64,000 nucleotides of DNA from Streptomyces sp. NBC_00820. GTDB taxonomy: Bacteria; Actinomycetota; Actinomycetes; Streptomycetales; Streptomycetaceae. Under the pieces are notes generated by a model. That model made no database searches, had not been told where the DNA came from, and saw only the letters and a program-made list of their open reading frames with translations. Of this stretch, positions 1-64,000 are shown piece by piece. Position 1 is the stretch's first letter. The number at the start of each line of letters is the position of its first letter. The position numbers were made by a program, and so were the translations under genes. The stretch spans positions 3,608,501 to 3,672,500 of the forward strand of contig NZ_CP108882.1 in assembly GCF_036347055.1 (NCBI RefSeq), given 5' to 3'.

Positions 1-2
1 CC

Positions 3-374
3 GAGCTGCGCGAACTGCTGCTCGGGCTCCAGCGGCTGAAACTGCCACCGCTGCTCGTGCAGATCGCCTCCTTCATGATCCGCTACGGCGACGTCATCAC
101 CGACGAGATGCGCCGGATGCGGATCGCGCGGGAGTCGCGCGGCTTCGAGGCGCGCGGCGTGCGGCACTGGGGTGTCCTCGCCAAGTCCGCCGGCGCGCTG
201 TTCATCCGCTCCTACGAGCGCGGGGAGCGCGTGCACCTGGCCATGGTGAGCCGGGGGTACGCCGGTTCGATGCCGGTCATCGACGAGGCGACCGCCTCCC
301 GCGCCCAGTGGCGTCACGCCCTCACGCTCCCCCTCACCGCCTTCGTCGTCTGCCTGCTGGGATGGATCCTGTGA
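3..374 (+). CDS. cbiQ: CbiQ-type energy-coupling-factor transporter membrane protein, 3' part
   Basis: The reading frame is open from the window edge, so the N-terminus is missing. About 123 residues remain. They carry the cytoplasmic coupling-helix region typical of EcfT/CbiQ (RRMRIARESRGF, then VSRGYAGSMP; the A-R-G-[FY] signatures that dock on the ATPases) and a last membrane helix (LTLPLTAFVVCLLGWIL). This protein would be the scaffold of a cobalt/nickel ECF importer. It is followed with overlap by the ATPase gene cbiO, as in other cbiMNQO operons. Substrate (Co or Ni) is inferred from the family only. Confidence 0.85.
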   Translation, partial: ELRELLLGLQRLKLPPLLVQIASFMIRYGDVITDEMRRMRIARESRGFEARGVRHWGVLAKSAGALFIRSYERGERVHLAMVSRGYAGSMPVIDEATASRAQWRHALTLPLTAFVVCLLGWIL

Positions 375-1126
375 CCGCACCCGCCTCTCTGGAGGTCTCC
401 GGCCTCGCCTTCGCCTACCCCGACGGCCACCAGGCCCTGTTCGGCGTGGACTTCTCGGTCGCGCGCGGCGAACGGGTCGCGCTGCTCGGCCCGAACGGCG
501 CCGGCAAGACCACCCTCGTCCTGCACCTGAACGGCATCCTCGGCGGCGGCACCGGCACGGTGACCGTGGCCGGACTGCCGGTCGGCAAGCGGCACATGGC
601 CGAGATCCGCCAGAAGGTCGGCATCGTCTTCCAGGACCCGGACGACCAGCTGTTCATGCCGACCGTCCGCGAGGACGTGGCCTTCGGCCCGGCGGCCGCC
701 GGGATCAAGGGGGCCGCGCTGGAGGAGCGGGTGCGCACCGCCCTGGAGCGGGTCGGCATGGCGGACTTCGCCGGCCGGCCCCCGCATCACCTGTCCTTCG
801 GGCAGCGCCGCCGGGTCGCCGTCGCCACCGTGCTCGCGATGGAGCCCGAGATCCTCGTCCTGGACGAGCCGTCCTCCAACCTCGACCCGGCCTCGCGGCG
901 CGAACTCGCCGAGATCCTGCGCTCCCTGGACGTCACGGTCCTCATGGTCACGCACGACCTGCCGTACGCCCTGGAGCTGTGCCCGCGCTCGCTGATCCTC
1001 AGCGACGGCGTGATCGCGGCGGACGGCCCGACCGGCGAGCTGCTCTCCGACGACGCCCTCATGCGGGCGAACCGCCTGGAGCTGCCCTTCGGCTTCTCGC
1101 CGAAGTCCGTGACAATGGGCGCGTGA
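362..1126 (+). CDS. cbiO: Energy-coupling-factor ABC transporter ATPase CbiO
   Basis: About 254 residues of a complete ABC ATPase: Walker A (GPNGAGKTT), Q-loop (FQDPDDQLF, the DDQ motif typical of ECF ATPases), signature (LSFGQRRRVA), Walker B (ILVLDEPSSNLDP) and H-loop (MVTHDL). It powers uptake of cobalt or nickel with the CbiQ scaffold. Two starts fit: ATG at 362, overlapping cbiQ by 13 bases, or GTG at 371, which gives the usual 4-base GTGA overlap. Its own stop overlaps the GTG of the next gene by 4 bases, so ohrR is translationally coupled to the transporter. Confidence 0.9.
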   Translation: MDPVTAPASLEVSGLAFAYPDGHQALFGVDFSVARGERVALLGPNGAGKTTLVLHLNGILGGGTGTVTVAGLPVGKRHMAEIRQKVGIVFQDPDDQLFMPTVREDVAFGPAAAGIKGAALEERVRTALERVGMADFAGRPPHHLSFGQRRRVAVATVLAMEPEILVLDEPSSNLDPASRRELAEILRSLDVTVLMVTHDLPYALELCPRSLILSDGVIAADGPTGELLSDDALMRANRLELPFGFSPKSVTMGA

Positions 1127-1599
1127 CGCGTCAAGACGAACGGGACGAGAACGAGGCCGCCGGGTCGCCGCTGCTGGACGACCAGCTGTGCTTCGCGCTG
1201 TACGCCGCCCAGCGCGCCGTGACCGCCGCCTACCGCCCGCTCCTCGACGACCTGGGGCTCACCTACCCGCAGTACCTCGTGCTGCTGGTCCTCTGGGAGC
1301 GCGGCGAGATCGGCGTGAAGGAGCTGGCGGGCGCCCTGCGCCTGGACTACGGGACCGTCTCGCCGCTGCTGAAGCGGCTGGAGGCGGCGGGCCTGGTCCG
1401 CCGGGAGCGCGCGGCGGCCGACGAGCGCTCGGTGCTCGTCACCTGCACCGGGCGCGGCGAGCAGCTCCAGGAGCGCGCGGCACGGCTGCCGGACGCCCTG
1501 CTCGCGGCGACGGGGCTCGACACGCGGGAGGTCGCGCGGCTGCGCGAGGACCTGTGGCGGCTCACCGAGCGTGTCGACGCGGCGGCGAACGGCCGCTGA
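1123..1599 (+). CDS. ohrR: MarR-family organic peroxide sensor OhrR
   Basis: 158 residues with the OhrR layout. The redox-sensing cysteine sits near the N-terminus in DDQLCFALY, followed by the conserved Y-K/R-PLLDxLGLTYPQYLVLLVLWE core and a winged helix-turn-helix (VKELAGALRLDYGTVSPLLKRLE). Known OhrR proteins repress ohr until this cysteine is oxidised by organic hydroperoxide. GTG 1123 is chosen because it overlaps the cbiO stop as GTGA and gives the family-length N-terminus. The ohr gene lies 278 bp downstream on the same strand, with a likely OhrR site between them. Confidence 0.9.
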   Translation: MTRQDERDENEAAGSPLLDDQLCFALYAAQRAVTAAYRPLLDDLGLTYPQYLVLLVLWERGEIGVKELAGALRLDYGTVSPLLKRLEAAGLVRRERAAADERSVLVTCTGRGEQLQERAARLPDALLAATGLDTREVARLREDLWRLTERVDAAANGR

Positions 1600-1830
1600 T
1601 CCCGGGCGGTCCCGCAATCGGCGCCGCCCCGGACCGGCCCGGACCGACCTGGGCCGACCTGGGCCGACCCCGCACTGACCTGCGGCAACTCCCTCAGGGC
1701 GCCTCCGCCCGTCCACGATCTCCTTCCGGCCCTCTTCCGGTCCGCTTCCGGTCGCTTTCGATTCGCCCTCGCCGCGGGGTTACCCACGGTTGCCACCCCT
1801 GCCGACAACCGCACCCTGACGAGCCATTAC

Positions 1831-1854
1831 CTTGTGCACGATGTACTTGTGCAC
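1831..1854. promoter_or_regulatory. Probable OhrR operator: direct repeat of CTTGTGCAC
   Basis: The 9-mer CTTGTGCAC occurs at 1831-1839 and again at 1846-1854, 15 bp apart. Each copy contains the palindrome GTGCAC. The pair lies 24 bp before the ohr ATG and downstream of ohrR. Placement fits peroxide-responsive repression of ohr; binding by OhrR is inferred. Confidence 0.5.
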
Positions 1855-1877
1855 CACCTGATCTGGGGAGGCAGGCC

Positions 1878-2336
1878 ATGACCGACGGCACCGCATCGGA
1901 CACCGGTGTCGACACCCGTCCGACGAAGATCATGTACGTCGCCGAGGCCACCGCCCACGGCGGCCGGGACGGGTACGTCACCAGCCAGGACGGCCGGATC
2001 GGACTGAAGGTCACGATGCCGCCGGAGCTGGGCGGCGCCGGCGACGGCACCAACCCGGAACAGCTGTTCGCGGCCGGTTACAGCTCCTGTTTCCACAACG
2101 CGCTGATCCTCGTCGGCAACCGCGCGGGCTACGACCTGACCGGCTCCACGGTCGCCGCGAAGGTGGGCATCGGCCCGAACCGGCAGCACGGCTACGGCCT
2201 GGCGGTCGCCCTCAGCGTCTCCCTGCCGGTCCTGGACCAGGAGGTCGCGGCGCGACTGGTGGACGCGGCACACCAGGTGTGCCCGTACTCGAACGCCACC
2301 CGGGGCAACATCGACGTAACGATCGTCCTCGGCTAG
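1878..2336 (+). CDS. ohr: Organic hydroperoxide resistance protein, Ohr/OsmC family
   Basis: 152 residues of a typical Ohr peroxidase. Both redox cysteines are present in family context: YSSCFHNAL and, near the C-terminus, VCPYSNATRGN. Ohr reduces organic hydroperoxides to alcohols using lipoylated partners. The ATG at 1878 follows a GGGAGGCAGG-type ribosome site. The first 18 residues are a hydrophilic extension, slightly longer than usual. Pairing with ohrR upstream supports the function. Confidence 0.93.
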   Translation: MTDGTASDTGVDTRPTKIMYVAEATAHGGRDGYVTSQDGRIGLKVTMPPELGGAGDGTNPEQLFAAGYSSCFHNALILVGNRAGYDLTGSTVAAKVGIGPNRQHGYGLAVALSVSLPVLDQEVAARLVDAAHQVCPYSNATRGNIDVTIVLG

Positions 2337-2411
2337 CTGCACGAAGGAATCCCAGGCTTTGGGTGGGTGTTGGGCCCGCTGTCGAAGGCGAGCCGAGGGA
2401 AGTGAGCGAAC

Positions 2412-3605
2412 GTGAAGGTCGTCGAGGGCGTCGATGGCGTCGTGAACGGCGTGGTGGCCGAGGGCTTCGAGCCGGTCGGGGAGGCCTTCGCGGCGAACTT
2501 CGCGCTGCTCGGCGAACGGGGCGCTGCCGTCACCGTGTACCGGGGCGGCCGCAAGGTCGTCGACCTCCGGGGCGGGACCAAGGACGTGGACGGCACCGCG
2601 CCCTGGGAGCCCGGCACCGCGCAGATAGTCCGCTCGGCGACCAAGGGCGTCGCCGCCACCGCGCTCCTGCTGCTGCACCAGCGCGGCGAACTGGACCTGG
2701 ACGCCCCGGTGGCCGCCTACTGGCCCGAGTACAAGGCGGCCGGCAAGGAGCACACCCTCGTACGGCACCTGCTCGCGCACCGCGCCGGCGTGCCGGTGCT
2801 GGACCGGCCGCTGACTCCCGCGCAGGCGGCCGACCCGGACCTCGGCGCGGCGGCCGTCGCGGACCAGGCACCGGCCTGGGAGCCGGGCACGGACCACGGC
2901 TACCACGCGCAGACCTACAGCTGGCTGACCGGCGAGCTGATCCGGCGGATCACCGGGCGCCCGGCCGGCGAGTGGATCGCCGCCGAGATCGCCGCGCCCA
3001 CCGGTGCCGGGCTGTGGCTCGGGCTGCCGGAGGCGGAGCAGGCGCGCGTGGGCCGCGTCGGCCCGGTGGAGCCGCCCGAGACGGCCGGCGCCCTGAAGAC
3101 CCGGCCCAAGCGCGCGGTCGCCGAGGCCTACGCCGACCCCGGGTCACTGACCCGCCGCGCCTTCGCCGCGATCACCCCGCTCCCGGACGAGAACGCGCCC
3201 GCCTACCGCGCCGCCGCGCTGCCCGCCTCCAACGGCATCGCCACCGCCGACGGCCTGGCCCGCGTCTACGCCTCGCTGATCGGCGAAGTGGAGGCCGGCA
3301 CCCGCCTGTTCACGCCGGAGACCATGGAACTGGCGCGCGGGGAGCAGTCCGCCGGACCCGACCGGGTCCTCGTGGTGGGCACCCGGTTCGGCCTCGGCTA
3401 CATGCTGCACGGGGCCGCCTCCCCGCTGCTGTCCGCCGGCTCCTTCGGACACCCGGGCCGGGGCGGCGCCCTCGCGTTCGCCGACCCGGAGACGGGCATC
3501 GCCTTCGGCTATGTCACCAACGGTTTCCGCAAGAGCGTGACGGCGGACCCGAGGGCGCAGGCCCTGGTACGGGCGGTCCGCACGTCGCTCACGACGCTCG
3601 GGTAA
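2412..3605 (+). CDS. Serine beta-lactamase-fold hydrolase (class C / EstB-like)
   Basis: 397 residues of the beta-lactamase/transpeptidase-like fold. The SxxK nucleophile motif is SATK (about residue 76), the second motif is the esterase-like YSW in HAQTYSWLTGELI, and the third-box equivalent is SFGHPGRGG near the C-terminus. No signal peptide is seen, so it is probably cytoplasmic, like EstB-type esterases and related carboxylesterases. Start is GTG 2412. Its natural substrate is unknown, and nothing here shows antibiotic hydrolysis. Confidence 0.8.
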   Translation: MKVVEGVDGVVNGVVAEGFEPVGEAFAANFALLGERGAAVTVYRGGRKVVDLRGGTKDVDGTAPWEPGTAQIVRSATKGVAATALLLLHQRGELDLDAPVAAYWPEYKAAGKEHTLVRHLLAHRAGVPVLDRPLTPAQAADPDLGAAAVADQAPAWEPGTDHGYHAQTYSWLTGELIRRITGRPAGEWIAAEIAAPTGAGLWLGLPEAEQARVGRVGPVEPPETAGALKTRPKRAVAEAYADPGSLTRRAFAAITPLPDENAPAYRAAALPASNGIATADGLARVYASLIGEVEAGTRLFTPETMELARGEQSAGPDRVLVVGTRFGLGYMLHGAASPLLSAGSFGHPGRGGALAFADPETGIAFGYVTNGFRKSVTADPRAQALVRAVRTSLTTLG

Positions 3606-3639
3606 GGGGCTACGCCCGCAGACGCGGCCCCTCTGACGA

Positions 3640-3746
3640 CCTTCTGACGCGGGCCTTCAGACTCAGACCTTCTGACCTGGGCCTTCTGGGTCTGGGCCTT
3701 CGGGTCTGGGCCTTCGGGTCTGGGCCTTCTGACCCTGGCCTTCAGA
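3640..3746. repeat. Tandem repeat, about 15-bp unit TCTGGGCCTTCGGG
   Basis: Between the hydrolase and DUF1876 genes, degenerate copies of a 15-bp unit (tctgggccttcgggt and variants with ttctg) run head to tail about six times. The array overlaps the 3' end of the DUF1876 gene by a few bases. No gene or clear terminator is seen in it. Confidence 0.7.
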
Positions 3747-4017
3747 CGTGGATCGGATGCGAGATCCGTCCGGAGTCCTCGTCTATCTCCTCGTGCGCCT
3801 TGGCCAGCAGCCGCATGGCCAGTTCGTTGAGGGCGCGGGCACCCGCTATCTCCTCGCCGACCCGCGGCTGGTTCGCGTCCACGGTGTGCCGGCTGGCATG
3901 CCCGTGGGTGCGGACCTCGTTGCCGTCGGGCAACCGCAGCAGGGCGACCGCCCGCGTGTGCAGATCGTCTTCCTGGAACTCCATCTCGACGTGCCATCCC
4001 ACAGGGGCGTGTGTCAT
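3742..4017 (-). CDS. DUF1876 family protein
   Basis: 91 residues beginning MTHAPVGWHVEMEFQEDD. The pattern of an alternating beta strand, TRAVALLRLPDG, then GHASRHTVD and a C-terminal helix (ARALNELAMRLLAKAHEEI) matches the DUF1876 family of small dsRBD-like actinobacterial proteins (Rv2632c relatives). ATG 4017 is chosen over a longer frame because a strong GGAGGT site lies 7 bases upstream. The gene stands alone. Function is unknown; the family is often linked to stress. Confidence 0.8.
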   Translation of the reverse strand: MTHAPVGWHVEMEFQEDDLHTRAVALLRLPDGNEVRTHGHASRHTVDANQPRVGEEIAGARALNELAMRLLAKAHEEIDEDSGRISHPIHV

Positions 4018-4133
4018 GTCGACCACCTCCGGAAAAACCACCGAACCCCGGTGATTCCAGGGTGCTCCCCGGGGCGCGGAACGTCACATCGGCGACTCGC
4101 GCCCGCACCGCACCGGACGCCGTCCGCTCCCCG

Positions 4134-4190
4134 GATCAGTCCCCGATCAGTCCCCGATCAGCCCCCGATCAGTCCTCGATCAGTCCCCGG
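4134..4190. repeat. Tandem repeat of GATCAGTCCCC (11 bp)
   Basis: About five near-perfect copies of gatcagtcccc/gatcagccccc occur at the 3' end of the dehydrogenase gene. The array enters the coding region, and its last copy supplies the TGA stop of that gene. Confidence 0.75.
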
Positions 4191-5070
4191 ACTTCTCGTC
4201 GAAGCTGGCGAAGTAGGCGGCGACCATGTCCTCGTCGGCGTGTCCCTGGGCCGCGGCCCGGGCGAGGCGTTCGGCGGTCGCGGCGGCCACGTCCAGCCGT
4301 ACGCCGTTGCGCTCGCCCGCCTCGACGATCAGCCGCGCGTCCTTCTCGGCGGTGGCCACGGCGAAGGAGGCCGGGCTCAGCTTGCCGTCGAGCACCAGCG
4401 CGGACTTGGCCCGCAGGTACCCCATGTCCAGCGGGCCGCCCTCGATGAGGTCGAAGAAGTCCCGCGGGTCGACGCCGAGCGCCTGGGAGAGGGCCAGCAC
4501 CTCGCCGGTCGCCGCGGTGGCCGCGAGCACCCAGCTGTTGGCCACCAGCTTCAGCCGGCTCGCGCTGCCCGCGGCCCCGTCCGCTCCGGTCCACACGGTC
4601 CTGGCGCCGACCGCGTCGAAGACGGGCGTGACCGTCTCGCGGCCCTCCTCGGGCCCTGCTGCCAGTACGGTCAGCTGACCGGCCTCGGCGGGCTGACGGG
4701 TGCCGAGGACGGGGGCGTCGTAGAACACCAGCCCGTACTCGCGGGCGAAGGCGGCCAGGTCGCCGACCAGCTCGGTCCCGGCGGTGGTGCACTGCGCCCA
4801 CACCAGGCCCGCGCGCAGCGCGGGGGCGGCCTCGCGCATGGCCTGGAGGACGCTGTCGCCGTCGTACAGCATGGTCAGGACGACGTCGGCGCCCTCGACG
4901 GCCTCGGCGGGCGTGCCGGTCACCCGGATCCCGTCCGCGGCCAGCGGCTCGGCCTTCGCACGGGTGCGGTTCCAGGCCCTGACGCCGAGCCCGGCCCGGG
5001 CCAGGTTGCGGGCCATGGCGGCCCCCATGATGCCGGTGCCAAGGACGGCGACGGTCGGCTTGTCGGTCAT
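4180..5070 (-). CDS. NAD(P)-dependent oxidoreductase, 3-hydroxyisobutyrate dehydrogenase family
   Basis: About 296 residues. The N-terminal Rossmann motif is VAVLGTGIMGAAMARNLARAG. The family substrate-binding region is degenerate (FYDAPVLGTRQPAEAGQLTVLAAG), and the catalytic lysine region reads ASRLKLVANSWVLAATAATGEVLAL. These match beta-hydroxyacid dehydrogenases that oxidise 3-hydroxyisobutyrate-type acids. The ATG at 5070 follows AAGGAGCAGTTC; a further in-frame ATG at 5118 is less well supported. The EamA transporter gene ends 53 bp upstream and may be co-transcribed. The substrate is not deducible. Confidence 0.83.
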   Translation of the reverse strand: MTDKPTVAVLGTGIMGAAMARNLARAGLGVRAWNRTRAKAEPLAADGIRVTGTPAEAVEGADVVLTMLYDGDSVLQAMREAAPALRAGLVWAQCTTAGTELVGDLAAFAREYGLVFYDAPVLGTRQPAEAGQLTVLAAGPEEGRETVTPVFDAVGARTVWTGADGAAGSASRLKLVANSWVLAATAATGEVLALSQALGVDPRDFFDLIEGGPLDMGYLRAKSALVLDGKLSPASFAVATAEKDARLIVEAGERNGVRLDVAAATAERLARAAAQGHADEDMVAAYFASFDEKSGD

Positions 5071-5122
5071 GAACTGCTCCTTGTCGAGCGGTGCGGAAGC
5101 GCTGTGATCACCTGTCATCTTC

Positions 5123-5968
5123 CTACCCGGCGTGCAGCATCAGCCCGATCCCGACGACCAGCAGGCCCGCCGCCGCGATACGGGGTGCCCCGAACCGCTC
5201 CTTGAAGAAGAGCGCGCCGATGGCCGCGCCGACGATGATCGAGGACTCGCGCAGGGCGGCGACGGGGGCGAGTGCGGCGCGGGTCTGGGCCCACAGGACG
5301 AGGGCGTAGGCGGCGACGGAGAGCGCCGCGCCGAGCAGGCCGAGGCCGGCGTACGGGCGCAGCAGGCGGACGGTTTCGCCGCGCAGGCGCACGTACATGT
5401 ACGCGGGGATGAAGGCGCCCTGGAGAGCCATCAGCCAGGCGATGTAGCCGAGCGGGGTGTGGGCGGTGCGTACGCCCATGCCGTCGATCACCGTGTACAC
5501 GGCGATCGTCAGCCCGGTCGCGAGGGCGGCGCCGATCGCGGCCCAGTTCGGCCGGTGCCCGCGCAGTCCCCACAGTCCGACGCCGCCGAGCCCGAGGCAG
5601 GACACGGCGATCCCGGCCAGCGCCCAGCCGCCGGGCACCTCGTGTGCGAACAGGGCCGCCAGGACGGTCACCACCAGCGGTGCGCTGCCGCGCGCGAGCG
5701 GGTAGGCCTGCCCGAAGTCGCCCAGCCGGAACGAGGTCATCAGCAGCGCGTAGTAGGCGACGTGGACGCAGGCGGAGGTGAGCAGGAACGGCCAGGCGGG
5801 GCCCGCCGGGAACGCCGTGAACGGCGTCAGCGCCAGCCCGATCAGCAGCCCGCCGCCGGAGATCAGCGTGAAGCCGACGAGTTTGTCGGTGATGCGGTGG
5901 GCGATCGCGTTCCAGCCGGCGTGCGTGAAGGCCGCGAGCAGTACGGCGGCCGTGACCAGCGGGGTCAC
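5123..5968 (-). CDS. EamA/DMT-family transporter
   Basis: 281 residues forming about ten hydrophobic helices in two related halves, the drug/metabolite transporter layout (LVTAAVLLAAFTHAGWNAIA at the start; ALRESSIIVGAAIGALFFKE in the second EamA repeat, a typical signature). It is expected to export or import small metabolites across the cytoplasmic membrane. GTG 5968 is chosen because it overlaps the ybaK-like stop as GTGA; the long upstream frame is antisense-like filler. No substrate can be assigned. Confidence 0.83.
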   Translation of the reverse strand: MTPLVTAAVLLAAFTHAGWNAIAHRITDKLVGFTLISGGGLLIGLALTPFTAFPAGPAWPFLLTSACVHVAYYALLMTSFRLGDFGQAYPLARGSAPLVVTVLAALFAHEVPGGWALAGIAVSCLGLGGVGLWGLRGHRPNWAAIGAALATGLTIAVYTVIDGMGVRTAHTPLGYIAWLMALQGAFIPAYMYVRLRGETVRLLRPYAGLGLLGAALSVAAYALVLWAQTRAALAPVAALRESSIIVGAAIGALFFKERFGAPRIAAAGLLVVGIGLMLHAG

Positions 5969-6516
5969 TCGGCGGACTCGCGCACGTCGACCAGGGTGGC
6001 GCCCGCGTGGGCGACCAGTTCCTTCGGCCCGACCGGGAAGACGGTGTACGGCGTCCCGGCCGCCGCCCACACCAGGTCGTGCGCGAGCAGTGAGCGGTCG
6101 GCGAGGACGCGGGTGCGTGTGCGGTGCCCGAAGGGCGGTACGCCGCCGATGGCGTACCCGGTGGTCTCGCGTACGACGGCGGCGTCGGCCCGGGTGACCT
6201 TCCGCGCCCCGAGCTCCTCCCGCACCCGCTCCACGTCCACCCGCGAGGCACCGTCCATCAGCACCAGCACCGGAACTCCCTCCCCAGGCTCTCGGTCTCG
6301 ATCGAGCAGGGGGGACCCCCAGGCGACGAAGATCAACGACTTGCAGATCTGGCTCAGTTCGCACCCGATCGCGGTGGCGGCCTCGGCCGCGGTGCGCGTC
6401 GCCTCGGGGAACCGGCGGGTACGGGCGAGCAGTTCGTCGAGCCCGAGGGCGCGCAGCGCCTCGGCGAATCGGGGGTGGGCTCCGGACTCTTCGGCGTCAG
6501 TGGCGGCTGTCGTCAT
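5965..6516 (-). CDS. YbaK/ProX-type aminoacyl-tRNA deacylase with an in-frame repeat insertion
   Basis: 183 residues of the YbaK/EbsC fold. It has the helical start, the conserved ICKSLIFVAWG strand with the editing-site lysine, ARKVTRADAAVVRETTGYAIGGVPPFGH and the closing DLVWAAAGTPYTVFPVGPKEL. Members hydrolyse mischarged tRNAs such as Ala- or Cys-tRNA(Pro). Between CKSLIFVAWG and VPVLVLMDGA the protein has an extra segment (GSPLLDRDREPGEG) encoded by a dispersed palindromic repeat. ATG 6516 fits the family N-terminus. It is coupled to the EamA gene by a 4-base overlap. Confidence 0.85.
   Translation of the reverse strand: MTTAATDAEESGAHPRFAEALRALGLDELLARTRRFPEATRTAAEAATAIGCELSQICKSLIFVAWGSPLLDRDREPGEGVPVLVLMDGASRVDVERVREELGARKVTRADAAVVRETTGYAIGGVPPFGHRTRTRVLADRSLLAHDLVWAAAGTPYTVFPVGPKELVAHAGATLVDVRESAE
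6279..6322. repeat. Dispersed palindromic repeat inside the ybaK-like gene
   Basis: A 44-bp sequence starting CTCCCCAGGCTCTCGG and ending GAGCAGGGGGGACCCCC. It is the reverse complement, with few changes, of the copy at 50706-50748, and is related to copies at 15891-15928 and 35707-35742. It is read in frame and adds about 14 residues to the deacylase. Confidence 0.75.
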
Positions 6517-6639
6517 GCGAGGCACGCTAGCGGTCACCGCGGGGGGCGGGCGAGCAGAAAAGAGCCGGTGAGGGCGCCCCGTCCCCACGGAGCCCTCACC
6601 GGCGGTCTGTTGACGAGCGGTCGTCGGACGACCGGTACG

Positions 6640-8850
6640 TCAGGCGCGTACGAGCTGCTTCACCTCATCGGGGTCGGACTCGGCGCGCAGACCCTCGCCC
6701 TCGACGTCGACGTTGGGCAGGACGCGGTCCAGCCACCTCGGCAGCCACCAGGCCCGCTTGCCGAGCAGTGCGAGCACCGCCGGGACGATGGCCATGCGGA
6801 CGACGAACGCGTCGAAGAAGACGGCGATGGCGAGGCCGAAGCCGATCATCTTGATCATCGCCTCGCTGGAGCCGATGAAGCCGGAGAAGACGGCGATCAT
6901 GATGACGGCGGCGGCGGTGACCACGCGTGCGCTGTACTTGAAGCCGGTCACGACGGCCTGCCTCGGCTTCTCGCCGTGGACGTAGGCCTCCCGCATGCGG
7001 GTCACGAGGAACACCTCGTAGTCCATGGCGAGTCCGAAGACCACGCCGACCATGAAGATCGGCATCATCGACATGACCGGGCCGGTCTCCTCGACGTTCA
7101 TCAGGCCGGACAGCCAGCCCCACTGGAAGACCGCGACCACGGCGCCGAGGGCCGCCAGCACGCTGAGCAGGAAGCCGAGGGCCGCCTTCAGCGGGACGAG
7201 GACGGAGCGGAAGACCACGATCAGCAGGAGGAAGGCGAGGCCGACCACCAGGGCGAGGTAGGGCAGCAGGGCGTCGTTCAGCTTCTGCGAGACGTCGATG
7301 TTCATCGCCGTCGCACCGGTGACCAGCACCTTCGCGTCGGTCGCGGAGGTGATGCCGGCGCCCTTGCCGCGGATGGCGTGCACCAGGTCCTCGGTGGTGG
7401 CCGAGGACGGCTTGGAGTTCGGCACGACGGTGATCGTCGCGGTGTCGCCGGCCTTGTTGGGCATCGCCGGGGTGACCGTGACGACGTCCGTCAGGCCCTT
7501 GATCTCGTCGCCGACCTTGGTGAAGGCCGCCTTCGGGTCGTGGCTGTCCTTGGCGTCGACGACGACCATCAGCGGGCCGTTGAAGCCCGGGCCGAAGCCC
7601 TCGGAGAGCAGGTCGTAGGCGCGGCGCTGGGTGGTGGAGACCGGCTGGGAGCCGTCGTCGGGCAGGCCCAGCTGGAGGGAGGCGGCCGGCACCGCGGCGG
7701 CGCCGAGGCCGACCACGCCGAGCAGCAGGACGGCGACCGGGCGCCGTACGACGAAGCTCGCCCAGCGGGTACCCATGTTCGGGCGGGACCGCTTCTGCTC
7801 GCTCTTCGCGCGCCCGCCGCCGAGCAGCCTGCTCTTCTCGCCGGCCGGCTTGATCCTGCGGCCGGCGTAGCCGAGGAGCGCAGGGATCAGGGTGAGGGCG
7901 ATGAGGACGGCGATGACGACGGTGCCCGCGGCGGCCACGCCCATCTTGGTCAGCATCGGGATGTTGACCACGGACAGGCCGACCAGGGCGATGACGACGG
8001 TCAGGCCCGCGAAGACCACCGCCGAGCCGGCCGTGCCGACGGCCCGTCCGGCGGCCTCCTCGCGCTCGCGGCCCTCGGCGAGTTCGGCGCGGTAGCGGGA
8101 GACGATGAACAGGGCGTAGTCGATGCCGACGGCGAGGCCGATCATCGTCGCCAGGGTGGAGGTGGTGGAGCCCAGGTCGAGGGGGTTGGCCAGCGCGGCG
8201 ATCGTGGAGACGCCGATGCCGACGCCGATGATCGCGGTCAGCAGCGGGAGTCCGGCGGCCAGCAGCGAACCGAAGGTGATCACGAGGACGACGGCGGCGA
8301 TCGCAATGCCGATGACCTCGCTGGAGCCGGTCTCGGGGGCGGCGCTCAGTGCGTCACCGCCGACCTCGACGGTCAGCCCGCCGTGCCGGGCGTCCTGCGC
8401 GGCCGCCTTCAGCGCGTCCCGGGAGGAGTCCTTCAGCTCCATGCCGGAGACCTTGTACTTCACCGACGCGTAGGCGATCCGGCCGTCCTTGCTGACGGCG
8501 TGCCCGGCGTAGGGGTCGGCGACGGAGGCGACCTCGGAGCCGTTGCCCAGCTCCTTGACGGTCTTCTCGACGGTCGCCTTGTTGCCGGCGTCCGTCATCT
8601 TCTCGCCGCTCGGCGCCTTGAAGACGACGCGTGCGGTCGCGCCGTCGGCGCTCATCCCGGGGAAGCGCTGTTCCAGCAGGTCGAAGGCCTTCTGCGCCTC
8701 GGTGCCGGGGATCGAGAAGGACGAGTTGCCAGGGGCCGGCGCGGAGGCCGCGCCCACTCCGGCGAGGGTCAGCAGCGCCACCCATATGAGGGCGGCGAAG
8801 TGCCGTCGCCGGAAGGCGAGCCGGCCGATTCTGTAGAGGAACGTGGCCAC
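6640..8850 (-). CDS. MMPL-family RND exporter
   Basis: 736 residues with the duplicated MMPL layout: one N-terminal membrane helix (HFAALIWVALLTLAGVG), a large extracellular loop, then a helix bundle with the GLAVGIDYALFIVSRYRAEL motif, followed by a repeat of both parts (VGVVFGLAMDYEVFLVTRMREAY in the second half). This is the actinobacterial MmpL/ActII-ORF3 class, which exports lipids or drugs using the proton gradient. GTG start at 8850. A TetR gene lies 143 bp upstream on the same strand and probably controls it. Confidence 0.92.
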   Translation of the reverse strand: MATFLYRIGRLAFRRRHFAALIWVALLTLAGVGAASAPAPGNSSFSIPGTEAQKAFDLLEQRFPGMSADGATARVVFKAPSGEKMTDAGNKATVEKTVKELGNGSEVASVADPYAGHAVSKDGRIAYASVKYKVSGMELKDSSRDALKAAAQDARHGGLTVEVGGDALSAAPETGSSEVIGIAIAAVVLVITFGSLLAAGLPLLTAIIGVGIGVSTIAALANPLDLGSTTSTLATMIGLAVGIDYALFIVSRYRAELAEGREREEAAGRAVGTAGSAVVFAGLTVVIALVGLSVVNIPMLTKMGVAAAGTVVIAVLIALTLIPALLGYAGRRIKPAGEKSRLLGGGRAKSEQKRSRPNMGTRWASFVVRRPVAVLLLGVVGLGAAAVPAASLQLGLPDDGSQPVSTTQRRAYDLLSEGFGPGFNGPLMVVVDAKDSHDPKAAFTKVGDEIKGLTDVVTVTPAMPNKAGDTATITVVPNSKPSSATTEDLVHAIRGKGAGITSATDAKVLVTGATAMNIDVSQKLNDALLPYLALVVGLAFLLLIVVFRSVLVPLKAALGFLLSVLAALGAVVAVFQWGWLSGLMNVEETGPVMSMMPIFMVGVVFGLAMDYEVFLVTRMREAYVHGEKPRQAVVTGFKYSARVVTAAAVIMIAVFSGFIGSSEAMIKMIGFGLAIAVFFDAFVVRMAIVPAVLALLGKRAWWLPRWLDRVLPNVDVEGEGLRAESDPDEVKQLVRA

Positions 8851-8993
8851 GAGGGCGTCTCCCGGTCAGGTCGTGGGGTTCATCAGGGCAGGAGCGATCA
8901 GCCCGACGACGTTGGGGACACCACCCATGCCCGCGGAGGCGATGGGGGAGGTGACGTCAGAGAGTGGGCTTGCTGGGGAGCGTGATCAGGCGA

Positions 8994-9599
8994 TCACGAG
9001 GGGACGACGGCGACACCGAGGGCGGGGAGGACCACGGCGTCGATGTACGAGCGCAGGAACGCCTGCGTCGGAGGCCGGCCGTCGATGAGCGCGCGCGTGG
9101 CGAACGCGCCGATCATCATGTGCACCACGAACCGCAGCGCCGGATTGTCCGGGTCGACCTCACCTCGGTCGACGGCTCGCTGCAGCACACGGCGGAGTTC
9201 CACCGTCTCGGGTTCGACCAGCTGTTCCCGGAAGGCCTCGAGGAGGTCCGGGTTGGTGTGCGTGGCCATGGCCAGCCCCCGCATCAGGGCCTGGTTCTGT
9301 TCCATGGCGCAGTCGTCCTCGCGGGTGGCGAGGGCGTGGAAGTCGCCTCGCAGCGACCCGGTGTCGACGTCGGCGATGCTGCCCGGCTTGGTGTGCCGGA
9401 TCGCCTTGGCGACCAGTTCGGCCTTGCCGCCCCACTGGCGGTAGAGGGTGGCCTTGCTGGACCGGGTGCGCGCGGCCACGGCGTCCATGGTGAGGGCGTC
9501 GTAGCCGACTTCCCGGAGCAGGTCGAGCACGGCCTCGTACAACTCGGCCTCACGCTCGGGGGTGATCCGACTGCGACGCGCGGCGGCGACCTCAGCCAT
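8994..9599 (-). CDS. TetR-family regulator of the adjacent MMPL exporter
   Basis: 201 residues. The N-terminal helix-turn-helix is clear (DALTMDAVAARTRSSKATLYRQWGGKAELV), followed by a TetR C-terminal ligand domain. ATG 9599 (MAEVAAARRSR) is chosen over an upstream in-frame start, because the upstream part would run through the palindromic operator region and shows no family similarity. Gene order TetR then MMPL on the same strand, with palindromes just upstream, suggests an autoregulated efflux unit; the ligand is unknown. Confidence 0.88.
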   Translation of the reverse strand: MAEVAAARRSRITPEREAELYEAVLDLLREVGYDALTMDAVAARTRSSKATLYRQWGGKAELVAKAIRHTKPGSIADVDTGSLRGDFHALATREDDCAMEQNQALMRGLAMATHTNPDLLEAFREQLVEPETVELRRVLQRAVDRGEVDPDNPALRFVVHMMIGAFATRALIDGRPPTQAFLRSYIDAVVLPALGVAVVPS

Positions 9600-9635
9600 C
9601 TCCCTCACCCCTTTCCCGCTCCGAACGACACTGCT

Positions 9636-9698
9636 TCGTACGTGACTTCGTACCCGATGAATGTATCGCACCCCCCTACGAAACGAAACAGTTTCGTA
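9636..9698. promoter_or_regulatory. Palindromic operator region upstream of the TetR gene
   Basis: A perfect inverted repeat, TACGAAAC at 9677-9684 and GTTTCGTA at 9691-9698 with a 6-bp spacer, lies 78 bp upstream of the TetR ATG. A related motif (CTTCGTAC repeated with 11-12 bp spacing) lies at 9634-9652. This is the size and placement of TetR operators; use by this regulator is inferred. Confidence 0.6.
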
Positions 9699-9801
9699 CG
9701 TGTCCTGGGTCACGGGTGTCGGCTCCGCATAAGCGCCCGCACACCCCACGGAAACGGCCGCACGAGTTGCTGGGCCCCCTCGCCCGGAAAAGCATGGAAA
9801 G

Positions 9802-12800
9802 GTGAGCTATCTGCGCCTGCCCCACCTCAGCGGTGACATGCTGACCTTCGTGGCCGAGGACGACCTCTGGCTGGCACCCCTCGACGCCCCCGGCCGCCCC
9901 TGGCGGCTCACCGCGGACCGCACCAAGGCCGGCACGCCCCGTTTCTCGCCCGACGGCCGCCACATCGCCTACACGACCTGGCGCAGCCTCGTGCCCGAGA
10001 TCCATCTCGTCGGCGTCGACGGCGGCCCCACCCGGCAGCTGACGTACTGGGGCAGCGCCGACACCCAGGTGTGCGGCTGGACCCCGCCGGACGCCGACGG
10101 CCGCAGCGACATCCTGGCCGTCTCCTCCCACGGACAACCGTTCTCCTACTTCTCCTGGGCCTACAAGGTCCCCACCGACGGCGACCCGGGCGGACGCCTG
10201 CCCTGGGGACCGGTCGCCGACCTCCAGGTCGCCGACCTCGACGGCGAGCACAAGACCCTGCTGCTCACCGGCACCCCGCCGCACGAACCGGCCGCCTGGA
10301 AGCGGTACCGGGGCGGCGCCATGGGCCGGCTCTGGCTGCACGGACAGCGGCTGCTGCCGGACATCGACGGCCAGCTGTGCGCCCCCATGTTCGTCGCCGG
10401 CCGCATCGCCTTCCTCTCCGACCACGAGGGCGTCGGCAACCTCTACTCCTGCGCCTACGACGGCACCGACCTGCGCCGCCACACCGACCACGACGCCTTC
10501 TACGCCCGCAACGCCTCCACCGACGGCGACCGGGTGGTCTACCAGTGCGCGGGCGACCTGTGGATGGTGGACGACTTCTCCCCGAACGGAGTGCCGCGCA
10601 AGCTCGACATCAAGCTCGGCGGCCCCAGCCCGGGACGCCGCCCCTACCAGGTGCCGGCCGCGCAGAACGTGGACGGCCTCTCCGTGGACGAGACCGGCCG
10701 CGCCAGCGCCGTCGTCATCCGCGGCAGCCTGTACTGGCTCACCCACCGCGACGGCCCCGCCCGTACGATCGCCGACACGCCCGGAGTGCGGGTCCGGCTC
10801 CCGGAGATGCTGGGCTCCACCGGACAGGTCGCCTACGTCACCGACGCCGAGGGCGACGACGCCGTCGAGATCGCCCAGCTCCCCCGTGCCAGCGGCGACC
10901 GCACGACGCGCCTGCTGGCCCAGGGCGAACTGGGCCACGTCCTGGAGACCGTCTCCGACCCGCAGGGCGAACGGCTCGCCGTCGCCTCCAACGACGGACG
11001 GCTGCTGCTGATCGACGTGACCGAGGGAGCGGAGGGGGAAGAGCCCACCGACGGGTCGGCAGAGGCCGCCGGCACGGTCACCGAGCTGATCCACTCCACC
11101 AACGGCCCCGTGCGCGACCTCGCCTTCTCCCCGGACGGCGCCTGGCTCACCTGGTCCCACCCGGGCATCGGCCGCTCACTGCGGCAGATCAAGCTGGCCC
11201 GCATCAAGGACCGGCTCATCGTGGACGTCACCAACGGCCGCTTCGAGGACGAGAACCCCGTCTTCACCCGCGACGGCCGCTACCTCGCCTTCCTGTCCTG
11301 GCGCGGCTTCGACCCGGTGTACGACGTGCACACCGGCGACCTGTCCTTCCCGCTCGGCTGCCGCCCGTACCTCGTCCCGCTCTCCTCCGCGACCCCCTCC
11401 CCCTTCGCCCTCAACCCCGAGGGGCGGCCCGCCGCCGGCGGACTCGACCCGCTGGAGGACGAGGAACCCGGCGACGGCACCGTGACCGTCGAGGTCGAGG
11501 GCCTGGAGAGCAGGGTCACGCCGTTCCCGGTCATCGCCTCCAAGTACTCGGCGCTGCAGCCGGTCGCGGGCGGCGGCCTGGTCTGGCTGCGCTGGCCGAT
11601 CTCCGGCGCGCTCGGCGAGACCTTCGCCAACCCCGCCGACACCACGGGCCGGCCCACGCTGGAGCACTTCAACATCACCAAGGCGAAGAAGTCCGAACTG
11701 GTCAGCCACCTGGACTGGTTCGGGGTGAGCGGTGACGGGAGCCGGCTGGTGGTGGTCGACGAGGGCGAACTGCGCGCGGTGCCGTCGACCGAGCCCGGCG
11801 ACAGCGACTCCACCGTGTGGATCGACCTGCGCCGCATCCTGCACGAGGTCGACCCGCCCGCCGAATGGCGCCAGGCCTACGCCGAGGCCGGACGCCTCAC
11901 CCGCGACTACTTCTGGGACCCCGGCATGTGCGGCATCGACTGGGACGCGGTGCTCGAGCAGTACCGGCCGCTGGTCGAACGGGTCAGCTCCCCGGACGAG
12001 TTCGCCGACCTGCTGCGCGAGGTCCTCGGCGAACTGGGCACCTCGCACGCCTACGTCACCGCCGCCCGCCGCAACGAGGGCCCGCCCCACTACCAGCGCT
12101 GGCAGGGCCTGCTCGGCGCCGACTTCGTGCGCCGCGACGGCCAGTGGGTGGTCCGGCGCATCCTCCCCGGCGAGTCCTCCGACTCCAAGGCACGCTCCCC
12201 GCTGGCCGGCGCGGGCGTCCGCGAGGGCGCAGCCCTGACCCACGTGAACGGCACCCCCGTCGACCCGGTGACCGGCCCCTATCCGCTGCTCGCCGGCGCG
12301 GGCGGGACGACCGTGGAGCTGACGTTCATCCCGCCGGGCGGCGGTCCGGGACGCGCGCGCCGGGTCGCCGTCGTCCCGCTCATCGACGAACGGCCGCTGC
12401 GCTACCAGCACTGGGTGGCCAAACGCCGCCAGGTCACGCGGGAGTTGAGCGGCGGCAAGTGCGGCTACCTGCACATCCCCGACATGGGCGGCTCCGGCTG
12501 GGCCCAGTTCAACCGCGACCTGCGCATGGAGGTGTCCCGGCCCGCGCTGATCGTGGACGTGCGCGGCAACGCCGGCGGGCACATCAGTGAACTCGTCATC
12601 GAGAAGCTGACCCGCACGATCATGGGCTGGGACCTGACCCGGGACGCGCAACCGGTGTCGTACGCCTCCAACGCCCCCCGGGGTTCGGTCGTGGCCCTCG
12701 CGGACGAGGCGACCTCCTCCGACGGCGACATGATCACCGCCGCCTTCAAACAGCTGGGCATCGGTCCGGTGGTCGGGCAGCGCACCTGGGGCGGCGTGGT

Positions 12801-13086
12801 CGGCATGACCGGCCGGCACCGGCTCGGCGACGGCACGGTCATCACGGTGCCCATGAACGCCGCCTGGTTCGACGCCTACGGCTGGTCCGTCGAGAACCAC
12901 GGCGTCACCCCCGACCTGGAGGCCCTGCGCACCCCCCTGGACTGGGCCGAGGGCCGCTACGCCCAGCTCGACGACGCGGTGCGGCTCGCGCTGGACCTGC
13001 TGGAGACCAACCCCGCGGCGATCCCGCCGGACTACAGCGACGTACCGGACCGCTCGCGCCCGAAGCTGCCACCGAGGTCCACCTGA
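9802..13086 (+). CDS. Tricorn-like protease (S41 family)
   Basis: 1094 residues in the tricorn order: N-terminal beta-propeller repeats (RFSPDGRHIAYTT, LAFSPDGAWLTWSHP), a helical C1 domain, a PDZ domain (around GAGVREGAALTHVNG) and a C-terminal S41 catalytic domain. The catalytic residues are visible: GTSHAY (Ser-His pair of C1), DEATSSDGD (nucleophile serine) and the late acidic residue in VENHGVTPD. Tricorn degrades short peptides released by the proteasome in the cytoplasm. GTG 9802 with AAGGTG upstream. The gene is monocistronic and closed by a hairpin. Confidence 0.93.
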   Translation: MSYLRLPHLSGDMLTFVAEDDLWLAPLDAPGRPWRLTADRTKAGTPRFSPDGRHIAYTTWRSLVPEIHLVGVDGGPTRQLTYWGSADTQVCGWTPPDADGRSDILAVSSHGQPFSYFSWAYKVPTDGDPGGRLPWGPVADLQVADLDGEHKTLLLTGTPPHEPAAWKRYRGGAMGRLWLHGQRLLPDIDGQLCAPMFVAGRIAFLSDHEGVGNLYSCAYDGTDLRRHTDHDAFYARNASTDGDRVVYQCAGDLWMVDDFSPNGVPRKLDIKLGGPSPGRRPYQVPAAQNVDGLSVDETGRASAVVIRGSLYWLTHRDGPARTIADTPGVRVRLPEMLGSTGQVAYVTDAEGDDAVEIAQLPRASGDRTTRLLAQGELGHVLETVSDPQGERLAVASNDGRLLLIDVTEGAEGEEPTDGSAEAAGTVTELIHSTNGPVRDLAFSPDGAWLTWSHPGIGRSLRQIKLARIKDRLIVDVTNGRFEDENPVFTRDGRYLAFLSWRGFDPVYDVHTGDLSFPLGCRPYLVPLSSATPSPFALNPEGRPAAGGLDPLEDEEPGDGTVTVEVEGLESRVTPFPVIASKYSALQPVAGGGLVWLRWPISGALGETFANPADTTGRPTLEHFNITKAKKSELVSHLDWFGVSGDGSRLVVVDEGELRAVPSTEPGDSDSTVWIDLRRILHEVDPPAEWRQAYAEAGRLTRDYFWDPGMCGIDWDAVLEQYRPLVERVSSPDEFADLLREVLGELGTSHAYVTAARRNEGPPHYQRWQGLLGADFVRRDGQWVVRRILPGESSDSKARSPLAGAGVREGAALTHVNGTPVDPVTGPYPLLAGAGGTTVELTFIPPGGGPGRARRVAVVPLIDERPLRYQHWVAKRRQVTRELSGGKCGYLHIPDMGGSGWAQFNRDLRMEVSRPALIVDVRGNAGGHISELVIEKLTRTIMGWDLTRDAQPVSYASNAPRGSVVALADEATSSDGDMITAAFKQLGIGPVVGQRTWGGVVGMTGRHRLGDGTVITVPMNAAWFDAYGWSVENHGVTPDLEALRTPLDWAEGRYAQLDDAVRLALDLLETNPAAIPPDYSDVPDRSRPKLPPRST

Positions 13087-13104
13087 CGGTTCGGCCTGAC
13101 GGTT

Positions 13105-13134
13105 CGCCCCGCGCACGCGCGCGGGGCGTGCTTT
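13105..13134 (+). terminator. Hairpin terminator after the tricorn gene
   Basis: A perfect 10-bp stem CGCCCCGCGC / GCGCGGGGCG with loop ACGC, followed by TGCTTTC, starts 19 bp past the stop codon. Confidence 0.75.
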
Positions 13135-13137
13135 CAG

Positions 13138-13192
13138 GTCACGCACGACAGGCCACGCACGACAGGCCACGCACGACGGGCCACGCACGAAC
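13138..13192. repeat. Tandem repeat, 15-bp unit CCACGCACGACAGG
   Basis: Four head-to-tail copies of (g)ccacgcacgacagg, with single-base changes, fill the space between two facing transcription units. Confidence 0.75.
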
Positions 13193-13194
13193 AT

Positions 13195-13219
13195 GGGGTG
13201 CCCCACGAGAGGGCACCCC
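13195..13219 (-). terminator. Hairpin terminator for the small Gln-rich protein gene
   Basis: A perfect 9-bp stem GGGGTGCCC / GGGCACCCC with a 7-nt loop lies 30 bp past the stop of the minus-strand gene at 13249-13494. Confidence 0.65.
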
Positions 13220-13248
13220 ACGTCATCGGCCGGAGCCGGGCGCGGCGA

Positions 13249-13494
13249 CTAGACCTCTTGGTCCCGGTCGAAGCGGTCTTCCACGTGCGTCTCCGTGTCC
13301 TTGATGTCACGGGTGTTCTGGTGGCCGCGCTCGGCCTGCTTGCCGCGCTGCGCCTGGCCCGTCTGCGGCCGGCCCGGCTGCTGACCCGTCTGCGGCTGGC
13401 CCGGCTGCATGCCACGCTGCGGCGTGCCGTGCGACTGACCGGCCTTCTGCTTGGACTGGCCCTGCTGCTGGGTCGACTTGTCCTTGATACCCAT
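13249..13494 (-). CDS. Small Gln/Gly-rich hydrophilic protein
   Basis: 81 residues of low complexity. It opens MGIKDKSTQQQGQSKQK, has a central (G/R)QPQTGQ-type repeat (QPGQPQTGQQPGRPQTGQAQ) and ends charged (DIKDTETHVEDRFDRDQEV). A GGGGAG site precedes the ATG and a hairpin follows the stop, which supports expression. No family is recognised; composition suggests an intrinsically disordered, possibly stress-related protein. Confidence 0.6.
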   Translation of the reverse strand: MGIKDKSTQQQGQSKQKAGQSHGTPQRGMQPGQPQTGQQPGRPQTGQAQRGKQAERGHQNTRDIKDTETHVEDRFDRDQEV

Positions 13495-13586
13495 GTGGGT
13501 TCACTCCCCTTGAGGGTGAGGTGGGGGTTGGCCCCTGAGTGGGGCCTCGACCAGACTCACACGGGTGAACACGCTGCGCATGTCGA

Positions 13587-14471
13587 TCAGTTACGGTGCG
13601 TAGCGCTCGCGGCCTCGTCCGCCTCCCCACCTGCGCCGACGAGCCGCGAGCTCATCCCCTGCAGCCGGGGCGCGAACCGCCGCATCTCACGCTGCCCGAC
13701 GGCGCCGATGATCCCCGGCAGGTACCCGCGCACCCCCTGCATCCCCCGCAGCCACCACTGCCCGTACACATGCGCCGAGCGCCGCTCGATCCCGTCGACG
13801 ATCCGGTCCACCGCGGGACCCAGCGGGTACGTCTTGTTCGACGGCCACGGCAGCCGCTGCCGCAGCTCCCGCATGACGTCGTCCTGGTCGGCGCCCCGCA
13901 CCATGTCGGTGTCGGTCCACGACAGGTACGCGACGCCGACGCGCACGCCCTGGTAGCCGACCTCGGCGCGCAGGCTGTGCGCGTACGCCTCCACGCCCGA
14001 CTTGGAGGCGCAGTACGCCGACATCATCGGCGCCGGGGTCATCGCGGCGAGCGAGGCGATCTGCAGCAGATAGCCGCGGCTCTCGATCAGCACCGGCAGG
14101 AACGCGCGGGCCGTCACCGCCGAACCGATCAGGTTCACCTCGATCACCCGCCGCCAGGCCTGCGGATCGGAGTCCACGAACGGACCGCCGGTGGCCACAC
14201 CGGCGTTGGCGACCACGATGTCGACCTTCCCGAAACGCTCCTTCACCTCCCCCGCCACCCGGCTCATCGCCTCGTGGTCGGTGACGTCGGCGTACCAGTA
14301 GGCGCTCTCACTGTGCAGCCGCCCGGAGACCTCCTTCAGCGCCTCCTCCTCCAGACCGACCAGCGCCACCTTGGCGCCGCGGGCGGAGAGCTTGCGGGCG
14401 AGCAACTCGCCGACGCCGCGCGCCGCTCCGGTGACGACGGCGACCTGTCCTTCGAGGCTGACCCTGCTCAT
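13587..14471 (-). CDS. Short-chain dehydrogenase/reductase
   Basis: 294 residues. The nucleotide motif is VTGAARGVGELLARKLSARG, NAG is present in VVANAGVATGG, and the catalytic Ser and YxxxK are in IASLAAMTPAPMMSAYCASKSG. It is a classical SDR oxidoreductase with a C-terminal extension of about 50 residues. Its ATG overlaps the stop of the alpha/beta hydrolase by 4 bases, so it is the third gene of a coupled operon (monooxygenase, hydrolase, SDR). A combined role in oxidising a ketone, ester and alcohol series is inferred from the order. Confidence 0.9.
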   Translation of the reverse strand: MSRVSLEGQVAVVTGAARGVGELLARKLSARGAKVALVGLEEEALKEVSGRLHSESAYWYADVTDHEAMSRVAGEVKERFGKVDIVVANAGVATGGPFVDSDPQAWRRVIEVNLIGSAVTARAFLPVLIESRGYLLQIASLAAMTPAPMMSAYCASKSGVEAYAHSLRAEVGYQGVRVGVAYLSWTDTDMVRGADQDDVMRELRQRLPWPSNKTYPLGPAVDRIVDGIERRSAHVYGQWWLRGMQGVRGYLPGIIGAVGQREMRRFAPRLQGMSSRLVGAGGEADEAASATHRN

Positions 14472-15444
14472 GCGCCCTCCTTGGCCTGCACGGGGGTGGA
14501 ACGGGACCCGGACATACCGGGGGTGGCGGGGGTCCCTGGGGTGCTCCCCGTGACGTACGTGATGACGAGTTCCCGGATCTTCCCGGTCACCGGCCCGGGC
14601 GCCTCGACCGGGGACATGTGGCCGATGCCGGGCAGCTCGGTGAGTCCGACGCAGTGCGGCAGCGCCGCGACCAGCGCACGGGCGTGCACGGACGGCGTGA
14701 GCCGGTCGGCCGCGCCGTGCAGTACCGCGGTGGGCACGCGCAACTCCCGTACGCCGTGGTCGAGATCGAGCGCGGCCAGCACCCCGCCCCACGCGTGCCG
14801 TACGGCGCGCGGGCAGGCGTGCACGATCCGCGCGCACGCCTCCACCATGTGCGGGGCGGAACGGGCGCCCATGGTCGCGTACTTGAGGACGCGTTTCGCG
14901 ACCGGCGTGACCGGCCCGAGGGGAGCGCGCGAACCGATGACGCGCCCGGTGATCCAGGTGCGCACGCGCCCGGCACCCAGCGGCACCACCCGCGCCTCCG
15001 CGACCAGCCGCGAACTGCCGGTGCTGCACAGCAGGACGGCCGCGGCGTGTTCGGCGAACCGGGGGCGCGAGGCCGCGGCCATGACGGTCATGCCGCCCAT
15101 CGAGTGGCCGACGACCACGGCCTTCTCACCCGGCGCGAGCGTCCCGGCGAGCACCGCCTCCAGGTCGTCCGCCAGCGCGGTGGTGCTGCACGCGGAGCTC
15201 GCGGGACTGCTCCCGTGCCCCCTCTGGTCGTACGCGATCACCCGGTGGTCGGTGGCCAGCTCCCGGATCTGCGCCGCCCAGAAGGCGGTCGAGCAGGTCC
15301 AGCCGTGCGAGAGCACGACGGCGGGCGCACCCTCGGGCCCGTGCACCTCGACGTGCAGCCGCGCGCCGTCGGCGGAGGCTATGCGCAGGGTGCGGGCGGG
15401 GGCCGGCGGGGCGTAGGGACCGCCGGCGACGGAGGCGACGCGGC

Positions 15445-15448
<4 letters not shown>
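14468..15448 (-). CDS. Alpha/beta hydrolase
   Basis: 326 residues of the alpha/beta-hydrolase fold: oxyanion HG motif (VVLSHGWTCS), nucleophile elbow GHSMGG (VVVGHSMGGMTVM), catalytic acid region VLHGAADRLTP and the final histidine in GIGHMSPVEAPG. The start overlaps the monooxygenase stop by 4 bases (ATGA) and its stop overlaps the SDR start. In this setting it may hydrolyse the ester or lactone made by the Baeyer-Villiger-type enzyme upstream. Substrate unknown. Confidence 0.9.
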
Positions 15449-17181
<1,733 letters not shown>

Positions 17182-17209
17182 CCCGGAGCCTCCACGCGTC
17201 GCCTCGGAC

Positions 17210-17231
17210 TGCGCCAGTGAACACTGGCGCA
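17210..17231. promoter_or_regulatory. Perfect 22-bp palindrome between the MerR and monooxygenase genes
   Basis: TGCGCCAGTG, two A residues, then CACTGGCGCA: 10-bp arms with no mismatch. It is centred about 39 bp upstream of the monooxygenase ATG and 117 bp upstream of the MerR GTG. Placement and form suit the operator of the divergent MerR-family regulator; binding is inferred. Confidence 0.7.
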
Positions 17232-17337
17232 ATGGGACTGTAGAGCAGGCCCGTACTGAGCGGTAGGGGCCGGGAGGAGGACGTTCGCATCAGCGGCTGC
17301 CGCCGCGGCTACCGGCGGTACGCCTTAGGCTGCGGGC

Positions 17338-18027
17338 GTGGCAGACGACGGCGAACACATCGCAGGACAGGGCACCGGACGGCCCGGCGGACCGCGCGAG
17401 TACCGCATGGAGGAGCTGGCCCGCCTCGCCGGCATCACCGTGCGCACCCTGCGCTTCTACCGCGAGCGCAAGCTGATCCCGCCGCCCCGCCGCGAGGGCC
17501 GCATCGCCTGGTACGACGACCACCACCTGGCCCGCCTGCGCACGATCTCGGCGCTCCTGGAGCGCGGCCACACCCTGAACGGCATCGCGGAGCTGGCCGA
17601 GGCCCTCGACCACGGCCGGGACGTCGCCGACCTGCTCGGTGTCGCCACCCCCACCGAGGAGGAGCCGGTCCGCCTCACCCCCGAAGCACTCGCCGCCCGC
17701 TTCGAGGGCCAGGTCACCCCCGACAACCTCGCCGCGGCGATGGATCTCGGCTACCTCGGCACCGACGGCGACGAGATCGTCCACATAAGCCGCCGCCTCC
17801 TGGACGTCTCCTCCGCCCTGGTCCGCGAGGGCATACCCCTCGCGGAGGTCCTGGCGGCCGGCGCACGCGTCCGCGAACACGCCGACGCCCTGGCCGAACT
17901 CTTCGCCACCCTGGTCCTCCGCCACGGCCCCGAGGAAGACCTCCAGCGCCTGCGCCCGCTCGCCAGGAGCGTGGTGGAGGCGGAACTCTCCCTGGCACTG
18001 GACCGACGCCTGACCAAGCGGGACTGA
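17338..18027 (+). CDS. MerR-family transcriptional regulator
   Basis: 229 residues. The N-terminal winged helix is typical (YRMEELARLAGITVRTLRFYRERKLIPPPRREGRIAWYDDHHLARL), followed by a coiled-coil and an effector domain of about 130 residues rich in Leu/Ala helices. No metal-binding cysteine cluster is seen, so an organic ligand is likely. It is divergent from the monooxygenase-hydrolase-SDR operon and is its probable regulator through the palindrome at 17210-17231. GTG start at 17338. Confidence 0.88.
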   Translation: MADDGEHIAGQGTGRPGGPREYRMEELARLAGITVRTLRFYRERKLIPPPRREGRIAWYDDHHLARLRTISALLERGHTLNGIAELAEALDHGRDVADLLGVATPTEEEPVRLTPEALAARFEGQVTPDNLAAAMDLGYLGTDGDEIVHISRRLLDVSSALVREGIPLAEVLAAGARVREHADALAELFATLVLRHGPEEDLQRLRPLARSVVEAELSLALDRRLTKRD

Positions 18028-18105
18028 GCGGGACCTGGCGGGACCGAGCGGGACCGAGAGGGGCCGAGCGGGGCCGAGCAGGACCGAGAGGGGCCGAGCC
18101 GCCGG
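18025..18105. repeat. Tandem repeat, about 10-bp unit GGGACCGAGC
   Basis: Eight or so degenerate copies of gggaccgagc/gggcc gagc variants lie between the converging MerR and exonuclease genes. No other feature is seen. Confidence 0.65.
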
Positions 18106-18113
18106 CCGCAGCC

Positions 18114-18917
18114 CTACAGGTCGTACACCGCGGTCACCGGCGCGTGGTCCGACCACCGCTCGGTGTGTGTGGCCGCTCGCTCGACGAAGGCCTTGACCGC
18201 CTTCCCGGCGAGCCGGGGCGTGGCCATTTCGTAGTCGATCCGCCAACCTGAATCGTTGTCGAAAGCCCGCCCCCGGTACGACCACCAGGTGTACGGGCCC
18301 TCGGTGTCCGGATGCAGGGAGCGGACGACGTCGACGTAGCCGCCGTCCCCGTCGGTGAGGACGCGGGTGAGCCAGTCGCGTTCCTCGGGGAGGAAGCCGG
18401 AGTTCTTGGTGTTGCCGCGCCAGTTCTTGAGGTCGGCCTGCTGGTGGGCGATGTTCCAGTCGCCGCAGACGAGCACCTCGCGGCCGTCGGCGGCGGCGCG
18501 GGCGCGCAGGTCCTTGAGGTGGGTGAGGAAGACGTCCATGAAGCGCGTCTTCTCGTCCTGCCGCTCGGTGCCGACCTCGCCGGAGGGCAGGTAGAGGGAG
18601 GCGACGGTGACGCCGGGCAGGTCGGCCTCGACGTAGCGTCCGCTGCCGTCGAACTCGTCCGAGCCGAAGCCGACGCGCACGCGGTCGGGTTCGCGGCGGG
18701 TGTAGAGGGAGACGCCGGCGCGGCCCTTGGCGGCGGCCGGGGCGTGCACGACGTGCCAGCCGTCGGGCTGCCGCACCTCCTCGGGCAGCTGGTGCGGTTC
18801 GGCGCGTACCTCTTGCAGGCACACGACGTCCGCGGAGGTCTGGGCGAGCCACTCCACGAAGCCCTTTTTGGCGGCGGCCCGCAGCCCGTTCACGTTCACC
18901 GAGGTCACAGTCAGCAC
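18114..18917 (-). CDS. xth: Exodeoxyribonuclease III
   Basis: 267 residues of the ExoIII/APE family. Conserved blocks in order: SVNVNGLRAA, DVVCLQEVRAE (catalytic Glu), KGRAGVSLYTR, VASLYLPSG, VCGDWNIAHQQADLKNWRGN (Asp-Trp-Asn) and the terminal WSDHAPVTAVY (Asp-His). It cuts at abasic sites and removes 3' blocks in base-excision repair. GTG 18917 gives the family length. Transcribed divergently from a GNAT gene 60 bp away. Confidence 0.93.
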   Translation of the reverse strand: MLTVTSVNVNGLRAAAKKGFVEWLAQTSADVVCLQEVRAEPHQLPEEVRQPDGWHVVHAPAAAKGRAGVSLYTRREPDRVRVGFGSDEFDGSGRYVEADLPGVTVASLYLPSGEVGTERQDEKTRFMDVFLTHLKDLRARAAADGREVLVCGDWNIAHQQADLKNWRGNTKNSGFLPEERDWLTRVLTDGDGGYVDVVRSLHPDTEGPYTWWSYRGRAFDNDSGWRIDYEMATPRLAGKAVKAFVERAATHTERWSDHAPVTAVYDL

Positions 18918-18977
18918 CAGGGCACGATACCGGCACACTGGTGCGAGTCCGTGTCCCGCAGTGCGCAGAGAAGTGCG

Positions 18978-19463
18978 ATGGCCAGCATGAACATACGCCG
19001 CGTCCGTTTCGATCACCCCGACGCCGTCAAGCTCAACGACGAGGTCCAGGCCGAGTACCACGTACGGTACGGCGACGGCGGCGACGCGACCGCCCTGGAC
19101 GCGACGGACTTCGACCCGCCCCGGGGCGTGTACCTGATCGCCTACGACGAGCACGGCCACCCGGTCGCCACGGGCGGCTGGCGCGGCCAGGACGGCAACG
19201 GCGAGGGCAACGAGGACGGCGACGCCGAGCTGAAGCGCATGTTCGTGGTCGACCGGATGCGTGGCCGGGGGCTGGCGCGCCGCGTTCTCGCGGCGCTGGA
19301 GGAGGACGCCCGCGCGGCGGGCCGCCTGCGCATGGTCCTGGAGACCGGCACCAAGCAGCCGGAGGCCATCGCGCTGTACACGTCGAGCGGCTACGAGCCC
19401 TGCACCAAGTTCGGCTACTACCGCCACCACGAGGAGAGCCGCTGCTACGCGAAGCAGCTGTGA
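18978..19463 (+). CDS. GNAT-family N-acetyltransferase
   Basis: 161 residues. The acetyl-CoA motif A is LKRMFVVDRMRGRGLARRVLAALEE (R/Q-x-x-G-x-G/A), followed by MVLETGTKQPEAIALYTSSGYEPC. The acceptor is not predictable. ATG 18978 is used; a second ATG three codons later is equally possible. A perfect hairpin terminator follows. Confidence 0.85.
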   Translation: MASMNIRRVRFDHPDAVKLNDEVQAEYHVRYGDGGDATALDATDFDPPRGVYLIAYDEHGHPVATGGWRGQDGNGEGNEDGDAELKRMFVVDRMRGRGLARRVLAALEEDARAAGRLRMVLETGTKQPEAIALYTSSGYEPCTKFGYYRHHEESRCYAKQL

Positions 19464-19470
19464 ACGTGCT

Positions 19471-19504
19471 GAAGCCCCAGTCGACTTTCGCCGACTGGGG
19501 CTTC
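19471..19504 (+). terminator. Strong hairpin terminator after the GNAT gene
   Basis: A perfect 13-bp stem GAAGCCCCAGTCG / CGACTGGGGCTTC with an 8-nt loop starts 8 bp after the stop codon. It may also stop transcripts from the minus-strand tRNA gene next to it. Confidence 0.85.
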
Positions 19505-19512
19505 ATGCTGCG

Positions 19513-19586
19513 TGGACCTGAGGGGATTCGAACCCCTGACCCCCTCGATGCGAACGAGGTGCGCTACCGGACTGCGCCACAGGCCC
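19513..19586 (-). tRNA. tRNA-Ala (anticodon CGC)
   Basis: On the minus strand a full cloverleaf: acceptor GGGCCTG pairs with CAGGTCC, including the G3:U70 pair that marks alanine tRNAs. The anticodon loop is TTCGCAT (CGC) on a CCTCG/CGAGG stem, and the T loop is GGTTCGAATCC. The 3' CCA is not encoded. Confidence 0.93.
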
Positions 19587-19675
19587 TTGCAACGAGTGGA
19601 ACTCTAGCATCCCGATCCGGGTGCTCGGAAATCCGCTCCCGGACTGGTCAGAGGCGCCGCTTCCCGTCCTGTGAC

Positions 19676-19711
19676 CGTAGTCACCGCGGTCACCGCGGTC
19701 ACCACCGTCAC
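19676..19711. repeat. Short tandem repeat of GGTCACCGC
   Basis: Three to four copies of a 9-bp unit (cgcggtcac / ccaccgtcac) just past the sepX stop, reaching into its last codons. Confidence 0.55.
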
Positions 19712-20964
19712 GCGTTGGCGGCCCGTGGGCGGCCGCCGTCCTCGTACTGGTCGAACAGGGGCGTGCGGCCGCGCTCGCGCGCGCGGCGGGCGGAGGCGGC
19801 GCGGCGGGCGTCGCTGCGGCCGTCCGCCGGCCTGTCCTCGGAGTCGGCCGCCTCCTCCGCGTGCTCCTCCGGCGCGTACCCCGCCTCCTGCTCCGGCGCG
19901 ACCGTGCTGGAGCGCGCCGAGCTCCAGGTGTCGGGTGCCCCCAGGTCCACGTCGGAGGTGGCCCGGGGGGCGACGGGAGCGGTCACGTAGGTCGGCAGGG
20001 GTACCGGCACCGGGTCCCAGCTGTCGCCGTGGCCGGGGCGCCGCTGCCGCTCGCGCTGCTGGTCGACCCATTCGGCGTGGTCGGTCTGCTCGACGAGGGC
20101 GCGCCGGTCGGCGGCGAGCGCGGCGGACAGGGCGGGGTCGGTCTCGGGTCCCGGTCCCTCGTCCGGTTCACCGGCGCCGAGGTCCGCGGCCACGGCACGG
20201 CGGCGCGGCTGGCGCGCGCGCTCCCGCAGGCGCTGGGCCGCGGCCTCGGCGTGCCGGCGGTCCATCTGGTAGGCGAAGCGGCGGCGCTCCTGGATGCGCA
20301 GGTAGGCGATGTACGCGCTGAGCATGACGGCGGGTGCGGCAGGCGCCCAGAGGAAGGTGAGTCCTCCGACGGCGGCGACGACCGCACCGAACGTGAAGGC
20401 GAGGAAGAGCATCACGGTGGTGCGCCGGCGGCGCGCGAGGACCTTCGAGCGCTGGGCGCGCGCTGCTGCCGCCTGCGACGAGGGGGGCGTACGGCGCACG
20501 TCCGGTACCCGCTTCTGCGCGGGTGCGGGCGCCGGCACCGATGCCGAGCCGGACGTGTGCACGGGTGCTCCGGTGTGGTGGTGTTCGGACGTCGACGGGG
20601 ACTCGGGGGCCGGCAAGGCGCTCTGGTCACGTGCCGGTTCGGTCCGCCCGGGAGCCTCCGGCTCGGCCTCCGCGCGCGCCTGACGGTGCGTCGGAGGCAT
20701 GGCGAAGGCCCGGACGTCCACCGCGTCGGTGGCGGCGTCCGGGTCGCCGGCGTCCGGCTCCCCCTCCTGGGCGGAGCGCGCCCGCAGGTCCTTGGCGTAC
20801 CGGCGCTCCATCCCCGCCCGTCCGGAAAGCAGCCGGATGGCGGTGCTGAAGCGTTCCGTCGGACGGGCCTCATTCAGCTCGTCCTGCCTACGGAGCCACA
20901 TAGGCACCAAGTAGGCGGCCCAGGCCCCGACAATGACTGCGTAGATGAGGCCGCTGCTGCTCAC
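19708..20964 (-). CDS. sepX: SepX / GlpR-type septal membrane protein
   Basis: 418 residues. An N-terminal membrane helix (SSGLIYAVIVGAWAAYLVPMWLRRQDELNE, the conserved start of this actinobacterial family) is followed by a long charged, disordered stretch, then a helical hairpin in the membrane (TTVMLFLAFTFGAVVAAVGGLTFLWAP and AVMLSAYIAYLRIQERRR), and a second disordered tail. This is the layout of SepX, a Streptomyces divisome protein equivalent to corynebacterial GlpR, the membrane receptor of the MoeA-like Glp that binds FtsZ. A moeA/glp gene lies 2.2 kb upstream in the same direction. GTG start. Confidence 0.82.
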   Translation of the reverse strand: MSSSGLIYAVIVGAWAAYLVPMWLRRQDELNEARPTERFSTAIRLLSGRAGMERRYAKDLRARSAQEGEPDAGDPDAATDAVDVRAFAMPPTHRQARAEAEPEAPGRTEPARDQSALPAPESPSTSEHHHTGAPVHTSGSASVPAPAPAQKRVPDVRRTPPSSQAAAARAQRSKVLARRRRTTVMLFLAFTFGAVVAAVGGLTFLWAPAAPAVMLSAYIAYLRIQERRRFAYQMDRRHAEAAAQRLRERARQPRRRAVAADLGAGEPDEGPGPETDPALSAALAADRRALVEQTDHAEWVDQQRERQRRPGHGDSWDPVPVPLPTYVTAPVAPRATSDVDLGAPDTWSSARSSTVAPEQEAGYAPEEHAEEAADSEDRPADGRSDARRAASARRARERGRTPLFDQYEDGGRPRAANA

Positions 20965-20984
20965 GCCTCACACCGTAGAGGGGT

Positions 20985-21136
20985 TTGCGTGAGGCCATCC
21001 GCCAATTGGGCCGGTGTGTCGCACGATCTGGCTGATATTTCGAGCTTTTTTTGCGACCGGTGCGATCAACCGACCGCCGAAGTAGCGAAATGAATGCCCC
21101 GAGGCGGTCATCGGCCGATCAAATTCGAACACTTAT
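20985..21136 (-). promoter_or_regulatory. AT-rich spacer, likely sepX promoter region
   Basis: The 172 bp between sepX and the RimJ-type gene is unusually AT-rich for this window (runs such as TTTTTTT and TTATTCAATTTC). On the minus strand TTGAATAAGTG and GATCAAT-like stretches could be promoter elements. No exact consensus is claimed. Confidence 0.3.
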
Positions 21137-21808
21137 TCAATTTCGGGGCTGTGCGGCATTCCCCGGGGTGTCCGGGGTGCTCCGCGGCCCCTGGGTGGCG
21201 CCCTCGGAGCGGGCCGTCCGCTCCGCGCGGGCCCGCCGCCAGCGCGAGAGCAGCCCGTCGGGGACTTCCTCGGCCGTGAGCGCGTAGACGAGGTGGTCGC
21301 GCCAGGCTCCGTCGATGTGCAGATAACGCGGCCGCAGTCCCTCCTCGCGGAATCCGAGTTTCTCCACCACCCGGCGGCTGGGCCGGTTCTCCGGGCGAAT
21401 GCAGACCTCGACGCGGTGCAGCCCGACGGTGCGGAAACAGTGGTCCACCACGAGCGCGACGGCCGTAGGCATCACCCCGCGTCCGGCCACGCTCTCGTCC
21501 ACCCAGTAGCCGACGTGCCCCGAGCACATCGACCCCCAGGTGATCCCGGCGACCGTCAACTGCCCGACGAGCCGCCCCTGGTACTCGATGACGAAGGGCA
21601 GCATCCGGCCCGAGCCGGCCTCGGAACGCAGGTGCCGGACCATCTGCCGGTAGGTCGGCCGGTGGGTGATCGGCCCGCTGGGCGTGGGCGGCGGGATGGT
21701 CGCCTCCCAGGGGCGCAGCCAGTCCCGGTTGCGCCGGTTCACCTCGCGCCAGGCCCGCTGGTCGCGCAGTTTTATCGGCCGGAGGACGACGTCGCCGTCC
21801 GTCAGCAC
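21137..21808 (-). CDS. rimJ: RimJ/RimL-type GNAT acetyltransferase
   Basis: 223 residues of the ribosomal-protein-serine/alanine acetyltransferase type: VLRPIKLRDQRAWREVNRRNRDWLRPWEAT at the start, GYWVDESVAGRGVMPTAVALVVDH as the acetyl-CoA site, and PENRPSRRVVEKLGFREEGLRPRYLHIDGAWRDHLVYAL, a RimJ signature. The C-terminal 30 residues are low complexity. It starts 20 bp after the moaB-type gene and probably belongs to the same transcript. GTG 21808 is the only start with the family N-terminus. Confidence 0.85.
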   Translation of the reverse strand: MLTDGDVVLRPIKLRDQRAWREVNRRNRDWLRPWEATIPPPTPSGPITHRPTYRQMVRHLRSEAGSGRMLPFVIEYQGRLVGQLTVAGITWGSMCSGHVGYWVDESVAGRGVMPTAVALVVDHCFRTVGLHRVEVCIRPENRPSRRVVEKLGFREEGLRPRYLHIDGAWRDHLVYALTAEEVPDGLLSRWRRARAERTARSEGATQGPRSTPDTPGNAAQPRN

Positions 21809-21828
21809 GACGGGCCAGGAAGGGCTGT

Positions 21829-22404
21829 TCAGCTCGCACCCCCGGCGCGTCCGGGGTGCTCCCCGCCGGCCGGGGCGGAGCCCACCGCCGGAAGCGGGTG
21901 GTCGCCGCCGCGGATCTGGTCGACGGCGTGGACCAGCAGCGGTTCCAGGACGGCCAGGCCGTCCTTCACGCCGCCGCCGGACCCGGGCAGGTTGACGATC
22001 AGCGTGCCCGCCGCCACTCCGGCGAGGCCCCGCGACAGCGCGGCGGTCGGCACCTTCTCCCGGCCGAACGCCCGGATCGCCTCCGCGATGCCCGGCACCT
22101 CGTAGTCGATGACCCGGCGGGTCGCCTCGGGCGTGCGGTCGGTGGGCGAGATGCCGGTGCCTCCGGTGGTGACCACGACGTCGTACCCGGCCTCCACGGC
22201 CGCCCTCAGGGCCGCCTCCACCGGATCCCCGTCGGGCACCACCTGTGGGCCGTCCACGGCGAACCCGAAGCCTTCCAGGCCCCGTGCGACCGCGGGGCCG
22301 CCCCGGTCCTCGTAGACGCCCGCGGAGGCGCGGTTGGAGGCGGTGACGACCAGGGCGCTGTAGCGCGCCGTCAGGGCACCGCCGAGGGTCGGGCCGCCGC
22401 TCAC
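21829..22404 (-). CDS. mog: MogA/MoaB-family molybdenum cofactor protein
   Basis: 191 residues. The molybdopterin-binding motif is [22 protein letters not shown], and [27 protein letters not shown] follows, as in MoaB/MogA. It adenylylates molybdopterin before metal insertion. GTG 22404 overlaps the moaC stop as GTGA. The C-terminal 25 residues are Gly/Ala-rich and not conserved. Confidence 0.9.
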
Positions 22405-22880
22405 GCCCGGCTCCAGTGGCCGGACTTGCCGCCCGTCTTCTCCTCCACCCGTACGTCCGTGATGACCGCTCCCTTGTCGACCGCCTTCACCATGTCGATC
22501 ACGGTCAGCGCGGCGACGGACACCGCCGTCAGCGCCTCCATCTCGACACCCGTACGGTCCGCCGTCCTCACGGTGGCGTAGATCTCCACGGCGTCGTCCG
22601 CGACCGACAGGTCCAGTGTCACACCCGACACCGACAGCGGATGGCACAGCGGGATGAGGTCCGGGGTGCGCTTGGCACCCATGATCCCCGCGATCCGCGC
22701 GGTCGCCAGGGCGTCACCCTTGGGGACACCCTCGCCGCGCAGCAGCTCGATCACCCGGGGCGAGACGAGAACCCGGCCACTGGCACGGGCGGTACGCGCG
22801 GTCACGTCCTTCCCGGAAACGTCGACCATCCGGGCCGCGCCCGCCTCGTCGATGTGCGTCAGTCGGTCCTGCGTACTCAT
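22401..22880 (-). CDS. moaC: Cyclic pyranopterin monophosphate synthase MoaC
   Basis: 159 residues, normal length. The conserved blocks are [41 protein letters not shown] and [28 protein letters not shown], which carry the active-site lysines, histidine and KTGGKSG end. It forms cyclic pyranopterin monophosphate in molybdenum cofactor synthesis. Coupled to the mog-type gene by overlap; a 235-bp spacer without a gene separates it from the upstream moeA. Confidence 0.95.
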
Positions 22881-23115
22881 GCTGTGCGGCGCTCCCGGTC
22901 ATGGCCCGCCGTCAGGGGATGCACGGGCCTGCTGTGCGCGACACGGTACCGCCAAGTCGGCACGGACACCGGATCAGGACCTCCGCGGCGCCTGTCCCGG
23001 GCCGCCCGCGAAGCCTGTCCCGAGCAGCCGGCGGGACGCCCGCGCGGCGCCCTGGGAGCCGTCCGAAGGCCCTCCCGCGCGGGGCGGGCCGGGTGCTCGC
23101 GCGGGAGGCGGCCGG

Positions 23116-24438
23116 TCAGCCCAGCAGGACGACCTCGACCTCGGAGCCGGGCTCGGCGGACTCCACGTCCTCGGGGAGGACGATCAGCGCGTCGGCGTGC
23201 GCCAGCGCGGCGATCAGGTGGGAGCCGGCGCCGCCCACGGTGCTCACCTCGCCGTCGGCGTACACCCCGCGCAGGAACTGCCGGCGGCCCTTGGGCGAGC
23301 GCAGCGCCTCGTCCGTCCGCAGGGTGGCCCGGACGCGGGGCCGGTGGACGTCCTCCAGGCCCATCAGGGTGCGGATCGCGGGGCGGACGAACAGCTCGAA
23401 GGAGACGTACGACGACACGGGGTTGCCGGGCAGGGCCAGCAGCGGGGTGTGGTCGGGGCCGATCGAGCCGAAGCCCTGGGGCTTGCCGGGCTGCATGGCG
23501 AGCTTGCGGAAGTCGACACCGCCGCCGGCCTCGTCCTCGTCGCCGACGTGCGACAGCGCCTCCTTGACGACGTCGTACGCCCCGACGCTGACTCCGCCCG
23601 TGGTCACCATCAGGTCGGCGCGGACGAGCTGGTCCTCGATGGTGGAGCGCAGGGTGTCGGCGTCGTCGGCGACGGCGCCCACGCGGTAGGCGATGGCGCC
23701 CGCGTCCCGGGCGGCCGCGGTGAGGGCGAAGCTGTTGGAGTCGTAGATCTGTCCGGGGCCCAGCGCCTCGCCGGGCTGGACGAGTTCGCTGCCGGTGGAC
23801 ATGACGACCACGCGCGGGCGGGGGCGCACGCGCACCGTGCCGTAGCCGATCGCGGACAACAGCCCGATCTGCGGCGGCCCGAGGACCGTGCCGGCGGCCA
23901 GGGCGCGGTCACCGGCCCGCACGTCGCCGCCCTTGTCGCGGACGTGCGCGCGTGCCTCGACGGACCGGTACACGCGCACCTGCCCCTCGGCGCCCTCGGG
24001 TGCCAGGCTGCGCGCCCGCATACCGCTCGCGGGTCCCTCGCCGAGCCCGCCGTCGGTCCACTCGACGGGGACGACGGCCTCGGCGCCGGGCGGGAGCGGG
24101 GCGCCGGTCATGATGCGCGCGGCCTGGCCGGGGCCGACCCGCACCAGGTCGGCCGCGCCCGCCGCAACGTCCCCGACGACCTCCAGGACCGCGGGGAACT
24201 CCTCACCGGCGCCCTCGACGTCCGCGACCCGCACCGCGTACCCGTCCATGGAGCTGTTGTCGAACGGGGGCAGGGTCACCGGCACCATGACGTCGTCGAC
24301 CAGGACGCAGCCCTGGGCTTCGAGGAGCCGCAGCTCGATGGGTTCGAGCGGACGGACGGTGCTGAGGATGTCGTCCAGGTGCTCGTCCACCGACCACAGG
24401 TGGTCCGGTCCGGCGGGGCGGGGCGCGGCGCTGCTCAA
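23116..24438 (-). CDS. glp: MoeA / Glp (gephyrin-like molybdotransferase)
   Basis: 440 residues of the MoeA family: PPFDNSSMDGYAV, RIMTGAPLPPGAEAVVPVE, VVVMSTGSELVQPG, IYDSNSFAL, DLMVTTGGVSVGAYDVVKEAL and FGSIGPDHTPLLALPGNPVSSYVSFELFV. These give the molybdopterin-AMP site that inserts molybdate. In actinobacteria one MoeA paralogue (Glp) also joins the divisome through GlpR/SepX, whose gene is nearby. A TTG at 24438 overlaps the galU stop as TTGA and is the likely start. Whether this copy serves cofactor synthesis, division or both cannot be told from sequence. Confidence 0.88.
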   Translation of the reverse strand: MSSAAPRPAGPDHLWSVDEHLDDILSTVRPLEPIELRLLEAQGCVLVDDVMVPVTLPPFDNSSMDGYAVRVADVEGAGEEFPAVLEVVGDVAAGAADLVRVGPGQAARIMTGAPLPPGAEAVVPVEWTDGGLGEGPASGMRARSLAPEGAEGQVRVYRSVEARAHVRDKGGDVRAGDRALAAGTVLGPPQIGLLSAIGYGTVRVRPRPRVVVMSTGSELVQPGEALGPGQIYDSNSFALTAAARDAGAIAYRVGAVADDADTLRSTIEDQLVRADLMVTTGGVSVGAYDVVKEALSHVGDEDEAGGGVDFRKLAMQPGKPQGFGSIGPDHTPLLALPGNPVSSYVSFELFVRPAIRTLMGLEDVHRPRVRATLRTDEALRSPKGRRQFLRGVYADGEVSTVGGAGSHLIAALAHADALIVLPEDVESAEPGSEVEVVLLG

Positions 24439-25346
24439 CGTTCCTGCATCTCCTCGGCTACGTACGTGCGAAGCCAGGTCCGGAAGTCCGGTCCCAGGTC
24501 TTCACGTTCGCATGCCAGTCTGACAATGGCACGCAGGTAGTCGCCGCGGTCGCCGGTGTCATAACGGCGGCCCTGGAAGACGACGCCGTGCACCGGGCCG
24601 CCGACCTTCTCGTCCTCGGCCAGCTGCTGGAGGGCGTCGGTGAGCTGGATCTCGCCGCCGCGGCCGGGCTCGGTCTGGCGGAGTATGTCGAAGATGTGCG
24701 GGTCGAGCACGTAGCGCCCGATGATCGCGTAGCTCGACGGGGCGTCCGCCGGCTCCGGCTTCTCGACCAGGCCGGTGATCTTGACGACGTCGCCGTCGGA
24801 GGTGGCCTCGACCGCCGCGCAGCCGTAGAGGTGGATCTGCTCGGGGGCGACCTCCATGAGGGCGATCACGCTGCCGCCGTGCTGCTCCTGGATCTCGATC
24901 ATCCGCTTGAGCAGGGGGTCGCGGGGGTCGATCAGGTCGTCACCGAGGAGGACGGCGAAGGGCTCGCGGCCGACGTGCGGGGCGGCGCACAGCACGGCGT
25001 GGCCGAGGCCCTTGGGGTCGCCCTGGCGCACGTAGTGCATCGTGGCCAGGTCGCTGGACTCCTGCACCTTCGCGAGCCGTTCGGCGTCGCCCTTCTTCTG
25101 CAGGGCGGACTCGAGCTCGTAGTTGCGGTCGAAGTGGTCCTCAAGGGGACGCTTGTTGCGTCCGGTGATCATGAGGACGTCGTCGAGCCCCGCCGACACG
25201 GCCTCCTCGACCACGTACTGGATCGCAGGCTTGTCCACGACCGGCAGCATCTCCTTGGGAGTGGCCTTGGTGGCCGGCAGGAACCGGGTCCCGAGGCCTG
25301 CTGCGGGAATGACAGCCTTGCTGATCCTGGGGTGCGACTGAGTCAT
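24435..25346 (-). CDS. galU: UTP-glucose-1-phosphate uridylyltransferase GalU
   Basis: 303 residues. The nucleotide-binding start is KAVIPAAGLGTRFLPATKATPKEMLPVVDKP, then DPKGLGHAVLCA, AVLLGDDLID and ITGLVEKPEP, all typical of bacterial GalU. It makes UDP-glucose for envelope sugars. It heads the minus-strand block and is coupled to moeA by a 4-base overlap. A 112-bp region separates it from the divergent folate gene. Confidence 0.95.
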   Translation of the reverse strand: MTQSHPRISKAVIPAAGLGTRFLPATKATPKEMLPVVDKPAIQYVVEEAVSAGLDDVLMITGRNKRPLEDHFDRNYELESALQKKGDAERLAKVQESSDLATMHYVRQGDPKGLGHAVLCAAPHVGREPFAVLLGDDLIDPRDPLLKRMIEIQEQHGGSVIALMEVAPEQIHLYGCAAVEATSDGDVVKITGLVEKPEPADAPSSYAIIGRYVLDPHIFDILRQTEPGRGGEIQLTDALQQLAEDEKVGGPVHGVVFQGRRYDTGDRGDYLRAIVRLACEREDLGPDFRTWLRTYVAEEMQER

Positions 25347-25458
25347 GCCCGCAACCTTATCCGGTGCCTATGCGCGGAATCGGTGGCTCCGGTTGGCTGG
25401 CTCTCATATGACCGCATTATGAAAGGTGTAAGAGAGACCCGTGGAACGCGAAGGACGC

Positions 25459-26061
25459 ATGACCGAGTCTGACAAGCGCGTATGGCGACGGGAGTTCCTC
25501 GCGGTGAGGAACGGGTTGACGGAGGATGTCGTCCGGGAAACGGGCGCCTCTCTGGCCGAACAGGCCCTCGGGCTGCCCGAACTGGCCGGTGCGCGCACGG
25601 TGGCGGCGTACGTCTCCGTCGGGACCGAGCCCGGCACCCTCGCGCTGCTGGAAGCGCTGCGCGCGCGGGGCGTGCGCGTGCTGCTGCCCGCGCTGTTGCC
25701 CGACAACGACCTGGACTGGGGCGAGTACACCGGCCCCGACTCCCTCGTCCGGGTCCGGCACGGCGGGAAGATGGCGCTGTTCGAGCCTTCCGGTGTCCGC
25801 CTCGGACCCGGCGCCGTGACCTCCGCGGACGTCGTGCTGCTGCCCGGACTCGCGGTGGACGCGCACGGCATGCGGCTGGGCCGCGGCGGCGGGTCGTACG
25901 ACCGTGTGCTCGCGCGGCTGGAACGGGCGGACGCCCGCCCCGCGCTGGTGGTGCTCCTGTACGACGCGGAGGTCGTCCCCCGCGTCCCCGCGGAGGCGCA
26001 CGACCGGCCGGTGCACGCCGTGGTGACGCCGTCGGGCGTGCGGCGCTTCGGCGGCGCCTGA
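25459..26061 (+). CDS. 5-formyltetrahydrofolate cyclo-ligase
   Basis: About 200 residues. Conserved parts: the K-xx-R-R start (SDKRVWRREFLAVRNGL), RARGVRVLLPALLPDNDLDW and the ATP/folate motif LLPGLAVDAHGMRLGRGGGSYDRVLARL. It converts 5-formyl-THF to methenyl-THF. ATG 25459 with GAAGG upstream is preferred; GTG 25441 in frame would add six residues. It diverges from galU and is closed by a strong two-way hairpin. Confidence 0.93.
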   Translation: MTESDKRVWRREFLAVRNGLTEDVVRETGASLAEQALGLPELAGARTVAAYVSVGTEPGTLALLEALRARGVRVLLPALLPDNDLDWGEYTGPDSLVRVRHGGKMALFEPSGVRLGPGAVTSADVVLLPGLAVDAHGMRLGRGGGSYDRVLARLERADARPALVVLLYDAEVVPRVPAEAHDRPVHAVVTPSGVRRFGGA

Positions 26062-26076
26062 CCTGGCCCCGGTACG

Positions 26077-26114
26077 CGAAACGGCCCTCCACGCACGCGT
26101 GGAGGGCCGTTTCG
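26077..26114. terminator. Bidirectional hairpin terminator
   Basis: A perfect 17-bp stem (CGAAACGGCCCTCCACG and its complement at 26098-26114) with loop CACG sits between the converging folate and acylase genes. Confidence 0.9.
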
Positions 26115-26134
26115 GTCGAACCGCCGTCAGTGGC

Positions 26135-28990
26135 TCACGGCTTGAGGACGAGGGTGTCGGTCGTGCTCTTGCCGACCGCCTTGTCCGAGAACGACCAGGG
26201 CAGCAGTTCGCCCTTGGTCCACTTGCCGGTCTGGTCGGTGTAGTGGGCGCTGAAGGCGTGGCCCGAGGCACCGGTCAGGTTGATCCACTTGGACTTGTCG
26301 AGGTCGGCGAGGTTGACCACCATCCGCATGGACGGCACCCAGACCACGTTGTAGCCGCCGGCGGCGTTCCAGCCGGTGGCGTCGACGGTGGCCTCGCCGC
26401 CGCCGAGCTTCCAGGGACCGCGGTTGAGGACGTACTGCAGGGCCTCGGGGCCGCCGGTGCCGAGCGTCTGGTTCTTCAGGAACAGCCGGTGCAGCCGGCC
26501 CCAGCTCCAGGTGTCGATGTCCTTGCCGAGCTTGGCGGTCAGCTCCCAGCGGGCGTCGATCATGGCCCGGGCGAACAGCTGGTCCCGGTTCTCCGCCGCC
26601 GGGCGGGTGCCGGAGCGGGAGGTCTTCCACCAGTCGCTGTCCGGCTTGTCCATCAGCGTCCGTACGACCTCGAACCAGCGGTCGCCGCCGTCCGGCTGCG
26701 CCTGGTCGGCGTCGCGCGTGCCGCACTCGCGCACCTTGGTGTCGTCGTCCACCGGACCGGTGTTGTCGGCCTTGTCGACCCACAGGCACTGGCCCTTGAC
26801 GCGCAGCTCCTTGGGGAGCTTGTTGCCGAAGGCGAGCTTGAGGACGTTGCGCCAGACGGCGTTGAAGTACGCGGCCGCCGCGGAGTCGGCGTCCTGGGTG
26901 TAGTCCCAGCCCTCCAGCAGCTTCTGGGCCTCGCGGACGTGCTTGTCCTTGAGGTTGATCTTCAGCAGCGAGGGCACCAGGAGCTTGGCGATCTCGCTGC
27001 TGTTGTCCAGCTGCATCTGGCGCATGTCGTCGGTGGAGATCTTGCCGCCGTCCTTGATCTTGGACTCGATCAGGTCGGTGATGCGCTGGCTGCGGGTGCC
27101 GTAGCCCCAGTCGGTGGTCAGCGTGTACGGGTACGTGCCCTTGCCGACCACGGCCTGGTTGGCGGTGACGATGTAGCCGCGCTCGGGGTCGAACTCGTAC
27201 GGCAGCTCGTTCTGCTTGATGAAGCCGGTCCAGCGGTACTTGGAGTCCCAGCCCGGGGCCGGGATGGAGCCGTCGTCCGTGGCGGAGCGCGTGGGGATCT
27301 TGCCCGGCAGCGTGTACCCGATGTGCTTGGAGTCGGCGAAGATCAGGTTCTGCGAGGGGACGTCGAACAGGGCCGCCGCCGAGCGGAAGCCGCTCCAGTC
27401 GGACGCCTTGTCGAGGGCGAAGATCGCGTCCATGGAGGTGCCCGGGTCGAGCGCCGTCCACCGCAGGGCGACGCCGTAGCCGTCGCCGCGGTCGGGCGCG
27501 GCGGTGTTGACCGTGGCCGCCTTGCCGACCTGGACGAGCTCGTCGTCACGGTCGGACAGCAGCGGCATCCCGTCGGCGGTCTGGCGCACGACGATCTTCT
27601 TGGACGGGCCGCCGGCGACCTTGATGGTCTCCTCGCGGGTCCTGAAGGGCCGGACCTTGCCGTCGTACAGGTAGCCGTCGCCGGTGAGCTTCTCCAGGTA
27701 CAGGTCGGTGACGTCGACCCCGGAGTTCGTCAGGCCCCAGGCGATGTCGGCGTTGTGGCCGATGACCACACCGGGCATGCCGGCGAACGTGTAGCCGGTG
27801 ACGTCGTACTGGCACGTGGCCGAGACGGTGCGGCAGTGCAGGCCCATCTGGTACCAGACGGACGGCAGCGCCGGTCCGAGGTGCGGGTCGTTGGCCAGCA
27901 GGGGCTGGCCGGTGATCGTGTGCGACCCGGCGACGACCCAGGAGTTGGAACCTATGCCCTGGCCGTTCACTCCGACGGCGGCGGGAATGTCGTCGAGGAC
28001 CTTGTACAGGCCCGTCAGCTGGCCCGTGAGGCCGGAACCGGAGGTCGAGGAACCGGTGGAGCCCGTCGTGCCCGTCGACCCCTGAGGGGTGCCCGTGGCG
28101 CCGCCCTGGGTTCCGGTCGTGCCCGTCGTGCCGGTGGTGCCCGTCGTGCCGGTCGTACCGGTGGTGCCGGTCGTCGTGCTCTGGCCGCCGCCCGTGGCGC
28201 CGCTCTGCCGGAAGCTCTTGCTCAGCTCGTCGTACTGGCCCTCCTGCACGATCGGCTTGTTCCGGCCGTACGGGTACGCCGGGTACAGGTCCCGGATCTG
28301 CTGCGGGCCGAGGCGGCTCGTCATCAGGGCGCGGTCGACCTCGTCCTGCATGTTGCCGCGCAGGTCCCAGGCCATCGCCTTCAGCCAGGAGACGGAGTCG
28401 ACCGGGGTCCACTGCGCGGGCTTGTAGTCGCCGGTGAGCCCCAGGGCCGCGTACTCCAGGGAGATGTCCTTGCCGTCCTTGCCCTGGAGGTAGGCGTTGA
28501 CCCCCTTGGCGTAGGCCTGGAGGTACTTCTTCGTGGCGGCCGACAGCTTGGTGTCGTACTCCTGCCGGGCGACCCGGTCCCAGCCGAGGGTACGCAGGAA
28601 GGCGTCGTTCTTGACCTGGCCCTTGCCGAACATCTCCGACAGGCGGCCGGAGGTCAGATGGCGGCGTACGTCCATCTCGTAGAACCGGTCCTGCGCCTGG
28701 ACGTAGCCCTGCGCCATGAACAGGTCCTCGTCGGACGAGGCGTAGACCTGCGGGATGCCGTAACCGTCCCGCTTCACGTCGACGGGCCCGGACAGGCCGT
28801 GGAGCGTGATCGATCCCTTGGTCTGCGGGAAGGACGCACGGACGGTGCTGATCGACCAGTAGGACCCGCCGGCGATGCCGCCGATGACGGCCAGGACCAG
28901 GACGATCACGACGAGTCGAGCTTTGCGTCCCTTCTTCCTGCCGGGCGTGCCGGGCTTGTCACCGGTTGCGGCGGTGGTATTGGGAGGCAT
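26135..28990 (-). CDS. Penicillin acylase (Ntn hydrolase) family protein with Thr-Gly repeat linker
   Basis: 951 residues. A membrane anchor near the N-terminus (KARLVVIVLVLAVIGGIAGGSYW) suggests extracellular display. The alpha part begins with DVKRDGYGIPQVYASSDEDLFMAQGYVQAQDR; the beta part begins with the nucleophile serine in GIGSNSWVVAGS, then PLLANDPHLGPALPSVWYQ, as in penicillin/acyl-homoserine-lactone acylases that mature by self-cleavage. Between them, in the spacer normally removed, lies a long (TGT/GTT)n low-complexity run. ATG 28990 is preferred over a longer frame. Substrate unknown; candidates are amides such as N-acyl homoserine lactones or cyclic lipopeptides. Confidence 0.9.
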   Translation of the reverse strand: MPPNTTAATGDKPGTPGRKKGRKARLVVIVLVLAVIGGIAGGSYWSISTVRASFPQTKGSITLHGLSGPVDVKRDGYGIPQVYASSDEDLFMAQGYVQAQDRFYEMDVRRHLTSGRLSEMFGKGQVKNDAFLRTLGWDRVARQEYDTKLSAATKKYLQAYAKGVNAYLQGKDGKDISLEYAALGLTGDYKPAQWTPVDSVSWLKAMAWDLRGNMQDEVDRALMTSRLGPQQIRDLYPAYPYGRNKPIVQEGQYDELSKSFRQSGATGGGQSTTTGTTGTTGTTGTTGTTGTTGTQGGATGTPQGSTGTTGSTGSSTSGSGLTGQLTGLYKVLDDIPAAVGVNGQGIGSNSWVVAGSHTITGQPLLANDPHLGPALPSVWYQMGLHCRTVSATCQYDVTGYTFAGMPGVVIGHNADIAWGLTNSGVDVTDLYLEKLTGDGYLYDGKVRPFRTREETIKVAGGPSKKIVVRQTADGMPLLSDRDDELVQVGKAATVNTAAPDRGDGYGVALRWTALDPGTSMDAIFALDKASDWSGFRSAAALFDVPSQNLIFADSKHIGYTLPGKIPTRSATDDGSIPAPGWDSKYRWTGFIKQNELPYEFDPERGYIVTANQAVVGKGTYPYTLTTDWGYGTRSQRITDLIESKIKDGGKISTDDMRQMQLDNSSEIAKLLVPSLLKINLKDKHVREAQKLLEGWDYTQDADSAAAAYFNAVWRNVLKLAFGNKLPKELRVKGQCLWVDKADNTGPVDDDTKVRECGTRDADQAQPDGGDRWFEVVRTLMDKPDSDWWKTSRSGTRPAAENRDQLFARAMIDARWELTAKLGKDIDTWSWGRLHRLFLKNQTLGTGGPEALQYVLNRGPWKLGGGEATVDATGWNAAGGYNVVWVPSMRMVVNLADLDKSKWINLTGASGHAFSAHYTDQTGKWTKGELLPWSFSDKAVGKSTTDTLVLKP
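28025..28195. repeat. 9-bp tandem repeats coding the acylase linker
   Basis: Copies of gtgcccgtc / gtgccggtg / gtaccggtg run at 28105-28175, with more degenerate copies on the left, coding TGTTGTTGT on the minus strand. Confidence 0.75.
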
Positions 28991-29259
28991 CGCTGTCCTT
29001 GCTGTCCTAACGCGAGCGGCAGGTCGGGCTGTGACTTTGAATGAGCGCTGGAGCAACCATAGGGGCACGGCCCCGAGCCACTTGAAGCGGAGTCGGAATC
29101 CAGCACGCACGGGCGTTCGATCTTGCCTCGAAGAGCGTCAAGAAAGCGTCAAGAGTTAGGTAAGGTAACGAAGTACTTGGCTGCGGTGCGCCGCAGCCTC
29201 GGGTCTTGTGTACGTGTGCCCCCCGCCCTCCGCGCGCGGGCCAAGGAAGGGAACCGCCG

Positions 29260-30771
29260 CTGACTGTCCACCACCTCAACCAGGTCCTGCTCGCCTGCTC
29301 CCTCGTCCTCCTGGTCGCCGTGGCGGCCGTGCGGATCTCCTCGCGCAGCGGGCTCCCCAGCCTGCTCGTGTACCTGGGGATCGGCATCGTCATGGGCCAG
29401 GACGGCCTCGGGCACGTCCGCTTCGACAACGCCGAGATGACCCAGGTCATCGGGTACGCGGCCCTGGTCGTGATCCTCGCCGAGGGCGGTCTGGGCACGA
29501 AGTGGAAAGAGGTGCGGCCCGTCATCGCGCCGGCCTCCGTGCTGGCACTGGTGGGGGTCGCGGTGAGCGTCGGGGTCACGGCGGCCGGCGCGCACTACCT
29601 GGTCGGGCTGGAGTGGCGGCAGGCGCTCATCATCGGCGCGGTGGTCTCCTCGACGGACGCGGCGGCCGTCTTCTCGGTGCTGCGGAGAATCCCCCTCCCC
29701 GCGCGCGTGACGGGCATGCTCGAAGCCGAGTCCGGCTTCAACGACGCCCCGGTGGTCATCCTGGTCGTCGCCTTCAGCATGGCCGGCCCGGTCGAGCACT
29801 GGTACGTCCTGCTCGGCGAGATCGCGCTGGAGCTGGCCATCGGCGCCGCCATCGGCCTCGCGGTGGGCTGGCTCGGCTCCTGGGCGCTCAAGCGCGTCGC
29901 GCTGCCGGCCTCCGGCCTCTACCCGATCGCCGTACTGGCCATCGCCGTCACGGCGTACGCCGCCGGCGCGCTGGCGCACGGCAGCGGCTTCCTGGCCGTC
30001 TACCTGGCCTCGATGATGCTCGGCAACGCCAAGCTCCCGCACTGGCCCGCCACCCGCGGCTTCGCCGAGGGACTCGGCTGGATCGCCCAGATCGGCATGT
30101 TCGTCCTGCTCGGCCTGCTCGTCACGCCGCACGAACTGGGCGACGACATCGTGCCCGCCCTGATCATCGGGCTGGCCCTGACCATGGTCGCGCGCCCGCT
30201 GAGCGTGGTGGTCAGCCTGACGCCGTTCCGGGTGCCGTGGGCGGAACAGGCACTGATGTCGTGGGCCGGACTGCGCGGCGCCGTGCCCATCATCCTGGCG
30301 ACCATCCCCATGGTGAACGGCGTCGCGGGCAGCCAGCGCATCTTCAACATCGTCTTCGTACTGGTCGTCGTCTACACCCTGGTCCAGGGCCCGACGCTGC
30401 CCTGGCTGGCGCGCACGCTGCGCCTCGGCGAGGACGGCGAGGCCGCCGACCTCGGCATCGAGTCGGCGCCCCTGGAGCATCTGCGCGGCCACCTGCTGTC
30501 GCTCTCGATCCCCGAGGACTCACGGATGCACGGTGTGGAGGTCAGCGAGCTGCGGCTGCCGCCCGGGGCCGCCGTCACCCTCGTGGTGCGCGGCGACGAA
30601 TCGTTCGTCCCGCTGCCCACGACGATGCTGCGGCACGGGGACGAACTGCTCGTGGTCGCCACGGACCCGGTCCGCGACGCGGCGGAACGGCGCCTGCGCG
30701 CGGTCGCCCACGGCGGCAAGCTGGCCGGCTGGCTGGGCACGGACAGCGACCACGGCCGGCACAAGCACTGA
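29260..30771 (+). CDS. Potassium/proton antiporter (CPA1/NhaP2 type) with RCK-C domain
   Basis: About 503 residues: twelve or so membrane helices (VLLACSLVLLVAVAAVRISSRSG, VSSTDAAAVFSVLRR and EAESGFNDAPVVILVV, the CPA ion-site motif), then a cytoplasmic RCK-C/TrkA-C domain (HGVEVSELRLPPGAAVTLVVRGDESFVPLPTTMLRHGDELLVVA). This arrangement is known for K+/H+ antiporters such as NhaP2/CvrA. The best start by ribosome-site spacing (AAGGAAGG) and by family N-terminus (TVHHLNQ) is CTG 29260; a TTG at 29206 would add 18 atypical residues. Confidence 0.88.
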   Translation: MTVHHLNQVLLACSLVLLVAVAAVRISSRSGLPSLLVYLGIGIVMGQDGLGHVRFDNAEMTQVIGYAALVVILAEGGLGTKWKEVRPVIAPASVLALVGVAVSVGVTAAGAHYLVGLEWRQALIIGAVVSSTDAAAVFSVLRRIPLPARVTGMLEAESGFNDAPVVILVVAFSMAGPVEHWYVLLGEIALELAIGAAIGLAVGWLGSWALKRVALPASGLYPIAVLAIAVTAYAAGALAHGSGFLAVYLASMMLGNAKLPHWPATRGFAEGLGWIAQIGMFVLLGLLVTPHELGDDIVPALIIGLALTMVARPLSVVVSLTPFRVPWAEQALMSWAGLRGAVPIILATIPMVNGVAGSQRIFNIVFVLVVVYTLVQGPTLPWLARTLRLGEDGEAADLGIESAPLEHLRGHLLSLSIPEDSRMHGVEVSELRLPPGAAVTLVVRGDESFVPLPTTMLRHGDELLVVATDPVRDAAERRLRAVAHGGKLAGWLGTDSDHGRHKH

Positions 30772-31139
30772 CGGCCGGGAGCACCGGCGCGGACGGGTCG
30801 GGTGCGCTGGGTACGGCAGGGCCGGGAGCACCGGGTACGGCAGGGCCGGGAGCACCGGCACCGACGGGCCGGCGGCCGCCCCTGAGGTGCTCGTCTTCAC
30901 AGGGGCACACGACCACGCCCCCTGTACGATCAGTGCACCAGATCGAACCAACTCTGTCTGACGCAGAGCTGGCGCGACCGTATGGCGGCCGGAACGTCCT
31001 TGTCAGTGGCACCGGTATCTACCGCAGATCCGCGCAAGAGGACAGCTCTCGGCGACCCCGACACCGGCTTTTGGCGCCCCCTGAGGCGATCGAGCCGCGA
31101 AAAAGGGGCGCGCTACCAGGCGGAAGAAAGGCACGGGCC
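30772..31139. other. Intergenic region with a 25-bp direct repeat, no convincing gene
   Basis: Two head-to-tail copies of a 24-25 bp unit (ggtacggcagggccgggagc...) occupy 30809-30858. A third, shorter copy starts at 30785. From 30960 to 31139 a plus-strand frame (ATG 30982) is open into the MFS gene in another frame, but it has no ribosome site of note and no family similarity. The spacer probably holds the MFS promoter. Confidence 0.5.
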
Positions 31140-32435
31140 GTGGCATCCACGGTCACCACCGAGCCGGCCGAGAACACGCCGGCGCCGCCCCGCCCCGGAT
31201 ACGGACAGCTGCTGCGCACCCGTGGCGCCTGGACGTTCCTGCTCCCCGGCTTCGCGGCGCGCCAGCCGTTCGCGATGCTCACGATCTCCATCGTGCTGCT
31301 CGTGCAGCACACCACCGGCTCGTACGGCGCCGCCGGCGCCGCCGCGGCCGCCACCGGGGCGTCCATGGCGCTGTTCGCGCCCTACAGCGGCCGCCTGGCC
31401 GACCGCCACGGCCAGCGCGCCGTCCTGGTCCCCGGCGTCCTCGTGCACGCGCTGTCGGGCCTGACCCTGACCGCGCTCGCGCTGGCGCACGCCCCTCTGT
31501 GGGCGCTGTTCGCCGCGGCCGTACCGACCGGCGCCTCGGTGCCGCAGGTCGGCCCGATGGTCCGCGCCCGCTGGGGCGTGCGGCTCCAGGGCTCGCCGCT
31601 GATGTCCACCGCGGCGGCGTTCGAGTCCGTCACGGACGAGCTGACCTTCGTCGTCGGCCCGCTGCTGGCGACCGCCCTGTGCACCGCCGTCACCCCGTCC
31701 GCGGGCCTCGTCACCGAGGCCGCGCTGACCCTCGTCGGCGGCCTGCTGTTCGCCGCGCGCAAGAGCACGCAGCCGGCGGTGACCGGCGAAAGCGGGCACG
31801 CGCGCGTGGAGCACGCGTCCGCCCTGCGTATCCCGGGCGTGCGCGTGCTGGTCGTGACCTTCCTGGGCATCGGGTCGGTCTTCGGCGGCATGCAGGTCTC
31901 GCTGGCGGCGTTCACCGAGTCGATCGGCGAGCCCGGTATGAACGGCGTTCTTTACGGCGTCTTCGCCGCGGGCAACATGCTCTCCGGCATCGTGTGCGGC
32001 GCGATCGCCTGGAAGGCCGTCCCGCAGCGGCGCCTCCTCGTGGGCTACGCCGCGCTCGCGCTGACCGCCTCCGCGCTGTGGACGGCGCACTCGGCGCTGC
32101 CGCTGGCCGCGCTCGGCCTGCTCGTCGGCATGTGCATCGCGCCCGCGCTGATCACCGGCTACACACTGGTCGAGACCCTGGTCCCGGCCGGGGCCCGCAC
32201 CGAGGCGTTCACCTGGCTGACCGGCGCGGTCGCGCTCGGCCAGGCGGCCGCCGTCACCGTCGCCGGACAGCTGGAGGACCGGCTGTGGGGCGGGGCCGGA
32301 TTCCTGGTCCCGATGGCCGGGACCGTGCTCGCGCTGGCGACCCTGCTGGCGCTGCGTTCCCGGCTGGCCGCACCACCCCGGAACCGGACCGTCGCGCGTG
32401 GCGTCGGTCACCGCGCGCCGGTCGCGGTGGACTGA
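31140..32435 (+). CDS. MFS transporter
   Basis: 431 residues with twelve predicted membrane helices. The first loop carries the MFS motif A variant YSGRLADRHGQRAVLVPG, and TGASVPQVGPMVRARW lies in helix 4-5, as in a group of Streptomyces MFS permeases. No sugar- or drug-specific motif is obvious. GTG 31140 is in frame with the first helix after a short hydrophilic leader. Probably an efflux permease of the cytoplasmic membrane. Confidence 0.85.
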   Translation: MASTVTTEPAENTPAPPRPGYGQLLRTRGAWTFLLPGFAARQPFAMLTISIVLLVQHTTGSYGAAGAAAAATGASMALFAPYSGRLADRHGQRAVLVPGVLVHALSGLTLTALALAHAPLWALFAAAVPTGASVPQVGPMVRARWGVRLQGSPLMSTAAAFESVTDELTFVVGPLLATALCTAVTPSAGLVTEAALTLVGGLLFAARKSTQPAVTGESGHARVEHASALRIPGVRVLVVTFLGIGSVFGGMQVSLAAFTESIGEPGMNGVLYGVFAAGNMLSGIVCGAIAWKAVPQRRLLVGYAALALTASALWTAHSALPLAALGLLVGMCIAPALITGYTLVETLVPAGARTEAFTWLTGAVALGQAAAVTVAGQLEDRLWGGAGFLVPMAGTVLALATLLALRSRLAAPPRNRTVARGVGHRAPVAVD

Positions 32436-32465
32436 TCCCCGGGAATACGTCAGTATGGACCGTCG

Positions 32466-32492
32466 TTAGCACTCATTGAGTGAGAGTGCCAG
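32466..32492. promoter_or_regulatory. CIRCE-like element (HrcA operator) upstream of the FmdB gene
   Basis: TTAGCACTC at 32466-32474, a 9-bp spacer, then GAGTGCCAG at 32484-32492. The left arm is identical to the CIRCE consensus TTAGCACTC-N9-GAGTGCTAA and the right arm matches 7 of 9. It ends 10 bp before the GTG, overlapping the leader and ribosome site, where HrcA binding would block expression until heat shock. Confidence 0.7.
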
Positions 32493-32502
32493 GAGGAAGA
32501 CA

Positions 32503-32838
32503 GTGCCGACCTACCAGTACCAGTGCAAGGACTGCGGCGAGGGCCTTGAGGCGGTGCAGAAGTTCACCGACGACGCCCTCACCGAATGCCCCAGCTGCGG
32601 TGGCCCCCTGAAGAAGGTGTTCTCCGCCGTCGGCATTGTCTTCAAGGGCTCCGGCTTCTACCGCAACGATTCACGCGGTGCCTCGTCGAGCAGCAGCCCG
32701 GCGTCGAAGTCGAGCAGCAGCTCGGCATCGTCCGACTCGAAGTCGGCGTCGGCGTCATCGGGTTCTTCGACGTCCTCGGGCTCTTCGACGTCGTCGTCCA
32801 CGACTTCGTCGTCGGGCTCCGCCAGCTCCGCCGCCTGA
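32503..32838 (+). CDS. FmdB-family zinc-ribbon protein with Ser-rich tail
   Basis: 111 residues. An N-terminal zinc ribbon (PTYQYQCKDCGEGLEAVQKF...TECPSCGGPLKKVFSAVGIVFKGSGFY) with two CxxC pairs, the FmdB/CxxC_CXXC_SSSS family, then a C-terminal tail of almost pure Ser/Ala/Thr with some Lys/Asp. GTG 32503 follows AGGAGGAAGACA. The family function is unknown; roles in ribosome or amidase-operon regulation have been proposed. The CIRCE-like site suggests heat-shock control here. Confidence 0.88.
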   Translation: MPTYQYQCKDCGEGLEAVQKFTDDALTECPSCGGPLKKVFSAVGIVFKGSGFYRNDSRGASSSSSPASKSSSSSASSDSKSASASSGSSTSSGSSTSSSTTSSSGSASSAA

Positions 32839-32857
32839 GATCTCGTTTCTCGCTTCC

Positions 32858-32889
32858 AGGACCCTGCCGTCATGCGACGGCGGGGTCCT
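32858..32889 (+). terminator. Hairpin terminator after the FmdB gene
   Basis: A 14-bp stem AGGACCCTGCCGTC / GACGGCGGGGTCCT with one T:G pair and loop ATGC lies 20 bp after the stop codon. Confidence 0.8.
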
Positions 32890-33040
32890 CGGCGTTCCTG
32901 GAGCTCCTCGGCGTTCCTGGAGCTCCTCGGCGTTACTCGAAGCTCCTCGCGTTCCTGAAGCGTCCTCGGCGTTCCTGAAGCCCCTGGAGTCCCCGGCGTT
33001 CTTGGCATTTCCGGCGTTCCAGGCGTTCCCCGGAATCCGG
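32884..33040. repeat. Tandem repeat, 18-19 bp unit CTCCTCGGCGTTCCTGGAG
   Basis: About eight degenerate copies follow the FmdB terminator and fill the space before the MTA phosphorylase gene. The first three are nearly identical. Confidence 0.75.
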
Positions 33041-33077
33041 CTCCCCCGGGTTTTGGCGGCCAGCTAGTGTGCTCGTC

Positions 33078-33911
33078 ATGGCGAACGCAGAGATCGGCGT
33101 AATCGGCGGTTCGGGTTTCTACTCGTTCCTCGATGACGTGACCGAGGTCCAGGTGGACACCCCCTACGGCGCACCCAGCGACTCCCTCTTCCTCGGCGAG
33201 ATCGCCGGCCGGCGGGTGGCCTTCCTGCCCCGGCACGGCCGCGGTCACCACCTGCCGCCGCACCGCATCAACTACCGGGCCAACCTGTGGGCCCTGCGCT
33301 CGGTCGGCGTCCGCCAGGTCCTCGGCCCGTGCGCGGTCGGCGGCCTGCGCCCCGAGTACGGCCCCGGCACCCTGCTCGTACCGGACCAGTTCGCGGACCG
33401 TACGAAGTCCCGGGCGCAGACGTACTTCGACGGGCTGCCGCTGCCCGACGGCACGGTGCCCAACGTGGTGCACGTGTCCATGGCCGACCCCTACTGCCCC
33501 GCCGGGCGGGCCGCCGCGCTGAAGGCGGCACGCGGACAGGACTGGGAGCCGGTGGACGGAGGCACGCTGGTCGTGGTCGAGGGGCCGCGCTTCTCGACCC
33601 GCGCCGAATCCCTGTGGCACCAGGCGCAGGGCTGGTCCGTGGTGGGTATGACCGGCCACCCCGAGGCGGCGCTCGCCCGCGAGCTGGAGCTCTGCTACAC
33701 CTCCCTGACCCTGGTCACCGACCTCGACGCCGGCGCCGAGACCGGCGAGGGCGTCTCGCACGACGAGGTGCTCCAGGTGTTCGCGTCCAACGTGGACCGA
33801 CTGCGCGGGGTCCTGTTCGACGCGGTGGCCGCGCTCCCGGAGGCGACGGACCGGGACTGCCTGTGCGTGAACGCGCTCGGCGGAATGGATCCGGGCTTCG
33901 AACTGCCGTGA
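33078..33911 (+). CDS. mtnP: S-methyl-5'-thioadenosine phosphorylase
   Basis: 277 residues of the PNP/MTAP family: IGVIGGSGFYSFLDD, FLPRHGRGHHLPPHRINYRANLWAL (phosphate and base site), VVVEGPRFSTRAESLWHQAQGWSVVGMTGHPEAALARELELCYTSLTLVTDLDAG. It cleaves MTA to adenine and methylthioribose-1-phosphate in methionine salvage. ATG 33078 (MANAEIG) is chosen; a GTG three codons earlier is possible. Confidence 0.93.
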   Translation: MANAEIGVIGGSGFYSFLDDVTEVQVDTPYGAPSDSLFLGEIAGRRVAFLPRHGRGHHLPPHRINYRANLWALRSVGVRQVLGPCAVGGLRPEYGPGTLLVPDQFADRTKSRAQTYFDGLPLPDGTVPNVVHVSMADPYCPAGRAAALKAARGQDWEPVDGGTLVVVEGPRFSTRAESLWHQAQGWSVVGMTGHPEAALARELELCYTSLTLVTDLDAGAETGEGVSHDEVLQVFASNVDRLRGVLFDAVAALPEATDRDCLCVNALGGMDPGFELP

Positions 33912-34043
33912 GGTGCGGCCGGCTGGGGGCCGGCCTGAGGTGGTGAAACGTGCGGGCGTGAGGGGTGTGGACGTCAGGCGTGTGGGCGTCAGGCGTGTGG
34001 GCGTGAGCTGAGGCTCCGGCAGCGGGCGGAATTCCCCGTTCGG

Positions 34044-34949
34044 GTGGGCGAGTTGTCCACAACCGGGCCGTGGTCCACCGGCTCCGGCGGACTTCGGCGC
34101 GAGGCGTCATCGTGGGATCGCAAGCCCGTTCCCTCGTCGCAGGCGGTGATCCCGGTGCCCTTGTCCCCGTCGTCCCCCACGCCTCCCCCCTCCCGTCCTT
34201 CCCCTGCCTTCCCCACGTCGCCCCCTCCCCCTGGCCCGCCGCCGCTACGGCTCCCGGATCCGCTGGGTACCGACGCTCCCGCGACCTACGAGGTGCCCCA
34301 GTTCGCGCCCGTGCTCGTACGGGGCGGGCGGTATCGCCTGCGCCGGCTGTCACGACACCGCGGGCGGGCCCTCGCGGCCGGCCTCGCCGTCACCGCGGCC
34401 GCGCTCGTGGCGGCGGGTCCGGGCACGGGGACCGAGCCGCACCGCGCCGAGCGGCCCCGCCGGCACCCTGTCGCGGACCCCGTGCGCAGGCCCCCCGCGG
34501 GCCGGCGCGAACCGGCGGACGTGGTGCGGGCTCCGGTGCGGATCGCCGACGCCGGCACCGTACGGCTGCTGCGCCCCGGCGACCGGGTCGATGTGATCGC
34601 CGCCGAGGACCCGTCCACCGGGGGCGGCACCCGGGTGCTGGCCCGTGGAGCACGGGTGACGAGGCTGCCGGAGTTCCAGGGCGGAACAGCAGGAACAGTC
34701 GGAACGGCAGGACCAGGTGGGACAGCCGGACCAGGTGGACCAGGTGGACCAGGTGGACCGGGCGGACCGGGCGGACCGGGTGGTGGAGCGGACGGACCGG
34801 CCCGGGGGCCGACGGGCGGCGTCACCGACGGACTGTCCGACGGCGTTTCCGTGAACGGGGCGCTGGTCGTCCTGTCGGTGCCGCGTGCCACCGCGGCGCG
34901 GCTGGTCGGGGCGAGCGCCATGACCCGGCTGGCGGTGACACTGTGGTGA
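34044..34949 (+). CDS. RcpC/CpaB-like (SAF domain) membrane-anchored protein
   Basis: Up to 301 residues. A Pro/Ser-rich N-terminus, then one membrane helix (RALAAGLAVTAAALVAAG), then an outer part with VVRAPVRIADAGTVRLLRPGDRVDVIAAEDPSTGGGTRVLARGARVTRLPE, which resembles the SAF/RcpC fold of CpaB pilus-assembly proteins. A collagen-like GPGGPGG run interrupts it, and NGALVVLSVPRATAARLVGASAMTRLAVTLW closes it. No tad/flp pilus genes are nearby. The start is uncertain; an internal GTG near 34290 would remove the Pro-rich part. Confidence 0.7.
   Translation: MGELSTTGPWSTGSGGLRREASSWDRKPVPSSQAVIPVPLSPSSPTPPPSRPSPAFPTSPPPPGPPPLRLPDPLGTDAPATYEVPQFAPVLVRGGRYRLRRLSRHRGRALAAGLAVTAAALVAAGPGTGTEPHRAERPRRHPVADPVRRPPAGRREPADVVRAPVRIADAGTVRLLRPGDRVDVIAAEDPSTGGGTRVLARGARVTRLPEFQGGTAGTVGTAGPGGTAGPGGPGGPGGPGGPGGPGGGADGPARGPTGGVTDGLSDGVSVNGALVVLSVPRATAARLVGASAMTRLAVTLW
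34725..34790. repeat. 9-bp tandem repeat GGACCAGGT/GGACCGGGC
   Basis: Seven head-to-tail copies, in frame, coding the GPG-GPG collagen-like run of the SAF-domain protein. Confidence 0.8.
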
Positions 34950-35087
34950 GCCCCGTCGGTCATTTTCTCGAAGGAGTTCCGTCAAGTCCCTCGATCGAGC
35001 GACGGGATTGGACACAATGGCCTCACCGTGCCGTAGGTTGCGGAGCGCTTTGTTCCACACCCTGTGCATGCGAGGAGAGTCCCCGAG

Positions 35088-35576
35088 GTGAGCGCGAAGA
35101 AGGAACCGGGTGTCCTGGACGGCTTCAAAGCCTTCCTGATGCGCGGCAACGTCGTCGATCTGGCAGTAGCGGTGGTCATCGGCGCCGCCTTCACCAATAT
35201 CGTCAACGCGGTGGTGAAGGGGATCATCAACCCGATCGTCGGAGCGATCGGCACCCAGAACCTCGACCACTACAGCTCGTGCCTGAGCTCGTCGTGCGAG
35301 GGCAACGACGGCATCCGGCTGATGTGGGGCTCCGTCCTCGGCGCCACGCTCCAGTTCGTGATCACCGCGGCGGTCGTCTACTTCCTGATGGTCCTGCCCA
35401 TGGCCAAGTACCTGGCCCGGGCCGCGGCCCGCAAGAAGGAGAAGGACGGCACGCCCGAGGTCGTCGAGACGCCCGAGGTGACCGAGGTCGACGTACTCAA
35501 GGAGATCCGCGACGCGCTGGTCTCGCAGCGCGGTCCCGGCCCGAACGAGCGGTACCCGAGCCACGGGGGCCGTTAG
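35088..35576 (+). CDS. mscL: Large-conductance mechanosensitive channel MscL
   Basis: 162 residues. The conserved start GVLDGFKAFLMRGNVVDLAVAVVIGAAFTNIVNAVVKGIINPIVGAI contains the pore helix; a second helix (LQFVITAAVVYFLMVLPMAKYLARAA) and a C-terminal helix (EVDVLKEIRDAL) follow. It opens under membrane tension to release solutes. The inter-helix loop holds two cysteines (SSCLSSSC), which is unusual. GTG 35088 with GAGGAGAGTCCCCGAG upstream. Its TAG stop lies in the end of the inverted-repeat element that follows. Confidence 0.93.
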   Translation: MSAKKEPGVLDGFKAFLMRGNVVDLAVAVVIGAAFTNIVNAVVKGIINPIVGAIGTQNLDHYSSCLSSSCEGNDGIRLMWGSVLGATLQFVITAAVVYFLMVLPMAKYLARAAARKKEKDGTPEVVETPEVTEVDVLKEIRDALVSQRGPGPNERYPSHGGR

Positions 35577-35790
35577 GGTCTTTCTTCCGGATCAGGCCGG
35601 CTCCGGTCTGCGGTGCCTTCTGGCCGACCCGAGCGGGGTCTGGTGCGTGCAGCTGCAAGGCGGAGGAGGGAGTCGACGCGGAGCGTCGGCAACAGACGAC
35701 AACGCCGCTGGGGGTACCCCCTGCTCGCAGAGCTTGGGGGAGTGCGCACCAGACCCCGCGACCCCGGCAAGATCCGGAAGAGAGGCCCTA
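35574..35790. mobile_element. MITE-like element with 20-bp terminal inverted repeats
   Basis: A 217-bp non-coding element. The left end TAGGGTCTTTCTTCCGGATC and the complement of the right end (35771-35790) agree at 18 of 20 bases. Inner inverted copies of GCGGGGTCTGGTGCG also face each other (about 35634 and 35743). It has no transposase. A copy of the dispersed GGGGGTACCCCC repeat (35707-35742) lies inside it. It begins exactly at the mscL stop codon. Family is not certain; TA at both edges would suit IS630/Tc1-type mobilisation. Confidence 0.65.
35707..35742. repeat. Dispersed palindromic repeat inside the MITE
   Basis: TGGGGGTACCCCCTGCTCG then CAGAGCTTGGGGGAG: the same architecture as the copies at 6279, 15891 and 50706, but with a shorter middle stem. 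Confidence 0.65.
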
Positions 35791-35855
35791 GAGGCACTCC
35801 CGGAGGGCCTGGCTCGGCCTGAGCGGAGCCGGGCCCCTCGGCGGAGCGAAGCCGG

Positions 35856-36032
35856 TCAGATGTGGTGGGGCGGCTTCTCGTCGAGGAAGCGCTTGAGGTC
35901 GGCGGCGCTGTCGGCATCCGCCCGCTCGCCCCACCCCCGGTCGGTGTCGTCCGAGGACTGCTGGTTCAGTGGGTCGTCGAAGATCAGCGCGGCCTTGGGG
36001 TCGCGCGGCTCGGGTGCGGGGGCGGTACTCAT
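35856..36032 (-). CDS. Small hydrophilic protein, 58 aa
   Basis: MSTAPAPEPRDPKAALIFDD then LNQQSSDDTDRGWGERADADSAADLKRFLDEKPPHHI. The ATG at 36032 has CCTGGAGGC upstream, an excellent ribosome site. Acidic, no membrane segment, a conserved-looking WGER and RFLDEKP end typical of small Streptomyces proteins. Divergent from ltrA. No function can be proposed. Confidence 0.65.
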   Translation of the reverse strand: MSTAPAPEPRDPKAALIFDDPLNQQSSDDTDRGWGERADADSAADLKRFLDEKPPHHI

Positions 36033-36096
36033 GCCTCCAGGGTACGGCCCGGCCCGCGGCAGGATTTTGTCCCGGATTTCTGCTGTCCTGGGACGC

Positions 36097-37335
36097 ATGA
36101 CGTCGAGTTCCACTCCACCGCCCGCCGCACCGGGTGCGCCGTACTCCCAGGGGCCTGTACGCCGGCTCACCGCACGCGGGCGTGACGAGGCACACCGCGT
36201 CTCCTCCCCGCTGGAGCTCTTCTTCGACCTGTGTTTCGTCGTCGCCATCGCGCAGGCGGGCGTGCAGCTCGTACAGGCCGTGGCCCACGGGCACCCGGGC
36301 GAGGGCATCCTCAACTACGCGATGGTCTTCTTCGCCATCTGGTGGGCGTGGATGAACTTCACCTGGTTCGCCTCGGCGTACGACAACGACGACGTGCTCT
36401 ACCGGATCGTCACCCTCGTCCAGATCGCCGGCGTCCTGGTGCTGGCCGCCGGTGTCTCCCGGGCGTTCGACCGGCACGACTTCCTGCTCGTCTGGCTCGG
36501 CTACGTCATCATGCGGGTGGCGATGGCCTCCCAGTGGCTGAGAGCGGCGAGGTCGGCCACGGGCCCCGAGAGAACCATGGACCTGCGGTACGCCTGCGGT
36601 GTCCTGCTGTGTCAGGTCGGCTGGGTGGGGCTGGTGGTGCTGCCCGGGCCGGCGCGGCCCTGGGTGTTCGTGGTGATGGTGGTCGCGGAACTGTGCGTGC
36701 CGCTGTACGCGGAGCTGAACCACTCGACGTCCTGGCACCCGCACCACATCGCCGAGCGGTACGGCCTGTTCACGATCATCGTGCTCGGCGAGACGATCGC
36801 CGCGGCCACGGTCGCCGTGAAGTCGGGGGGCGACGAACACGACGCGCTGGGCCAGCTGTTGCCGATCGCGGCGGGCGGTCTGCTGATCGTCTTCTCCGCG
36901 TGGTGGATCTACTTCGTGGTGCCGATCCACGGTCATCTGCGCGCCGGCGGGAACCCGTTCCTGTGGGGCTACGGCCACTACTTCATCTTCGCGTCCGCGG
37001 CCGCGATCGGCGCCGGACTGGAGGTGGCCGTGGAGCAGGCGGTCGGCACGGCCCACATCTCCACGCAGGCCGCCTCGGCGTCCGTGACCCTGCCGACGGC
37101 GTTGTACCTGCTGACGGTCTGGCTCCTGCACGCGCGGCACTTCAAGGTCGGCACCGGGCAGCAGCTGGTGCTTCCGGTCACGACGCTGCTGGTGCTCTGC
37201 TGCACCTTCCTCGGCAGCTGGGCAGTGCTCGCGGCGGGGCTCGTGTCGGCGGCCGCGGTGGCCACCGGGGTGGTGCTGACGGCGGGCCCGTCCGCCCGCC
37301 GGCGGCGCCACGGCACCGCGGCTCCGACCCCCTGA
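36097..37335 (+). CDS. Low-temperature-requirement protein A (LtrA) family membrane protein
   Basis: 412 residues. It has the LtrA signature SSPLELFFDLCFVVAIAQAG, WWAWMNFTWFASAYDNDDVLYRI, and ELNHSTSWHPHHIAERYGLFTIIVLGETIAAATVAV, with about eleven membrane helices. The family was named for a Listeria locus needed in the cold; biochemical function is unknown. ATG 36097 starts a short Pro-rich leader before the signature. Confidence 0.88.
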   Translation: MTSSSTPPPAAPGAPYSQGPVRRLTARGRDEAHRVSSPLELFFDLCFVVAIAQAGVQLVQAVAHGHPGEGILNYAMVFFAIWWAWMNFTWFASAYDNDDVLYRIVTLVQIAGVLVLAAGVSRAFDRHDFLLVWLGYVIMRVAMASQWLRAARSATGPERTMDLRYACGVLLCQVGWVGLVVLPGPARPWVFVVMVVAELCVPLYAELNHSTSWHPHHIAERYGLFTIIVLGETIAAATVAVKSGGDEHDALGQLLPIAAGGLLIVFSAWWIYFVVPIHGHLRAGGNPFLWGYGHYFIFASAAAIGAGLEVAVEQAVGTAHISTQAASASVTLPTALYLLTVWLLHARHFKVGTGQQLVLPVTTLLVLCCTFLGSWAVLAAGLVSAAAVATGVVLTAGPSARRRRHGTAAPTP

Positions 37336-37377
37336 CCCTCCTCCTGAGGCGACCCGAAGTGGGCCAGACTGGCCCGC

Positions 37378-38418
37378 ATGACAGTTGACGCGCTGACGGA
37401 CGTCGCGGGGCTCCGGGTGGGACACGCCGCGCGCGGCGAGGCGGGCTGGCTCACCGGGACCACGGTGGTGCTCGCCCCCGAGGGCGGCGCGGTCGCCGCG
37501 GTGGACGTGCGCGGGGGCGGCCCCGGCACCAAGGAGACCGACGCCCTGGACCCGCGCAACCTGGTGCGCAAGGTCGACGCGGTCGTGCTCACCGGAGGCA
37601 GCGCGTACGGGCTCGACACGACGACGGGGGTGATGGCCTGGCTGGAGGAACAGGGGCGCGGGGTACGGGTCGGGGCGGATCCGGCGCAGGTGGTGCCGGT
37701 GGTACCCGCGGCGTGCGTCTTCGACCTGGGACGCGGCGGCGACTTCCGCGCCCGCCCGGACGCTGCGATGGGCCGGGCCGCGATCGAGGCGGCCGCGGCG
37801 ACCGAGCCGGGGGCGCCGGTGGCCGAGGGGTGCGTGGGCGCCGGCACGGGCGCCGTGGCGGGCCGGATCAAGGGCGGGGTGGGGTCCGCGAGCACCGTGC
37901 TCGACTCCGGGATCACGGTCGCCGCGCTGGTGGTGGTGAACGCGGCGGGGTCCGTGCTGGCTCCGGAAACGGGCGTCCTGTACGGGGAGTTGTTCCAGGG
38001 CCGCGTGACCTGTCCGGAGGAGGGTGTGCACGAGGCCGCGCGGCGGCGTCTGGCCGAGACCACGGCGACGCACGCGCCCCCGCCGCTCAACACCACGCTC
38101 GCCGTGGTCGCGACCGACGCGGACCTCTCCAAGGCACAGGCGCAGAAGGTGGCGGGCACGGCGCACGACGGCATCGCGCGCGCCGTGCGGCCGGTTCATC
38201 TGCTGGACGACGGCGACACGGTCTTCGCGCTGGCCACCGGCGCGCGCCCGCTGGACGCCCAGGACCCGTTGGCGCTCAACGAGATCCTCGCGGCCGGTGC
38301 GGACCTGGTGACGCGCGCGATCGTGCGGGCCGTACGCGCGGCGCAGGGGGTGGACGGACCCGGCGGAGTGTGGCCGTCCTACGAGGAGTTGTACGGCGGC
38401 CGGCCCGAAGCGCACTGA
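37378..38418 (+). CDS. P1-family (DmpA-like) self-processing peptidase
   Basis: 346 residues of the DmpA/BapA superfamily: LTDVAGLRVGHA at the start, VVLTGGSAYGLDTTTGVMAWLEEQGRG, and the self-cleavage site PPPLNTTLAVVATDADLSKAQAQKVAGTAHDGIARAV, where the residue after Asn (Thr) becomes the N-terminal nucleophile. Related enzymes are L-aminopeptidase/D-esterases or beta-aminopeptidases. ATG 37378 at normal spacing. Cytoplasmic; substrate unknown. Confidence 0.9.
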   Translation: MTVDALTDVAGLRVGHAARGEAGWLTGTTVVLAPEGGAVAAVDVRGGGPGTKETDALDPRNLVRKVDAVVLTGGSAYGLDTTTGVMAWLEEQGRGVRVGADPAQVVPVVPAACVFDLGRGGDFRARPDAAMGRAAIEAAAATEPGAPVAEGCVGAGTGAVAGRIKGGVGSASTVLDSGITVAALVVVNAAGSVLAPETGVLYGELFQGRVTCPEEGVHEAARRRLAETTATHAPPPLNTTLAVVATDADLSKAQAQKVAGTAHDGIARAVRPVHLLDDGDTVFALATGARPLDAQDPLALNEILAAGADLVTRAIVRAVRAAQGVDGPGGVWPSYEELYGGRPEAH

Positions 38419-38485
38419 CACGCCGGAAGCGTGGTGACACGGCCCGAAGCGTGCTGACGCGGCCGGAGGCGGCCTGACGCGAACG
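38405..38485. repeat. Tandem repeat, about 20-bp unit CGGCCCGAAGCGTGCTGACA
   Basis: Four imperfect copies begin in the last codons of the P1 peptidase gene and continue past its stop. Confidence 0.65.
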
Positions 38486-38646
38486 GATATGTCGCGGCGT
38501 CAGGGAGTCCCGGCTGAGTGTGTTTTGTCGCGGTTCTGTCACGCGACGGCCGCCGCGGGGAACGGAGGGAACCTTTCCCGCGGCCTGATCCTCTTTCTCC
38601 ACGCACTGGAACGGATCACGCACATCACACGAACCTGGAGCAGCCC

Positions 38647-39867
38647 GTGACAACGCCGGACATTGCAGCGCGGCGCGTACTGGGGGCCTGTGCCGCCCTG
38701 GTGGTCGGCGCCCTCACCCTCACGGGGTGCGGTGGCAACGCCAACGCCACCAACGGTGGCGGCGAGAACGGAAAGAACTCTTCCCGGACGTCGACGGCGA
38801 AGATAGCGATCTCGGCCAAGGACGGTTCGACCGGCGCGTCCATCAACGCGACCGGGGTGAAGGTCAGCGGGGGGCGGCTGACCGAGGTGAGGATGACCGC
38901 GGCGGGGTCGGGTCGGAGCGTGGCGGGCGCGATGTCGGCGGACGGCGGCAGCTGGAAGCCCAAGCAGCGGCTGGAGCGTGGGACGAAGTACGAGATAGAG
39001 GCGACCGCGAAGGACGCGGGCGGACGCACGGCCGCGGCCAACGCCATCTTCACGACGGTCACCACCTCCAACAGCTTCATCGGCACCTACACGCCGGACG
39101 ACGGCACGACGGTGGGCGTGGGCATGCCGGTGTCGTTCACCTTCGACAAGTCCATCACCGACAAGAAGGCCGTGCAGTCGCACATCGCGGTCAGCTCCAG
39201 CAGCGGCCAGCAGGTCGTGGGGCACTGGTTCGGCGACCAGCGCCTGGACTTCCGCCCGGACGACTACTGGAAGGCCGGCTCCAAGGTCACGATGCGCATC
39301 GACCTGGACGGCGTCCAGGGCGCGAACGGCGTCTACGGCGTACAGAAGAGGACAGTGTCCTTCACCGTCGGGCGCTCGCAGGTCTCCACGGTGGACGCCC
39401 GCACGCAGACCATGACGGTGACACGGGACGGCAGGACCCTCAGGACGGTGCCGATCTCCGCGGGCAGCCCGCAGCACACCACGTACAACGGGAAGATGGT
39501 GATCTCCGAGAAGTTCACGCAGACCCGCATGGACGGCTCGACGGTCGGGTTCGGCGGGGAGTACGACATCTCGGACGTGCCGCACGCGATGCGCCTGACG
39601 GCGTCCGGCACCTTCGTCCACGGCAACTACTGGTACAACAAGGGCAACCCGCCCTTCGGCCGTGAGGGCACCAGTCACGGCTGCGTCGGGCTCGCGGACG
39701 TGCAGGGCGCGGGGGGCGCCACGACGGCCAAGTGGTTCTTCGACAACTCGCTCGTCGGAGACGTGGTGGTCGTGCGGAACTCCCCGGACTCCACGGTGGC
39801 ACCGGACAACGGACTCAACGGCTGGAACATGGCGTGGAGCGCCTGGACCGCGGGAAGCGCGGTCTGA
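38647..39867 (+). CDS. L,D-transpeptidase lipoprotein (Ldt with Ig-like domains)
   Basis: 406 residues. A lipoprotein signal with lipobox LTLTGCGG ends near residue 27. Two Ig-like domains follow, then the YkuD catalytic domain with the HxxxxxxxxxxxxxSHGC motif (VHGNYWYN ... REGTSHGCVGLADVQGA). It forms 3-3 cross-links in peptidoglycan outside the membrane, like the mycobacterial LdtMt2 group. GTG 38647 follows CTGGAGCAGCCC. Single gene. Confidence 0.93.
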   Translation: MTTPDIAARRVLGACAALVVGALTLTGCGGNANATNGGGENGKNSSRTSTAKIAISAKDGSTGASINATGVKVSGGRLTEVRMTAAGSGRSVAGAMSADGGSWKPKQRLERGTKYEIEATAKDAGGRTAAANAIFTTVTTSNSFIGTYTPDDGTTVGVGMPVSFTFDKSITDKKAVQSHIAVSSSSGQQVVGHWFGDQRLDFRPDDYWKAGSKVTMRIDLDGVQGANGVYGVQKRTVSFTVGRSQVSTVDARTQTMTVTRDGRTLRTVPISAGSPQHTTYNGKMVISEKFTQTRMDGSTVGFGGEYDISDVPHAMRLTASGTFVHGNYWYNKGNPPFGREGTSHGCVGLADVQGAGGATTAKWFFDNSLVGDVVVVRNSPDSTVAPDNGLNGWNMAWSAWTAGSAV

Positions 39868-40024
39868 GCGGCGGGTTCTGACGGAATGCGGGGCCGTGCG
39901 GGAACTTCCCGCGCGGCCCGCGCGTTTTCCCGGCGTACGTTTTCTCGGATCCCGGACATGATGTCCGACCGAGGGGCTACGGTATGCACCCACTAGGTGA
40001 CATGCAGCAACGCCGGGAGAAGCC

Positions 40025-40771
40025 TTGAGCGTTCCGTACGAGACGGCAGCGTACGAATCAGCCGAGTCGCCGGAGTCTCCGGAGGAGCACCTCGCGCGAC
40101 TCCTCGGCCGTGCCCTGAACTCCTTCGAGCTGCCCGACGAGGTCATACGCAGACTCGACTGCGCGCTGGCGCACGACAGTTCGCTGCACTCCGCGCACCA
40201 CAGCGCCGGGTTACACCGCGAGACGTACCGGCACACCTGGCTGCTCGCCGACGGCGACGCGGTGACCCTGTGGGAGCTGGTCCACAACACCGCGCCGGAC
40301 GGTGAGGCCCAGCACGAGGTGTACACCGACGAGGAGGAGCTGCAGGCCTCCACGGCCCGGCTGGCACTGCCGGCGGACACACCCGACTTCGAACTGCCCA
40401 TGCTGACGCACCTGTCGGCCATCCCCGAGCCCCGGCACGTGTACGCCCCCGACGACTCGGCGGACCACGCGCGCCGGCTGCTGCGCCGCGCGGAGAACGC
40501 GGACCGGCCGGACGCGGAGACTGCGGCCCTGCTCGCGACGGCGGCCGCGCACCAGATCACCCAGGCGTTCGGCCGCCCCGGCCGGACCGGCCGCGCGGGC
40601 CTGAGCTTCGCCCTGTACGAGCACGCGTTCCTGCTGCCGGACGGCCGGGAGATCTCCCTGTGGGAGGTCGAGCACACGGCGACGCCCGACGGACGGCACA
40701 TGTGCGAGGTGTACCCGTCGGAGGACAGGGCCCGGGAGGCCATGGAGCGGCGGGCGGCGCGGCAGAGCTAG
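40025..40771 (+). CDS. DUF6227 family protein
   Basis: 248 residues, soluble. It contains an internal duplication: HTWLLADGDAVTLWELVHNTAPDGEAQHEVYTDEEEL and HAFLLPDGREISLWEVEHTATPDGRHMCEVYPSEDRA. I recognise it as the Streptomyces DUF6227 family from this pattern. TTG 40025 is the only start that keeps the N-terminus, with GGGAGAAGCC upstream. Function unknown. Confidence 0.75.
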   Translation: MSVPYETAAYESAESPESPEEHLARLLGRALNSFELPDEVIRRLDCALAHDSSLHSAHHSAGLHRETYRHTWLLADGDAVTLWELVHNTAPDGEAQHEVYTDEEELQASTARLALPADTPDFELPMLTHLSAIPEPRHVYAPDDSADHARRLLRRAENADRPDAETAALLATAAAHQITQAFGRPGRTGRAGLSFALYEHAFLLPDGREISLWEVEHTATPDGRHMCEVYPSEDRAREAMERRAARQS

Positions 40772-40784
40772 CGCGTCCCGCGGT

Positions 40785-40980
40785 CCGGCCTCAGTTCCGG
40801 GCCCGACCCCAGTTCCGGGCCCGGAACAAGCCCGTACCCCTGCCCCTGCCCCTGCCCCTGCCCCGGAACAAGCAAGGGATCCGTCCGGGTTCCGAGCGGG
40901 CTCATCGGGTGCCCTGTCACGCACCGCGGTCCGGGGCGTCGGCCCCGGACCGCGACGGGTACGGCTACGGCTACGGCCTG
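40785..40980. repeat. Low-complexity spacer with CCCCTG, AGTTCCGGGCCCG and GGCTAC repeats
   Basis: Two copies of cagttccgggcccg at 40791-40824, then four copies of cccctg at 40835-40860, and at 40955-40975 three copies of tacggc. It separates DUF6227 from the convergent fruA gene. No gene seen. Confidence 0.7.
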
Positions 40981-40984
40981 ACAG

Positions 40985-43108
40985 TCAGGCGGCGACCGGC
41001 TGCTGGGGCTCGTGGGCGGCCGCGGTCCGGCTCGCACCGCGGTTGGCGTCCACGGCGTCCGGGGCCTGCTTGCGCGTCCCCTTGAGCAGGACCACGAGCG
41101 CGGTGGTCACGCACACGCCGGCCAGGACGGCGAGCAGGTAGAGGAACGGGTTGCCGATCAGCGGGACCACGAAGACGCCGCCGTGCGGGGCGCGCAGGGT
41201 GGCGCCGAAGGACATCGACAGCGCGCCGGTGACGGCGCCGCCCACCATGGACGAGGGGATGACCCGCAGCGGGTCGGCCGCCGCGAACGGGATCGCGCCC
41301 TCGGTGATGAAGGAGGCGCCCAGCACCCAGGCGGCCTTGCCGTTCTCGCGCTCGGTCCGGGTGAACAACCGGCCGCGCACTGTGGTGGCCAGGGCCATCG
41401 CCAGCGGCGGGACCATACCGGCCGCCATCACCGCGGCCATGATCTTCATCGCGGAGCCGGTCGGGTCGGCGACCGCGATACCGGCCGTGGCGAAGGTGTA
41501 GGCCACCTTGTTGACCGGGCCGCCCAGGTCGAAGCACATCATCAGGCCGAGCAGGGCGCCCAGCAGGACGGCGTTGGTGCCGCTGAGGCCGCCCAGCCAG
41601 TCGGTCATGGCCTTCTGCGCGGAGGCGATGGGCTTGCCGATCACCACGAACATCAGGAACCCGACGATCGCGGAGGAGATCAGCGGGATCACCACCACGG
41701 GCATGATGCCGCGTAGGGCGCCGGGAATCCGCACCCGCTGCACCGACAACACCACGGCACCGGCGATCAGACCGGCCACCAGGCCGCCGAGGAAGCCCGC
41801 GTTGATCGTGGACGCGATCATGCCGCCCACGAAACCGGGGACCAGGCCGGGCCGGTCCGCCATGCCGTAGGCGATGTAGCCGGCCAGCACGGGGACGAGG
41901 AAGCCGAAGGCCACGCCGCCGATCTGGAACAGCAGGGCGCCCCAGCTGTCGCTCTGGGTCCACACGAAGTGCTGGAGCACCGAGGGCGCCGCCTTGACCT
42001 CGTATCCGCTGATCGCGAAGCCCAGGGCGATCAGCAGGCCGCCCGCGGCGACGAACGGGACCATGTAACTCACGCCCGACATCAGCCATTTGCGGAACTT
42101 GGTGCCGTAGCCCTCGGTGGAGTCCCCCGCGCGCTCGACCGGCGTGCCACCGGACTCGGACGCGGACGCGGACGCGGACGCAGAAGCGGACACGGACGCG
42201 GGTGCGCTCGTCTCGCCGCGCTCTGCCTTCTGCCGGACCTCCGCCACCAGTTCGGCGGGGCGGTTGACGCCCGCCTTCACACCGACGTCGACGGTCGGCT
42301 TGCCGGCGAAGCGGTCCTTGTCGCGTACGGGAAGGTCGTGCGCGAAGATCACGCCGTCCGCCGCCGCGATCACCGCCGGGGCGAGCCGGGTGAAGCCCGC
42401 CGAGCCCTGTGTCTCCACGACGACCTCGACACCCGCCTCGCGGCCGGCGTTCTGCAGGGACTCGGCCGCCATGTACGTGTGCGCGATGCCGGTCGGGCAG
42501 GAGGTGACGGCGACGATCCGGAAAGGCCGCGCCTCCCCGGCCGCGGCGCCCTCGGGCCCCGCAGTCACCCGCGCCGTACTGCCCGCCGCGGCGCCGGCGG
42601 AGGCCGCCGCCGGCGTCGCGGCGGTGTCTTCGGGGGCGCTCGCGGGCTGCTCGGGAGCCGAAGGCGCCTCCTCTCCCCGGATCAGTGCCGCCGCCGTCTC
42701 CGGGTCGGCCAGGGAGCGCAGTGCCGTCGTGAACTCCGGGTTCATCAGTCGGCGGGCCAGGGCGGAGAGGATCGTGAGGTGGGCGTCGTCGGCGCCGGCC
42801 GGGGCGGCGATGAGGAAGATCAGGTCGGCCGGACCGTCCGGCGCGCCGAAGTCGATACCGGCGGCGCTGCGGCCGAAGGCGAGGGTCGGCTCGGTGACAT
42901 GGGCGCTGCGGCAGTGCGGGATGCCGATGCCTCCGTCGAGGCCGGTCGGCATCTGGGCCTCGCGGGCGGCGACATCGGCGAGGAAGCCCTCCAGGTCGGT
43001 GACCCGGCCGAGGGCCGCCATGCGTACGGCGAGCGCGCGCGCCGCTGCTTCCTTGGTGCCGGCGGACAGGTCGAGGTCGACCAGGTCCGCAGTGATCAGG
43101 TCGGTCAT
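40985..43108 (-). CDS. fruA: Fructose PTS permease EIIABC
   Basis: 707 residues with three PTS domains in order. EIIA (residues 1-150) has the phospho-histidine in GIGIPHCRSAHV. A Pro/Ala linker follows, then EIIB with the phospho-cysteine in TSCPTGIAHTYMAAE, a second linker of (SA)n, and EIIC with about nine helices (SGVSYMVPFVAAGGLLIALG ... FDLGGPVNKVAYTFA ... HGGVFV). It takes up fructose as fructose-1-phosphate. ATG 43108 with TTGGAG upstream; it overlaps the stop of the 98-codon ORF as ATGA. Confidence 0.94.
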   Translation of the reverse strand: MTDLITADLVDLDLSAGTKEAAARALAVRMAALGRVTDLEGFLADVAAREAQMPTGLDGGIGIPHCRSAHVTEPTLAFGRSAAGIDFGAPDGPADLIFLIAAPAGADDAHLTILSALARRLMNPEFTTALRSLADPETAAALIRGEEAPSAPEQPASAPEDTAATPAAASAGAAAGSTARVTAGPEGAAAGEARPFRIVAVTSCPTGIAHTYMAAESLQNAGREAGVEVVVETQGSAGFTRLAPAVIAAADGVIFAHDLPVRDKDRFAGKPTVDVGVKAGVNRPAELVAEVRQKAERGETSAPASVSASASASASASESGGTPVERAGDSTEGYGTKFRKWLMSGVSYMVPFVAAGGLLIALGFAISGYEVKAAPSVLQHFVWTQSDSWGALLFQIGGVAFGFLVPVLAGYIAYGMADRPGLVPGFVGGMIASTINAGFLGGLVAGLIAGAVVLSVQRVRIPGALRGIMPVVVIPLISSAIVGFLMFVVIGKPIASAQKAMTDWLGGLSGTNAVLLGALLGLMMCFDLGGPVNKVAYTFATAGIAVADPTGSAMKIMAAVMAAGMVPPLAMALATTVRGRLFTRTERENGKAAWVLGASFITEGAIPFAAADPLRVIPSSMVGGAVTGALSMSFGATLRAPHGGVFVVPLIGNPFLYLLAVLAGVCVTTALVVLLKGTRKQAPDAVDANRGASRTAAAHEPQQPVAA

Positions 43109-43401
43109 CGCGGGCTCCAATGCACGCGTATCGCCCGGGGAGCGGAGTGGGCGGTGACGGGGACGGGGGTGGCGCTGTGGGGGTGAGCGGGCGGTGCGGG
43201 GCGCGGCGTGGGCGAGGGGAACTCCCGCCGCGTCCGGTCCTGTTCCCGAGCGGTCGTACGGGGCAGGGCTGCAGCAGTCGTACGGGGGCGGCTCGGATCG
43301 GCCGTACGGGACGAGGCCGGAGCAGTCGTACGCGGGCGGCCCGGAGTCGTCGTACCGGACGAAGCCGGAGCTGTCGTACGGGAGTGGGGCGGGCCGTTCA
43401 T
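43105..43401 (-). CDS. 98-codon low-complexity ORF linking fruK and fruA
   Basis: MNGPPHSRTTAPASSGTTTP... a Pro/Thr/Ser/Arg-rich peptide with repeated RTTAPASS / SRPRTTAAALPRTTA units, encoded by about five copies of a 24-bp repeat (tcgtacgggggcggctcggag-like on the plus strand). Its ATG overlaps the fruK stop as ATGA and its TGA overlaps the fruA ATG as ATGA. No family is recognised. It may be a real small protein or only a translated spacer that keeps ribosomes moving from fruK to fruA. Confidence 0.45.
   Translation of the reverse strand: MNGPPHSRTTAPASSGTTTPGRPRTTAPASSRTADPSRPRTTAAALPRTTAREQDRTRREFPSPTPRPAPPAHPHSATPVPVTAHSAPRAIRVHWSPR
43255..43385. repeat. 24-bp tandem repeat between fruK and fruA
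   Basis: Five to six degenerate units with the constant core (gc)(a/t)gtcgtacg(g)g... and gccgga, length 24 bp, so every copy keeps the minus-strand frame open. Confidence 0.7.
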
Positions 43402-44345
43402 GACACCGGCTCCGTGAGGGCGCGGGTGGACGGCACGTCGGACGTGACGGTCACCGCGGCCGGGTCCAGGTCGGCCGGGCCCGGCATCACGCTGCCGGGC
43501 AGCCGGACGGCGGCGGCGCCGTGGGCCACGGCGGAGGCGAGGGCGTCGGGGCCGCCGCCGCCCGCGACGAGGAAGCCGGCGAGGGAGGAGTCGCCGGCGC
43601 CGACGTTGCTGCGGACGGTGTCCACGCGCGCGGTACCGAACCAGGCCCCCGCGTCGTCCACGAGCAACTGCCCGTCGGCGCCCAGGCTCGCGAGCACGGC
43701 GCGCGCGCCCATCGCGCGCAGTTCCTCGGCCGCCTTCACCGCGTCGCCCACGGTCGCCAGGGGGCGCCCCACGGCCTCCGCCAGTTCCTCGGCGTTCGGC
43801 TTCACCACGTCGGGCCGGGCGCTCAGCGCCTCCAGGAGCGCGCGCCCGGAGGTGTCCAGCGCGATACGCGCGCCCACGGCGTGCGCCTGCCTGACGACGT
43901 CGGCGTACCAGGAGGGTGCGAGTCCGCGCGGCAGGCTCCCGCAGCACGCGATCCAGTCGGCGGCGCGCGACCGCTCGCGGACGGTGTCCAGCAGGAGTTC
44001 CTGCTCGGCCGGTGACAGCTCCGGGCCGGGCGCGTTGATCTTCGTCAGGATGCCGTCGGCCTCCGCGAGGGCGATGTTGGAGCGGGTGGCTCCGGCGACC
44101 GGGACCGCTGCGACCTCGATCCCCTGCGCGTCGAGCAGATCGGCGACGAGCGCTCCCGGCGCACCGCCCAGGGGCAGCACGGCGACCGTACGGCGTCCGG
44201 CGGCGGCGACCGCGCGCGAGACGTTCACGCCCTTGCCGCCGGGGTCCATCCGCTCGCCGGAGGCACGGATGACCTCGCCCCGCTCCAGGGCGGGGACCTC
44301 GTAGGTGCGGTCGAGGGACGGGTTGGGGGTGACGGTGAGGATCAC
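43398..44345 (-). CDS. fruK: 1-phosphofructokinase
   Basis: 315 residues of the PfkB family: MILTVTPNPSLDRTYEV, GGKGVNVSRAVAAAGR, and the catalytic NVGAGDSSLAGFLVAGG with the general-base Asp. It phosphorylates fructose-1-phosphate to fructose-1,6-bisphosphate. GTG 44345 overlaps the fruR stop as GTGA. Confidence 0.95.
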   Translation of the reverse strand: MILTVTPNPSLDRTYEVPALERGEVIRASGERMDPGGKGVNVSRAVAAAGRRTVAVLPLGGAPGALVADLLDAQGIEVAAVPVAGATRSNIALAEADGILTKINAPGPELSPAEQELLLDTVRERSRAADWIACCGSLPRGLAPSWYADVVRQAHAVGARIALDTSGRALLEALSARPDVVKPNAEELAEAVGRPLATVGDAVKAAEELRAMGARAVLASLGADGQLLVDDAGAWFGTARVDTVRSNVGAGDSSLAGFLVAGGGGPDALASAVAHGAAAVRLPGSVMPGPADLDPAAVTVTSDVPSTRALTEPVS

Positions 44346-45103
44346 GCGCGTACCACTTCCGTGCCGCCGCGCTCGATGTCGGCGGCGTCCTCGGGGCTCA
44401 GCCCGCTGTCGGTGATCAGCAGGTCCACGTCACCGAGGGTGCCGAAGCGGGCGAAGTGCTCCTGGCCGTGCTTGGCGGAGTCGGCGAGGAGGACCACGCG
44501 GCGGGCGGCGGCGACGGCCGCTCGCTTGACCGCGGCCTCGGCGAGGTCGGGCGTGGTCAGACCGTGCCCGGCGGAGAAGCCGTTGGCGGCGACGAACGCG
44601 ACGTCGGCGCGGATCTCGCCGTACGCGCGCAGCGCCCAGGCGTCCACGGCGGCGCGCGTACGGTGCCGTACCCGCCCCCCGATCAGGTGGAGCTGGATGC
44701 CCGGGTGGTCGGCGAGGCGGGCGGCGATGGGCAGGCTGTGCGTCACGACGGTGAGCGAGCTCTCCAGCGGGATCGCGGCGGCGACCCGTGCCACCGTCGT
44801 ACCGGCGTCGAGGATCACCGTGCCCTCGGTGGGCAGTTCGGCGAGGGCGGCCTTGGCGATGCGGTCCTTCTCGTCCGCGGCGGTGGACTCGCGTTCGGCG
44901 AGGTCCGGCTCGAAGTCGAGGCGGCCGGCCGGAATCGCACCGCCGTGCACGCGGCGGACGAGGCCGGCGCGGTCGAGGGCCTTGAGGTCGCGGCGGATCG
45001 TCTCCGCCGTCACCTGGAACGTCTCGGCGAGCGAGAGGACGTCCACCCGGCCGGCGTCCCGGGCGAGCCGGAGGATCTCCTGCTGCCGCTCCGGTGCGTA
45101 CAT
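44342..45103 (-). CDS. fruR: DeoR-family fructose operon regulator
   Basis: 253 residues. The DeoR HTH (ERQQEILRLARDAGRVDVLSLAETFQVTAETIRRDLKALDRAGLVRRVHGGAI) is followed by a sugar-phosphate-binding domain (GTVILDAGTTVARVAAAI; VAFVAANGFSAGHGLTTPDLAEAAVKRA). It is the first gene of the fru operon and should repress it until fructose-1-phosphate accumulates. ATG 45103 fits the family start; ATG 45124 would add MTRRRAD. Confidence 0.92.
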   Translation of the reverse strand: MYAPERQQEILRLARDAGRVDVLSLAETFQVTAETIRRDLKALDRAGLVRRVHGGAIPAGRLDFEPDLAERESTAADEKDRIAKAALAELPTEGTVILDAGTTVARVAAAIPLESSLTVVTHSLPIAARLADHPGIQLHLIGGRVRHRTRAAVDAWALRAYGEIRADVAFVAANGFSAGHGLTTPDLAEAAVKRAAVAAARRVVLLADSAKHGQEHFARFGTLGDVDLLITDSGLSPEDAADIERGGTEVVRA

Positions 45104-45217
45104 GTCCGCTCGCCTCCGAGTCATGCCCGAACGTGTGGGTTACGGCGGAGGCTACGCCCTGACCTCCGGGAAGTAAACAGGTTCGGACGTCATCCGGGCA
45201 CATATGGACTTCCGTCG

Positions 45218-45312
45218 TGCCGGTCGCACACGTCGTACCCACCGTGCCGGTCGCACCCGTCACGCCCGTCACGCCCGTCACGCCCGTCACGCCTGGGACG
45301 CCTGGGACTGGC
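45218..45312. repeat. 9-bp tandem repeat CGTCACGCC
   Basis: Five copies of cccgtcacg after two copies of gtgccggtcgcac, upstream of fruR and downstream of the MFS gene. Another direct repeat, agagccgacggcaggtc, occurs twice at 45379-45420. Confidence 0.7.
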
Positions 45313-45331
45313 GCCGCGTCCGGGCAGCCCG

Positions 45332-45362
45332 AGGGCCCGGACACCTTCCGGTGCCGGGCCCT
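45332..45362 (-). terminator. Hairpin terminator for the MFS gene
   Basis: AGGGCCCGG(A)CACC / GGTGCCGGGCCCT stem with one bulged base and loop TTCC, 58 bp past the stop of the minus-strand MFS gene. The run of T follows on the plus strand, so it may act in both directions. Confidence 0.6.
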
Positions 45363-45419
45363 TTCGTGGCGGACGGCTGAGAGCCGACGGCAGGTCGACG
45401 GCAGAGAGCCGACGGCAGG

Positions 45420-47063
45420 TCAGTGGACGAGTTCGCCCGCACCCTCCGTCGCCGGAGCCGCCTCGTCCGCCGCGTCCTCCGCATCCGCCGCGCCCTCCGC
45501 ATCCTCCGCGCCCTCGACGTGCTGCGCCGGGCGCTTGGGCAGCGCGAACATCAGCAGGAAGATCACGCCCATGACGGCGGCCACCCACCACAGCGCGTGC
45601 TGGAAGGCGTGCGCGAAGGCCGGGCCGACCTGCGTCCGGGCCAGCCGGTCGTCGATCACCCCGAAGAAGACGACCGACACCAGGCCGAGGCCGAGCGCGT
45701 TGCCCATCTGCTGCACGGTGTTGATCAGGCCGGACGCGGATCCGGCGTGCTCGCGCGGCACTTCGGAGAGGACCGCGTCGGTGAGCGGGGCGACGATCAG
45801 GCCCATGCCGGCGCCCATCACGACCAGCGGCAGGGTCATCTGCCAGGAGGCGATGGCGAGGCCGTAACGGTGGGCCTCCCCGATGTAGATCAGCACGCCC
45901 GCCCCCATCACCAGCGCGCCGGCCTGGAGGACCTTGCGCCCGAACCGCGGGACCAGCTTCTGCACGGACAGGCCGGCGGCCGTGGACACGGCGAGCGAGA
46001 ACGGCACGCCGGTCAGTCCGGCCCGCAGCGGGCGCCAGCCGAGGCCGATCTGCATGTACAGCGTCCAGACCAGGAAGAAGATGCCGAGCGCGACACCGAA
46101 GACGGTCTGTACGGCGATGCCGGCGGCGAAGCTCTTCACCCGGAACAGGGACAGCTCGATCAGCGGGGAGCCGTCGCGGTCCGCCTTGCGGCGCTCGTAC
46201 GCCACCAGCACCGCGAAGACGACGAACGCGCCCGCCATCGAGACGTACCCCCACAGCGGCCAGCCCAGCTCGCGGCCGCGGGTGAGCGGGTACAGCAGCA
46301 TGAGCAGGCCCAGCGTGACCAGGGCGACGCCGACGAGGTCCAGCTTCAGCGCCTTCGGGGCGCGGGACTCGGTGATGTAGCGGCGGCCGAGGAAGAGGGC
46401 GACGAGGCCGACGGGCAGGTTGATCAGGAAGATCGGCCGCCACTCCAGGCCGAACAGGTTCCACTCCGTCAGCAGCGCGCCGAGCAGCGGTCCGGAGACC
46501 GCGCCGAGGCCGACGATCGCGCCGAACAGGCCGAACACCTTGCCGCGTTCATGGGCCGGGAAGGTGGCGTGCACGATCGACAGGACCTGCGGGACCATCA
46601 TCGCCGCCATGGCGCCCTGCAGGATGCGGGAGGCGACCAGCATCTCGGGGTTCGCGGCGAAACCGCAGAGGGCGGAGGCGACGGTGAAGCCGGCGATACC
46701 CAGGAGGAACAGACGCTTGCGGCCGTGGATGTCGCCGAGCCGGCCGCCGGTGATCAGGCCCGCGGCGAAGGCGAGGGCGTAGCCGGCGGTTATCCACTGG
46801 ATCTGGCTGAAGGAGGCGCCCGCGTCGTGCTCGATGGAGGGGATCGCGATGTTGACGATCGTGACGTCGACGAGGTCCATGAAGGCCGCGGTCATCACGA
46901 TCGCGAGCGCGAACCAACGGCGGCGGTCGCCCTGCGCCTCGGCTTGAGCCGGTGCCTGAGCCTGGCCCTGTGCCGGGACCTGCGCCTGCACCTCGGCCCG
47001 GTCCTGGGCCTGCGCCCGGGCCTGCGCCGGCTGGGCGCCGGAGGTCTGTTCCGTGGATGTCAT
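45420..47063 (-). CDS. MFS drug exporter, DHA2 (EmrB/QacA) family
   Basis: 547 residues, fourteen predicted helices. DHA2 motifs are present: DVTIVNIAIPSIEHDAGAS (D1), YALAFAAGLITGGRLGDIHGRKRLFLLG (motif A) and ARILQGAMAAMMVPQVLSI (motif B). The N-terminus carries an Ala/Gln repeat (AQAQ, QAQAPAQAEAQ) and the C-terminus an acidic Ala/Glu/Asp repeat (EGAEDAEGAADAEDAADE). Divergent from a WYL regulator, with an inverted repeat between them. Substrate unknown. Confidence 0.92.
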   Translation of the reverse strand: MTSTEQTSGAQPAQARAQAQDRAEVQAQVPAQGQAQAPAQAEAQGDRRRWFALAIVMTAAFMDLVDVTIVNIAIPSIEHDAGASFSQIQWITAGYALAFAAGLITGGRLGDIHGRKRLFLLGIAGFTVASALCGFAANPEMLVASRILQGAMAAMMVPQVLSIVHATFPAHERGKVFGLFGAIVGLGAVSGPLLGALLTEWNLFGLEWRPIFLINLPVGLVALFLGRRYITESRAPKALKLDLVGVALVTLGLLMLLYPLTRGRELGWPLWGYVSMAGAFVVFAVLVAYERRKADRDGSPLIELSLFRVKSFAAGIAVQTVFGVALGIFFLVWTLYMQIGLGWRPLRAGLTGVPFSLAVSTAAGLSVQKLVPRFGRKVLQAGALVMGAGVLIYIGEAHRYGLAIASWQMTLPLVVMGAGMGLIVAPLTDAVLSEVPREHAGSASGLINTVQQMGNALGLGLVSVVFFGVIDDRLARTQVGPAFAHAFQHALWWVAAVMGVIFLLMFALPKRPAQHVEGAEDAEGAADAEDAADEAAPATEGAGELVH

Positions 47064-47076
47064 GTCCGCAAGCTAA

Positions 47077-47090
47077 GACCTCATTAGGTC
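47077..47090. promoter_or_regulatory. Inverted repeat between the MFS and WYL genes
   Basis: GACCT-CATT-AGGTC, 14 bp upstream of the MFS ATG and 15 bp upstream of the WYL gene start. A probable operator for the WYL/HTH regulator; overlapping divergent promoters are likely. Confidence 0.5.
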
Positions 47091-47104
47091 AGATCGTGTC
47101 CTAG

Positions 47105-48115
47105 ATGTACGCCATGCTGAGAGGCATGACGACGGACACCCCGGGTCGCATCCTCCAGCTCCTCTCCCTCCTGCAGACCCCGCGCGAATGGCCCGGCGGC
47201 GAGCTGGCCGAGCGGCTCGGGGTGTCCCGGCGCACGGTGCGGCGGGACGTCGACCGGCTGCGTGAGCTGGGCTATCCCGTGCAGGCCACGAAGGGCTCCG
47301 ACGGCGGGTACCGGCTGGTCGCGGGCAAGGCGATGCCCCCGCTGGTGCTCGACGACGAGGAGGCCGTGGCGATCGCGGTCGGCCTGCGCGCCGGGGCCGG
47401 GCACGCGGTGGCGGGCGTCGACGAGGCGTCCGTACGGGCGCTGGCGAAGCTGGAACAGGTGCTGCCTGCGCGACTGCGGCACCGGGTGTCCACCCTCCAG
47501 GCCGCGACGACCCCGCTGGCCGGCGGGGACGGGGCGAGCATCGCGCCCGAGACCCTGACCGTCATGGCGTCGACGGTCGCGGGCCGGGAGCGGCTGCGGT
47601 TCGCCTACCGCGCCAAGGACGGCAGCGAGTCACGCCGGCTCACCGAGCCGTACCGGCTGGTGTCCACGGGGCGGCGCTGGTACCTCGTCGCGTACGACCT
47701 CGACCGCGAGGACTGGCGCACCTTCCGGGTGGACCGGGTGAGCGAACCCGCCGCCACCGGGGCGCGGTTCACTCCGCGGGAGTTGCCGGAGGGGAGCGCC
47801 GCGGAGTACCTGCGCCGCTCGATCCGGGGGCAGCAGGAGACGTACGCGTTCACCGTGCGCTTCGCCGCACCGCCGGAGGCCGTCGCCTCGCGGATTCCGG
47901 GGTGGGTCGGGACACCCGAGGCGGACGGGGCGGGCGGGTGCGTCCTGCGAGGGGAGAGCGGGGACCCGGTGGAGTGGCTGGCGGTGCGGCTGGCGATGGT
48001 GGGGTGCGAGTTCGCGGTCCTGGCACCGGATGAACTGGGCGCGTGCGTACGGGACTTGGGTGCGCGGATGAGCAGGGCCGGGGCGGCGGGGGCGGAGGTC
48101 GCGCCACCCGGGTAG
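47105..48115 (+). CDS. HTH-WYL domain transcriptional regulator (YafY type)
   Basis: 336 residues. An N-terminal DeoR-like HTH (GELAERLGVSRRTVRRDVDRLRELGYPVQATKGSDGGYRL) and a WYL domain with the PYRLVSTGRRWYLVAYDLDREDWRTFRVDRV core, then a WCX C-terminal region. Such proteins sense nucleic acids or small ligands. The start may be ATG 47105, 47114 or 47126; no ribosome site has good spacing, so a leaderless transcript is possible. Divergent from the MFS exporter, which it probably controls. Confidence 0.85.
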   Translation: MYAMLRGMTTDTPGRILQLLSLLQTPREWPGGELAERLGVSRRTVRRDVDRLRELGYPVQATKGSDGGYRLVAGKAMPPLVLDDEEAVAIAVGLRAGAGHAVAGVDEASVRALAKLEQVLPARLRHRVSTLQAATTPLAGGDGASIAPETLTVMASTVAGRERLRFAYRAKDGSESRRLTEPYRLVSTGRRWYLVAYDLDREDWRTFRVDRVSEPAATGARFTPRELPEGSAAEYLRRSIRGQQETYAFTVRFAAPPEAVASRIPGWVGTPEADGAGGCVLRGESGDPVEWLAVRLAMVGCEFAVLAPDELGACVRDLGARMSRAGAAGAEVAPPG

Positions 48116-48177
48116 GCGCCACCCGTCTCGGCGTGGCGGCGACGGCGGCCCGCACCGAAAGGACCGGCCGAGCCGGG

Positions 48178-48262
48178 CCGACCGACCCGACCCTCAACTC
48201 AGCCGTCAGCCCAGTCGGCCCTGTCGGCCCTGCCAATCCAGTCGGCCCAGTCGGCCGCTCAG
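48178..48262. repeat. Tandem repeat of CAGTCGGCC(C)
   Basis: Six to seven degenerate 9-12 bp copies (agtcggccctgtcggccc) between the converging WYL and TetR genes. Confidence 0.65.
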
Positions 48263-49164
48263 GCCGATCCGCCCCACCCGAAGTCCCCCAGCGCCGTGAG
48301 GTTGCGCAGTGCCAGGGCGGCCGGGCCGCCGGGGCCGGTGTGCGGGGAGGTGGTGGCGGCCCATGCCTCGACCGCCACGCGGACGGCCGCGCAGGCGACC
48401 GCCGCGGCGAACCGGAGGTGCGGGGTGACGGTGGCGTCGGCGGGGAGGAGGGCGTGCGCATCGGCGTCGGCCGTGCCGGTCTCGGCAACGTTGTCCACGG
48501 AGGCGGCCGAAGCCGACGCCCCTCTCGCCGAAGCCAGGCGCACGGCCAGAACCGGGGCCAGTTCCTCCTCCGCCGCCTGGCACACCTCGGCCCACACCTT
48601 GCGGAGCGCCGGGCTCGTGTCGGCGAGGTGGATCAAGGTGCGGGCCCACTCCCAGGACGAGGCGGAGAGGCCGGAGCCGGGGGCGAGGGTCTGGTCGACC
48701 GCGTGGCGGAGCGCCTCGGGGATGGTCAGGGAGGCCGGGGCGTGGTGGACCGCCGCCGTCCAGAGCTGGGCGCCGGCCGCGTAGAGGGGGGCCACCGCCT
48801 CTTCCTTGGAGGCGAAGTACCGGTAGAACGTGCGCGGGGCGATGCCCGCCGCCTGGGCGATGTCCTCGGCCCGGGTGTTCCGCAGTCCGTGGCGCACGAA
48901 GAGCGTGGCCGCCGCCTGGGCGATCTCCATGCGGGTCTCGGCCTTGCGGCGTTCGGTGAGGGACGCCGACGGGGAGGCCGGAAAAAGCTGCCGGTGGATG
49001 GCGGTGCCGGTAAATCCGGCAGGACCGCCAGTACCAGTGGCACCGCCAGTACCAGTGGTACCGCCAGTGCCAATGACGCCGGTGATGCGGGAAGTACCGG
49101 TGATGCGGGGAGTGCCAGTGGTGCGGGAGGTGCCGGTGGTGCCGGTGGTGCGGGGGGTGCTCAC
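48259..49164 (-). CDS. TetR-family regulator with Thr-Gly repeat N-terminus
   Basis: Up to 301 residues. The HTH begins around residue 70 (KAETRMEIAQAAATLFVRHGLRNTRAEDIAQAAGIAPRTFYRYFASKEEAV) and a TetR C-domain follows. The first 50 residues are a (TGT / TGG / ITGTS)n repeat encoded by 9-18 bp tandem repeats at 49015-49160, unlike usual TetR proteins. GTG 49164 lies 20 bp from the palindrome upstream. A later start would drop the repeat; no strong internal ribosome site is seen. No divergent target gene is adjacent, so autoregulation is the only inference. Confidence 0.8.
   Translation of the reverse strand: MSTPRTTGTTGTSRTTGTPRITGTSRITGVIGTGGTTGTGGATGTGGPAGFTGTAIHRQLFPASPSASLTERRKAETRMEIAQAAATLFVRHGLRNTRAEDIAQAAGIAPRTFYRYFASKEEAVAPLYAAGAQLWTAAVHHAPASLTIPEALRHAVDQTLAPGSGLSASSWEWARTLIHLADTSPALRKVWAEVCQAAEEELAPVLAVRLASARGASASAASVDNVAETGTADADAHALLPADATVTPHLRFAAAVACAAVRVAVEAWAATTSPHTGPGGPAALALRNLTALGDFGWGGSA
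49015..49160. repeat. Tandem repeats in the TetR N-terminal coding region
   Basis: Units such as ccagtaccagtggcaccg (twice in full) and gtgatgcggg(g)a(a)gtaccg/gtgccg repeat across 145 bp, all in multiples of 3. Confidence 0.75.
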
Positions 49165-49184
49165 GTTGGCAGGCTATGCCGATG

Positions 49185-49199
49185 TGGCAGAATCTGCCA
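49185..49199. promoter_or_regulatory. 15-bp palindrome TGGCAGAATCTGCCA upstream of the TetR gene
   Basis: Perfect apart from the central base, 21 bp upstream of GTG 49164. A probable autoregulatory operator. Confidence 0.6.
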
Positions 49200-49202
49200 T
49201 CC

Positions 49203-49241
49203 GGCGGGCCACCCCGGGGTTCAGGTACGGGGTGGCCCGCC
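49203..49241. terminator. 13-bp stem-loop upstream of the TetR gene
   Basis: GGCGGGCCACCCC and its exact complement at 49229-49241 with a 13-nt loop. It has no T run. It lies between the TetR promoter and the region below; it may insulate the TetR gene from hrdD transcripts. Confidence 0.5.
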
Positions 49242-49412
49242 ATTCCAGCATGTCCGTGGATGTTCCGGACGCCCGGGGTGCGCTTTCCCGAACTCGCCCA
49301 CCCCCCGATCCCGGCCAGTCCCAGGCCCAAGCACAACCCCGACCCCGACCTCGGCCCCGAACCCGACCCCCGACAGGGACCGGAACTCGCCCGCCCCCAC
49401 ACACAAGAAAAA

Positions 49413-49454
49413 CCGGGCCCCGGCGCCTGGGGGGGGGTAGGCGCCGGGGCCCGG
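49413..49454 (-). terminator. Intrinsic terminator on the hrdD side
   Basis: A perfect 15-bp stem (CCGGGCCCCGGCGCC and complement) whose loop contains nine G in a row on the plus strand. On the minus strand the hairpin is followed by GGTTTTTCTTGT, a proper T run, so it should end transcripts from hrdD, whose stop is 236 bp upstream. Confidence 0.8.
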
Positions 49455-49494
49455 CTGGGAAGGTCCCGGCGCCGGGGGGGATTGCGTCGGGACG

Positions 49495-49610
49495 TGGTTC
49501 AACTGGCGTGGGGGACATGGCTCAAGTGGCGCGGTGAGGGAGTGCGGCCCCCGGGCTTCGTTCCCTGGGTGCGATCCTCGGGTTCAATTCCCGGGCCCGG
49601 AAGGGTTGTT
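49495..49610 (+). other. tRNA-like remnant or structured RNA in the hrdD 3' region
   Basis: A perfect tRNA-type T arm (TCGGG, loop TTCAATT, CCCGG) lies at about 49578-49594, and D-arm-like sequences (GGTTCAACTGG, GGCTCAAGTGG) lie 50-80 bp upstream. Acceptor strands do not pair and no good anticodon arm can be drawn, so this is not called as a tRNA. Apart from this and the terminator, 49245-49690 holds no gene. Confidence 0.3.
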
Positions 49611-49690
49611 CCCTCGGACCCCGGGGTTGAAGCGACGGTACCGCGCCATGTTTGCGCCGTCTTTCGCCACCGGGCGTACGCCCCGTGATG

Positions 49691-50689
49691 TCACGCCGCC
49701 GCGTCGAAGCCGGTGTCGCGGGCCAGCTTCTTCAGTTCGAGCAGCGCGTGCTTCTCGATCTGCCGGATGCGTTCACGGGTCAGACCGTGCTCCTTGCCCA
49801 CCTCCGTGAGGGTGCGCTCGCGGCCGTCGTCGATGCCGTACCGCATCTTGATGATGGAGGCCGTGCGCTCGTCCAGGCGGCCGATCAGGTCGTCCAGCTC
49901 CTCGCTGCGCAGCAGGCTGAGGACGGACTGCTCGGGAGAGACCGCGGAGGTGTCCTCCAGCAGGTCACCGAACTGCGTCTCACCCTGGTCGTCCACCGGC
50001 ATGTTCAGCGAGACCGGGTCGCGGGACCAGTCGAGCACGTCGGTCACGCGCTCCGGCGTCGAGCCCAGCTCGGCGGCGATCTCCGCGGGCTCCGCCTCGC
50101 GCCCGTGCTCGCGGTTGAACTCGCGCTGCACGCGGCGGATGCGGCCCAGCTCCTCCACCAGGTGGACGGGGAGCCGGATGGTGCGGGACTGGTCGGCGAT
50201 GGAGCGGGTGATGGCCTGGCGGATCCACCAGGTGGCGTACGTCGAGAACTTGAAGCCCTTGCGGTAGTCGAACTTCTCGACCGCGCGCACCAGACCGGCG
50301 TTGCCCTCCTGGATCAGGTCGAGGAGGGGCAGGCCCGCTCGCGGGTAGCGCCGCGCGACCGCCACGACCAGGCGGAGGTTGGAACGGATGAAGACGTCCT
50401 TGGCCCGCTCGGCGTCGACGATCAGCGCCTCCAGCTCGTCACGGGTCGCCCCGACCCTCGTCTCCTCGTGCCCGTCGAGGAGCTGCCGTGCGAACACACC
50501 CGCTTCGATGATCTGGGACAGCTCGACCTCCTTGGCGGCGTCGAGCAGCGGCGTGCGCGCGATCTCGTCGAGGTACATGCCGACCAGATCACGGTCCGCG
50601 ATCTCGCCGCCGTGTGCGCGAACACTGCTTGCCGAGTCGGCCGTCTCGCCAGTGGCGGACTTACGACGGGCGACGGCACGGGTTGCCAT
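49691..50689 (-). CDS. hrdD: Principal-like RNA polymerase sigma factor HrdD
   Basis: 332 residues, the length of Streptomyces HrdD. Region 1.2 (DLVGMYLDEIARTPLL), region 2 (SNLRLVVAVARRYPRAGLPLLDLIQEGNAGLVRAVEKFDYRKGFKFSTYATWWIRQAITRSIADQSRTIRLPVH), region 3 and region 4.2 (TLTEVGKEHGLTRERIRQIEKHALLELKKLA) are all complete. It recognises the same kind of promoter as HrdB but is dispensable in S. coelicolor. A SigR-type promoter lies 145 bp upstream and a dispersed repeat sits in the leader. Confidence 0.93.
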   Translation of the reverse strand: MATRAVARRKSATGETADSASSVRAHGGEIADRDLVGMYLDEIARTPLLDAAKEVELSQIIEAGVFARQLLDGHEETRVGATRDELEALIVDAERAKDVFIRSNLRLVVAVARRYPRAGLPLLDLIQEGNAGLVRAVEKFDYRKGFKFSTYATWWIRQAITRSIADQSRTIRLPVHLVEELGRIRRVQREFNREHGREAEPAEIAAELGSTPERVTDVLDWSRDPVSLNMPVDDQGETQFGDLLEDTSAVSPEQSVLSLLRSEELDDLIGRLDERTASIIKMRYGIDDGRERTLTEVGKEHGLTRERIRQIEKHALLELKKLARDTGFDAAA

Positions 50690-50705
50690 GCGTGCTCCCT
50701 TGCGT

Positions 50706-50748
50706 TGGGGTCCCCCCTGCTCGGCCGAAGCCGAGAGCTCGGGGGAGG
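50706..50748. repeat. Dispersed palindromic repeat in the hrdD leader
   Basis: TGGGGTCCCCCCTGCTCGG, then an inner hairpin (CGGC CGAA GCCG), then AGAGCTCGGGGGAG. Lies 17 bp upstream of the hrdD ATG, within the untranslated leader if transcription starts at the SigR-type site. Confidence 0.75.
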
Positions 50749-50830
50749 GCTGGCGGGTGGTCCTGGCGAACGCTCAGCACTCCGGGACTTCCTCTGGGAC
50801 TCTCCTCGAGTGCCCTGCATCTGTGGGAAA

Positions 50831-50858
50831 CAACGACTGGAATCCGGACAGAATTCCC
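50831..50858 (-). promoter_or_regulatory. SigR-type promoter of hrdD
   Basis: On the minus strand GGGAAT (50858-50853), an 18-bp spacer, then GTTG (50834-50831, continuing TTT). This equals the SigR consensus GGGAAT-N18-GTT used under thiol-oxidative stress. hrdD of S. coelicolor is a known SigR target. Confidence 0.85.
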
Positions 50859-50918
50859 AACCCGTCCCCCTATTTTTCTGATCATGCAGTACCCTGTTTC
50901 GCCACACAGGGAGGCGTG

Positions 50919-51455
50919 ATGTCGACCGGGCGTACAGAGGTGCAGGTCAGGCCGGGAGTCGAGGCGGATCTCGATGCCCTCACGGCCCTCTACAACCACT
51001 ACGTACGTGAGACGGCCATCACGTTCGACACGGCGGTCTTCACTCCGCGGGAGCGCCGTCCCTGGCTGCTCTCCCACCCGGAAGACGGCCCGCACCGCCT
51101 GATGGTTGCCACGGACACGGACTCTCAGGAGATTCTGGGGTACGCCACATCCAGCCCCTACCGGCCGAAGCCCGCCTACGCCACCTCCGTGGAGACGTCG
51201 GTGTACGTCGCCCCGGACTCCCTCAGAGGGGGCACCGCCGGCCGGCGCGGCATCGGCGGCCTCCTCTACGCCGCCCTCTTCAAGGCCCTGGCCGAGGAGG
51301 ACGTACACCGCGCCTACGCCGGGATCGCGCAGCCGAACGAGGCCTCCGAGCGGCTGCACGCCCGCTTCGGCTTCCGGCACGTCGGCACGTACCGCGAGGT
51401 GGGCCGCAAGTTCGGCCACTACTGGGACGTGGCCTGGTACGAGAAGGACCTGTAG
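50919..51455 (+). CDS. GNAT acetyltransferase, phosphinothricin/methionine-sulfone type
   Basis: 178 residues of the Pat/Bar-like family: VRPGVEADLDALTALYNHYVRETAITFDTAVFTPRERRPWL, ETSVYVAPDSLRGGTAGRRGIGGLLYAALFKALA (acetyl-CoA site), then AGIAQPNEASERLHARFGFRHVGTYREVGRKFGHYWDVAWYE. Members acetylate phosphinothricin or methionine sulfoximine; a homologue beside hrdD of S. coelicolor gives bialaphos resistance when expressed. ATG 50919 with GGGAGGCGTG upstream. Divergent from hrdD. Confidence 0.88.
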   Translation: MSTGRTEVQVRPGVEADLDALTALYNHYVRETAITFDTAVFTPRERRPWLLSHPEDGPHRLMVATDTDSQEILGYATSSPYRPKPAYATSVETSVYVAPDSLRGGTAGRRGIGGLLYAALFKALAEEDVHRAYAGIAQPNEASERLHARFGFRHVGTYREVGRKFGHYWDVAWYEKDL

Positions 51456-51501
51456 CCCCCGGCTCCCCCAGCTCCCCACCCGGCTCCCGGGCGAAGCCGG
51501 G

Positions 51502-52323
51502 TCAGCCGAACTGCGCCGACCTCTTCGCCAGCCCCATCCAGAACCCGTCGATCACCGACTTCTGCGTGTCGAGCTCGCCGCCCGCCTCCGCCGCGCCCAT
51601 GGTGACGAAGAGCGGTGCGAAGTGCTCGGTGCGCGGATGGGCGTAGCGGCCGGCCGGGGCCTTGTTCAGGAAGTCCAGCAGGGCGTCCCAGTCCCGGGCC
51701 TCCAGGGCCCGCCTGCCCCAGTCGTCGAACTCGGAGGACCAGCTCGGCACGCCGCCCGCGTGGCGCAGGGCGGCCAGGTTGTGGGTGAAGAATCCGGAGC
51801 CGACGATCAGTACGCCCTCGTCGCGCAGCGGAGCGAGCCTGCGGCCGATGTCCATCAGGCGGACCGGGTCGAGGGTGGGCATGGAGATCTGCAGGACGGA
51901 GATGTCGGCGTCCGGGAACATCTCGACCAGGGGGACGTACGCGCCGTGGTCGAGCCCGCGGTCGGGGATGTCCTGGACGGGGGTGCCGGGGGCGCGCAGC
52001 AGCTTGCGGACGGACTCGGCGAGCTCCGGTGCGCCGGGGGCGTCGTATCGCACCTGGTAGTAGTGCTCGGGGAAGCCCCAGAAGTCGTAGACCAGTGGGA
52101 CGGTGGTGACGGCGCCGAGGGCGAGCGGGGCCTCCTCCCAGTGGGCGGAGACGACGAGGATCGCCCTGGGCCGGGGCAGGGCCGCGGACCAGGCGGCGAG
52201 CTGGCCGGGCCAGACGGGATCGTCGGCGAGCGGCGGGGCGCCGTGGCTGAGGTAGAGGGCGGGCATGCGCTCACGCCCGGTGGCGGACGGCTGCGGTACG
52301 GCGTCGACGGCTGCGTCGGACAT
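51502..52323 (-). CDS. LigB-type extradiol dioxygenase (YgiD/DODA family)
   Basis: 273 residues. The metal-binding histidines of the family are in LYLSHGAPPLA, VVSAHWEEAP, RGLDHGAYVPLVEMFPDADISVLQIS and RTEHFAPLFVTMGAA. Plant and bacterial members cleave catechols such as DOPA, though bacterial function is often unproven. ATG 52323. Divergent from a MarR gene, so likely under its control. Confidence 0.9.
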   Translation of the reverse strand: MSDAAVDAVPQPSATGRERMPALYLSHGAPPLADDPVWPGQLAAWSAALPRPRAILVVSAHWEEAPLALGAVTTVPLVYDFWGFPEHYYQVRYDAPGAPELAESVRKLLRAPGTPVQDIPDRGLDHGAYVPLVEMFPDADISVLQISMPTLDPVRLMDIGRRLAPLRDEGVLIVGSGFFTHNLAALRHAGGVPSWSSEFDDWGRRALEARDWDALLDFLNKAPAGRYAHPRTEHFAPLFVTMGAAEAGGELDTQKSVIDGFWMGLAKRSAQFG

Positions 52324-52407
52324 GGCGGCGGCTCCCTGCGGTCTCGGTCCACGTGGCGTTCGGCAGATGCTTTAACTCTCAAGCATTACGCGAAGAGCGT
52401 ACGCCCG

Positions 52408-52419
52408 ACTTGTTCAAGT
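52408..52419. promoter_or_regulatory. Palindrome ACTTGTTCAAGT between the dioxygenase and MarR genes
   Basis: 5-bp arms around TT, followed at once by TTCAAGG; a related TTTAACTCTCAAG lies 30 bp upstream. Probable MarR operator, next to the MarR ribosome site AAGGAGG. Confidence 0.6.
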
Positions 52420-52449
52420 TTCAAGGAGGTGGCTCGTACAGTGGGACCC

Positions 52450-52959
52450 ATGAACTCGGCAACGGACTCCGCCGGCCGGCACCGCTGGCTCACCGACGAG
52501 GAACAGCGCGTCTGGCGCGCCTATCTGCACGCCACCACGCTGCTGGAGGACCACCTCGACCGCCAGCTCCAGCGCGACGCGGGGATGCCGCACATCTACT
52601 ACGGCCTCCTCGTCACCCTCGCCGAGGCGCCCCGCCGCAGGCTGCGGATGACCGAGCTGGCGATGAAGGCGAAGATCACCCGCTCCCGGCTGTCGCACGC
52701 GATCGCGCGGCTGGAGCGCAACGGCTGGGTCCGCCGCGAGGACTGCCCCTCGGACAAGCGCGGCCAGTTCGCGGTGCTCACCGAGGAGGGGACCGAGGTG
52801 CTGCGCGAGACCGCCCCGGGCCATGTGACCGCCGTACGGCAGGCGCTGTTCGAGCGGCTGACCCCCGGACAGCAGAAGGCCCTCGGCGAGATCATGGAGA
52901 TCGTCGCCGAGGGCCTTCAGCCCGACGAAGCGGGTGCGGACCTGCCCTGGCTCCGCTGA
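52450..52959 (+). CDS. MarR-family regulator
   Basis: 169 residues: WLTDEEQRVWRAYLHATTLLEDHLDRQLQRDAGMPHIYYGLLVTLAEAPRRRLRMTELAMKAKITRSRLSHAIARLERNGWVRREDCPSDKRGQFAVLTEEG, the usual MarR winged helix with wing. ATG 52450 is 21 bp after AAGGAGGT; GTG 52441 in frame has better spacing and may be the real start. Probable repressor of the divergent dioxygenase gene. Confidence 0.88.
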   Translation: MNSATDSAGRHRWLTDEEQRVWRAYLHATTLLEDHLDRQLQRDAGMPHIYYGLLVTLAEAPRRRLRMTELAMKAKITRSRLSHAIARLERNGWVRREDCPSDKRGQFAVLTEEGTEVLRETAPGHVTAVRQALFERLTPGQQKALGEIMEIVAEGLQPDEAGADLPWLR

Positions 52960-52990
52960 GTCACCGTCCGTCACGGCGCCTCGCGCTCGC

Positions 52991-54538
52991 TCAGTGAGCG
53001 ACCACCGGCACCGGCACCTCGTCCTCCACACCGTCACCGCTGCCGGAGGCCACCGGAGTGGAGCCCGGACGGCCGGCGTTGACGAAGGTGAAGGCGATCA
53101 GCGAGGCGGCCGCCAGGATGGCGACGGCGAGCCAGATCGCCGCGGTGTAGCCGTGCACCATGCCGTCCAGCGTGACCAGCTGCGCCTGCGGCTTGGAGAC
53201 CGCGGTGGCGATGTGGTCCTTGATGTACGACGCCTGCGCGGAGGCGGCGATGGTGTTCAGCAGGGCGGTGCCGATCGCGCCGCCCACCTGCTGCGAGGTG
53301 TTGACCATCGCGGAGGCGACACCGGCGTCCCGGGGCTCGACGCCCTGGGTGGCCAGGGACATGGCCGGCATGAACGCCGTACCCATGCCGAGGCCGAGCA
53401 GCACCATCGCGGGCAGCAGCAGGGCGGCGTACGAGGAGCCGACCTCCAGCTGGGTCAGCAGCAGCATGCCGACGCCGGCGACGAAGAAGCCGGGGCCCAT
53501 CAGGTAGCGGGCCCGCACGCGGGTCATCAGGCGGGCGCCGATCTGGGTGGAGCCGGTGATCATGCCGGCCACCATCGGCAGGAACGCGAAGCCGGTCTTG
53601 ACCGGCGAGTAGCCCTTCACGACCTGGAGGTAGTAGGTCAGGAAGAGGAACAGGCCGAACATGCCGATGATCGCGAGGCCGAGGGAGAGGTAGATGCCGC
53701 CGCGGTTGCGGTCGGTGATCACGCGCAGCGGCAGCAGCGGGGCCTTGACCTTGGACTCGACCACCACGAAGGTCGACAGCAGCACCACGGACGCGACGAA
53801 CATCGAGATGGTGACGGCGTCGCTCCAGCCGTCGGACTCGGCGCGGGTGAAGCCGTACACCAGGGCGACCAGGCCGAGGGTGGACAGGATCACGCCGGGG
53901 ATGTCGAGCGGGGAGCGGTTGCGGCCGCCCTCGGGCTCACGGATGACCAGGTAGGCGCCGACACCGGCGATGATGGCGAACGGGATGTTCACGAAGAACG
54001 TCCAGCGCCAGTCCAGGTACTCGGTGAGGAAGCCGCCGAGGATCAGGCCGACGGCGCCGCCGCCGCCGGCGATCGCGCCGTAGATGCCGAACGCCTTGGC
54101 GCGCTCCTTGGCGTCCGTGAACATCACGGCGAGCAGCGAGAGCGCGGCCGGGGCGAGCAGGGCACCGAAGGCACCCTGCAGCGCGCGGGCGCCGAACATC
54201 ATGGCGCCGGAGGTGGCGACGCCGCCGAGCGCGGAGGCGGCGGCGAAACCGGCCAGGCCGAGGACGAAGGCGCGCTTGCGGCCCCACAGGTCGGCGATGC
54301 GGCCGCCGAAGAGCAGCAGACCGCCGAAGGCGAGGGCGTAGGCGGTGACGACCCACTGCCGGTTGCCGTCGGATATGCCGAGGTCCGTCTGCGCGGACGG
54401 CAGGGCGATGTTCACGATGGTGGCGTCGAGGACGACCATCAGCTGGGCGAGCGCGATGAAGGCGAGCGCCTTCCAGCGGTTGGCGTCGCCACCGCTCGGC
54501 GCGGCGACTCCGGGATCCTTGCTGGCTGATCGAGACAT
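52991..54538 (-). CDS. MFS drug exporter, DHA2 (EmrB/QacA) family
   Basis: 515 residues with fourteen helices: LAQLMVVLDATIVNIALPSAQTDLGIS (D1), YALAFGGLLLFGGRIADLWGRKRAFVLG (motif A), GARALQGAFGALLAPAALSLL (motif B/C region). ATG 54538; a GTG 12 bases upstream is possible. A TetR gene follows at 54937 upstream on the same strand and is the probable regulator. A 28-bp palindrome and a long repeat array lie between them. Confidence 0.92.
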   Translation of the reverse strand: MSRSASKDPGVAAPSGGDANRWKALAFIALAQLMVVLDATIVNIALPSAQTDLGISDGNRQWVVTAYALAFGGLLLFGGRIADLWGRKRAFVLGLAGFAAASALGGVATSGAMMFGARALQGAFGALLAPAALSLLAVMFTDAKERAKAFGIYGAIAGGGGAVGLILGGFLTEYLDWRWTFFVNIPFAIIAGVGAYLVIREPEGGRNRSPLDIPGVILSTLGLVALVYGFTRAESDGWSDAVTISMFVASVVLLSTFVVVESKVKAPLLPLRVITDRNRGGIYLSLGLAIIGMFGLFLFLTYYLQVVKGYSPVKTGFAFLPMVAGMITGSTQIGARLMTRVRARYLMGPGFFVAGVGMLLLTQLEVGSSYAALLLPAMVLLGLGMGTAFMPAMSLATQGVEPRDAGVASAMVNTSQQVGGAIGTALLNTIAASAQASYIKDHIATAVSKPQAQLVTLDGMVHGYTAAIWLAVAILAAASLIAFTFVNAGRPGSTPVASGSGDGVEDEVPVPVVAH

Positions 54539-54628
54539 GGAGGTACCCACTTCGGGACTTCGTTGCGGAAAAGGTGTAAGGAGACGCGCGCGGGCGTGCG
54601 GGCTCGCGCGTGCCGTGCGTGCCGGTAC

Positions 54629-54656
54629 GGACCCGCGCGTGCGCACGCGCGGGTCC
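54629..54656. promoter_or_regulatory. 28-bp perfect palindrome upstream of the MFS gene
   Basis: GGACCCGCGCGTGC joined directly to its own complement, 91 bp upstream of the MFS ATG, in a GCGC-rich stretch. It could be an operator or a structural element. Confidence 0.4.
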
Positions 54657-54764
54657 GCGCGGGCGCGCGAAGGAGGAACGGCCGTCCCCGTCGACGGCCG
54701 GAAGCTGAGGGCTTGCTGGGCAGGAGGACCGGGATCCGGCCCCCGAATCACCGTCCCGGCAGAC

Positions 54765-54945
54765 CTGGTCGGTCCAGCGGGCCCGATCGGTCGGATCGGT
54801 CGGATCGGTCAGCCCGGGTTGGTCGGTCAGCCCGGATTGGTCGTGGCGGTCCGGTCGGTCATGCCGGTCCGGCCCGGTCGGTCATGTCGGTCGTGGCGGT
54901 CCGGTCGTCGTGGCGATCCGGTCGGTCATCGGTCGGTCAGGACTG
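54765..54945. repeat. Tandem repeat array with CGGTCGGTCA and GGTCGTGGC units
   Basis: About 15 degenerate copies of 8-17 bp units (gatcggtcg, ggtcggtcatgccggtcc, ggtcgtggcggtcc) between the TetR stop and the MFS gene. The last copy touches the TetR stop codon. Confidence 0.75.
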
Positions 54946-55578
54946 GCGCAGATCCTCCATGGTCACGGCCGTGCCCGGCAGAACGGTGCGGGCCGGAGCC
55001 CGCAGACCGTCCAGGAACAACTGCAGATGGCGGTGCACGAAGCGGTCGGCGCTGAAGCACGCCGCACCGGCCGGGGGCCGGCTCAGCTGGGCCACGGCGA
55101 CCAGCAGGTCGCCGGTCCCGACGTCCGGCCGGAGCTGCCCGGCCGTCCTGGCGCGGTCCATGACCTCCCCGATCAGCTGCTCGACCCGTTGTCCCGCCGC
55201 TTCCAGGTCGGGGTGATGCTGATCGAAGGTGCTGGAGATCATCGGACACAGTGCGCTGATGCGTTCGTCCGCCGCGGTGTGCACGAAGTGCTCGAGGGCG
55301 GCGAACGCGTCACCGGTCTCCGCGAGCGCTCCCGCGGCCGCCTCGGCCGTACGGCCCATCACGGAACAGACGACCTCGCGGACGAGGGCGTCGCGGTCCG
55401 GGAAGTTCCGGTACAGCGTGGCGTTGCCGACACCGGCCCGGCGGGCGATCTCGTCGAGCGGCACGTCAGGGCCGTACTCGACGAACATCTCCCGGGCGGC
55501 GGTGACGATCCGCTCCCGGTTGCGCAGCGCGTCGGCACGGGGCCGGTGCGCCTTGCGAGCGGGGACTGCGGTCTGCAC
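54937..55578 (-). CDS. TetR-family regulator of the MFS exporter
   Basis: 213 residues. HTH: RERIVTAAREMFVEYGPDVPLDEIARRAGVGNATLYRNFPDRDALV, then a TetR_C domain of the SACE_7040-like type. GTG 55578 is preferred, since GGAG stands 6 bases upstream; a TTG four codons earlier is the alternative. Conserved operator-like palindromes lie about 110-160 bp upstream. Confidence 0.88.
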   Translation of the reverse strand: MQTAVPARKAHRPRADALRNRERIVTAAREMFVEYGPDVPLDEIARRAGVGNATLYRNFPDRDALVREVVCSVMGRTAEAAAGALAETGDAFAALEHFVHTAADERISALCPMISSTFDQHHPDLEAAGQRVEQLIGEVMDRARTAGQLRPDVGTGDLLVAVAQLSRPPAGAACFSADRFVHRHLQLFLDGLRAPARTVLPGTAVTMEDLRQS

Positions 55579-55683
55579 GGCGTACTCCAAGTCGGACGAA
55601 TGCGGATCACCACGCGTCCCCGGGGATCACTGAGGACCTCTGGGGATCACTGGCACTGGGCTTGCTGGGCGCCTGCGGTGATC

Positions 55684-55743
55684 CGGGGAGGAGTTCCCCG
55701 TTTCGCGCGGACACAGGTCTAAACGGGGAGAGGATCCCCGCTT
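55684..55743. promoter_or_regulatory. Two TetR-type operator palindromes
   Basis: Two related sites: GGGGA-GGAG-TTCCCCGTTT at 55684-55703 and AAACGGGGA-GAGGA-TCCCCG at 55721-55740. Both contain inverted CGGGGA/TCCCCG arms and face each other. The rest of 55579-55986 holds no gene. Confidence 0.55.
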
Positions 55744-55986
55744 ATTTCCCTCTCCCGAACCCAATCCATGTGACCTGCGCCACATGCTCCGTCCGCCCGG
55801 CGCGACGCACTTCACCCACCTCGCACCACTCGACGCGATTCACCCTACTAGACGTGATTCACACCGGGGTGCGTCGAAATAGCACGATCGGTCTCTCCCA
55901 GCGCGCGCCCTCCGCCGCGGCGACACAGGGTGAGCGCAAGGGTGCAGTCGGAGACCGGAGGCTGCCGTGGAGCGAGAGGTGCGTTC

Positions 55987-57264
55987 ATGCAGCCTCAGTC
56001 ACCCCGACGCCGCATACGCCCGCGCCGCGTGGCCACCCTCGCCTCGGTGATCGCGCTGACCTTCGCGGTCAGCACCTCGGCGGGGACCGGACATCTGGCG
56101 GCGCCCACCACCGCCGGGCCCGTCGGCCCGGCCCGCTCCTCCGCCCTCGTGCCCTGCCTGATCCGCGGCGGCGCCGACGTGCAGATGACGGAGGGCCTTC
56201 CGACACCGACCGGCTACTCCCACTCCACCGGCACCGTCCGCGCCCTGACGCTGATGGTCGACTTCTCCGACGCGCCCGGACAGGGCAGCGCCCTCGACCG
56301 CTTCCACGAGTTCTTCCCGCAGACCCAGGAATGGTTCCGCACGGCGTCGTACGGCCACCTCGACTACCGCCCCGAGACCCCCATCACCACCTGGCTGCGG
56401 ATGCCCAAGTCCTTCAGGGACTACGGCATAGAGCGCGGCGCCCCCTTCGATCCCGGCTACCGGGACCTGGTCCAGGACATCGTGGCCGCCGCCGATCCCG
56501 ACGTGGACTTCCGCTCGTACGACCTGCTGAACGTGCTGGTCACCCCGAACGCCGGCCCCTCCGCCCTGGACACCGTGCTCTCCGTGACCTTCGCCGGCAA
56601 CGGCGAGGCCCCGGTCGCCGACGGGGTCCCCATCTCCAACGCGTCCTTCGTCTACTCCCGCCAGGACGACGGCTCCGGCACCTACACGCACACCGGGTAC
56701 CGGGTGCTGCCGCACGAGAACGGCCACACCTTCGGCCTGCCCGACCTCTACACCCAGGACGGCGGGGGCACGGTCGGGCACTGGGACATCATGAGCGAGG
56801 ACTGGGGCGCCAACAACGACCTGCTCGGCTGGCACAAGTGGAAACTGGGCTGGCTGGACGCCACCCAGGTCGGCTGCGTGTCGGCCAAGGGCAGCGCGGA
56901 GTACACGCTGACACCGCTCTCCAAGGCGGGCGGCGGCAAGCTGGTCATCATCCCCGTCGACGCACGCTCCTCCTACGCGCTCGAACTGCGCGCACAGGGC
57001 GGCAACGACGAGGCGATCTGCAAGCCGGGCATCCTCATCTACAGGGTCGACGCCACCGTGGACACCGGACGCGGCCCCATCACCGTCTTCGACGCCCACC
57101 GCGACAGCGGCGGCTGCACCCGCAGCCCCAACGTCCAGGCCGAACTCTCCGACGCCCCCTTCGCCCCCGGCGAGACCTTCAAGGACCCCCGCCACGGCAT
57201 CACCGTCCACGTGGCGAGCGCCGACCTGGACGGCGAGTACAAGGTGCGCGTCACCCGCAGCTGA
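55987..57264 (+). CDS. Secreted M6-family metalloprotease
   Basis: 425 residues. A signal peptide (RRVATLASVIALTFAVSTSAG) leads to an immune-inhibitor-A-like catalytic domain with the zinc motif HENGH in LPHENGHTFGLPDLY, the Met-turn region DIMSEDWGANNDLLGWHKWKLGWL, and a beta-rich C-domain. It is likely an exported peptidase. ATG 55987 with GAGAGGTG upstream; the longer frame from 55930 would displace the signal peptide. Confidence 0.92.
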   Translation: MQPQSPRRRIRPRRVATLASVIALTFAVSTSAGTGHLAAPTTAGPVGPARSSALVPCLIRGGADVQMTEGLPTPTGYSHSTGTVRALTLMVDFSDAPGQGSALDRFHEFFPQTQEWFRTASYGHLDYRPETPITTWLRMPKSFRDYGIERGAPFDPGYRDLVQDIVAAADPDVDFRSYDLLNVLVTPNAGPSALDTVLSVTFAGNGEAPVADGVPISNASFVYSRQDDGSGTYTHTGYRVLPHENGHTFGLPDLYTQDGGGTVGHWDIMSEDWGANNDLLGWHKWKLGWLDATQVGCVSAKGSAEYTLTPLSKAGGGKLVIIPVDARSSYALELRAQGGNDEAICKPGILIYRVDATVDTGRGPITVFDAHRDSGGCTRSPNVQAELSDAPFAPGETFKDPRHGITVHVASADLDGEYKVRVTRS

Positions 57265-57338
57265 CGCCCCACGCCCCCACCATTACCTCCTCACGCTGCG
57301 ACCTCCTGATCCGGTACCCTGTCCACCGAGTGCAGCAC

Positions 57339-57411
57339 GCCTTCGTAGCTCAGGGGATAGAGCACCGCTCTCCTAAAGCGGGTGTCGCAGGTTCGAATCC
57401 TGCCGGGGGCA
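57339..57411 (+). tRNA. tRNA-Arg (anticodon CCT)
   Basis: Acceptor GCCTTCG pairs with CGGGGGC using G:U pairs; the anticodon loop CTCCTAA (CCT) sits on CCGCT/AGCGG; T loop GGTTCGAATCC; discriminator A. No encoded CCA. Its 3' half is the integration target described below. Confidence 0.93.
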
Positions 57412-57540
57412 CAACACGTTAAGCCGCTGACCTGGGGTTTCTCCCCCAGGGAGGCACCCTATTCGGCCTCGGACTCCCCGTCCGGGGCCGTTTGCGTGAG
57501 CGGTGCGTGAGCGGTGCGTGAGCGGACGGGGCGCCAGACC
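57370..57540. repeat. attL-side copy of the 165-bp duplication
   Basis: From the tRNA-Arg anticodon loop through its 3' end and on through the last 110 bp of an integrase gene. It matches 61661-61820 with few changes; this copy has one extra 11-bp unit (gcggtgcgtga). Confidence 0.8.
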
Positions 57541-57890
57541 CCGATATCTCTCCGGATGGATCAGCACCATCCAGCACGCGCTGTGCGCGCGGCACGAGCC
57601 GGGCCGCGGCCTCGGCGATCGCCAGATCCGCCTCGGGAAGCAGGCTCGTGTAGGTGTCGGCCGTGATGGTGATCGAGGAGTGGCCGAGCATCTCCTGGAT
57701 GTCCTTCAGACCGGCCCCGGCCGCGTGGGCCAGCGTTGCCGCGCCGTGGCGGAGGTCGTGGAGCCGGACGGGCGGGAGACCGATCTCCTCGTACAGCTCG
57801 ATGAAGCGCCGTGTGACGTTGGCGGGGTGGAGCATCTCGCCGTTCTCCCTGGTGAAGGCGCGGCCGGTCTCCACCCAGGCGCGCATGAGG
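57419..57890 (-). pseudogene. Tyrosine recombinase (integrase), C-terminal fragment
   Basis: About 155 codons remain. They hold the catalytic part: VETGRAFTRENGEMLHPANVTRRF, HDLRHGAATLAHAAG (H-x-L-R-H), LGHSSITITADTYTSLLPE (H and nucleophile Tyr). The N-terminal DNA-binding half and the first catalytic Arg are missing because an IS3 remnant joins at about 57885. It ends 8 bp from the tRNA-Arg 3' end, the usual place of an integrase beside its att site. Confidence 0.85.
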
Positions 57891-58668
57891 ACCGGCTCCT
57901 GGCCGAACGGATCCGCGAGGTCCACGGCGAGTCCGGCGGCGCCTACGGCTCTCCGCGGGTGACCGCTGAACTCCGCGCGAAGGGCCTGCGAGTCAACGAG
58001 AAGCGGATCGCCCGGGTGATGCGGACGTTCTCCATCACCGGCATCCGCCTGCGCAGACGCGTCCGCACCACTGATCCGGACCCGGCCGCCAGGTTGGTTC
58101 CGGACCTGTTCCAGCGGGACTTCACCGCGGTCGAACCCGGCCTGAAATACATGGGCGACATCACGTATCTCCCTCTCGCGGGCGGTGAGTTCCTCTACCT
58201 CGCGACAGTGCTGGACTGCTTCAGCCGCAAGGTCGTCGGCTGGTCCATCGCCGACCACATGCGCACGGATCTGGTAGCCGACGCTCTGAGGATGACGGCG
58301 GCGACCCGCGGCGGCCTGGACGGGGCGGTGTTCCACTCCGACCACGGAGCCCAATACGGCTCCAGGGCCTTCGCCGACCTCTGCATCCAGCTCGGGGTCA
58401 CCCGGTCGATGGGCGCGGTCGGCACCAGCGCGGACAACGCGGCTTGCGAGAGCTTCCACGCGTCCCTCAAGCGAGAGACCCTCCAGGGCGCCCACGACTA
58501 CGGCGACCCCGCCACCTGCAGAAACAGGGTCTTCGCCTGGCTGACCCGCTACAACACCCGCCGCCGGCACTCCGCCAACGGCCACCTCAGCCCCAACGAA
58601 TACGAACGCCGACACCACACCGCTAAGCTCACGCTCGCCGCGTGATTAACGAAGCGTGTCCACCATCA
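57880..58668 (+). mobile_element. IS3-family insertion sequence remnant, right end
   Basis: The 3' part of an IS3-type element. It contains most of orfB and a plausible right end (GCGTGTCCACCATCA ending near 58668, the complement of the common TGATGGTGGACACGC end). The left end and orfA are absent. Confidence 0.75.
57885..58645 (+). pseudogene. IS3-family transposase OrfB, 5'-truncated
   Basis: About 250 codons in one open frame: AERIREVHGESGGAYGSPRVTAELRAKG, then the rve core with all three catalytic acids (MGDITYLPL, VFHSDHGAQYG, SADNAACESFHASLKRE) and YNTRRRHSANGHLSPNEYE. The first 50-70 residues are replaced by antisense integrase sequence, so no native start exists. Confidence 0.85.
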
Positions 58669-58736
58669 CGGGGGAAGGCCCCTGCATCTCTGTAGGCGAG
58701 TGCGGCATGATCGCCGTCATGTCTTGAGGGGGACTG

Positions 58737-59129
58737 ATGAGTGCCTACATAGCCGCGGCCGTCTTCTTCGGCCTGCTGGGTTTGATCCCGGCCAGGAAGG
58801 CGCATGCCATCCGTCACGTCATAGCCCATGGCGAGCGCGCACGTGGCGTGTGCGACTACGTCACCTGGGACGACGGCGACGCGAGCGCCTGGTGTTCGTT
58901 CGTCACTCCGGACGGCAAGAGCAGACGGGTTGCGGTTCAGGGCTATGGTTCTCCACGATTCGAGGCTGGCGACGTGGTGGAGATCGCCTACTGGAAGGGC
59001 AGGCCGCGTACCGCGGTGGTGGTACAGGACGAGGAGAACTACCGGCGCACCCACCTCGTCGCTGCGATCGTCTGCTCCGTACTGGCCAGCGTTTTCGCGC
59101 TGGCCGCGGTCCTGGCTGCAGCGCTCTAG
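58737..59129 (+). CDS. DUF3592-like membrane protein
   Basis: 130 residues: an N-terminal helix (SAYIAAAVFFGLLGLIPAR), a beta-rich middle (RARGVCDYVTWDDGDASAWCSFVTPDGKSRRVAVQGYGSPRFEAGDVVEIAYWKGRPRTAVV) and a C-terminal helix (HLVAAIVCSVLASVFALAAVLAAAL). The layout resembles DUF3592 proteins. ATG 58737 with GAGGGGGACTG upstream. Intact gene among remnants; cargo of the integrated region. Function unknown. Confidence 0.65.
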   Translation: MSAYIAAAVFFGLLGLIPARKAHAIRHVIAHGERARGVCDYVTWDDGDASAWCSFVTPDGKSRRVAVQGYGSPRFEAGDVVEIAYWKGRPRTAVVVQDEENYRRTHLVAAIVCSVLASVFALAAVLAAAL

Positions 59130-59199
59130 GAACTACGGCAGCGCGACAAGATGCCCACAGTTCTCCGAGATGATTTGCGCTCTCCTGTCTCACCTAAGT

Positions 59200-59751
59200 G
59201 TGAGACGTCATCCGCACCTCGGCGGGCACGGGATCCGCCATCGACCTCTGCTCCACCTGGTCCGCCAGGACCGCGGCTCCGCGGTCGCCAACGAAGTGGC
59301 CCGGCGCATGGTCGTTCCGCCGCACCGCGAGGGCGGACCGGCCCAGTACGCGCGGCCACCCCTCCGGGTGCGCAGGACGAACGACACCCTCACGCCCGTC
59401 CTGGAGCAGGCCCGCAGCCGGCTGCACGAGCAGTTGACGGTGCCGCAGCTCGCCCGCGAGGCGGGGCTGAGCGAGCGCACCTTCGCCCGCCGGTTCCGCG
59501 AGACGCTCGGCACGACGCCCCTGCAGTGGATCCTGCAGGAACGGGTCCGGCTGGCTCAGGAGTTGCTGGAGGAGACCGACGAGCCGGTGGAGAGTGTCGC
59601 GCAGCGCACCGGCTTCGGGAGCGCCGCCAATCTGCGGCACCACTTCGGCCGACTCACCGGGGTCTCTCCCCAGACGTACCGCCACGTCTTCCGTCATCGC
59701 ACGGGACAGCGGCGGAACGGGGTGGCGGCGTCCGGTCCGCGCGCCGAATGA
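59200..59751 (+). pseudogene. GlxA/AraC-type transcriptional regulator, truncated and frameshifted
   Basis: The C-terminal part of a DJ-1/PfpI-AraC fusion regulator. TSAGTGSAIDLC in one frame is followed by LHLVRQDRGSAVANEVARRMVVPPHREGGPAQY in another, so one base is missing near 59260. Then a full AraC HTH (HEQLTVPQLAREAGLSERTFARRFRETLGTTPLQWILQERV... AQRTGFGSAANLRHHFGRLTGVSPQTYRHVF). The N-terminal ligand domain is absent. Confidence 0.8.
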
Positions 59752-59769
59752 GCGGGGGAAGACTTGTTC

Positions 59770-59970
59770 GGCCTCGAACCTCTCGTCCCGGGCCGTTCCG
59801 GCTCGTCATTGCAGGTCGGCCGCGACAGCCGGATGTCCTGCTCGGCCAGTTCGGGTTCGCAGCCCTGGCCGACGTGGTTCTTGTCTCCGATCAGCGTGTG
59901 GCCGGACCCGGAGGCGACAAGTTCCGATTCGGCGGCGAGGAGGTCCAGCGGGGTCTCGCGTTCGTCAGCC
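59770..59970 (-). pseudogene. Transposase fragment (IS982-like)
   Basis: On the minus strand: ADERETPLDLLAAESELVAS, then GHTLIGDKNHVGQGCEPELAEQDIRLSRP. The IGDKNxxG...LxxxxIxLxRP pattern resembles the middle-to-C-terminal part of IS982-family transposases, with several changed key positions (for example LSRP for LLRP). Both ends are lost. Confidence 0.5.
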
Positions 59971-60097
59971 TTGCCTGAGAGGCGTGACCGCGCTCCGCTG
60001 CCGGAATATCGGCCGATGGAGGTCGGTTGGAGACGGCGAACTCAACCGCGTTCTGGAGTACGGAAGTTGACACCCCGGACTGATTTTGGAGGGCTCC

Positions 60098-60682
60098 ATG
60101 GCCCGTTCGTTCCTCTTTCTCCTCGGCAGCGCCCGCGCGGATGGCAACACCGAACTGCTGGCCCGCGCCGCAGCGGAGCAACTGCCGGGCGATACCGAGC
60201 AGCGGTGGCTGGACCTGGCGGAGCTCCGTCTGCCCGACTATGACGACGCGCGCCATTCAGTGGACTCATGGCCGCAGGCGGAAGGCGACGAGGCACTGTT
60301 GTGGGAGGCAACGACGGCTGCCACCGACATCGTGATCGCCTCGCCGCTGTACTGGTACTCCGTGTCGTCCTACGCCAAGCGTTACCTCGACTACTGGTCG
60401 AGGTGGCTGGCCACCCCTGACCCCGGCTTCAAGGCGAAGATGGCCGGGCGCACCCTGTGGGGCGTGACGGCCATGGCACACCGCGAGGAAGTCGTCGCCG
60501 AGCCCTTGATCCTCACCTTGCACCACACCGCGGCATTCATGGGCATGCGATTCGGCGGCGTACTCCTCGGCAATGGCTCCCGGCCCGGCCAGGTGCTCAC
60601 CGACGAACGGGCGGCCTCCCGTGCCAAGACGTTCTTCGCCCAGGAAGCGCCCCTCGCCCGGCTCCCCTTCGAGGAGGAGTGA
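60098..60682 (+). CDS. Flavodoxin-fold NAD(P)H-dependent oxidoreductase
   Basis: 194 residues of the NAD(P)H-quinone/FMN reductase fold: FLFLLGSARADGNTELLARAAAEQL (FMN phosphate loop), ATDIVIASPLYWYSVSSYAKRYLDYWSRWL and KMAGRTLWGVTAMAHREE. ATG 60098 with TTGGAGGGCTCC; TTG 60086 is less likely. Intact, inside the integrated region. Substrate unknown. Confidence 0.82.
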   Translation: MARSFLFLLGSARADGNTELLARAAAEQLPGDTEQRWLDLAELRLPDYDDARHSVDSWPQAEGDEALLWEATTAATDIVIASPLYWYSVSSYAKRYLDYWSRWLATPDPGFKAKMAGRTLWGVTAMAHREEVVAEPLILTLHHTAAFMGMRFGGVLLGNGSRPGQVLTDERAASRAKTFFAQEAPLARLPFEEE

Positions 60683-60728
60683 CAAGGCACCGGAACGCGC
60701 GGGTTCCCGCCCTACGATCCGCGGCTGA

Positions 60729-61065
60729 TGGTGCGCCTGCTGGTCTACGGCACACCACTGGGGTCCGCTCCTCCCGTGCGATCGAGCGCAAGTTGTGGAC
60801 GATGTCGCTTTCCGGTTCCTGGCTGCCGACCAGGGCCCGGACTACCGGTCGATCGCCCGGTTCCGCCTCCATCTGGACGCCGTCGCGGAACTGTTCTCCC
60901 AGTGCCTGCACCTGGCCCGGAGGCTGGGCATGGTCAAGATGGGCCGCGTCGCCGTGGACGGCACGAAGTTGAAGGCCAACACCTCCAAGTACAAGGCGAT
61001 GAGCTACGGACGGCTGACAGCGGAAGAAGAGCACGTCGAGGCCGAGATCACCGAGCTGGAAGCCA
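60729..61065 (+). pseudogene. IS1182-like transposase remnant
   Basis: Pieces in three frames: LLVYG, then TGVRSSRAIERKLW, then DVAFRFLAADQGPDYRSIARFRLHLDAVAELFSQCLHLARRLGMVKMGRVAVDGTKLKANTSKYKAMSYGRLTAEEEHVEAEI. These follow the N-terminal half of IS1182-type transposases with at least two frameshifts. It joins a DUF899 fragment at about 61066. Confidence 0.7.
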
Positions 61066-61340
61066 AGGCCACAGCCTTCACACTGGTCCGCGGCGGGGCG
61101 GCCGTCGTGCCACATGTGATAGGACACGAACAGCTGGGTGAGGCCCTCGAAGACGTCGACCAGGGGGACGGCTCCGTCGCCTCCGACGAGCGGAGTCGAC
61201 GGGTCCACCTCGGTCATGGGCAGCCGTCGCCGTACGGCGGCGATCGCGTCGCCCTCCCGGGTGTGCGCCTTCTCCCGGCCTCGCAGAGCGTCGATTGCGG
61301 CCAGCCACTCCGTGCGGGAGGCGACCGGCGGCGTGTTCAT
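61066..61340 (-). pseudogene. DUF899 (thioredoxin-like) gene, N-terminal fragment
   Basis: MNTPPVASRTEWLAAIDALRGREKAHTREGDAIAAVRRRLPMTEVD ... LVDVFEGLTQLFVSYHMWHDGRPAADQCEGC. The first 90 residues of a DUF899 protein, up to the conserved QCEGC. It is then replaced by antisense transposase sequence, so the catalytic fold is lost. Confidence 0.75.
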
Positions 61341-61660
61341 TGCAGTCATGTCCGTACCGACCCGGCAACCCGCAAGAACTCATCGTTCGACTGTTCAAGA
61401 CCGCCGAACAGAATGCGGACGCCTTCTCACTCCTACGCATATTGGGAGGCGCGCCGTTGTCGGCGGCAGATCGGCGGATGCCCCCCTGGTGCCCTGCGGA
61501 GAGCCCACACTCACATCCCTCTGTGCGTGCGCGATGCGTGAGCGGACTGTTCCGCACGAGGCGTCATGAGCCGGATCGCGTACGGAGCCGCGCGGCGCTG
61601 ACCAGGCGAGACAGCACCACGCGGCAGCATCGGACATTCCCCGGCAAGGATTCGATCCCA
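61341..61660. other. Remnant DNA without a recognisable gene
   Basis: Between the DUF899 fragment and the distal tRNA copy. Open frames here are short or antisense-like and show no family motif. Confidence 0.5.
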
Positions 61661-61820
61661 CTCCTGAAGCGGGTGTCGCAGGTTCGAATCCTGCCGGGGG
61701 CACAACGCATTAAGTCGCTGACCTGGGGTTTCTCCCCCAGGGAGACACCCTATTCGGCCTCGGACTCCCCGTCCGGGGCCGTTTGCGTGAGCGGTGCGTG
61801 AGCGGACGGGGCGCCAGCCC
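61661..61820. repeat. attR-side copy of the duplication with partial tRNA-Arg
   Basis: Carries the tRNA-Arg 3' half (from the anticodon loop; 61666-61702) without its 5' half, then the 3' end of a second integrase gene on the minus strand, ending RNPRSAT in the same frame as the first copy. Homology stops near 61820. Confidence 0.8.
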
Positions 61821-61862
61821 CCGAGATTTGGAAAGAGTGCTGGTCGCCGACCACAGATGTGT

Positions 61863-62408
61863 CTAGACGTGGCGAGGATCCGGGCTGAGGATGGCTGGAT
61901 CCTCGGATCGCAGCCGGAACTTTGCATGGACTCCCAGGCTGTTGCGTGCGGCGATGTAGAAATCGTCACGCTTCCCCTGGAACTCCCGGAACGCCCTCAT
62001 CCAATCGTCTGGCGTACCTGGACGCATGTCCCGAACGAACTGTTCCAGTACCCAGGCATGCCGCTGCAAAGACCTGGCTGCCGAGATGGTCTCCGCTTCT
62101 CCCACGAGGAGCACGGCCTCGAACGCGTAGCCACGCTCAAGCTCAGCTTCGGCCAGCAGCTCCAGGCCGGCCTCCCTGGCGAGTGGCTGCGGCAGGTCGA
62201 AGAGTCCCTTACCTGCAGCCAGACGGCCCGCCAGCGAGGTGAACCTCTTGATCGCGTCGGCATACCGGAGATAGCACTCCAGGCGGCGTTCGTCCCACCG
62301 TGTGGAAAGTTGGCGCCGCCACCGAGATCTCTCCGTCAAGGCTCCGCCGACGTAGGACGCAACCGCGCCGACGAGCACACCGATCAAGGTGAATAGCTGT
62401 CCCGACAT
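61863..62408 (-). CDS. Hypothetical membrane-anchored protein
   Basis: 181 residues. An N-terminal helix (SGQLFTLIGVLVGAVASYVGGAL) is followed by a long helical cytoplasmic part (TERSRWRRQLSTRWDERRLECYLRYADAIKRFTSLAGRLAAG...). This is a pattern common in small uncharacterised Streptomyces proteins often found in accessory DNA. ATG 62408 has a G-rich site upstream; longer frames add no similarity. Function unknown. Confidence 0.6.
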   Translation of the reverse strand: MSGQLFTLIGVLVGAVASYVGGALTERSRWRRQLSTRWDERRLECYLRYADAIKRFTSLAGRLAAGKGLFDLPQPLAREAGLELLAEAELERGYAFEAVLLVGEAETISAARSLQRHAWVLEQFVRDMRPGTPDDWMRAFREFQGKRDDFYIAARNSLGVHAKFRLRSEDPAILSPDPRHV

Positions 62409-63377
62409 GCCCCCGCCGATCGTGTATCTGCCAGGAGGGACCATACGGCCGGAGACTCTGATGCGTAAGGGCCTCGGGAGGCTGGTACGAGAGCTGAAGG
62501 GTCTCTCAGCGGAGCCGGGATCAACAGCCGGATGCCACTGCACCTTCAGAGCCCTCGTACAGTTGCTGTACAGCAGCGAAGTACAGCAATCCCAGCAACT
62601 GGCAGCGCCCAAGACTGCCTCTCATCGGCCTCCCGGCAGCCCTTATGACCTTCAACGTCCGATCTCTTGCGCGGACAATCGCGAGGGCCGTCAGGGACGG
62701 TGCACGGTGGTCAACAGGGGGTGCACCTGGACCGGTGGAACTGCCCCCTCGGCGCCTTGCGGACGCAGCTTGTCGAACTCCCGAGCCGCTAGCCGGTGCT
62801 CAGCGGCCTCTACAGGGCCGCGTAGACGGCCGAGGGCCTCGACCGCTGATGGGGGCGGGGCCTTTGTCGCCCCCAAAGGGTCTGCGGTGCTCACCGCTTC
62901 GCCCTTCCCAGCCGGCCTCAGCCGACTCTCCCGCCCTCGTCCCCACGGCTACATGGAGCCCTCATGGGAACGGAAGGCCAAGCAGAGACAGGGGAGGATC
63001 AGACGAGGCCGGAAGCCCCCACCCCGCTGATCGGTCCGGTCTTCGCCCTGGCGGCCGGAGCCGGGGATTTACGGACCCGCAGGGTCTGGACAACATTATA
63101 TCTGCAATCGCGGGGTAAGAATTTTACGAAACGTGCGGACAGTTTCTTTGCAGTAATGAACAGAGTGGAATTATTCAACGCACACGGACCGCAACAGCGT
63201 GCTACTGTCGACCCCAGTTGCAGTCGTGGTTCCCGAATTCCAAGTTCCTCTCAGTCGACTTCTGCGTCACTGGAAGTGCTTTTTGGCACCGGTCTTTTTC
63301 CGGGCGGGGTGATCATCGCGGCGACACGGCATCCGTACAGTGCGAATGCCGACTCACTGCCCCGAAGGAGACAAGAC
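62409..63377. other. Gene-poor region, AT-rich at its right end
   Basis: A minus-strand frame at 62691-62894 (67 codons; AVEALGRLRGPVEAAEHRLAAREFDKLRPQ) could code a small helical peptide but lacks a good ribosome site. From about 63090 to 63320 the DNA is markedly AT-rich (ACATTATATCTGC, GAATTTTACG, GGAATTATTC) and presumably contains the cold-shock promoter and leader. No other gene seen. Confidence 0.45.
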
Positions 63378-63581
63378 ATGGCTACTGGCACCGTGAAGTG
63401 GTTCAACGCGGAAAAGGGATTCGGCTTCATCGAGCAGGACGGTGGCGGCGCTGACGTGTTCGCCCACTACTCGAACATCGCCGCCCAGGGCTTCCGCGAG
63501 CTGCTCGAAGGCCAGAAGGTGAGCTTCGACATCGCGCAGGGGCAGAAGGGTCCGACGGCCGAGAACATCGTTCCCGCCTGA
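63378..63581 (+). CDS. Cold-shock protein, CspA family
   Basis: 67 residues. RNP1 (KGFGFIE) and RNP2 (VFAHYS) are intact; [23 protein letters not shown] opens as usual. It binds single-stranded RNA/DNA as a chaperone. ATG 63378 with GAAGGAGACAAGAC. A strong terminator follows, and a DEAD-box helicase gene starts 276 bp downstream, a common Streptomyces pairing. Confidence 0.95.
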
Positions 63582-63596
63582 CGCCGACGCGCACTT

Positions 63597-63640
63597 TGCA
63601 GCTGGGGCCCGCATCCTTCGGGGTGCGGGCCCCAGCTGCA
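63597..63640 (+). terminator. Terminator hairpin after the cold-shock gene
   Basis: A perfect 17-bp stem TGCAGCTGGGGCCCGCA and its complement at 63624-63640 with a 10-nt loop, 15 bp past the stop. Confidence 0.9.
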
Positions 63641-63857
63641 CGTACTTCCCGCAGCGGTTTCTCCTGCGGGACGACTGCGAGGGATCCGCAGGCTTAAGCA
63701 CACGGATTCCCTTTCGAGGATGCCCACACATCTCCTCTCGACCGTATCGCAGCGCACGATTTACTTTCGCGTTCCATTCGGCCCATTCTTGCAATTCTCC
63801 ACGCCGCTCCCTGCTGCGGGAATTCCTTGATATGTGCCGCATCGAGGAAGGTTCCGC

Positions 63858-64000
63858 ATGAACCGCACACGCACGAACGACCGCTTCGCCCGCACTCGGA
63901 ACGGCAGCGCCGCCCCCGGGAAGAATGGCAACCGGTTCGGCTCATCGCCCCCGAGCCGCTCCGGCGGACCGATCCGTTCCAACGGTCACAGCCGCCGCCC
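63858..64000 (+). CDS. DEAD-box RNA helicase, N-terminal part (cut by window end)
   Basis: The first 47 codons: MNRTRTNDRFARTRNGSAAP... GNRFGSSPPSRSGGPIRSNGHSRRP. This Arg/Ser/Gly-rich leader is the one seen before the helicase core of Streptomyces DEAD/DEAH proteins encoded next to cold-shock genes. ATG 63858 with GAGGAAGGTTCCGC. The helicase motifs lie beyond the window, so the call rests on the leader and context. Confidence 0.6.
   Translation, partial: MNRTRTNDRFARTRNGSAAPGKNGNRFGSSPPSRSGGPIRSNGHSRR

Follow-up and report, generated by a model that had tools for sequence, protein, structure and literature searches.

The tRNA-Arg(CCT) gene near the right end of the window, the 64,000-nt stretch of the Streptomyces sp. 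NBC_00820 genome analysed here, very probably opens the tRNA-proximal part of an accretion island, in which tandem elements of one tyrosine integrase family (“family A”) and elements with other integrases accumulated and later decayed, and whose left unit is a remnant resembling a cis-mobilizable element (CIME). Accretion at tRNA-Arg in Streptomyces is already published (PMC9513070, PMC3218068), and the island is of this ordinary kind.

The direct repeat and its attachment-site layout

The tRNA gene, cores, repeats and integrase ends occupy the following window positions.

57339..57412, + strand: intact tRNA-Arg(CCT) gene (ARAGORN), left edge of the island
57370..57412, + strand: att core copy 0, the 43-bp tRNA 3′ half; attL-like with the tRNA 5′ half
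57459..57882, − strand: family-A integrase 3′ fragment, about residues 398–557 of a relative, 94% over residues 398–498
57493..57525, + strand: three 11-bp units TGCGTGAGCGG, putative P′ arm-type sites within the integrase 3′ end; relatives mostly have two
61524..61545, + strand: putative distal (P) arm pair, 137 and 126 bp ahead of core copy 1; its 11-bp units have 2 and 0 mismatches
61661..61703, + strand: att core copy 1, without the tRNA 5′ half; arms on both sides, attP-like junction
61750..61827, − strand: 3′-terminal 25 codons of another family-A integrase, read in the canonical frame (tblastn)
61784..61805, + strand: putative P′ arm pair, at +81 and +92 after core copy 1

As a preliminary description of this DNA had stated, the tRNA 3′ half recurs 4.3 kb away. 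Positions 57370–57514 and 61661–61805 form a direct repeat of 145 nt with 97% identity and a spacing of 4291 bp, comprising the 43 tRNA bases and an extension of 102 bp. The 61661 copy lies far beyond chance (whole-genome search, E = 1.9e-65, 90% over query 32–209, gaps allowed). The “tRNA-Phe” called by ARAGORN at 61638–61701 is spurious and overlaps the copied tRNA-Arg 3′ half.

In both copies, tblastn identifies the extension as the 3′ end of a family-A integrase gene; against a 557-residue relative, the left copy aligns with residues 399–547 and 530–557, and the right copy with residues 533–557. The left-copy gene is shifted in frame at the 11-bp units because it has three of them instead of two, and IS3 sequence replaces its 5′ side. 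The integrase end on the 61661 side reads ...GAPSAHAPLTQTAPDGESEAE*, as in intact relatives. The C-terminus “RNPRSA” proposed earlier is a frame artefact, an out-of-frame reading of the left copy. An RNPRS/INPRS/RNPRP-type end is present in 4 of the 33 partial relatives (L100, L117, L120, L128) and in none of the 23 near-full-length ones (at least 95% query coverage); thus, such a signature goes with decayed copies.

Paired 11-bp repeats flank the cores at fixed distances. The P′ pair follows 22 of 40 tRNA-bearing and 11 of 36 tRNA-less cores, while the P pair precedes 11 of the 36 tRNA-less and none of the 40 tRNA-bearing cores; these counts omit 2 of 78 rows (shorter than 30 bp) and, as many loci were chosen for family A, are not prevalences. 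Both pairs meet at one core only at 61661 and at a copy in the same genome at 7.8966 Mb. Within the window, 11-bp pairs are confined to 57493–57525, 61524, and 61784, and 20 Markov windows contained none. Among 15 relatives at other tRNAs, 9 have a pair near the integrase stop codon, 1 has a single unit, and 5 have none; a diverged-A integrase at tRNA-Arg in G025 has no arm pair. In some relatives, the repeats persist at other tRNAs or past the stop codon.

On this pattern, the 11-bp repeats are putative integrase-binding arm sites, and the shared ~110 bp appear to be attachment-site DNA as much as gene remnant. The 61661 copy, with both arm pairs, reads as an attP-like junction of the sort that two tandem elements should have between them. 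More tentatively, the repeats may serve both as arm sites and as codons of the integrase C-tail, such that slippage by one unit would alter site and tail together. The attachment site might then outlast integrase genes worn down to their arm-bearing end, leaving complete attP-like junctions through which a family-A integrase arriving later could pick up the cargo; this broader reading is possible but doubtful.

Integrase relatives and the same tRNA site in other genomes

Family-A integrase relatives were found at 56 loci in the genome contigs searched; no intact family-A integrase was found in this genome. The core lies 44–56 bp after the integrase stop codon in 14 of the 23 near-full-length relatives (10 with the whole tRNA, 4 with the core only), and two further ones adjoin tRNA-Arg(CCT) with a diverged core. 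The earlier view of a tRNA hotspot with a tyrosine integrase beside att is supported. The accompanying proposal of a tandem pair of related elements stands in part: tandem integration is supported by the 14 relatives at the same tRNA end, but the elements are not a pair, as there are three more copies and at least two integrase families.

One relative, L078 (Streptomyces albus NRRL F-4971), encodes a near-full-length family-A integrase with a relaxase and MobC within 10 kb of int; with both integrase and mobilization proteins in this relative, the family-A parent type is a putative IME. L078 shares integrase family, arms, core, and tRNA with the window remnant, in which, by contrast, no near-full-length integrase, relaxase, or MobC was recognized. 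No close full-length integrase relative was found in plasmid collections (46% over 85% of the query, or 76% over 27%) or phage collections (TurkishDelight, 50% over 85%). The DNA at 57370–57570 matches 17 plasmid records, of which the best 8 cover the core part only. Integrases of types A, B, and C and diverged A end near tRNA-Arg(CCT) in relatives, and a type D integrase sits 0.55–0.65 kb from it.

Across 61 Streptomyces genomes, the tRNA 3′ half (at most 3 mismatches) occurs once in 32, two or more times in 23, and not at all in 6; a reversed-pattern control gave multiple copies in 0 of 61. At the single-copy sites of G015, G016, and G029, the 102-bp extension is absent and the tRNA is followed by other sequence. 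Neither pattern search nor tblastn found an integrase beside the tRNA in G015 and G016, although the pattern search missed the integrase of G032; its matches in G005, G034, and G027 were discarded as false frames. G005, G009, and G028 each have a single core followed by at least 79 bp of extension; the G009 site has family-A remnants and that of G028 a distant integrase piece. The tRNA-to-symporter distance, read by hand on the same contig within 100 kb, is 11.8–60.5 kb in 17 genomes including this one. The preliminary description had named two findings that would contradict it, namely an insertion-free genome with both copies and a shared end matching no known integrase. No such genome was found (some single-copy sites were read), and known integrases match the shared end.

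The left unit and the array beyond the window

The unit at 57370–61703 contains the following genes and fragments between its cores.

57888..58645, + strand: IS3-family transposase fragment (rve, HTH_21) lacking the N-terminal third of the family model
58737..59129, + strand: intact ORF of 130 aa, without a Pfam or NCBIfam match at E 0.01
59179..59751, + strand: AraC-type regulator (FtrA-like), C-terminal part, N-terminal half missing
60101..60682, + strand: intact 193-aa NADPH-dependent FMN reductase/flavodoxin-fold gene, cargo
60795..61118, + strand: IS1182-family transposase fragment (E = 1.6e-21, under the family cut-off; no Pfam match)
61098..61349, − strand: DUF899 gene, N-terminal fragment

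The IS3 and IS1182 fragments agree with the earlier picture of heavy decay, with transposase pieces around two intact small genes. No transfer gene was present among the 8 window proteins scanned, and the integrase is reduced to a fragment; the AICE set (traB-type transfer gene, rep, int) was not seen among these 8 and 7 island or flanking proteins. Cores and arms at 57370–57525 and 61524–61703 retain attL and attR, as CIMEs do. Because no family-A interior (relaxase, MobC) was recognized among the window proteins scanned, a complete-element origin of both ends is argued from the ends themselves.

The tRNA 3′ half recurs three more times within 7.2 kb past the window end, at window-equivalent positions 67823, 68585 (97% over 33 bp), and 71092 (85% over 40 bp), i.e., L035 16324, 17086, and 19593; the last two of these copies are partial or diverged. 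The interval 57339..61830 of the preliminary description therefore cuts off a longer row. The second and third copies are 6.1 kb apart, and the claim that nearly all of the distal element has been lost is unsupported. Beside the core at L035 16324 lies an integrase-C remnant (L035 16467–16577, 65%, E = 2.9e-9). As in accretion islands, at least two att copies in direct order lie behind one tRNA, and more than one integrase has left remnants (A at 57459 and 61750, C at L035 16467–16577). The right chromosomal boundary is bracketed at window-equivalent 71.1–73.0 kb.

A link between family-A sites and the csp-DEAD-CBS-SCO5918 block (from ~63.2 kb) was considered, since a similar block lies ~10 kb from the 7.9 Mb attP-like block. 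It was rejected because no core lies in the stretches examined around the block elsewhere (L132, L133, L134, L142, L143, and L144, including two short contigs); csp rows were not used in this comparison.

Origin of the island and related systems

In some actinomycete elements, attP and attB are known to share long identical segments. The right copy could accordingly be the normal attR of a single element, in a chromosome that already carried the tRNA and ~100 bp identical to attP. G005, in which the tRNA is followed by 79 bp of extension at 90% and tblastn found no integrase remnant, fits such a history. However, G015, G016, and G029, with one core each, lack the extension, G029 having a 22-residue integrase-C remnant instead, and in many elements the extension includes the final integrase codons, usually together with arm repeats, which makes this explanation highly improbable. 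It is unlikely that the 300-bp block 61524–61827 was copied, through duplication or conversion, from an attachment site of the same genome. The two window copies are mutual nearest relatives over the 102 bp past the core (98/102 identical, next best 94), and a 307-bp attP-like block, 84% identical, lies at 7.8966 Mb in the same genome (G000), away from tRNA-Arg(CCT). Yet of the 946 pairs that 44 family sequences form, 10, this one included, are equally similar, and family-A cores without the tRNA 5′ half occur beside near-full-length integrases elsewhere (L075 of S. flaveolus, L077, L089). The left copy lacks the distal arms, which rules it out as the origin of the entire block. A history in which the tRNA was used twice independently and the right integrase end was imported by homologous recombination between islands would suit the mosaic look of islands at this tRNA (63167–66175 matches the G012 island at 80%), but it needs more events than tandem integration and is quite improbable.

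Under tandem accretion, the preferred reading, family-A elements would have carried a copy of the tRNA 3′ half and recombined it with the chromosomal one on insertion, so that the tRNA stayed whole. The full attP-like junction at 61524–61827, with its distal arms, core, and int-side arms, would have arisen when another family-A element came to lie next to the first. Elements with another integrase would have used the same site further out, and most genes would then have decayed through IS insertions and deletions. The 57370–61703 remnant, with its broken integrase gene and recognizable attL and attR, would be of the cis-mobilizable kind, and a later-arriving family-A integrase could in principle excise it. 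Decayed islands keep attachment sites that might still be mobilized, and the short sites named here are directly testable. The resulting hotspot map (core, both presumed arm-site sets, integrase family, remnants) is comparable across many Streptomyces.

CIMEs, as defined in PMC5704250, similarly have lost their integration genes, keep attL and attR, and occur in tandem with other elements; in contrast, one boundary here is a full attP-like junction, and mobilization is putative. PMC9513070 describes a tRNA-Arg accretion site in a Streptomyces rhizosphere population. That site likewise holds several elements with different integrases, the same flanking repeats, and an old remnant; its elements are AICEs or defective AICEs with traB, whereas no transfer gene was recognized here, and the tRNA-Arg gene may not be the same. 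The S. avermitilis elements Sav3708 and Sav3728, both treated as AICEs in PMC3218068, also lie in tandem in a tRNA-Arg gene and have integrases of two sub-families; the likeness is by tRNA-Arg, and the anticodon may differ.

The tRNA-Arg(CCT) repeat and its integrase remnants

The tRNA-Arg(CCT) gene occupies positions 57339–57412 of the window, which spans 3608501–3672500 of contig C1 in a genome (G000) of 8.1 Mb. Its 3′ half, a 43-bp att core, opens a direct repeat of 145 bp (57370–57514 and 61661–61805, 97% identity), the second copy of which is recovered in a search of the whole genome with E = 1.9e-65. A separately called “tRNA-Phe” at 61638–61701 was dismissed, being the copied 3′ half of tRNA-Arg. 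With the intact 557-aa integrase of genome G020 (L051:10116–11789) as the tblastn query, integrase copy 1, beside the tRNA, matches residues 399–547 and 530–557, and copy 2, beside the second core, matches residues 533–557. The preliminary description, in which homology ran from the repeated tRNA 3′ half into the end of an integrase gene, is upheld by the repeat and by the residues matched at both copies. The “...RNPRSAA” C-terminus that it proposed did not hold: copy 1 has three 11-bp units vs mostly two in relatives, which shifts the frame and produces this reading. The canonical end, ...APLTQTAPDGESEAE*, is present at copy 2.

The copy-1 fragment retains residues 398–498 at 94% identity and is replaced by IS3 sequence from 57888 onward. 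This tyrosine integrase, whose 3′ end sits in both repeat copies, is referred to as family A; an intact member was not found in the genome, which holds five matches, the sole long one outside the tRNA-Arg locus having 39% identity (0.83 Mb). The left unit (57370–61703) contains two intact genes, a 130-aa ORF that belongs to no known family and an FMN-reductase gene, together with fragments of IS3, IS1182, an FtrA-like regulator, and a DUF899 gene; the earlier description of transposase remnants surrounding two intact cargo genes therefore holds. Immediately right of the second integrase remnant is a minus-strand 249-aa ORF (61863–62612) with no Pfam/NCBIfam match.

Paired 11-bp repeats around the cores

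The arm unit TGCGTGAGCGG was allowed up to two mismatches and counted as pairs 11 bp apart. Within the window, pairs occur only at 57493–57525, 61524–61545, and 61784–61805; none occurs in 20 Markov windows. How the loci were fetched favors family A in the comparison set (2 of 78 rows were dropped for length, and one locus appears twice, as L051 and L075). In this set, a P′ pair on the integrase side, at about +81/+92 past the core, is found at 22 of 40 tRNA-bearing and 11 of 36 tRNA-less cores, while a P pair on the distal side, at about −137/−126, is found at 11/36 tRNA-less and 0/40 tRNA-bearing cores. Fifteen relatives at tRNA-Thr or tRNA-Lys were examined, the tRNA being kilobases away in some; close to the integrase stop, nine of them carry a pair (L090, L094, L095, L096, L098, L099, L102, L107, and L111), L119 carries a single unit, and units are absent in L101, L104, L105, L106, and L109. 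The pairs of L098 and L099 are located 3′ of the stop codon. Because pairs are kept at tRNA-Thr/tRNA-Lys and past the stop codon in these two loci, the repeats behave as DNA sites, and they would presumably bind the integrase. Among the titles listed in literature searches, none concerned arm sites within the integrase gene of a Streptomyces; no priority is claimed.

Among the cores examined, both pairs flank only the window's 61661 core and one at 7.8966 Mb of the same genome, whose surroundings match 61525–61827 (84% over 307 bp). Where two elements of one family lie in tandem, the core at their junction is expected to have both pairs. The attP-like 7.8966 Mb block (10587–10923 of stretch L037) comprises arms, core, and the last 37 integrase codons and is situated far from tRNA-Arg(CCT), without the tRNA 5′ half.

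The closeness of copies 1 and 2 past the core (98/102 identical) would also suit duplication or conversion as the source of their likeness, an explanation considered unlikely. Less probable still is that the chromosome itself carried the tRNA plus ~100 bp identical to attP and received one element only. Among the single-copy sites read, those of G005, G009, and G028 have one core with part of the 102-bp extension, and the G005 case slightly raises the odds of this explanation; at the sites of G015, G016, and G029, the one core lacks the extension. G029 has a 22-residue remnant of integrase C, another type at this tRNA, and neither it nor G027 counts as a clean empty site. Two tandem elements of one family remain the favored reading of the repeat.

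A larger island beyond the window

As for the tandem pair in the preliminary description, the repeat pair stands, but two is not the total, since further cores lie on L035, a stretch running past the right end of the window (adding 51499 to an L035 position gives its window coordinate).

Core matches on L035
16324–16366, core, 100%
16720, weak core match, 25 bp
17086–17118, core, 97%
19593–19632, core, 85%

A family-C integrase remnant adjoins the 16324–16366 core, and upstream of it is a stretch that recurs at cores of L077, L112, L117, L122, and L048. Sequence after the 19593–19632 core resembles DNA behind the tRNA of G016/G027 and the second core of G004 (79–115 bp, 76–77%); because similar terminators are present at the ends of integrase B, a third type, this likeness is a weak hint that the chromosomal junction may lie here. 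Synteny with G016 picks up again at window-equivalent 73.0 kb. Between the tRNA and the symporter, placed by sequence matches to putative orthologues, this genome has 28.3 kb; across 17 genomes including this one, the span ranges from 11.8 to 60.5 kb, in a survey read by hand that took tRNA and symporter on one contig within 100 kb and left out a 59%-identical match 2.4 Mb off in G010.

Between the 61661 and L035 16324 cores lies a gene block (window 63167–64000; L035 11668–15576) with cold-shock and DEAD-box helicase genes, both named by eye, and CBS, SCO5918-family, and MerR-like genes. The G012 tRNA-Arg island holds a similar block (80%), and sequence matches to parts of it occur at 7.906 Mb of the source genome and in other genomes. 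Between the last two cores (L035 17215–18335) are a Sulf_transp (YeeE/YedE-type) gene and a neighboring membrane ORF.

Occurrence across Streptomyces

Accretion at tRNA-Arg in Streptomyces is already known: PMC9513070 describes several integrases with an old remnant, and PMC3218068 gives Sav3708/Sav3728 as a tandem pair at tRNA-Arg; CIMEs (cis-mobilizable elements) are defined in PMC5704250. With up to three mismatches, the tRNA 3′ half was found in 55 of 61 Streptomyces genomes, once in 32 and two or more times in 23, and a reversed control pattern in 0/61. A regex search of the first 0.7–1.7 kb downstream of 31 tRNA loci gave an integrase in 10, only false frames in 3, and none in 18; one integrase, in G032, escaped the regex. 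The integrase types at tRNA-Arg loci are A, diverged A, B, C, and, at 0.55–0.65 kb, D.

A scan of genome_contigs yielded 56 loci with relatives of the family-A integrase, and in 23 of them the match spans 95% or more of the query. The core lies 44–56 bp past the stop codon in 14 of these 23 (the tRNA is whole in 10 and lacks its 5′ half in 4); in L082 and L086, the stop adjoins tRNA-Arg(CCT) and the core is diverged. The tRNA-Arg is more distant in L084 (3.5 kb) and L092 (4.1 kb), and the other tRNAs are tRNA-Thr (four) and tRNA-Lys (one). In one relative, L078 from S. albus, the integrase is adjoined by genes for relaxase, MobC, and DUF2637, which makes this a mobilizable element. G023 has at the tRNA an integrase-A gene whose frame is broken near residue 291; its second core lies 20.3 kb off. 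In G020, the tRNA and integrase B share one contig, while the intact integrase A is on another, adjoined by a core that lacks the tRNA 5′ half; a further core lies 33.8 kb beyond. Flanking-gene matches (M6 peptidase, symporter) are compatible with one interrupted array.
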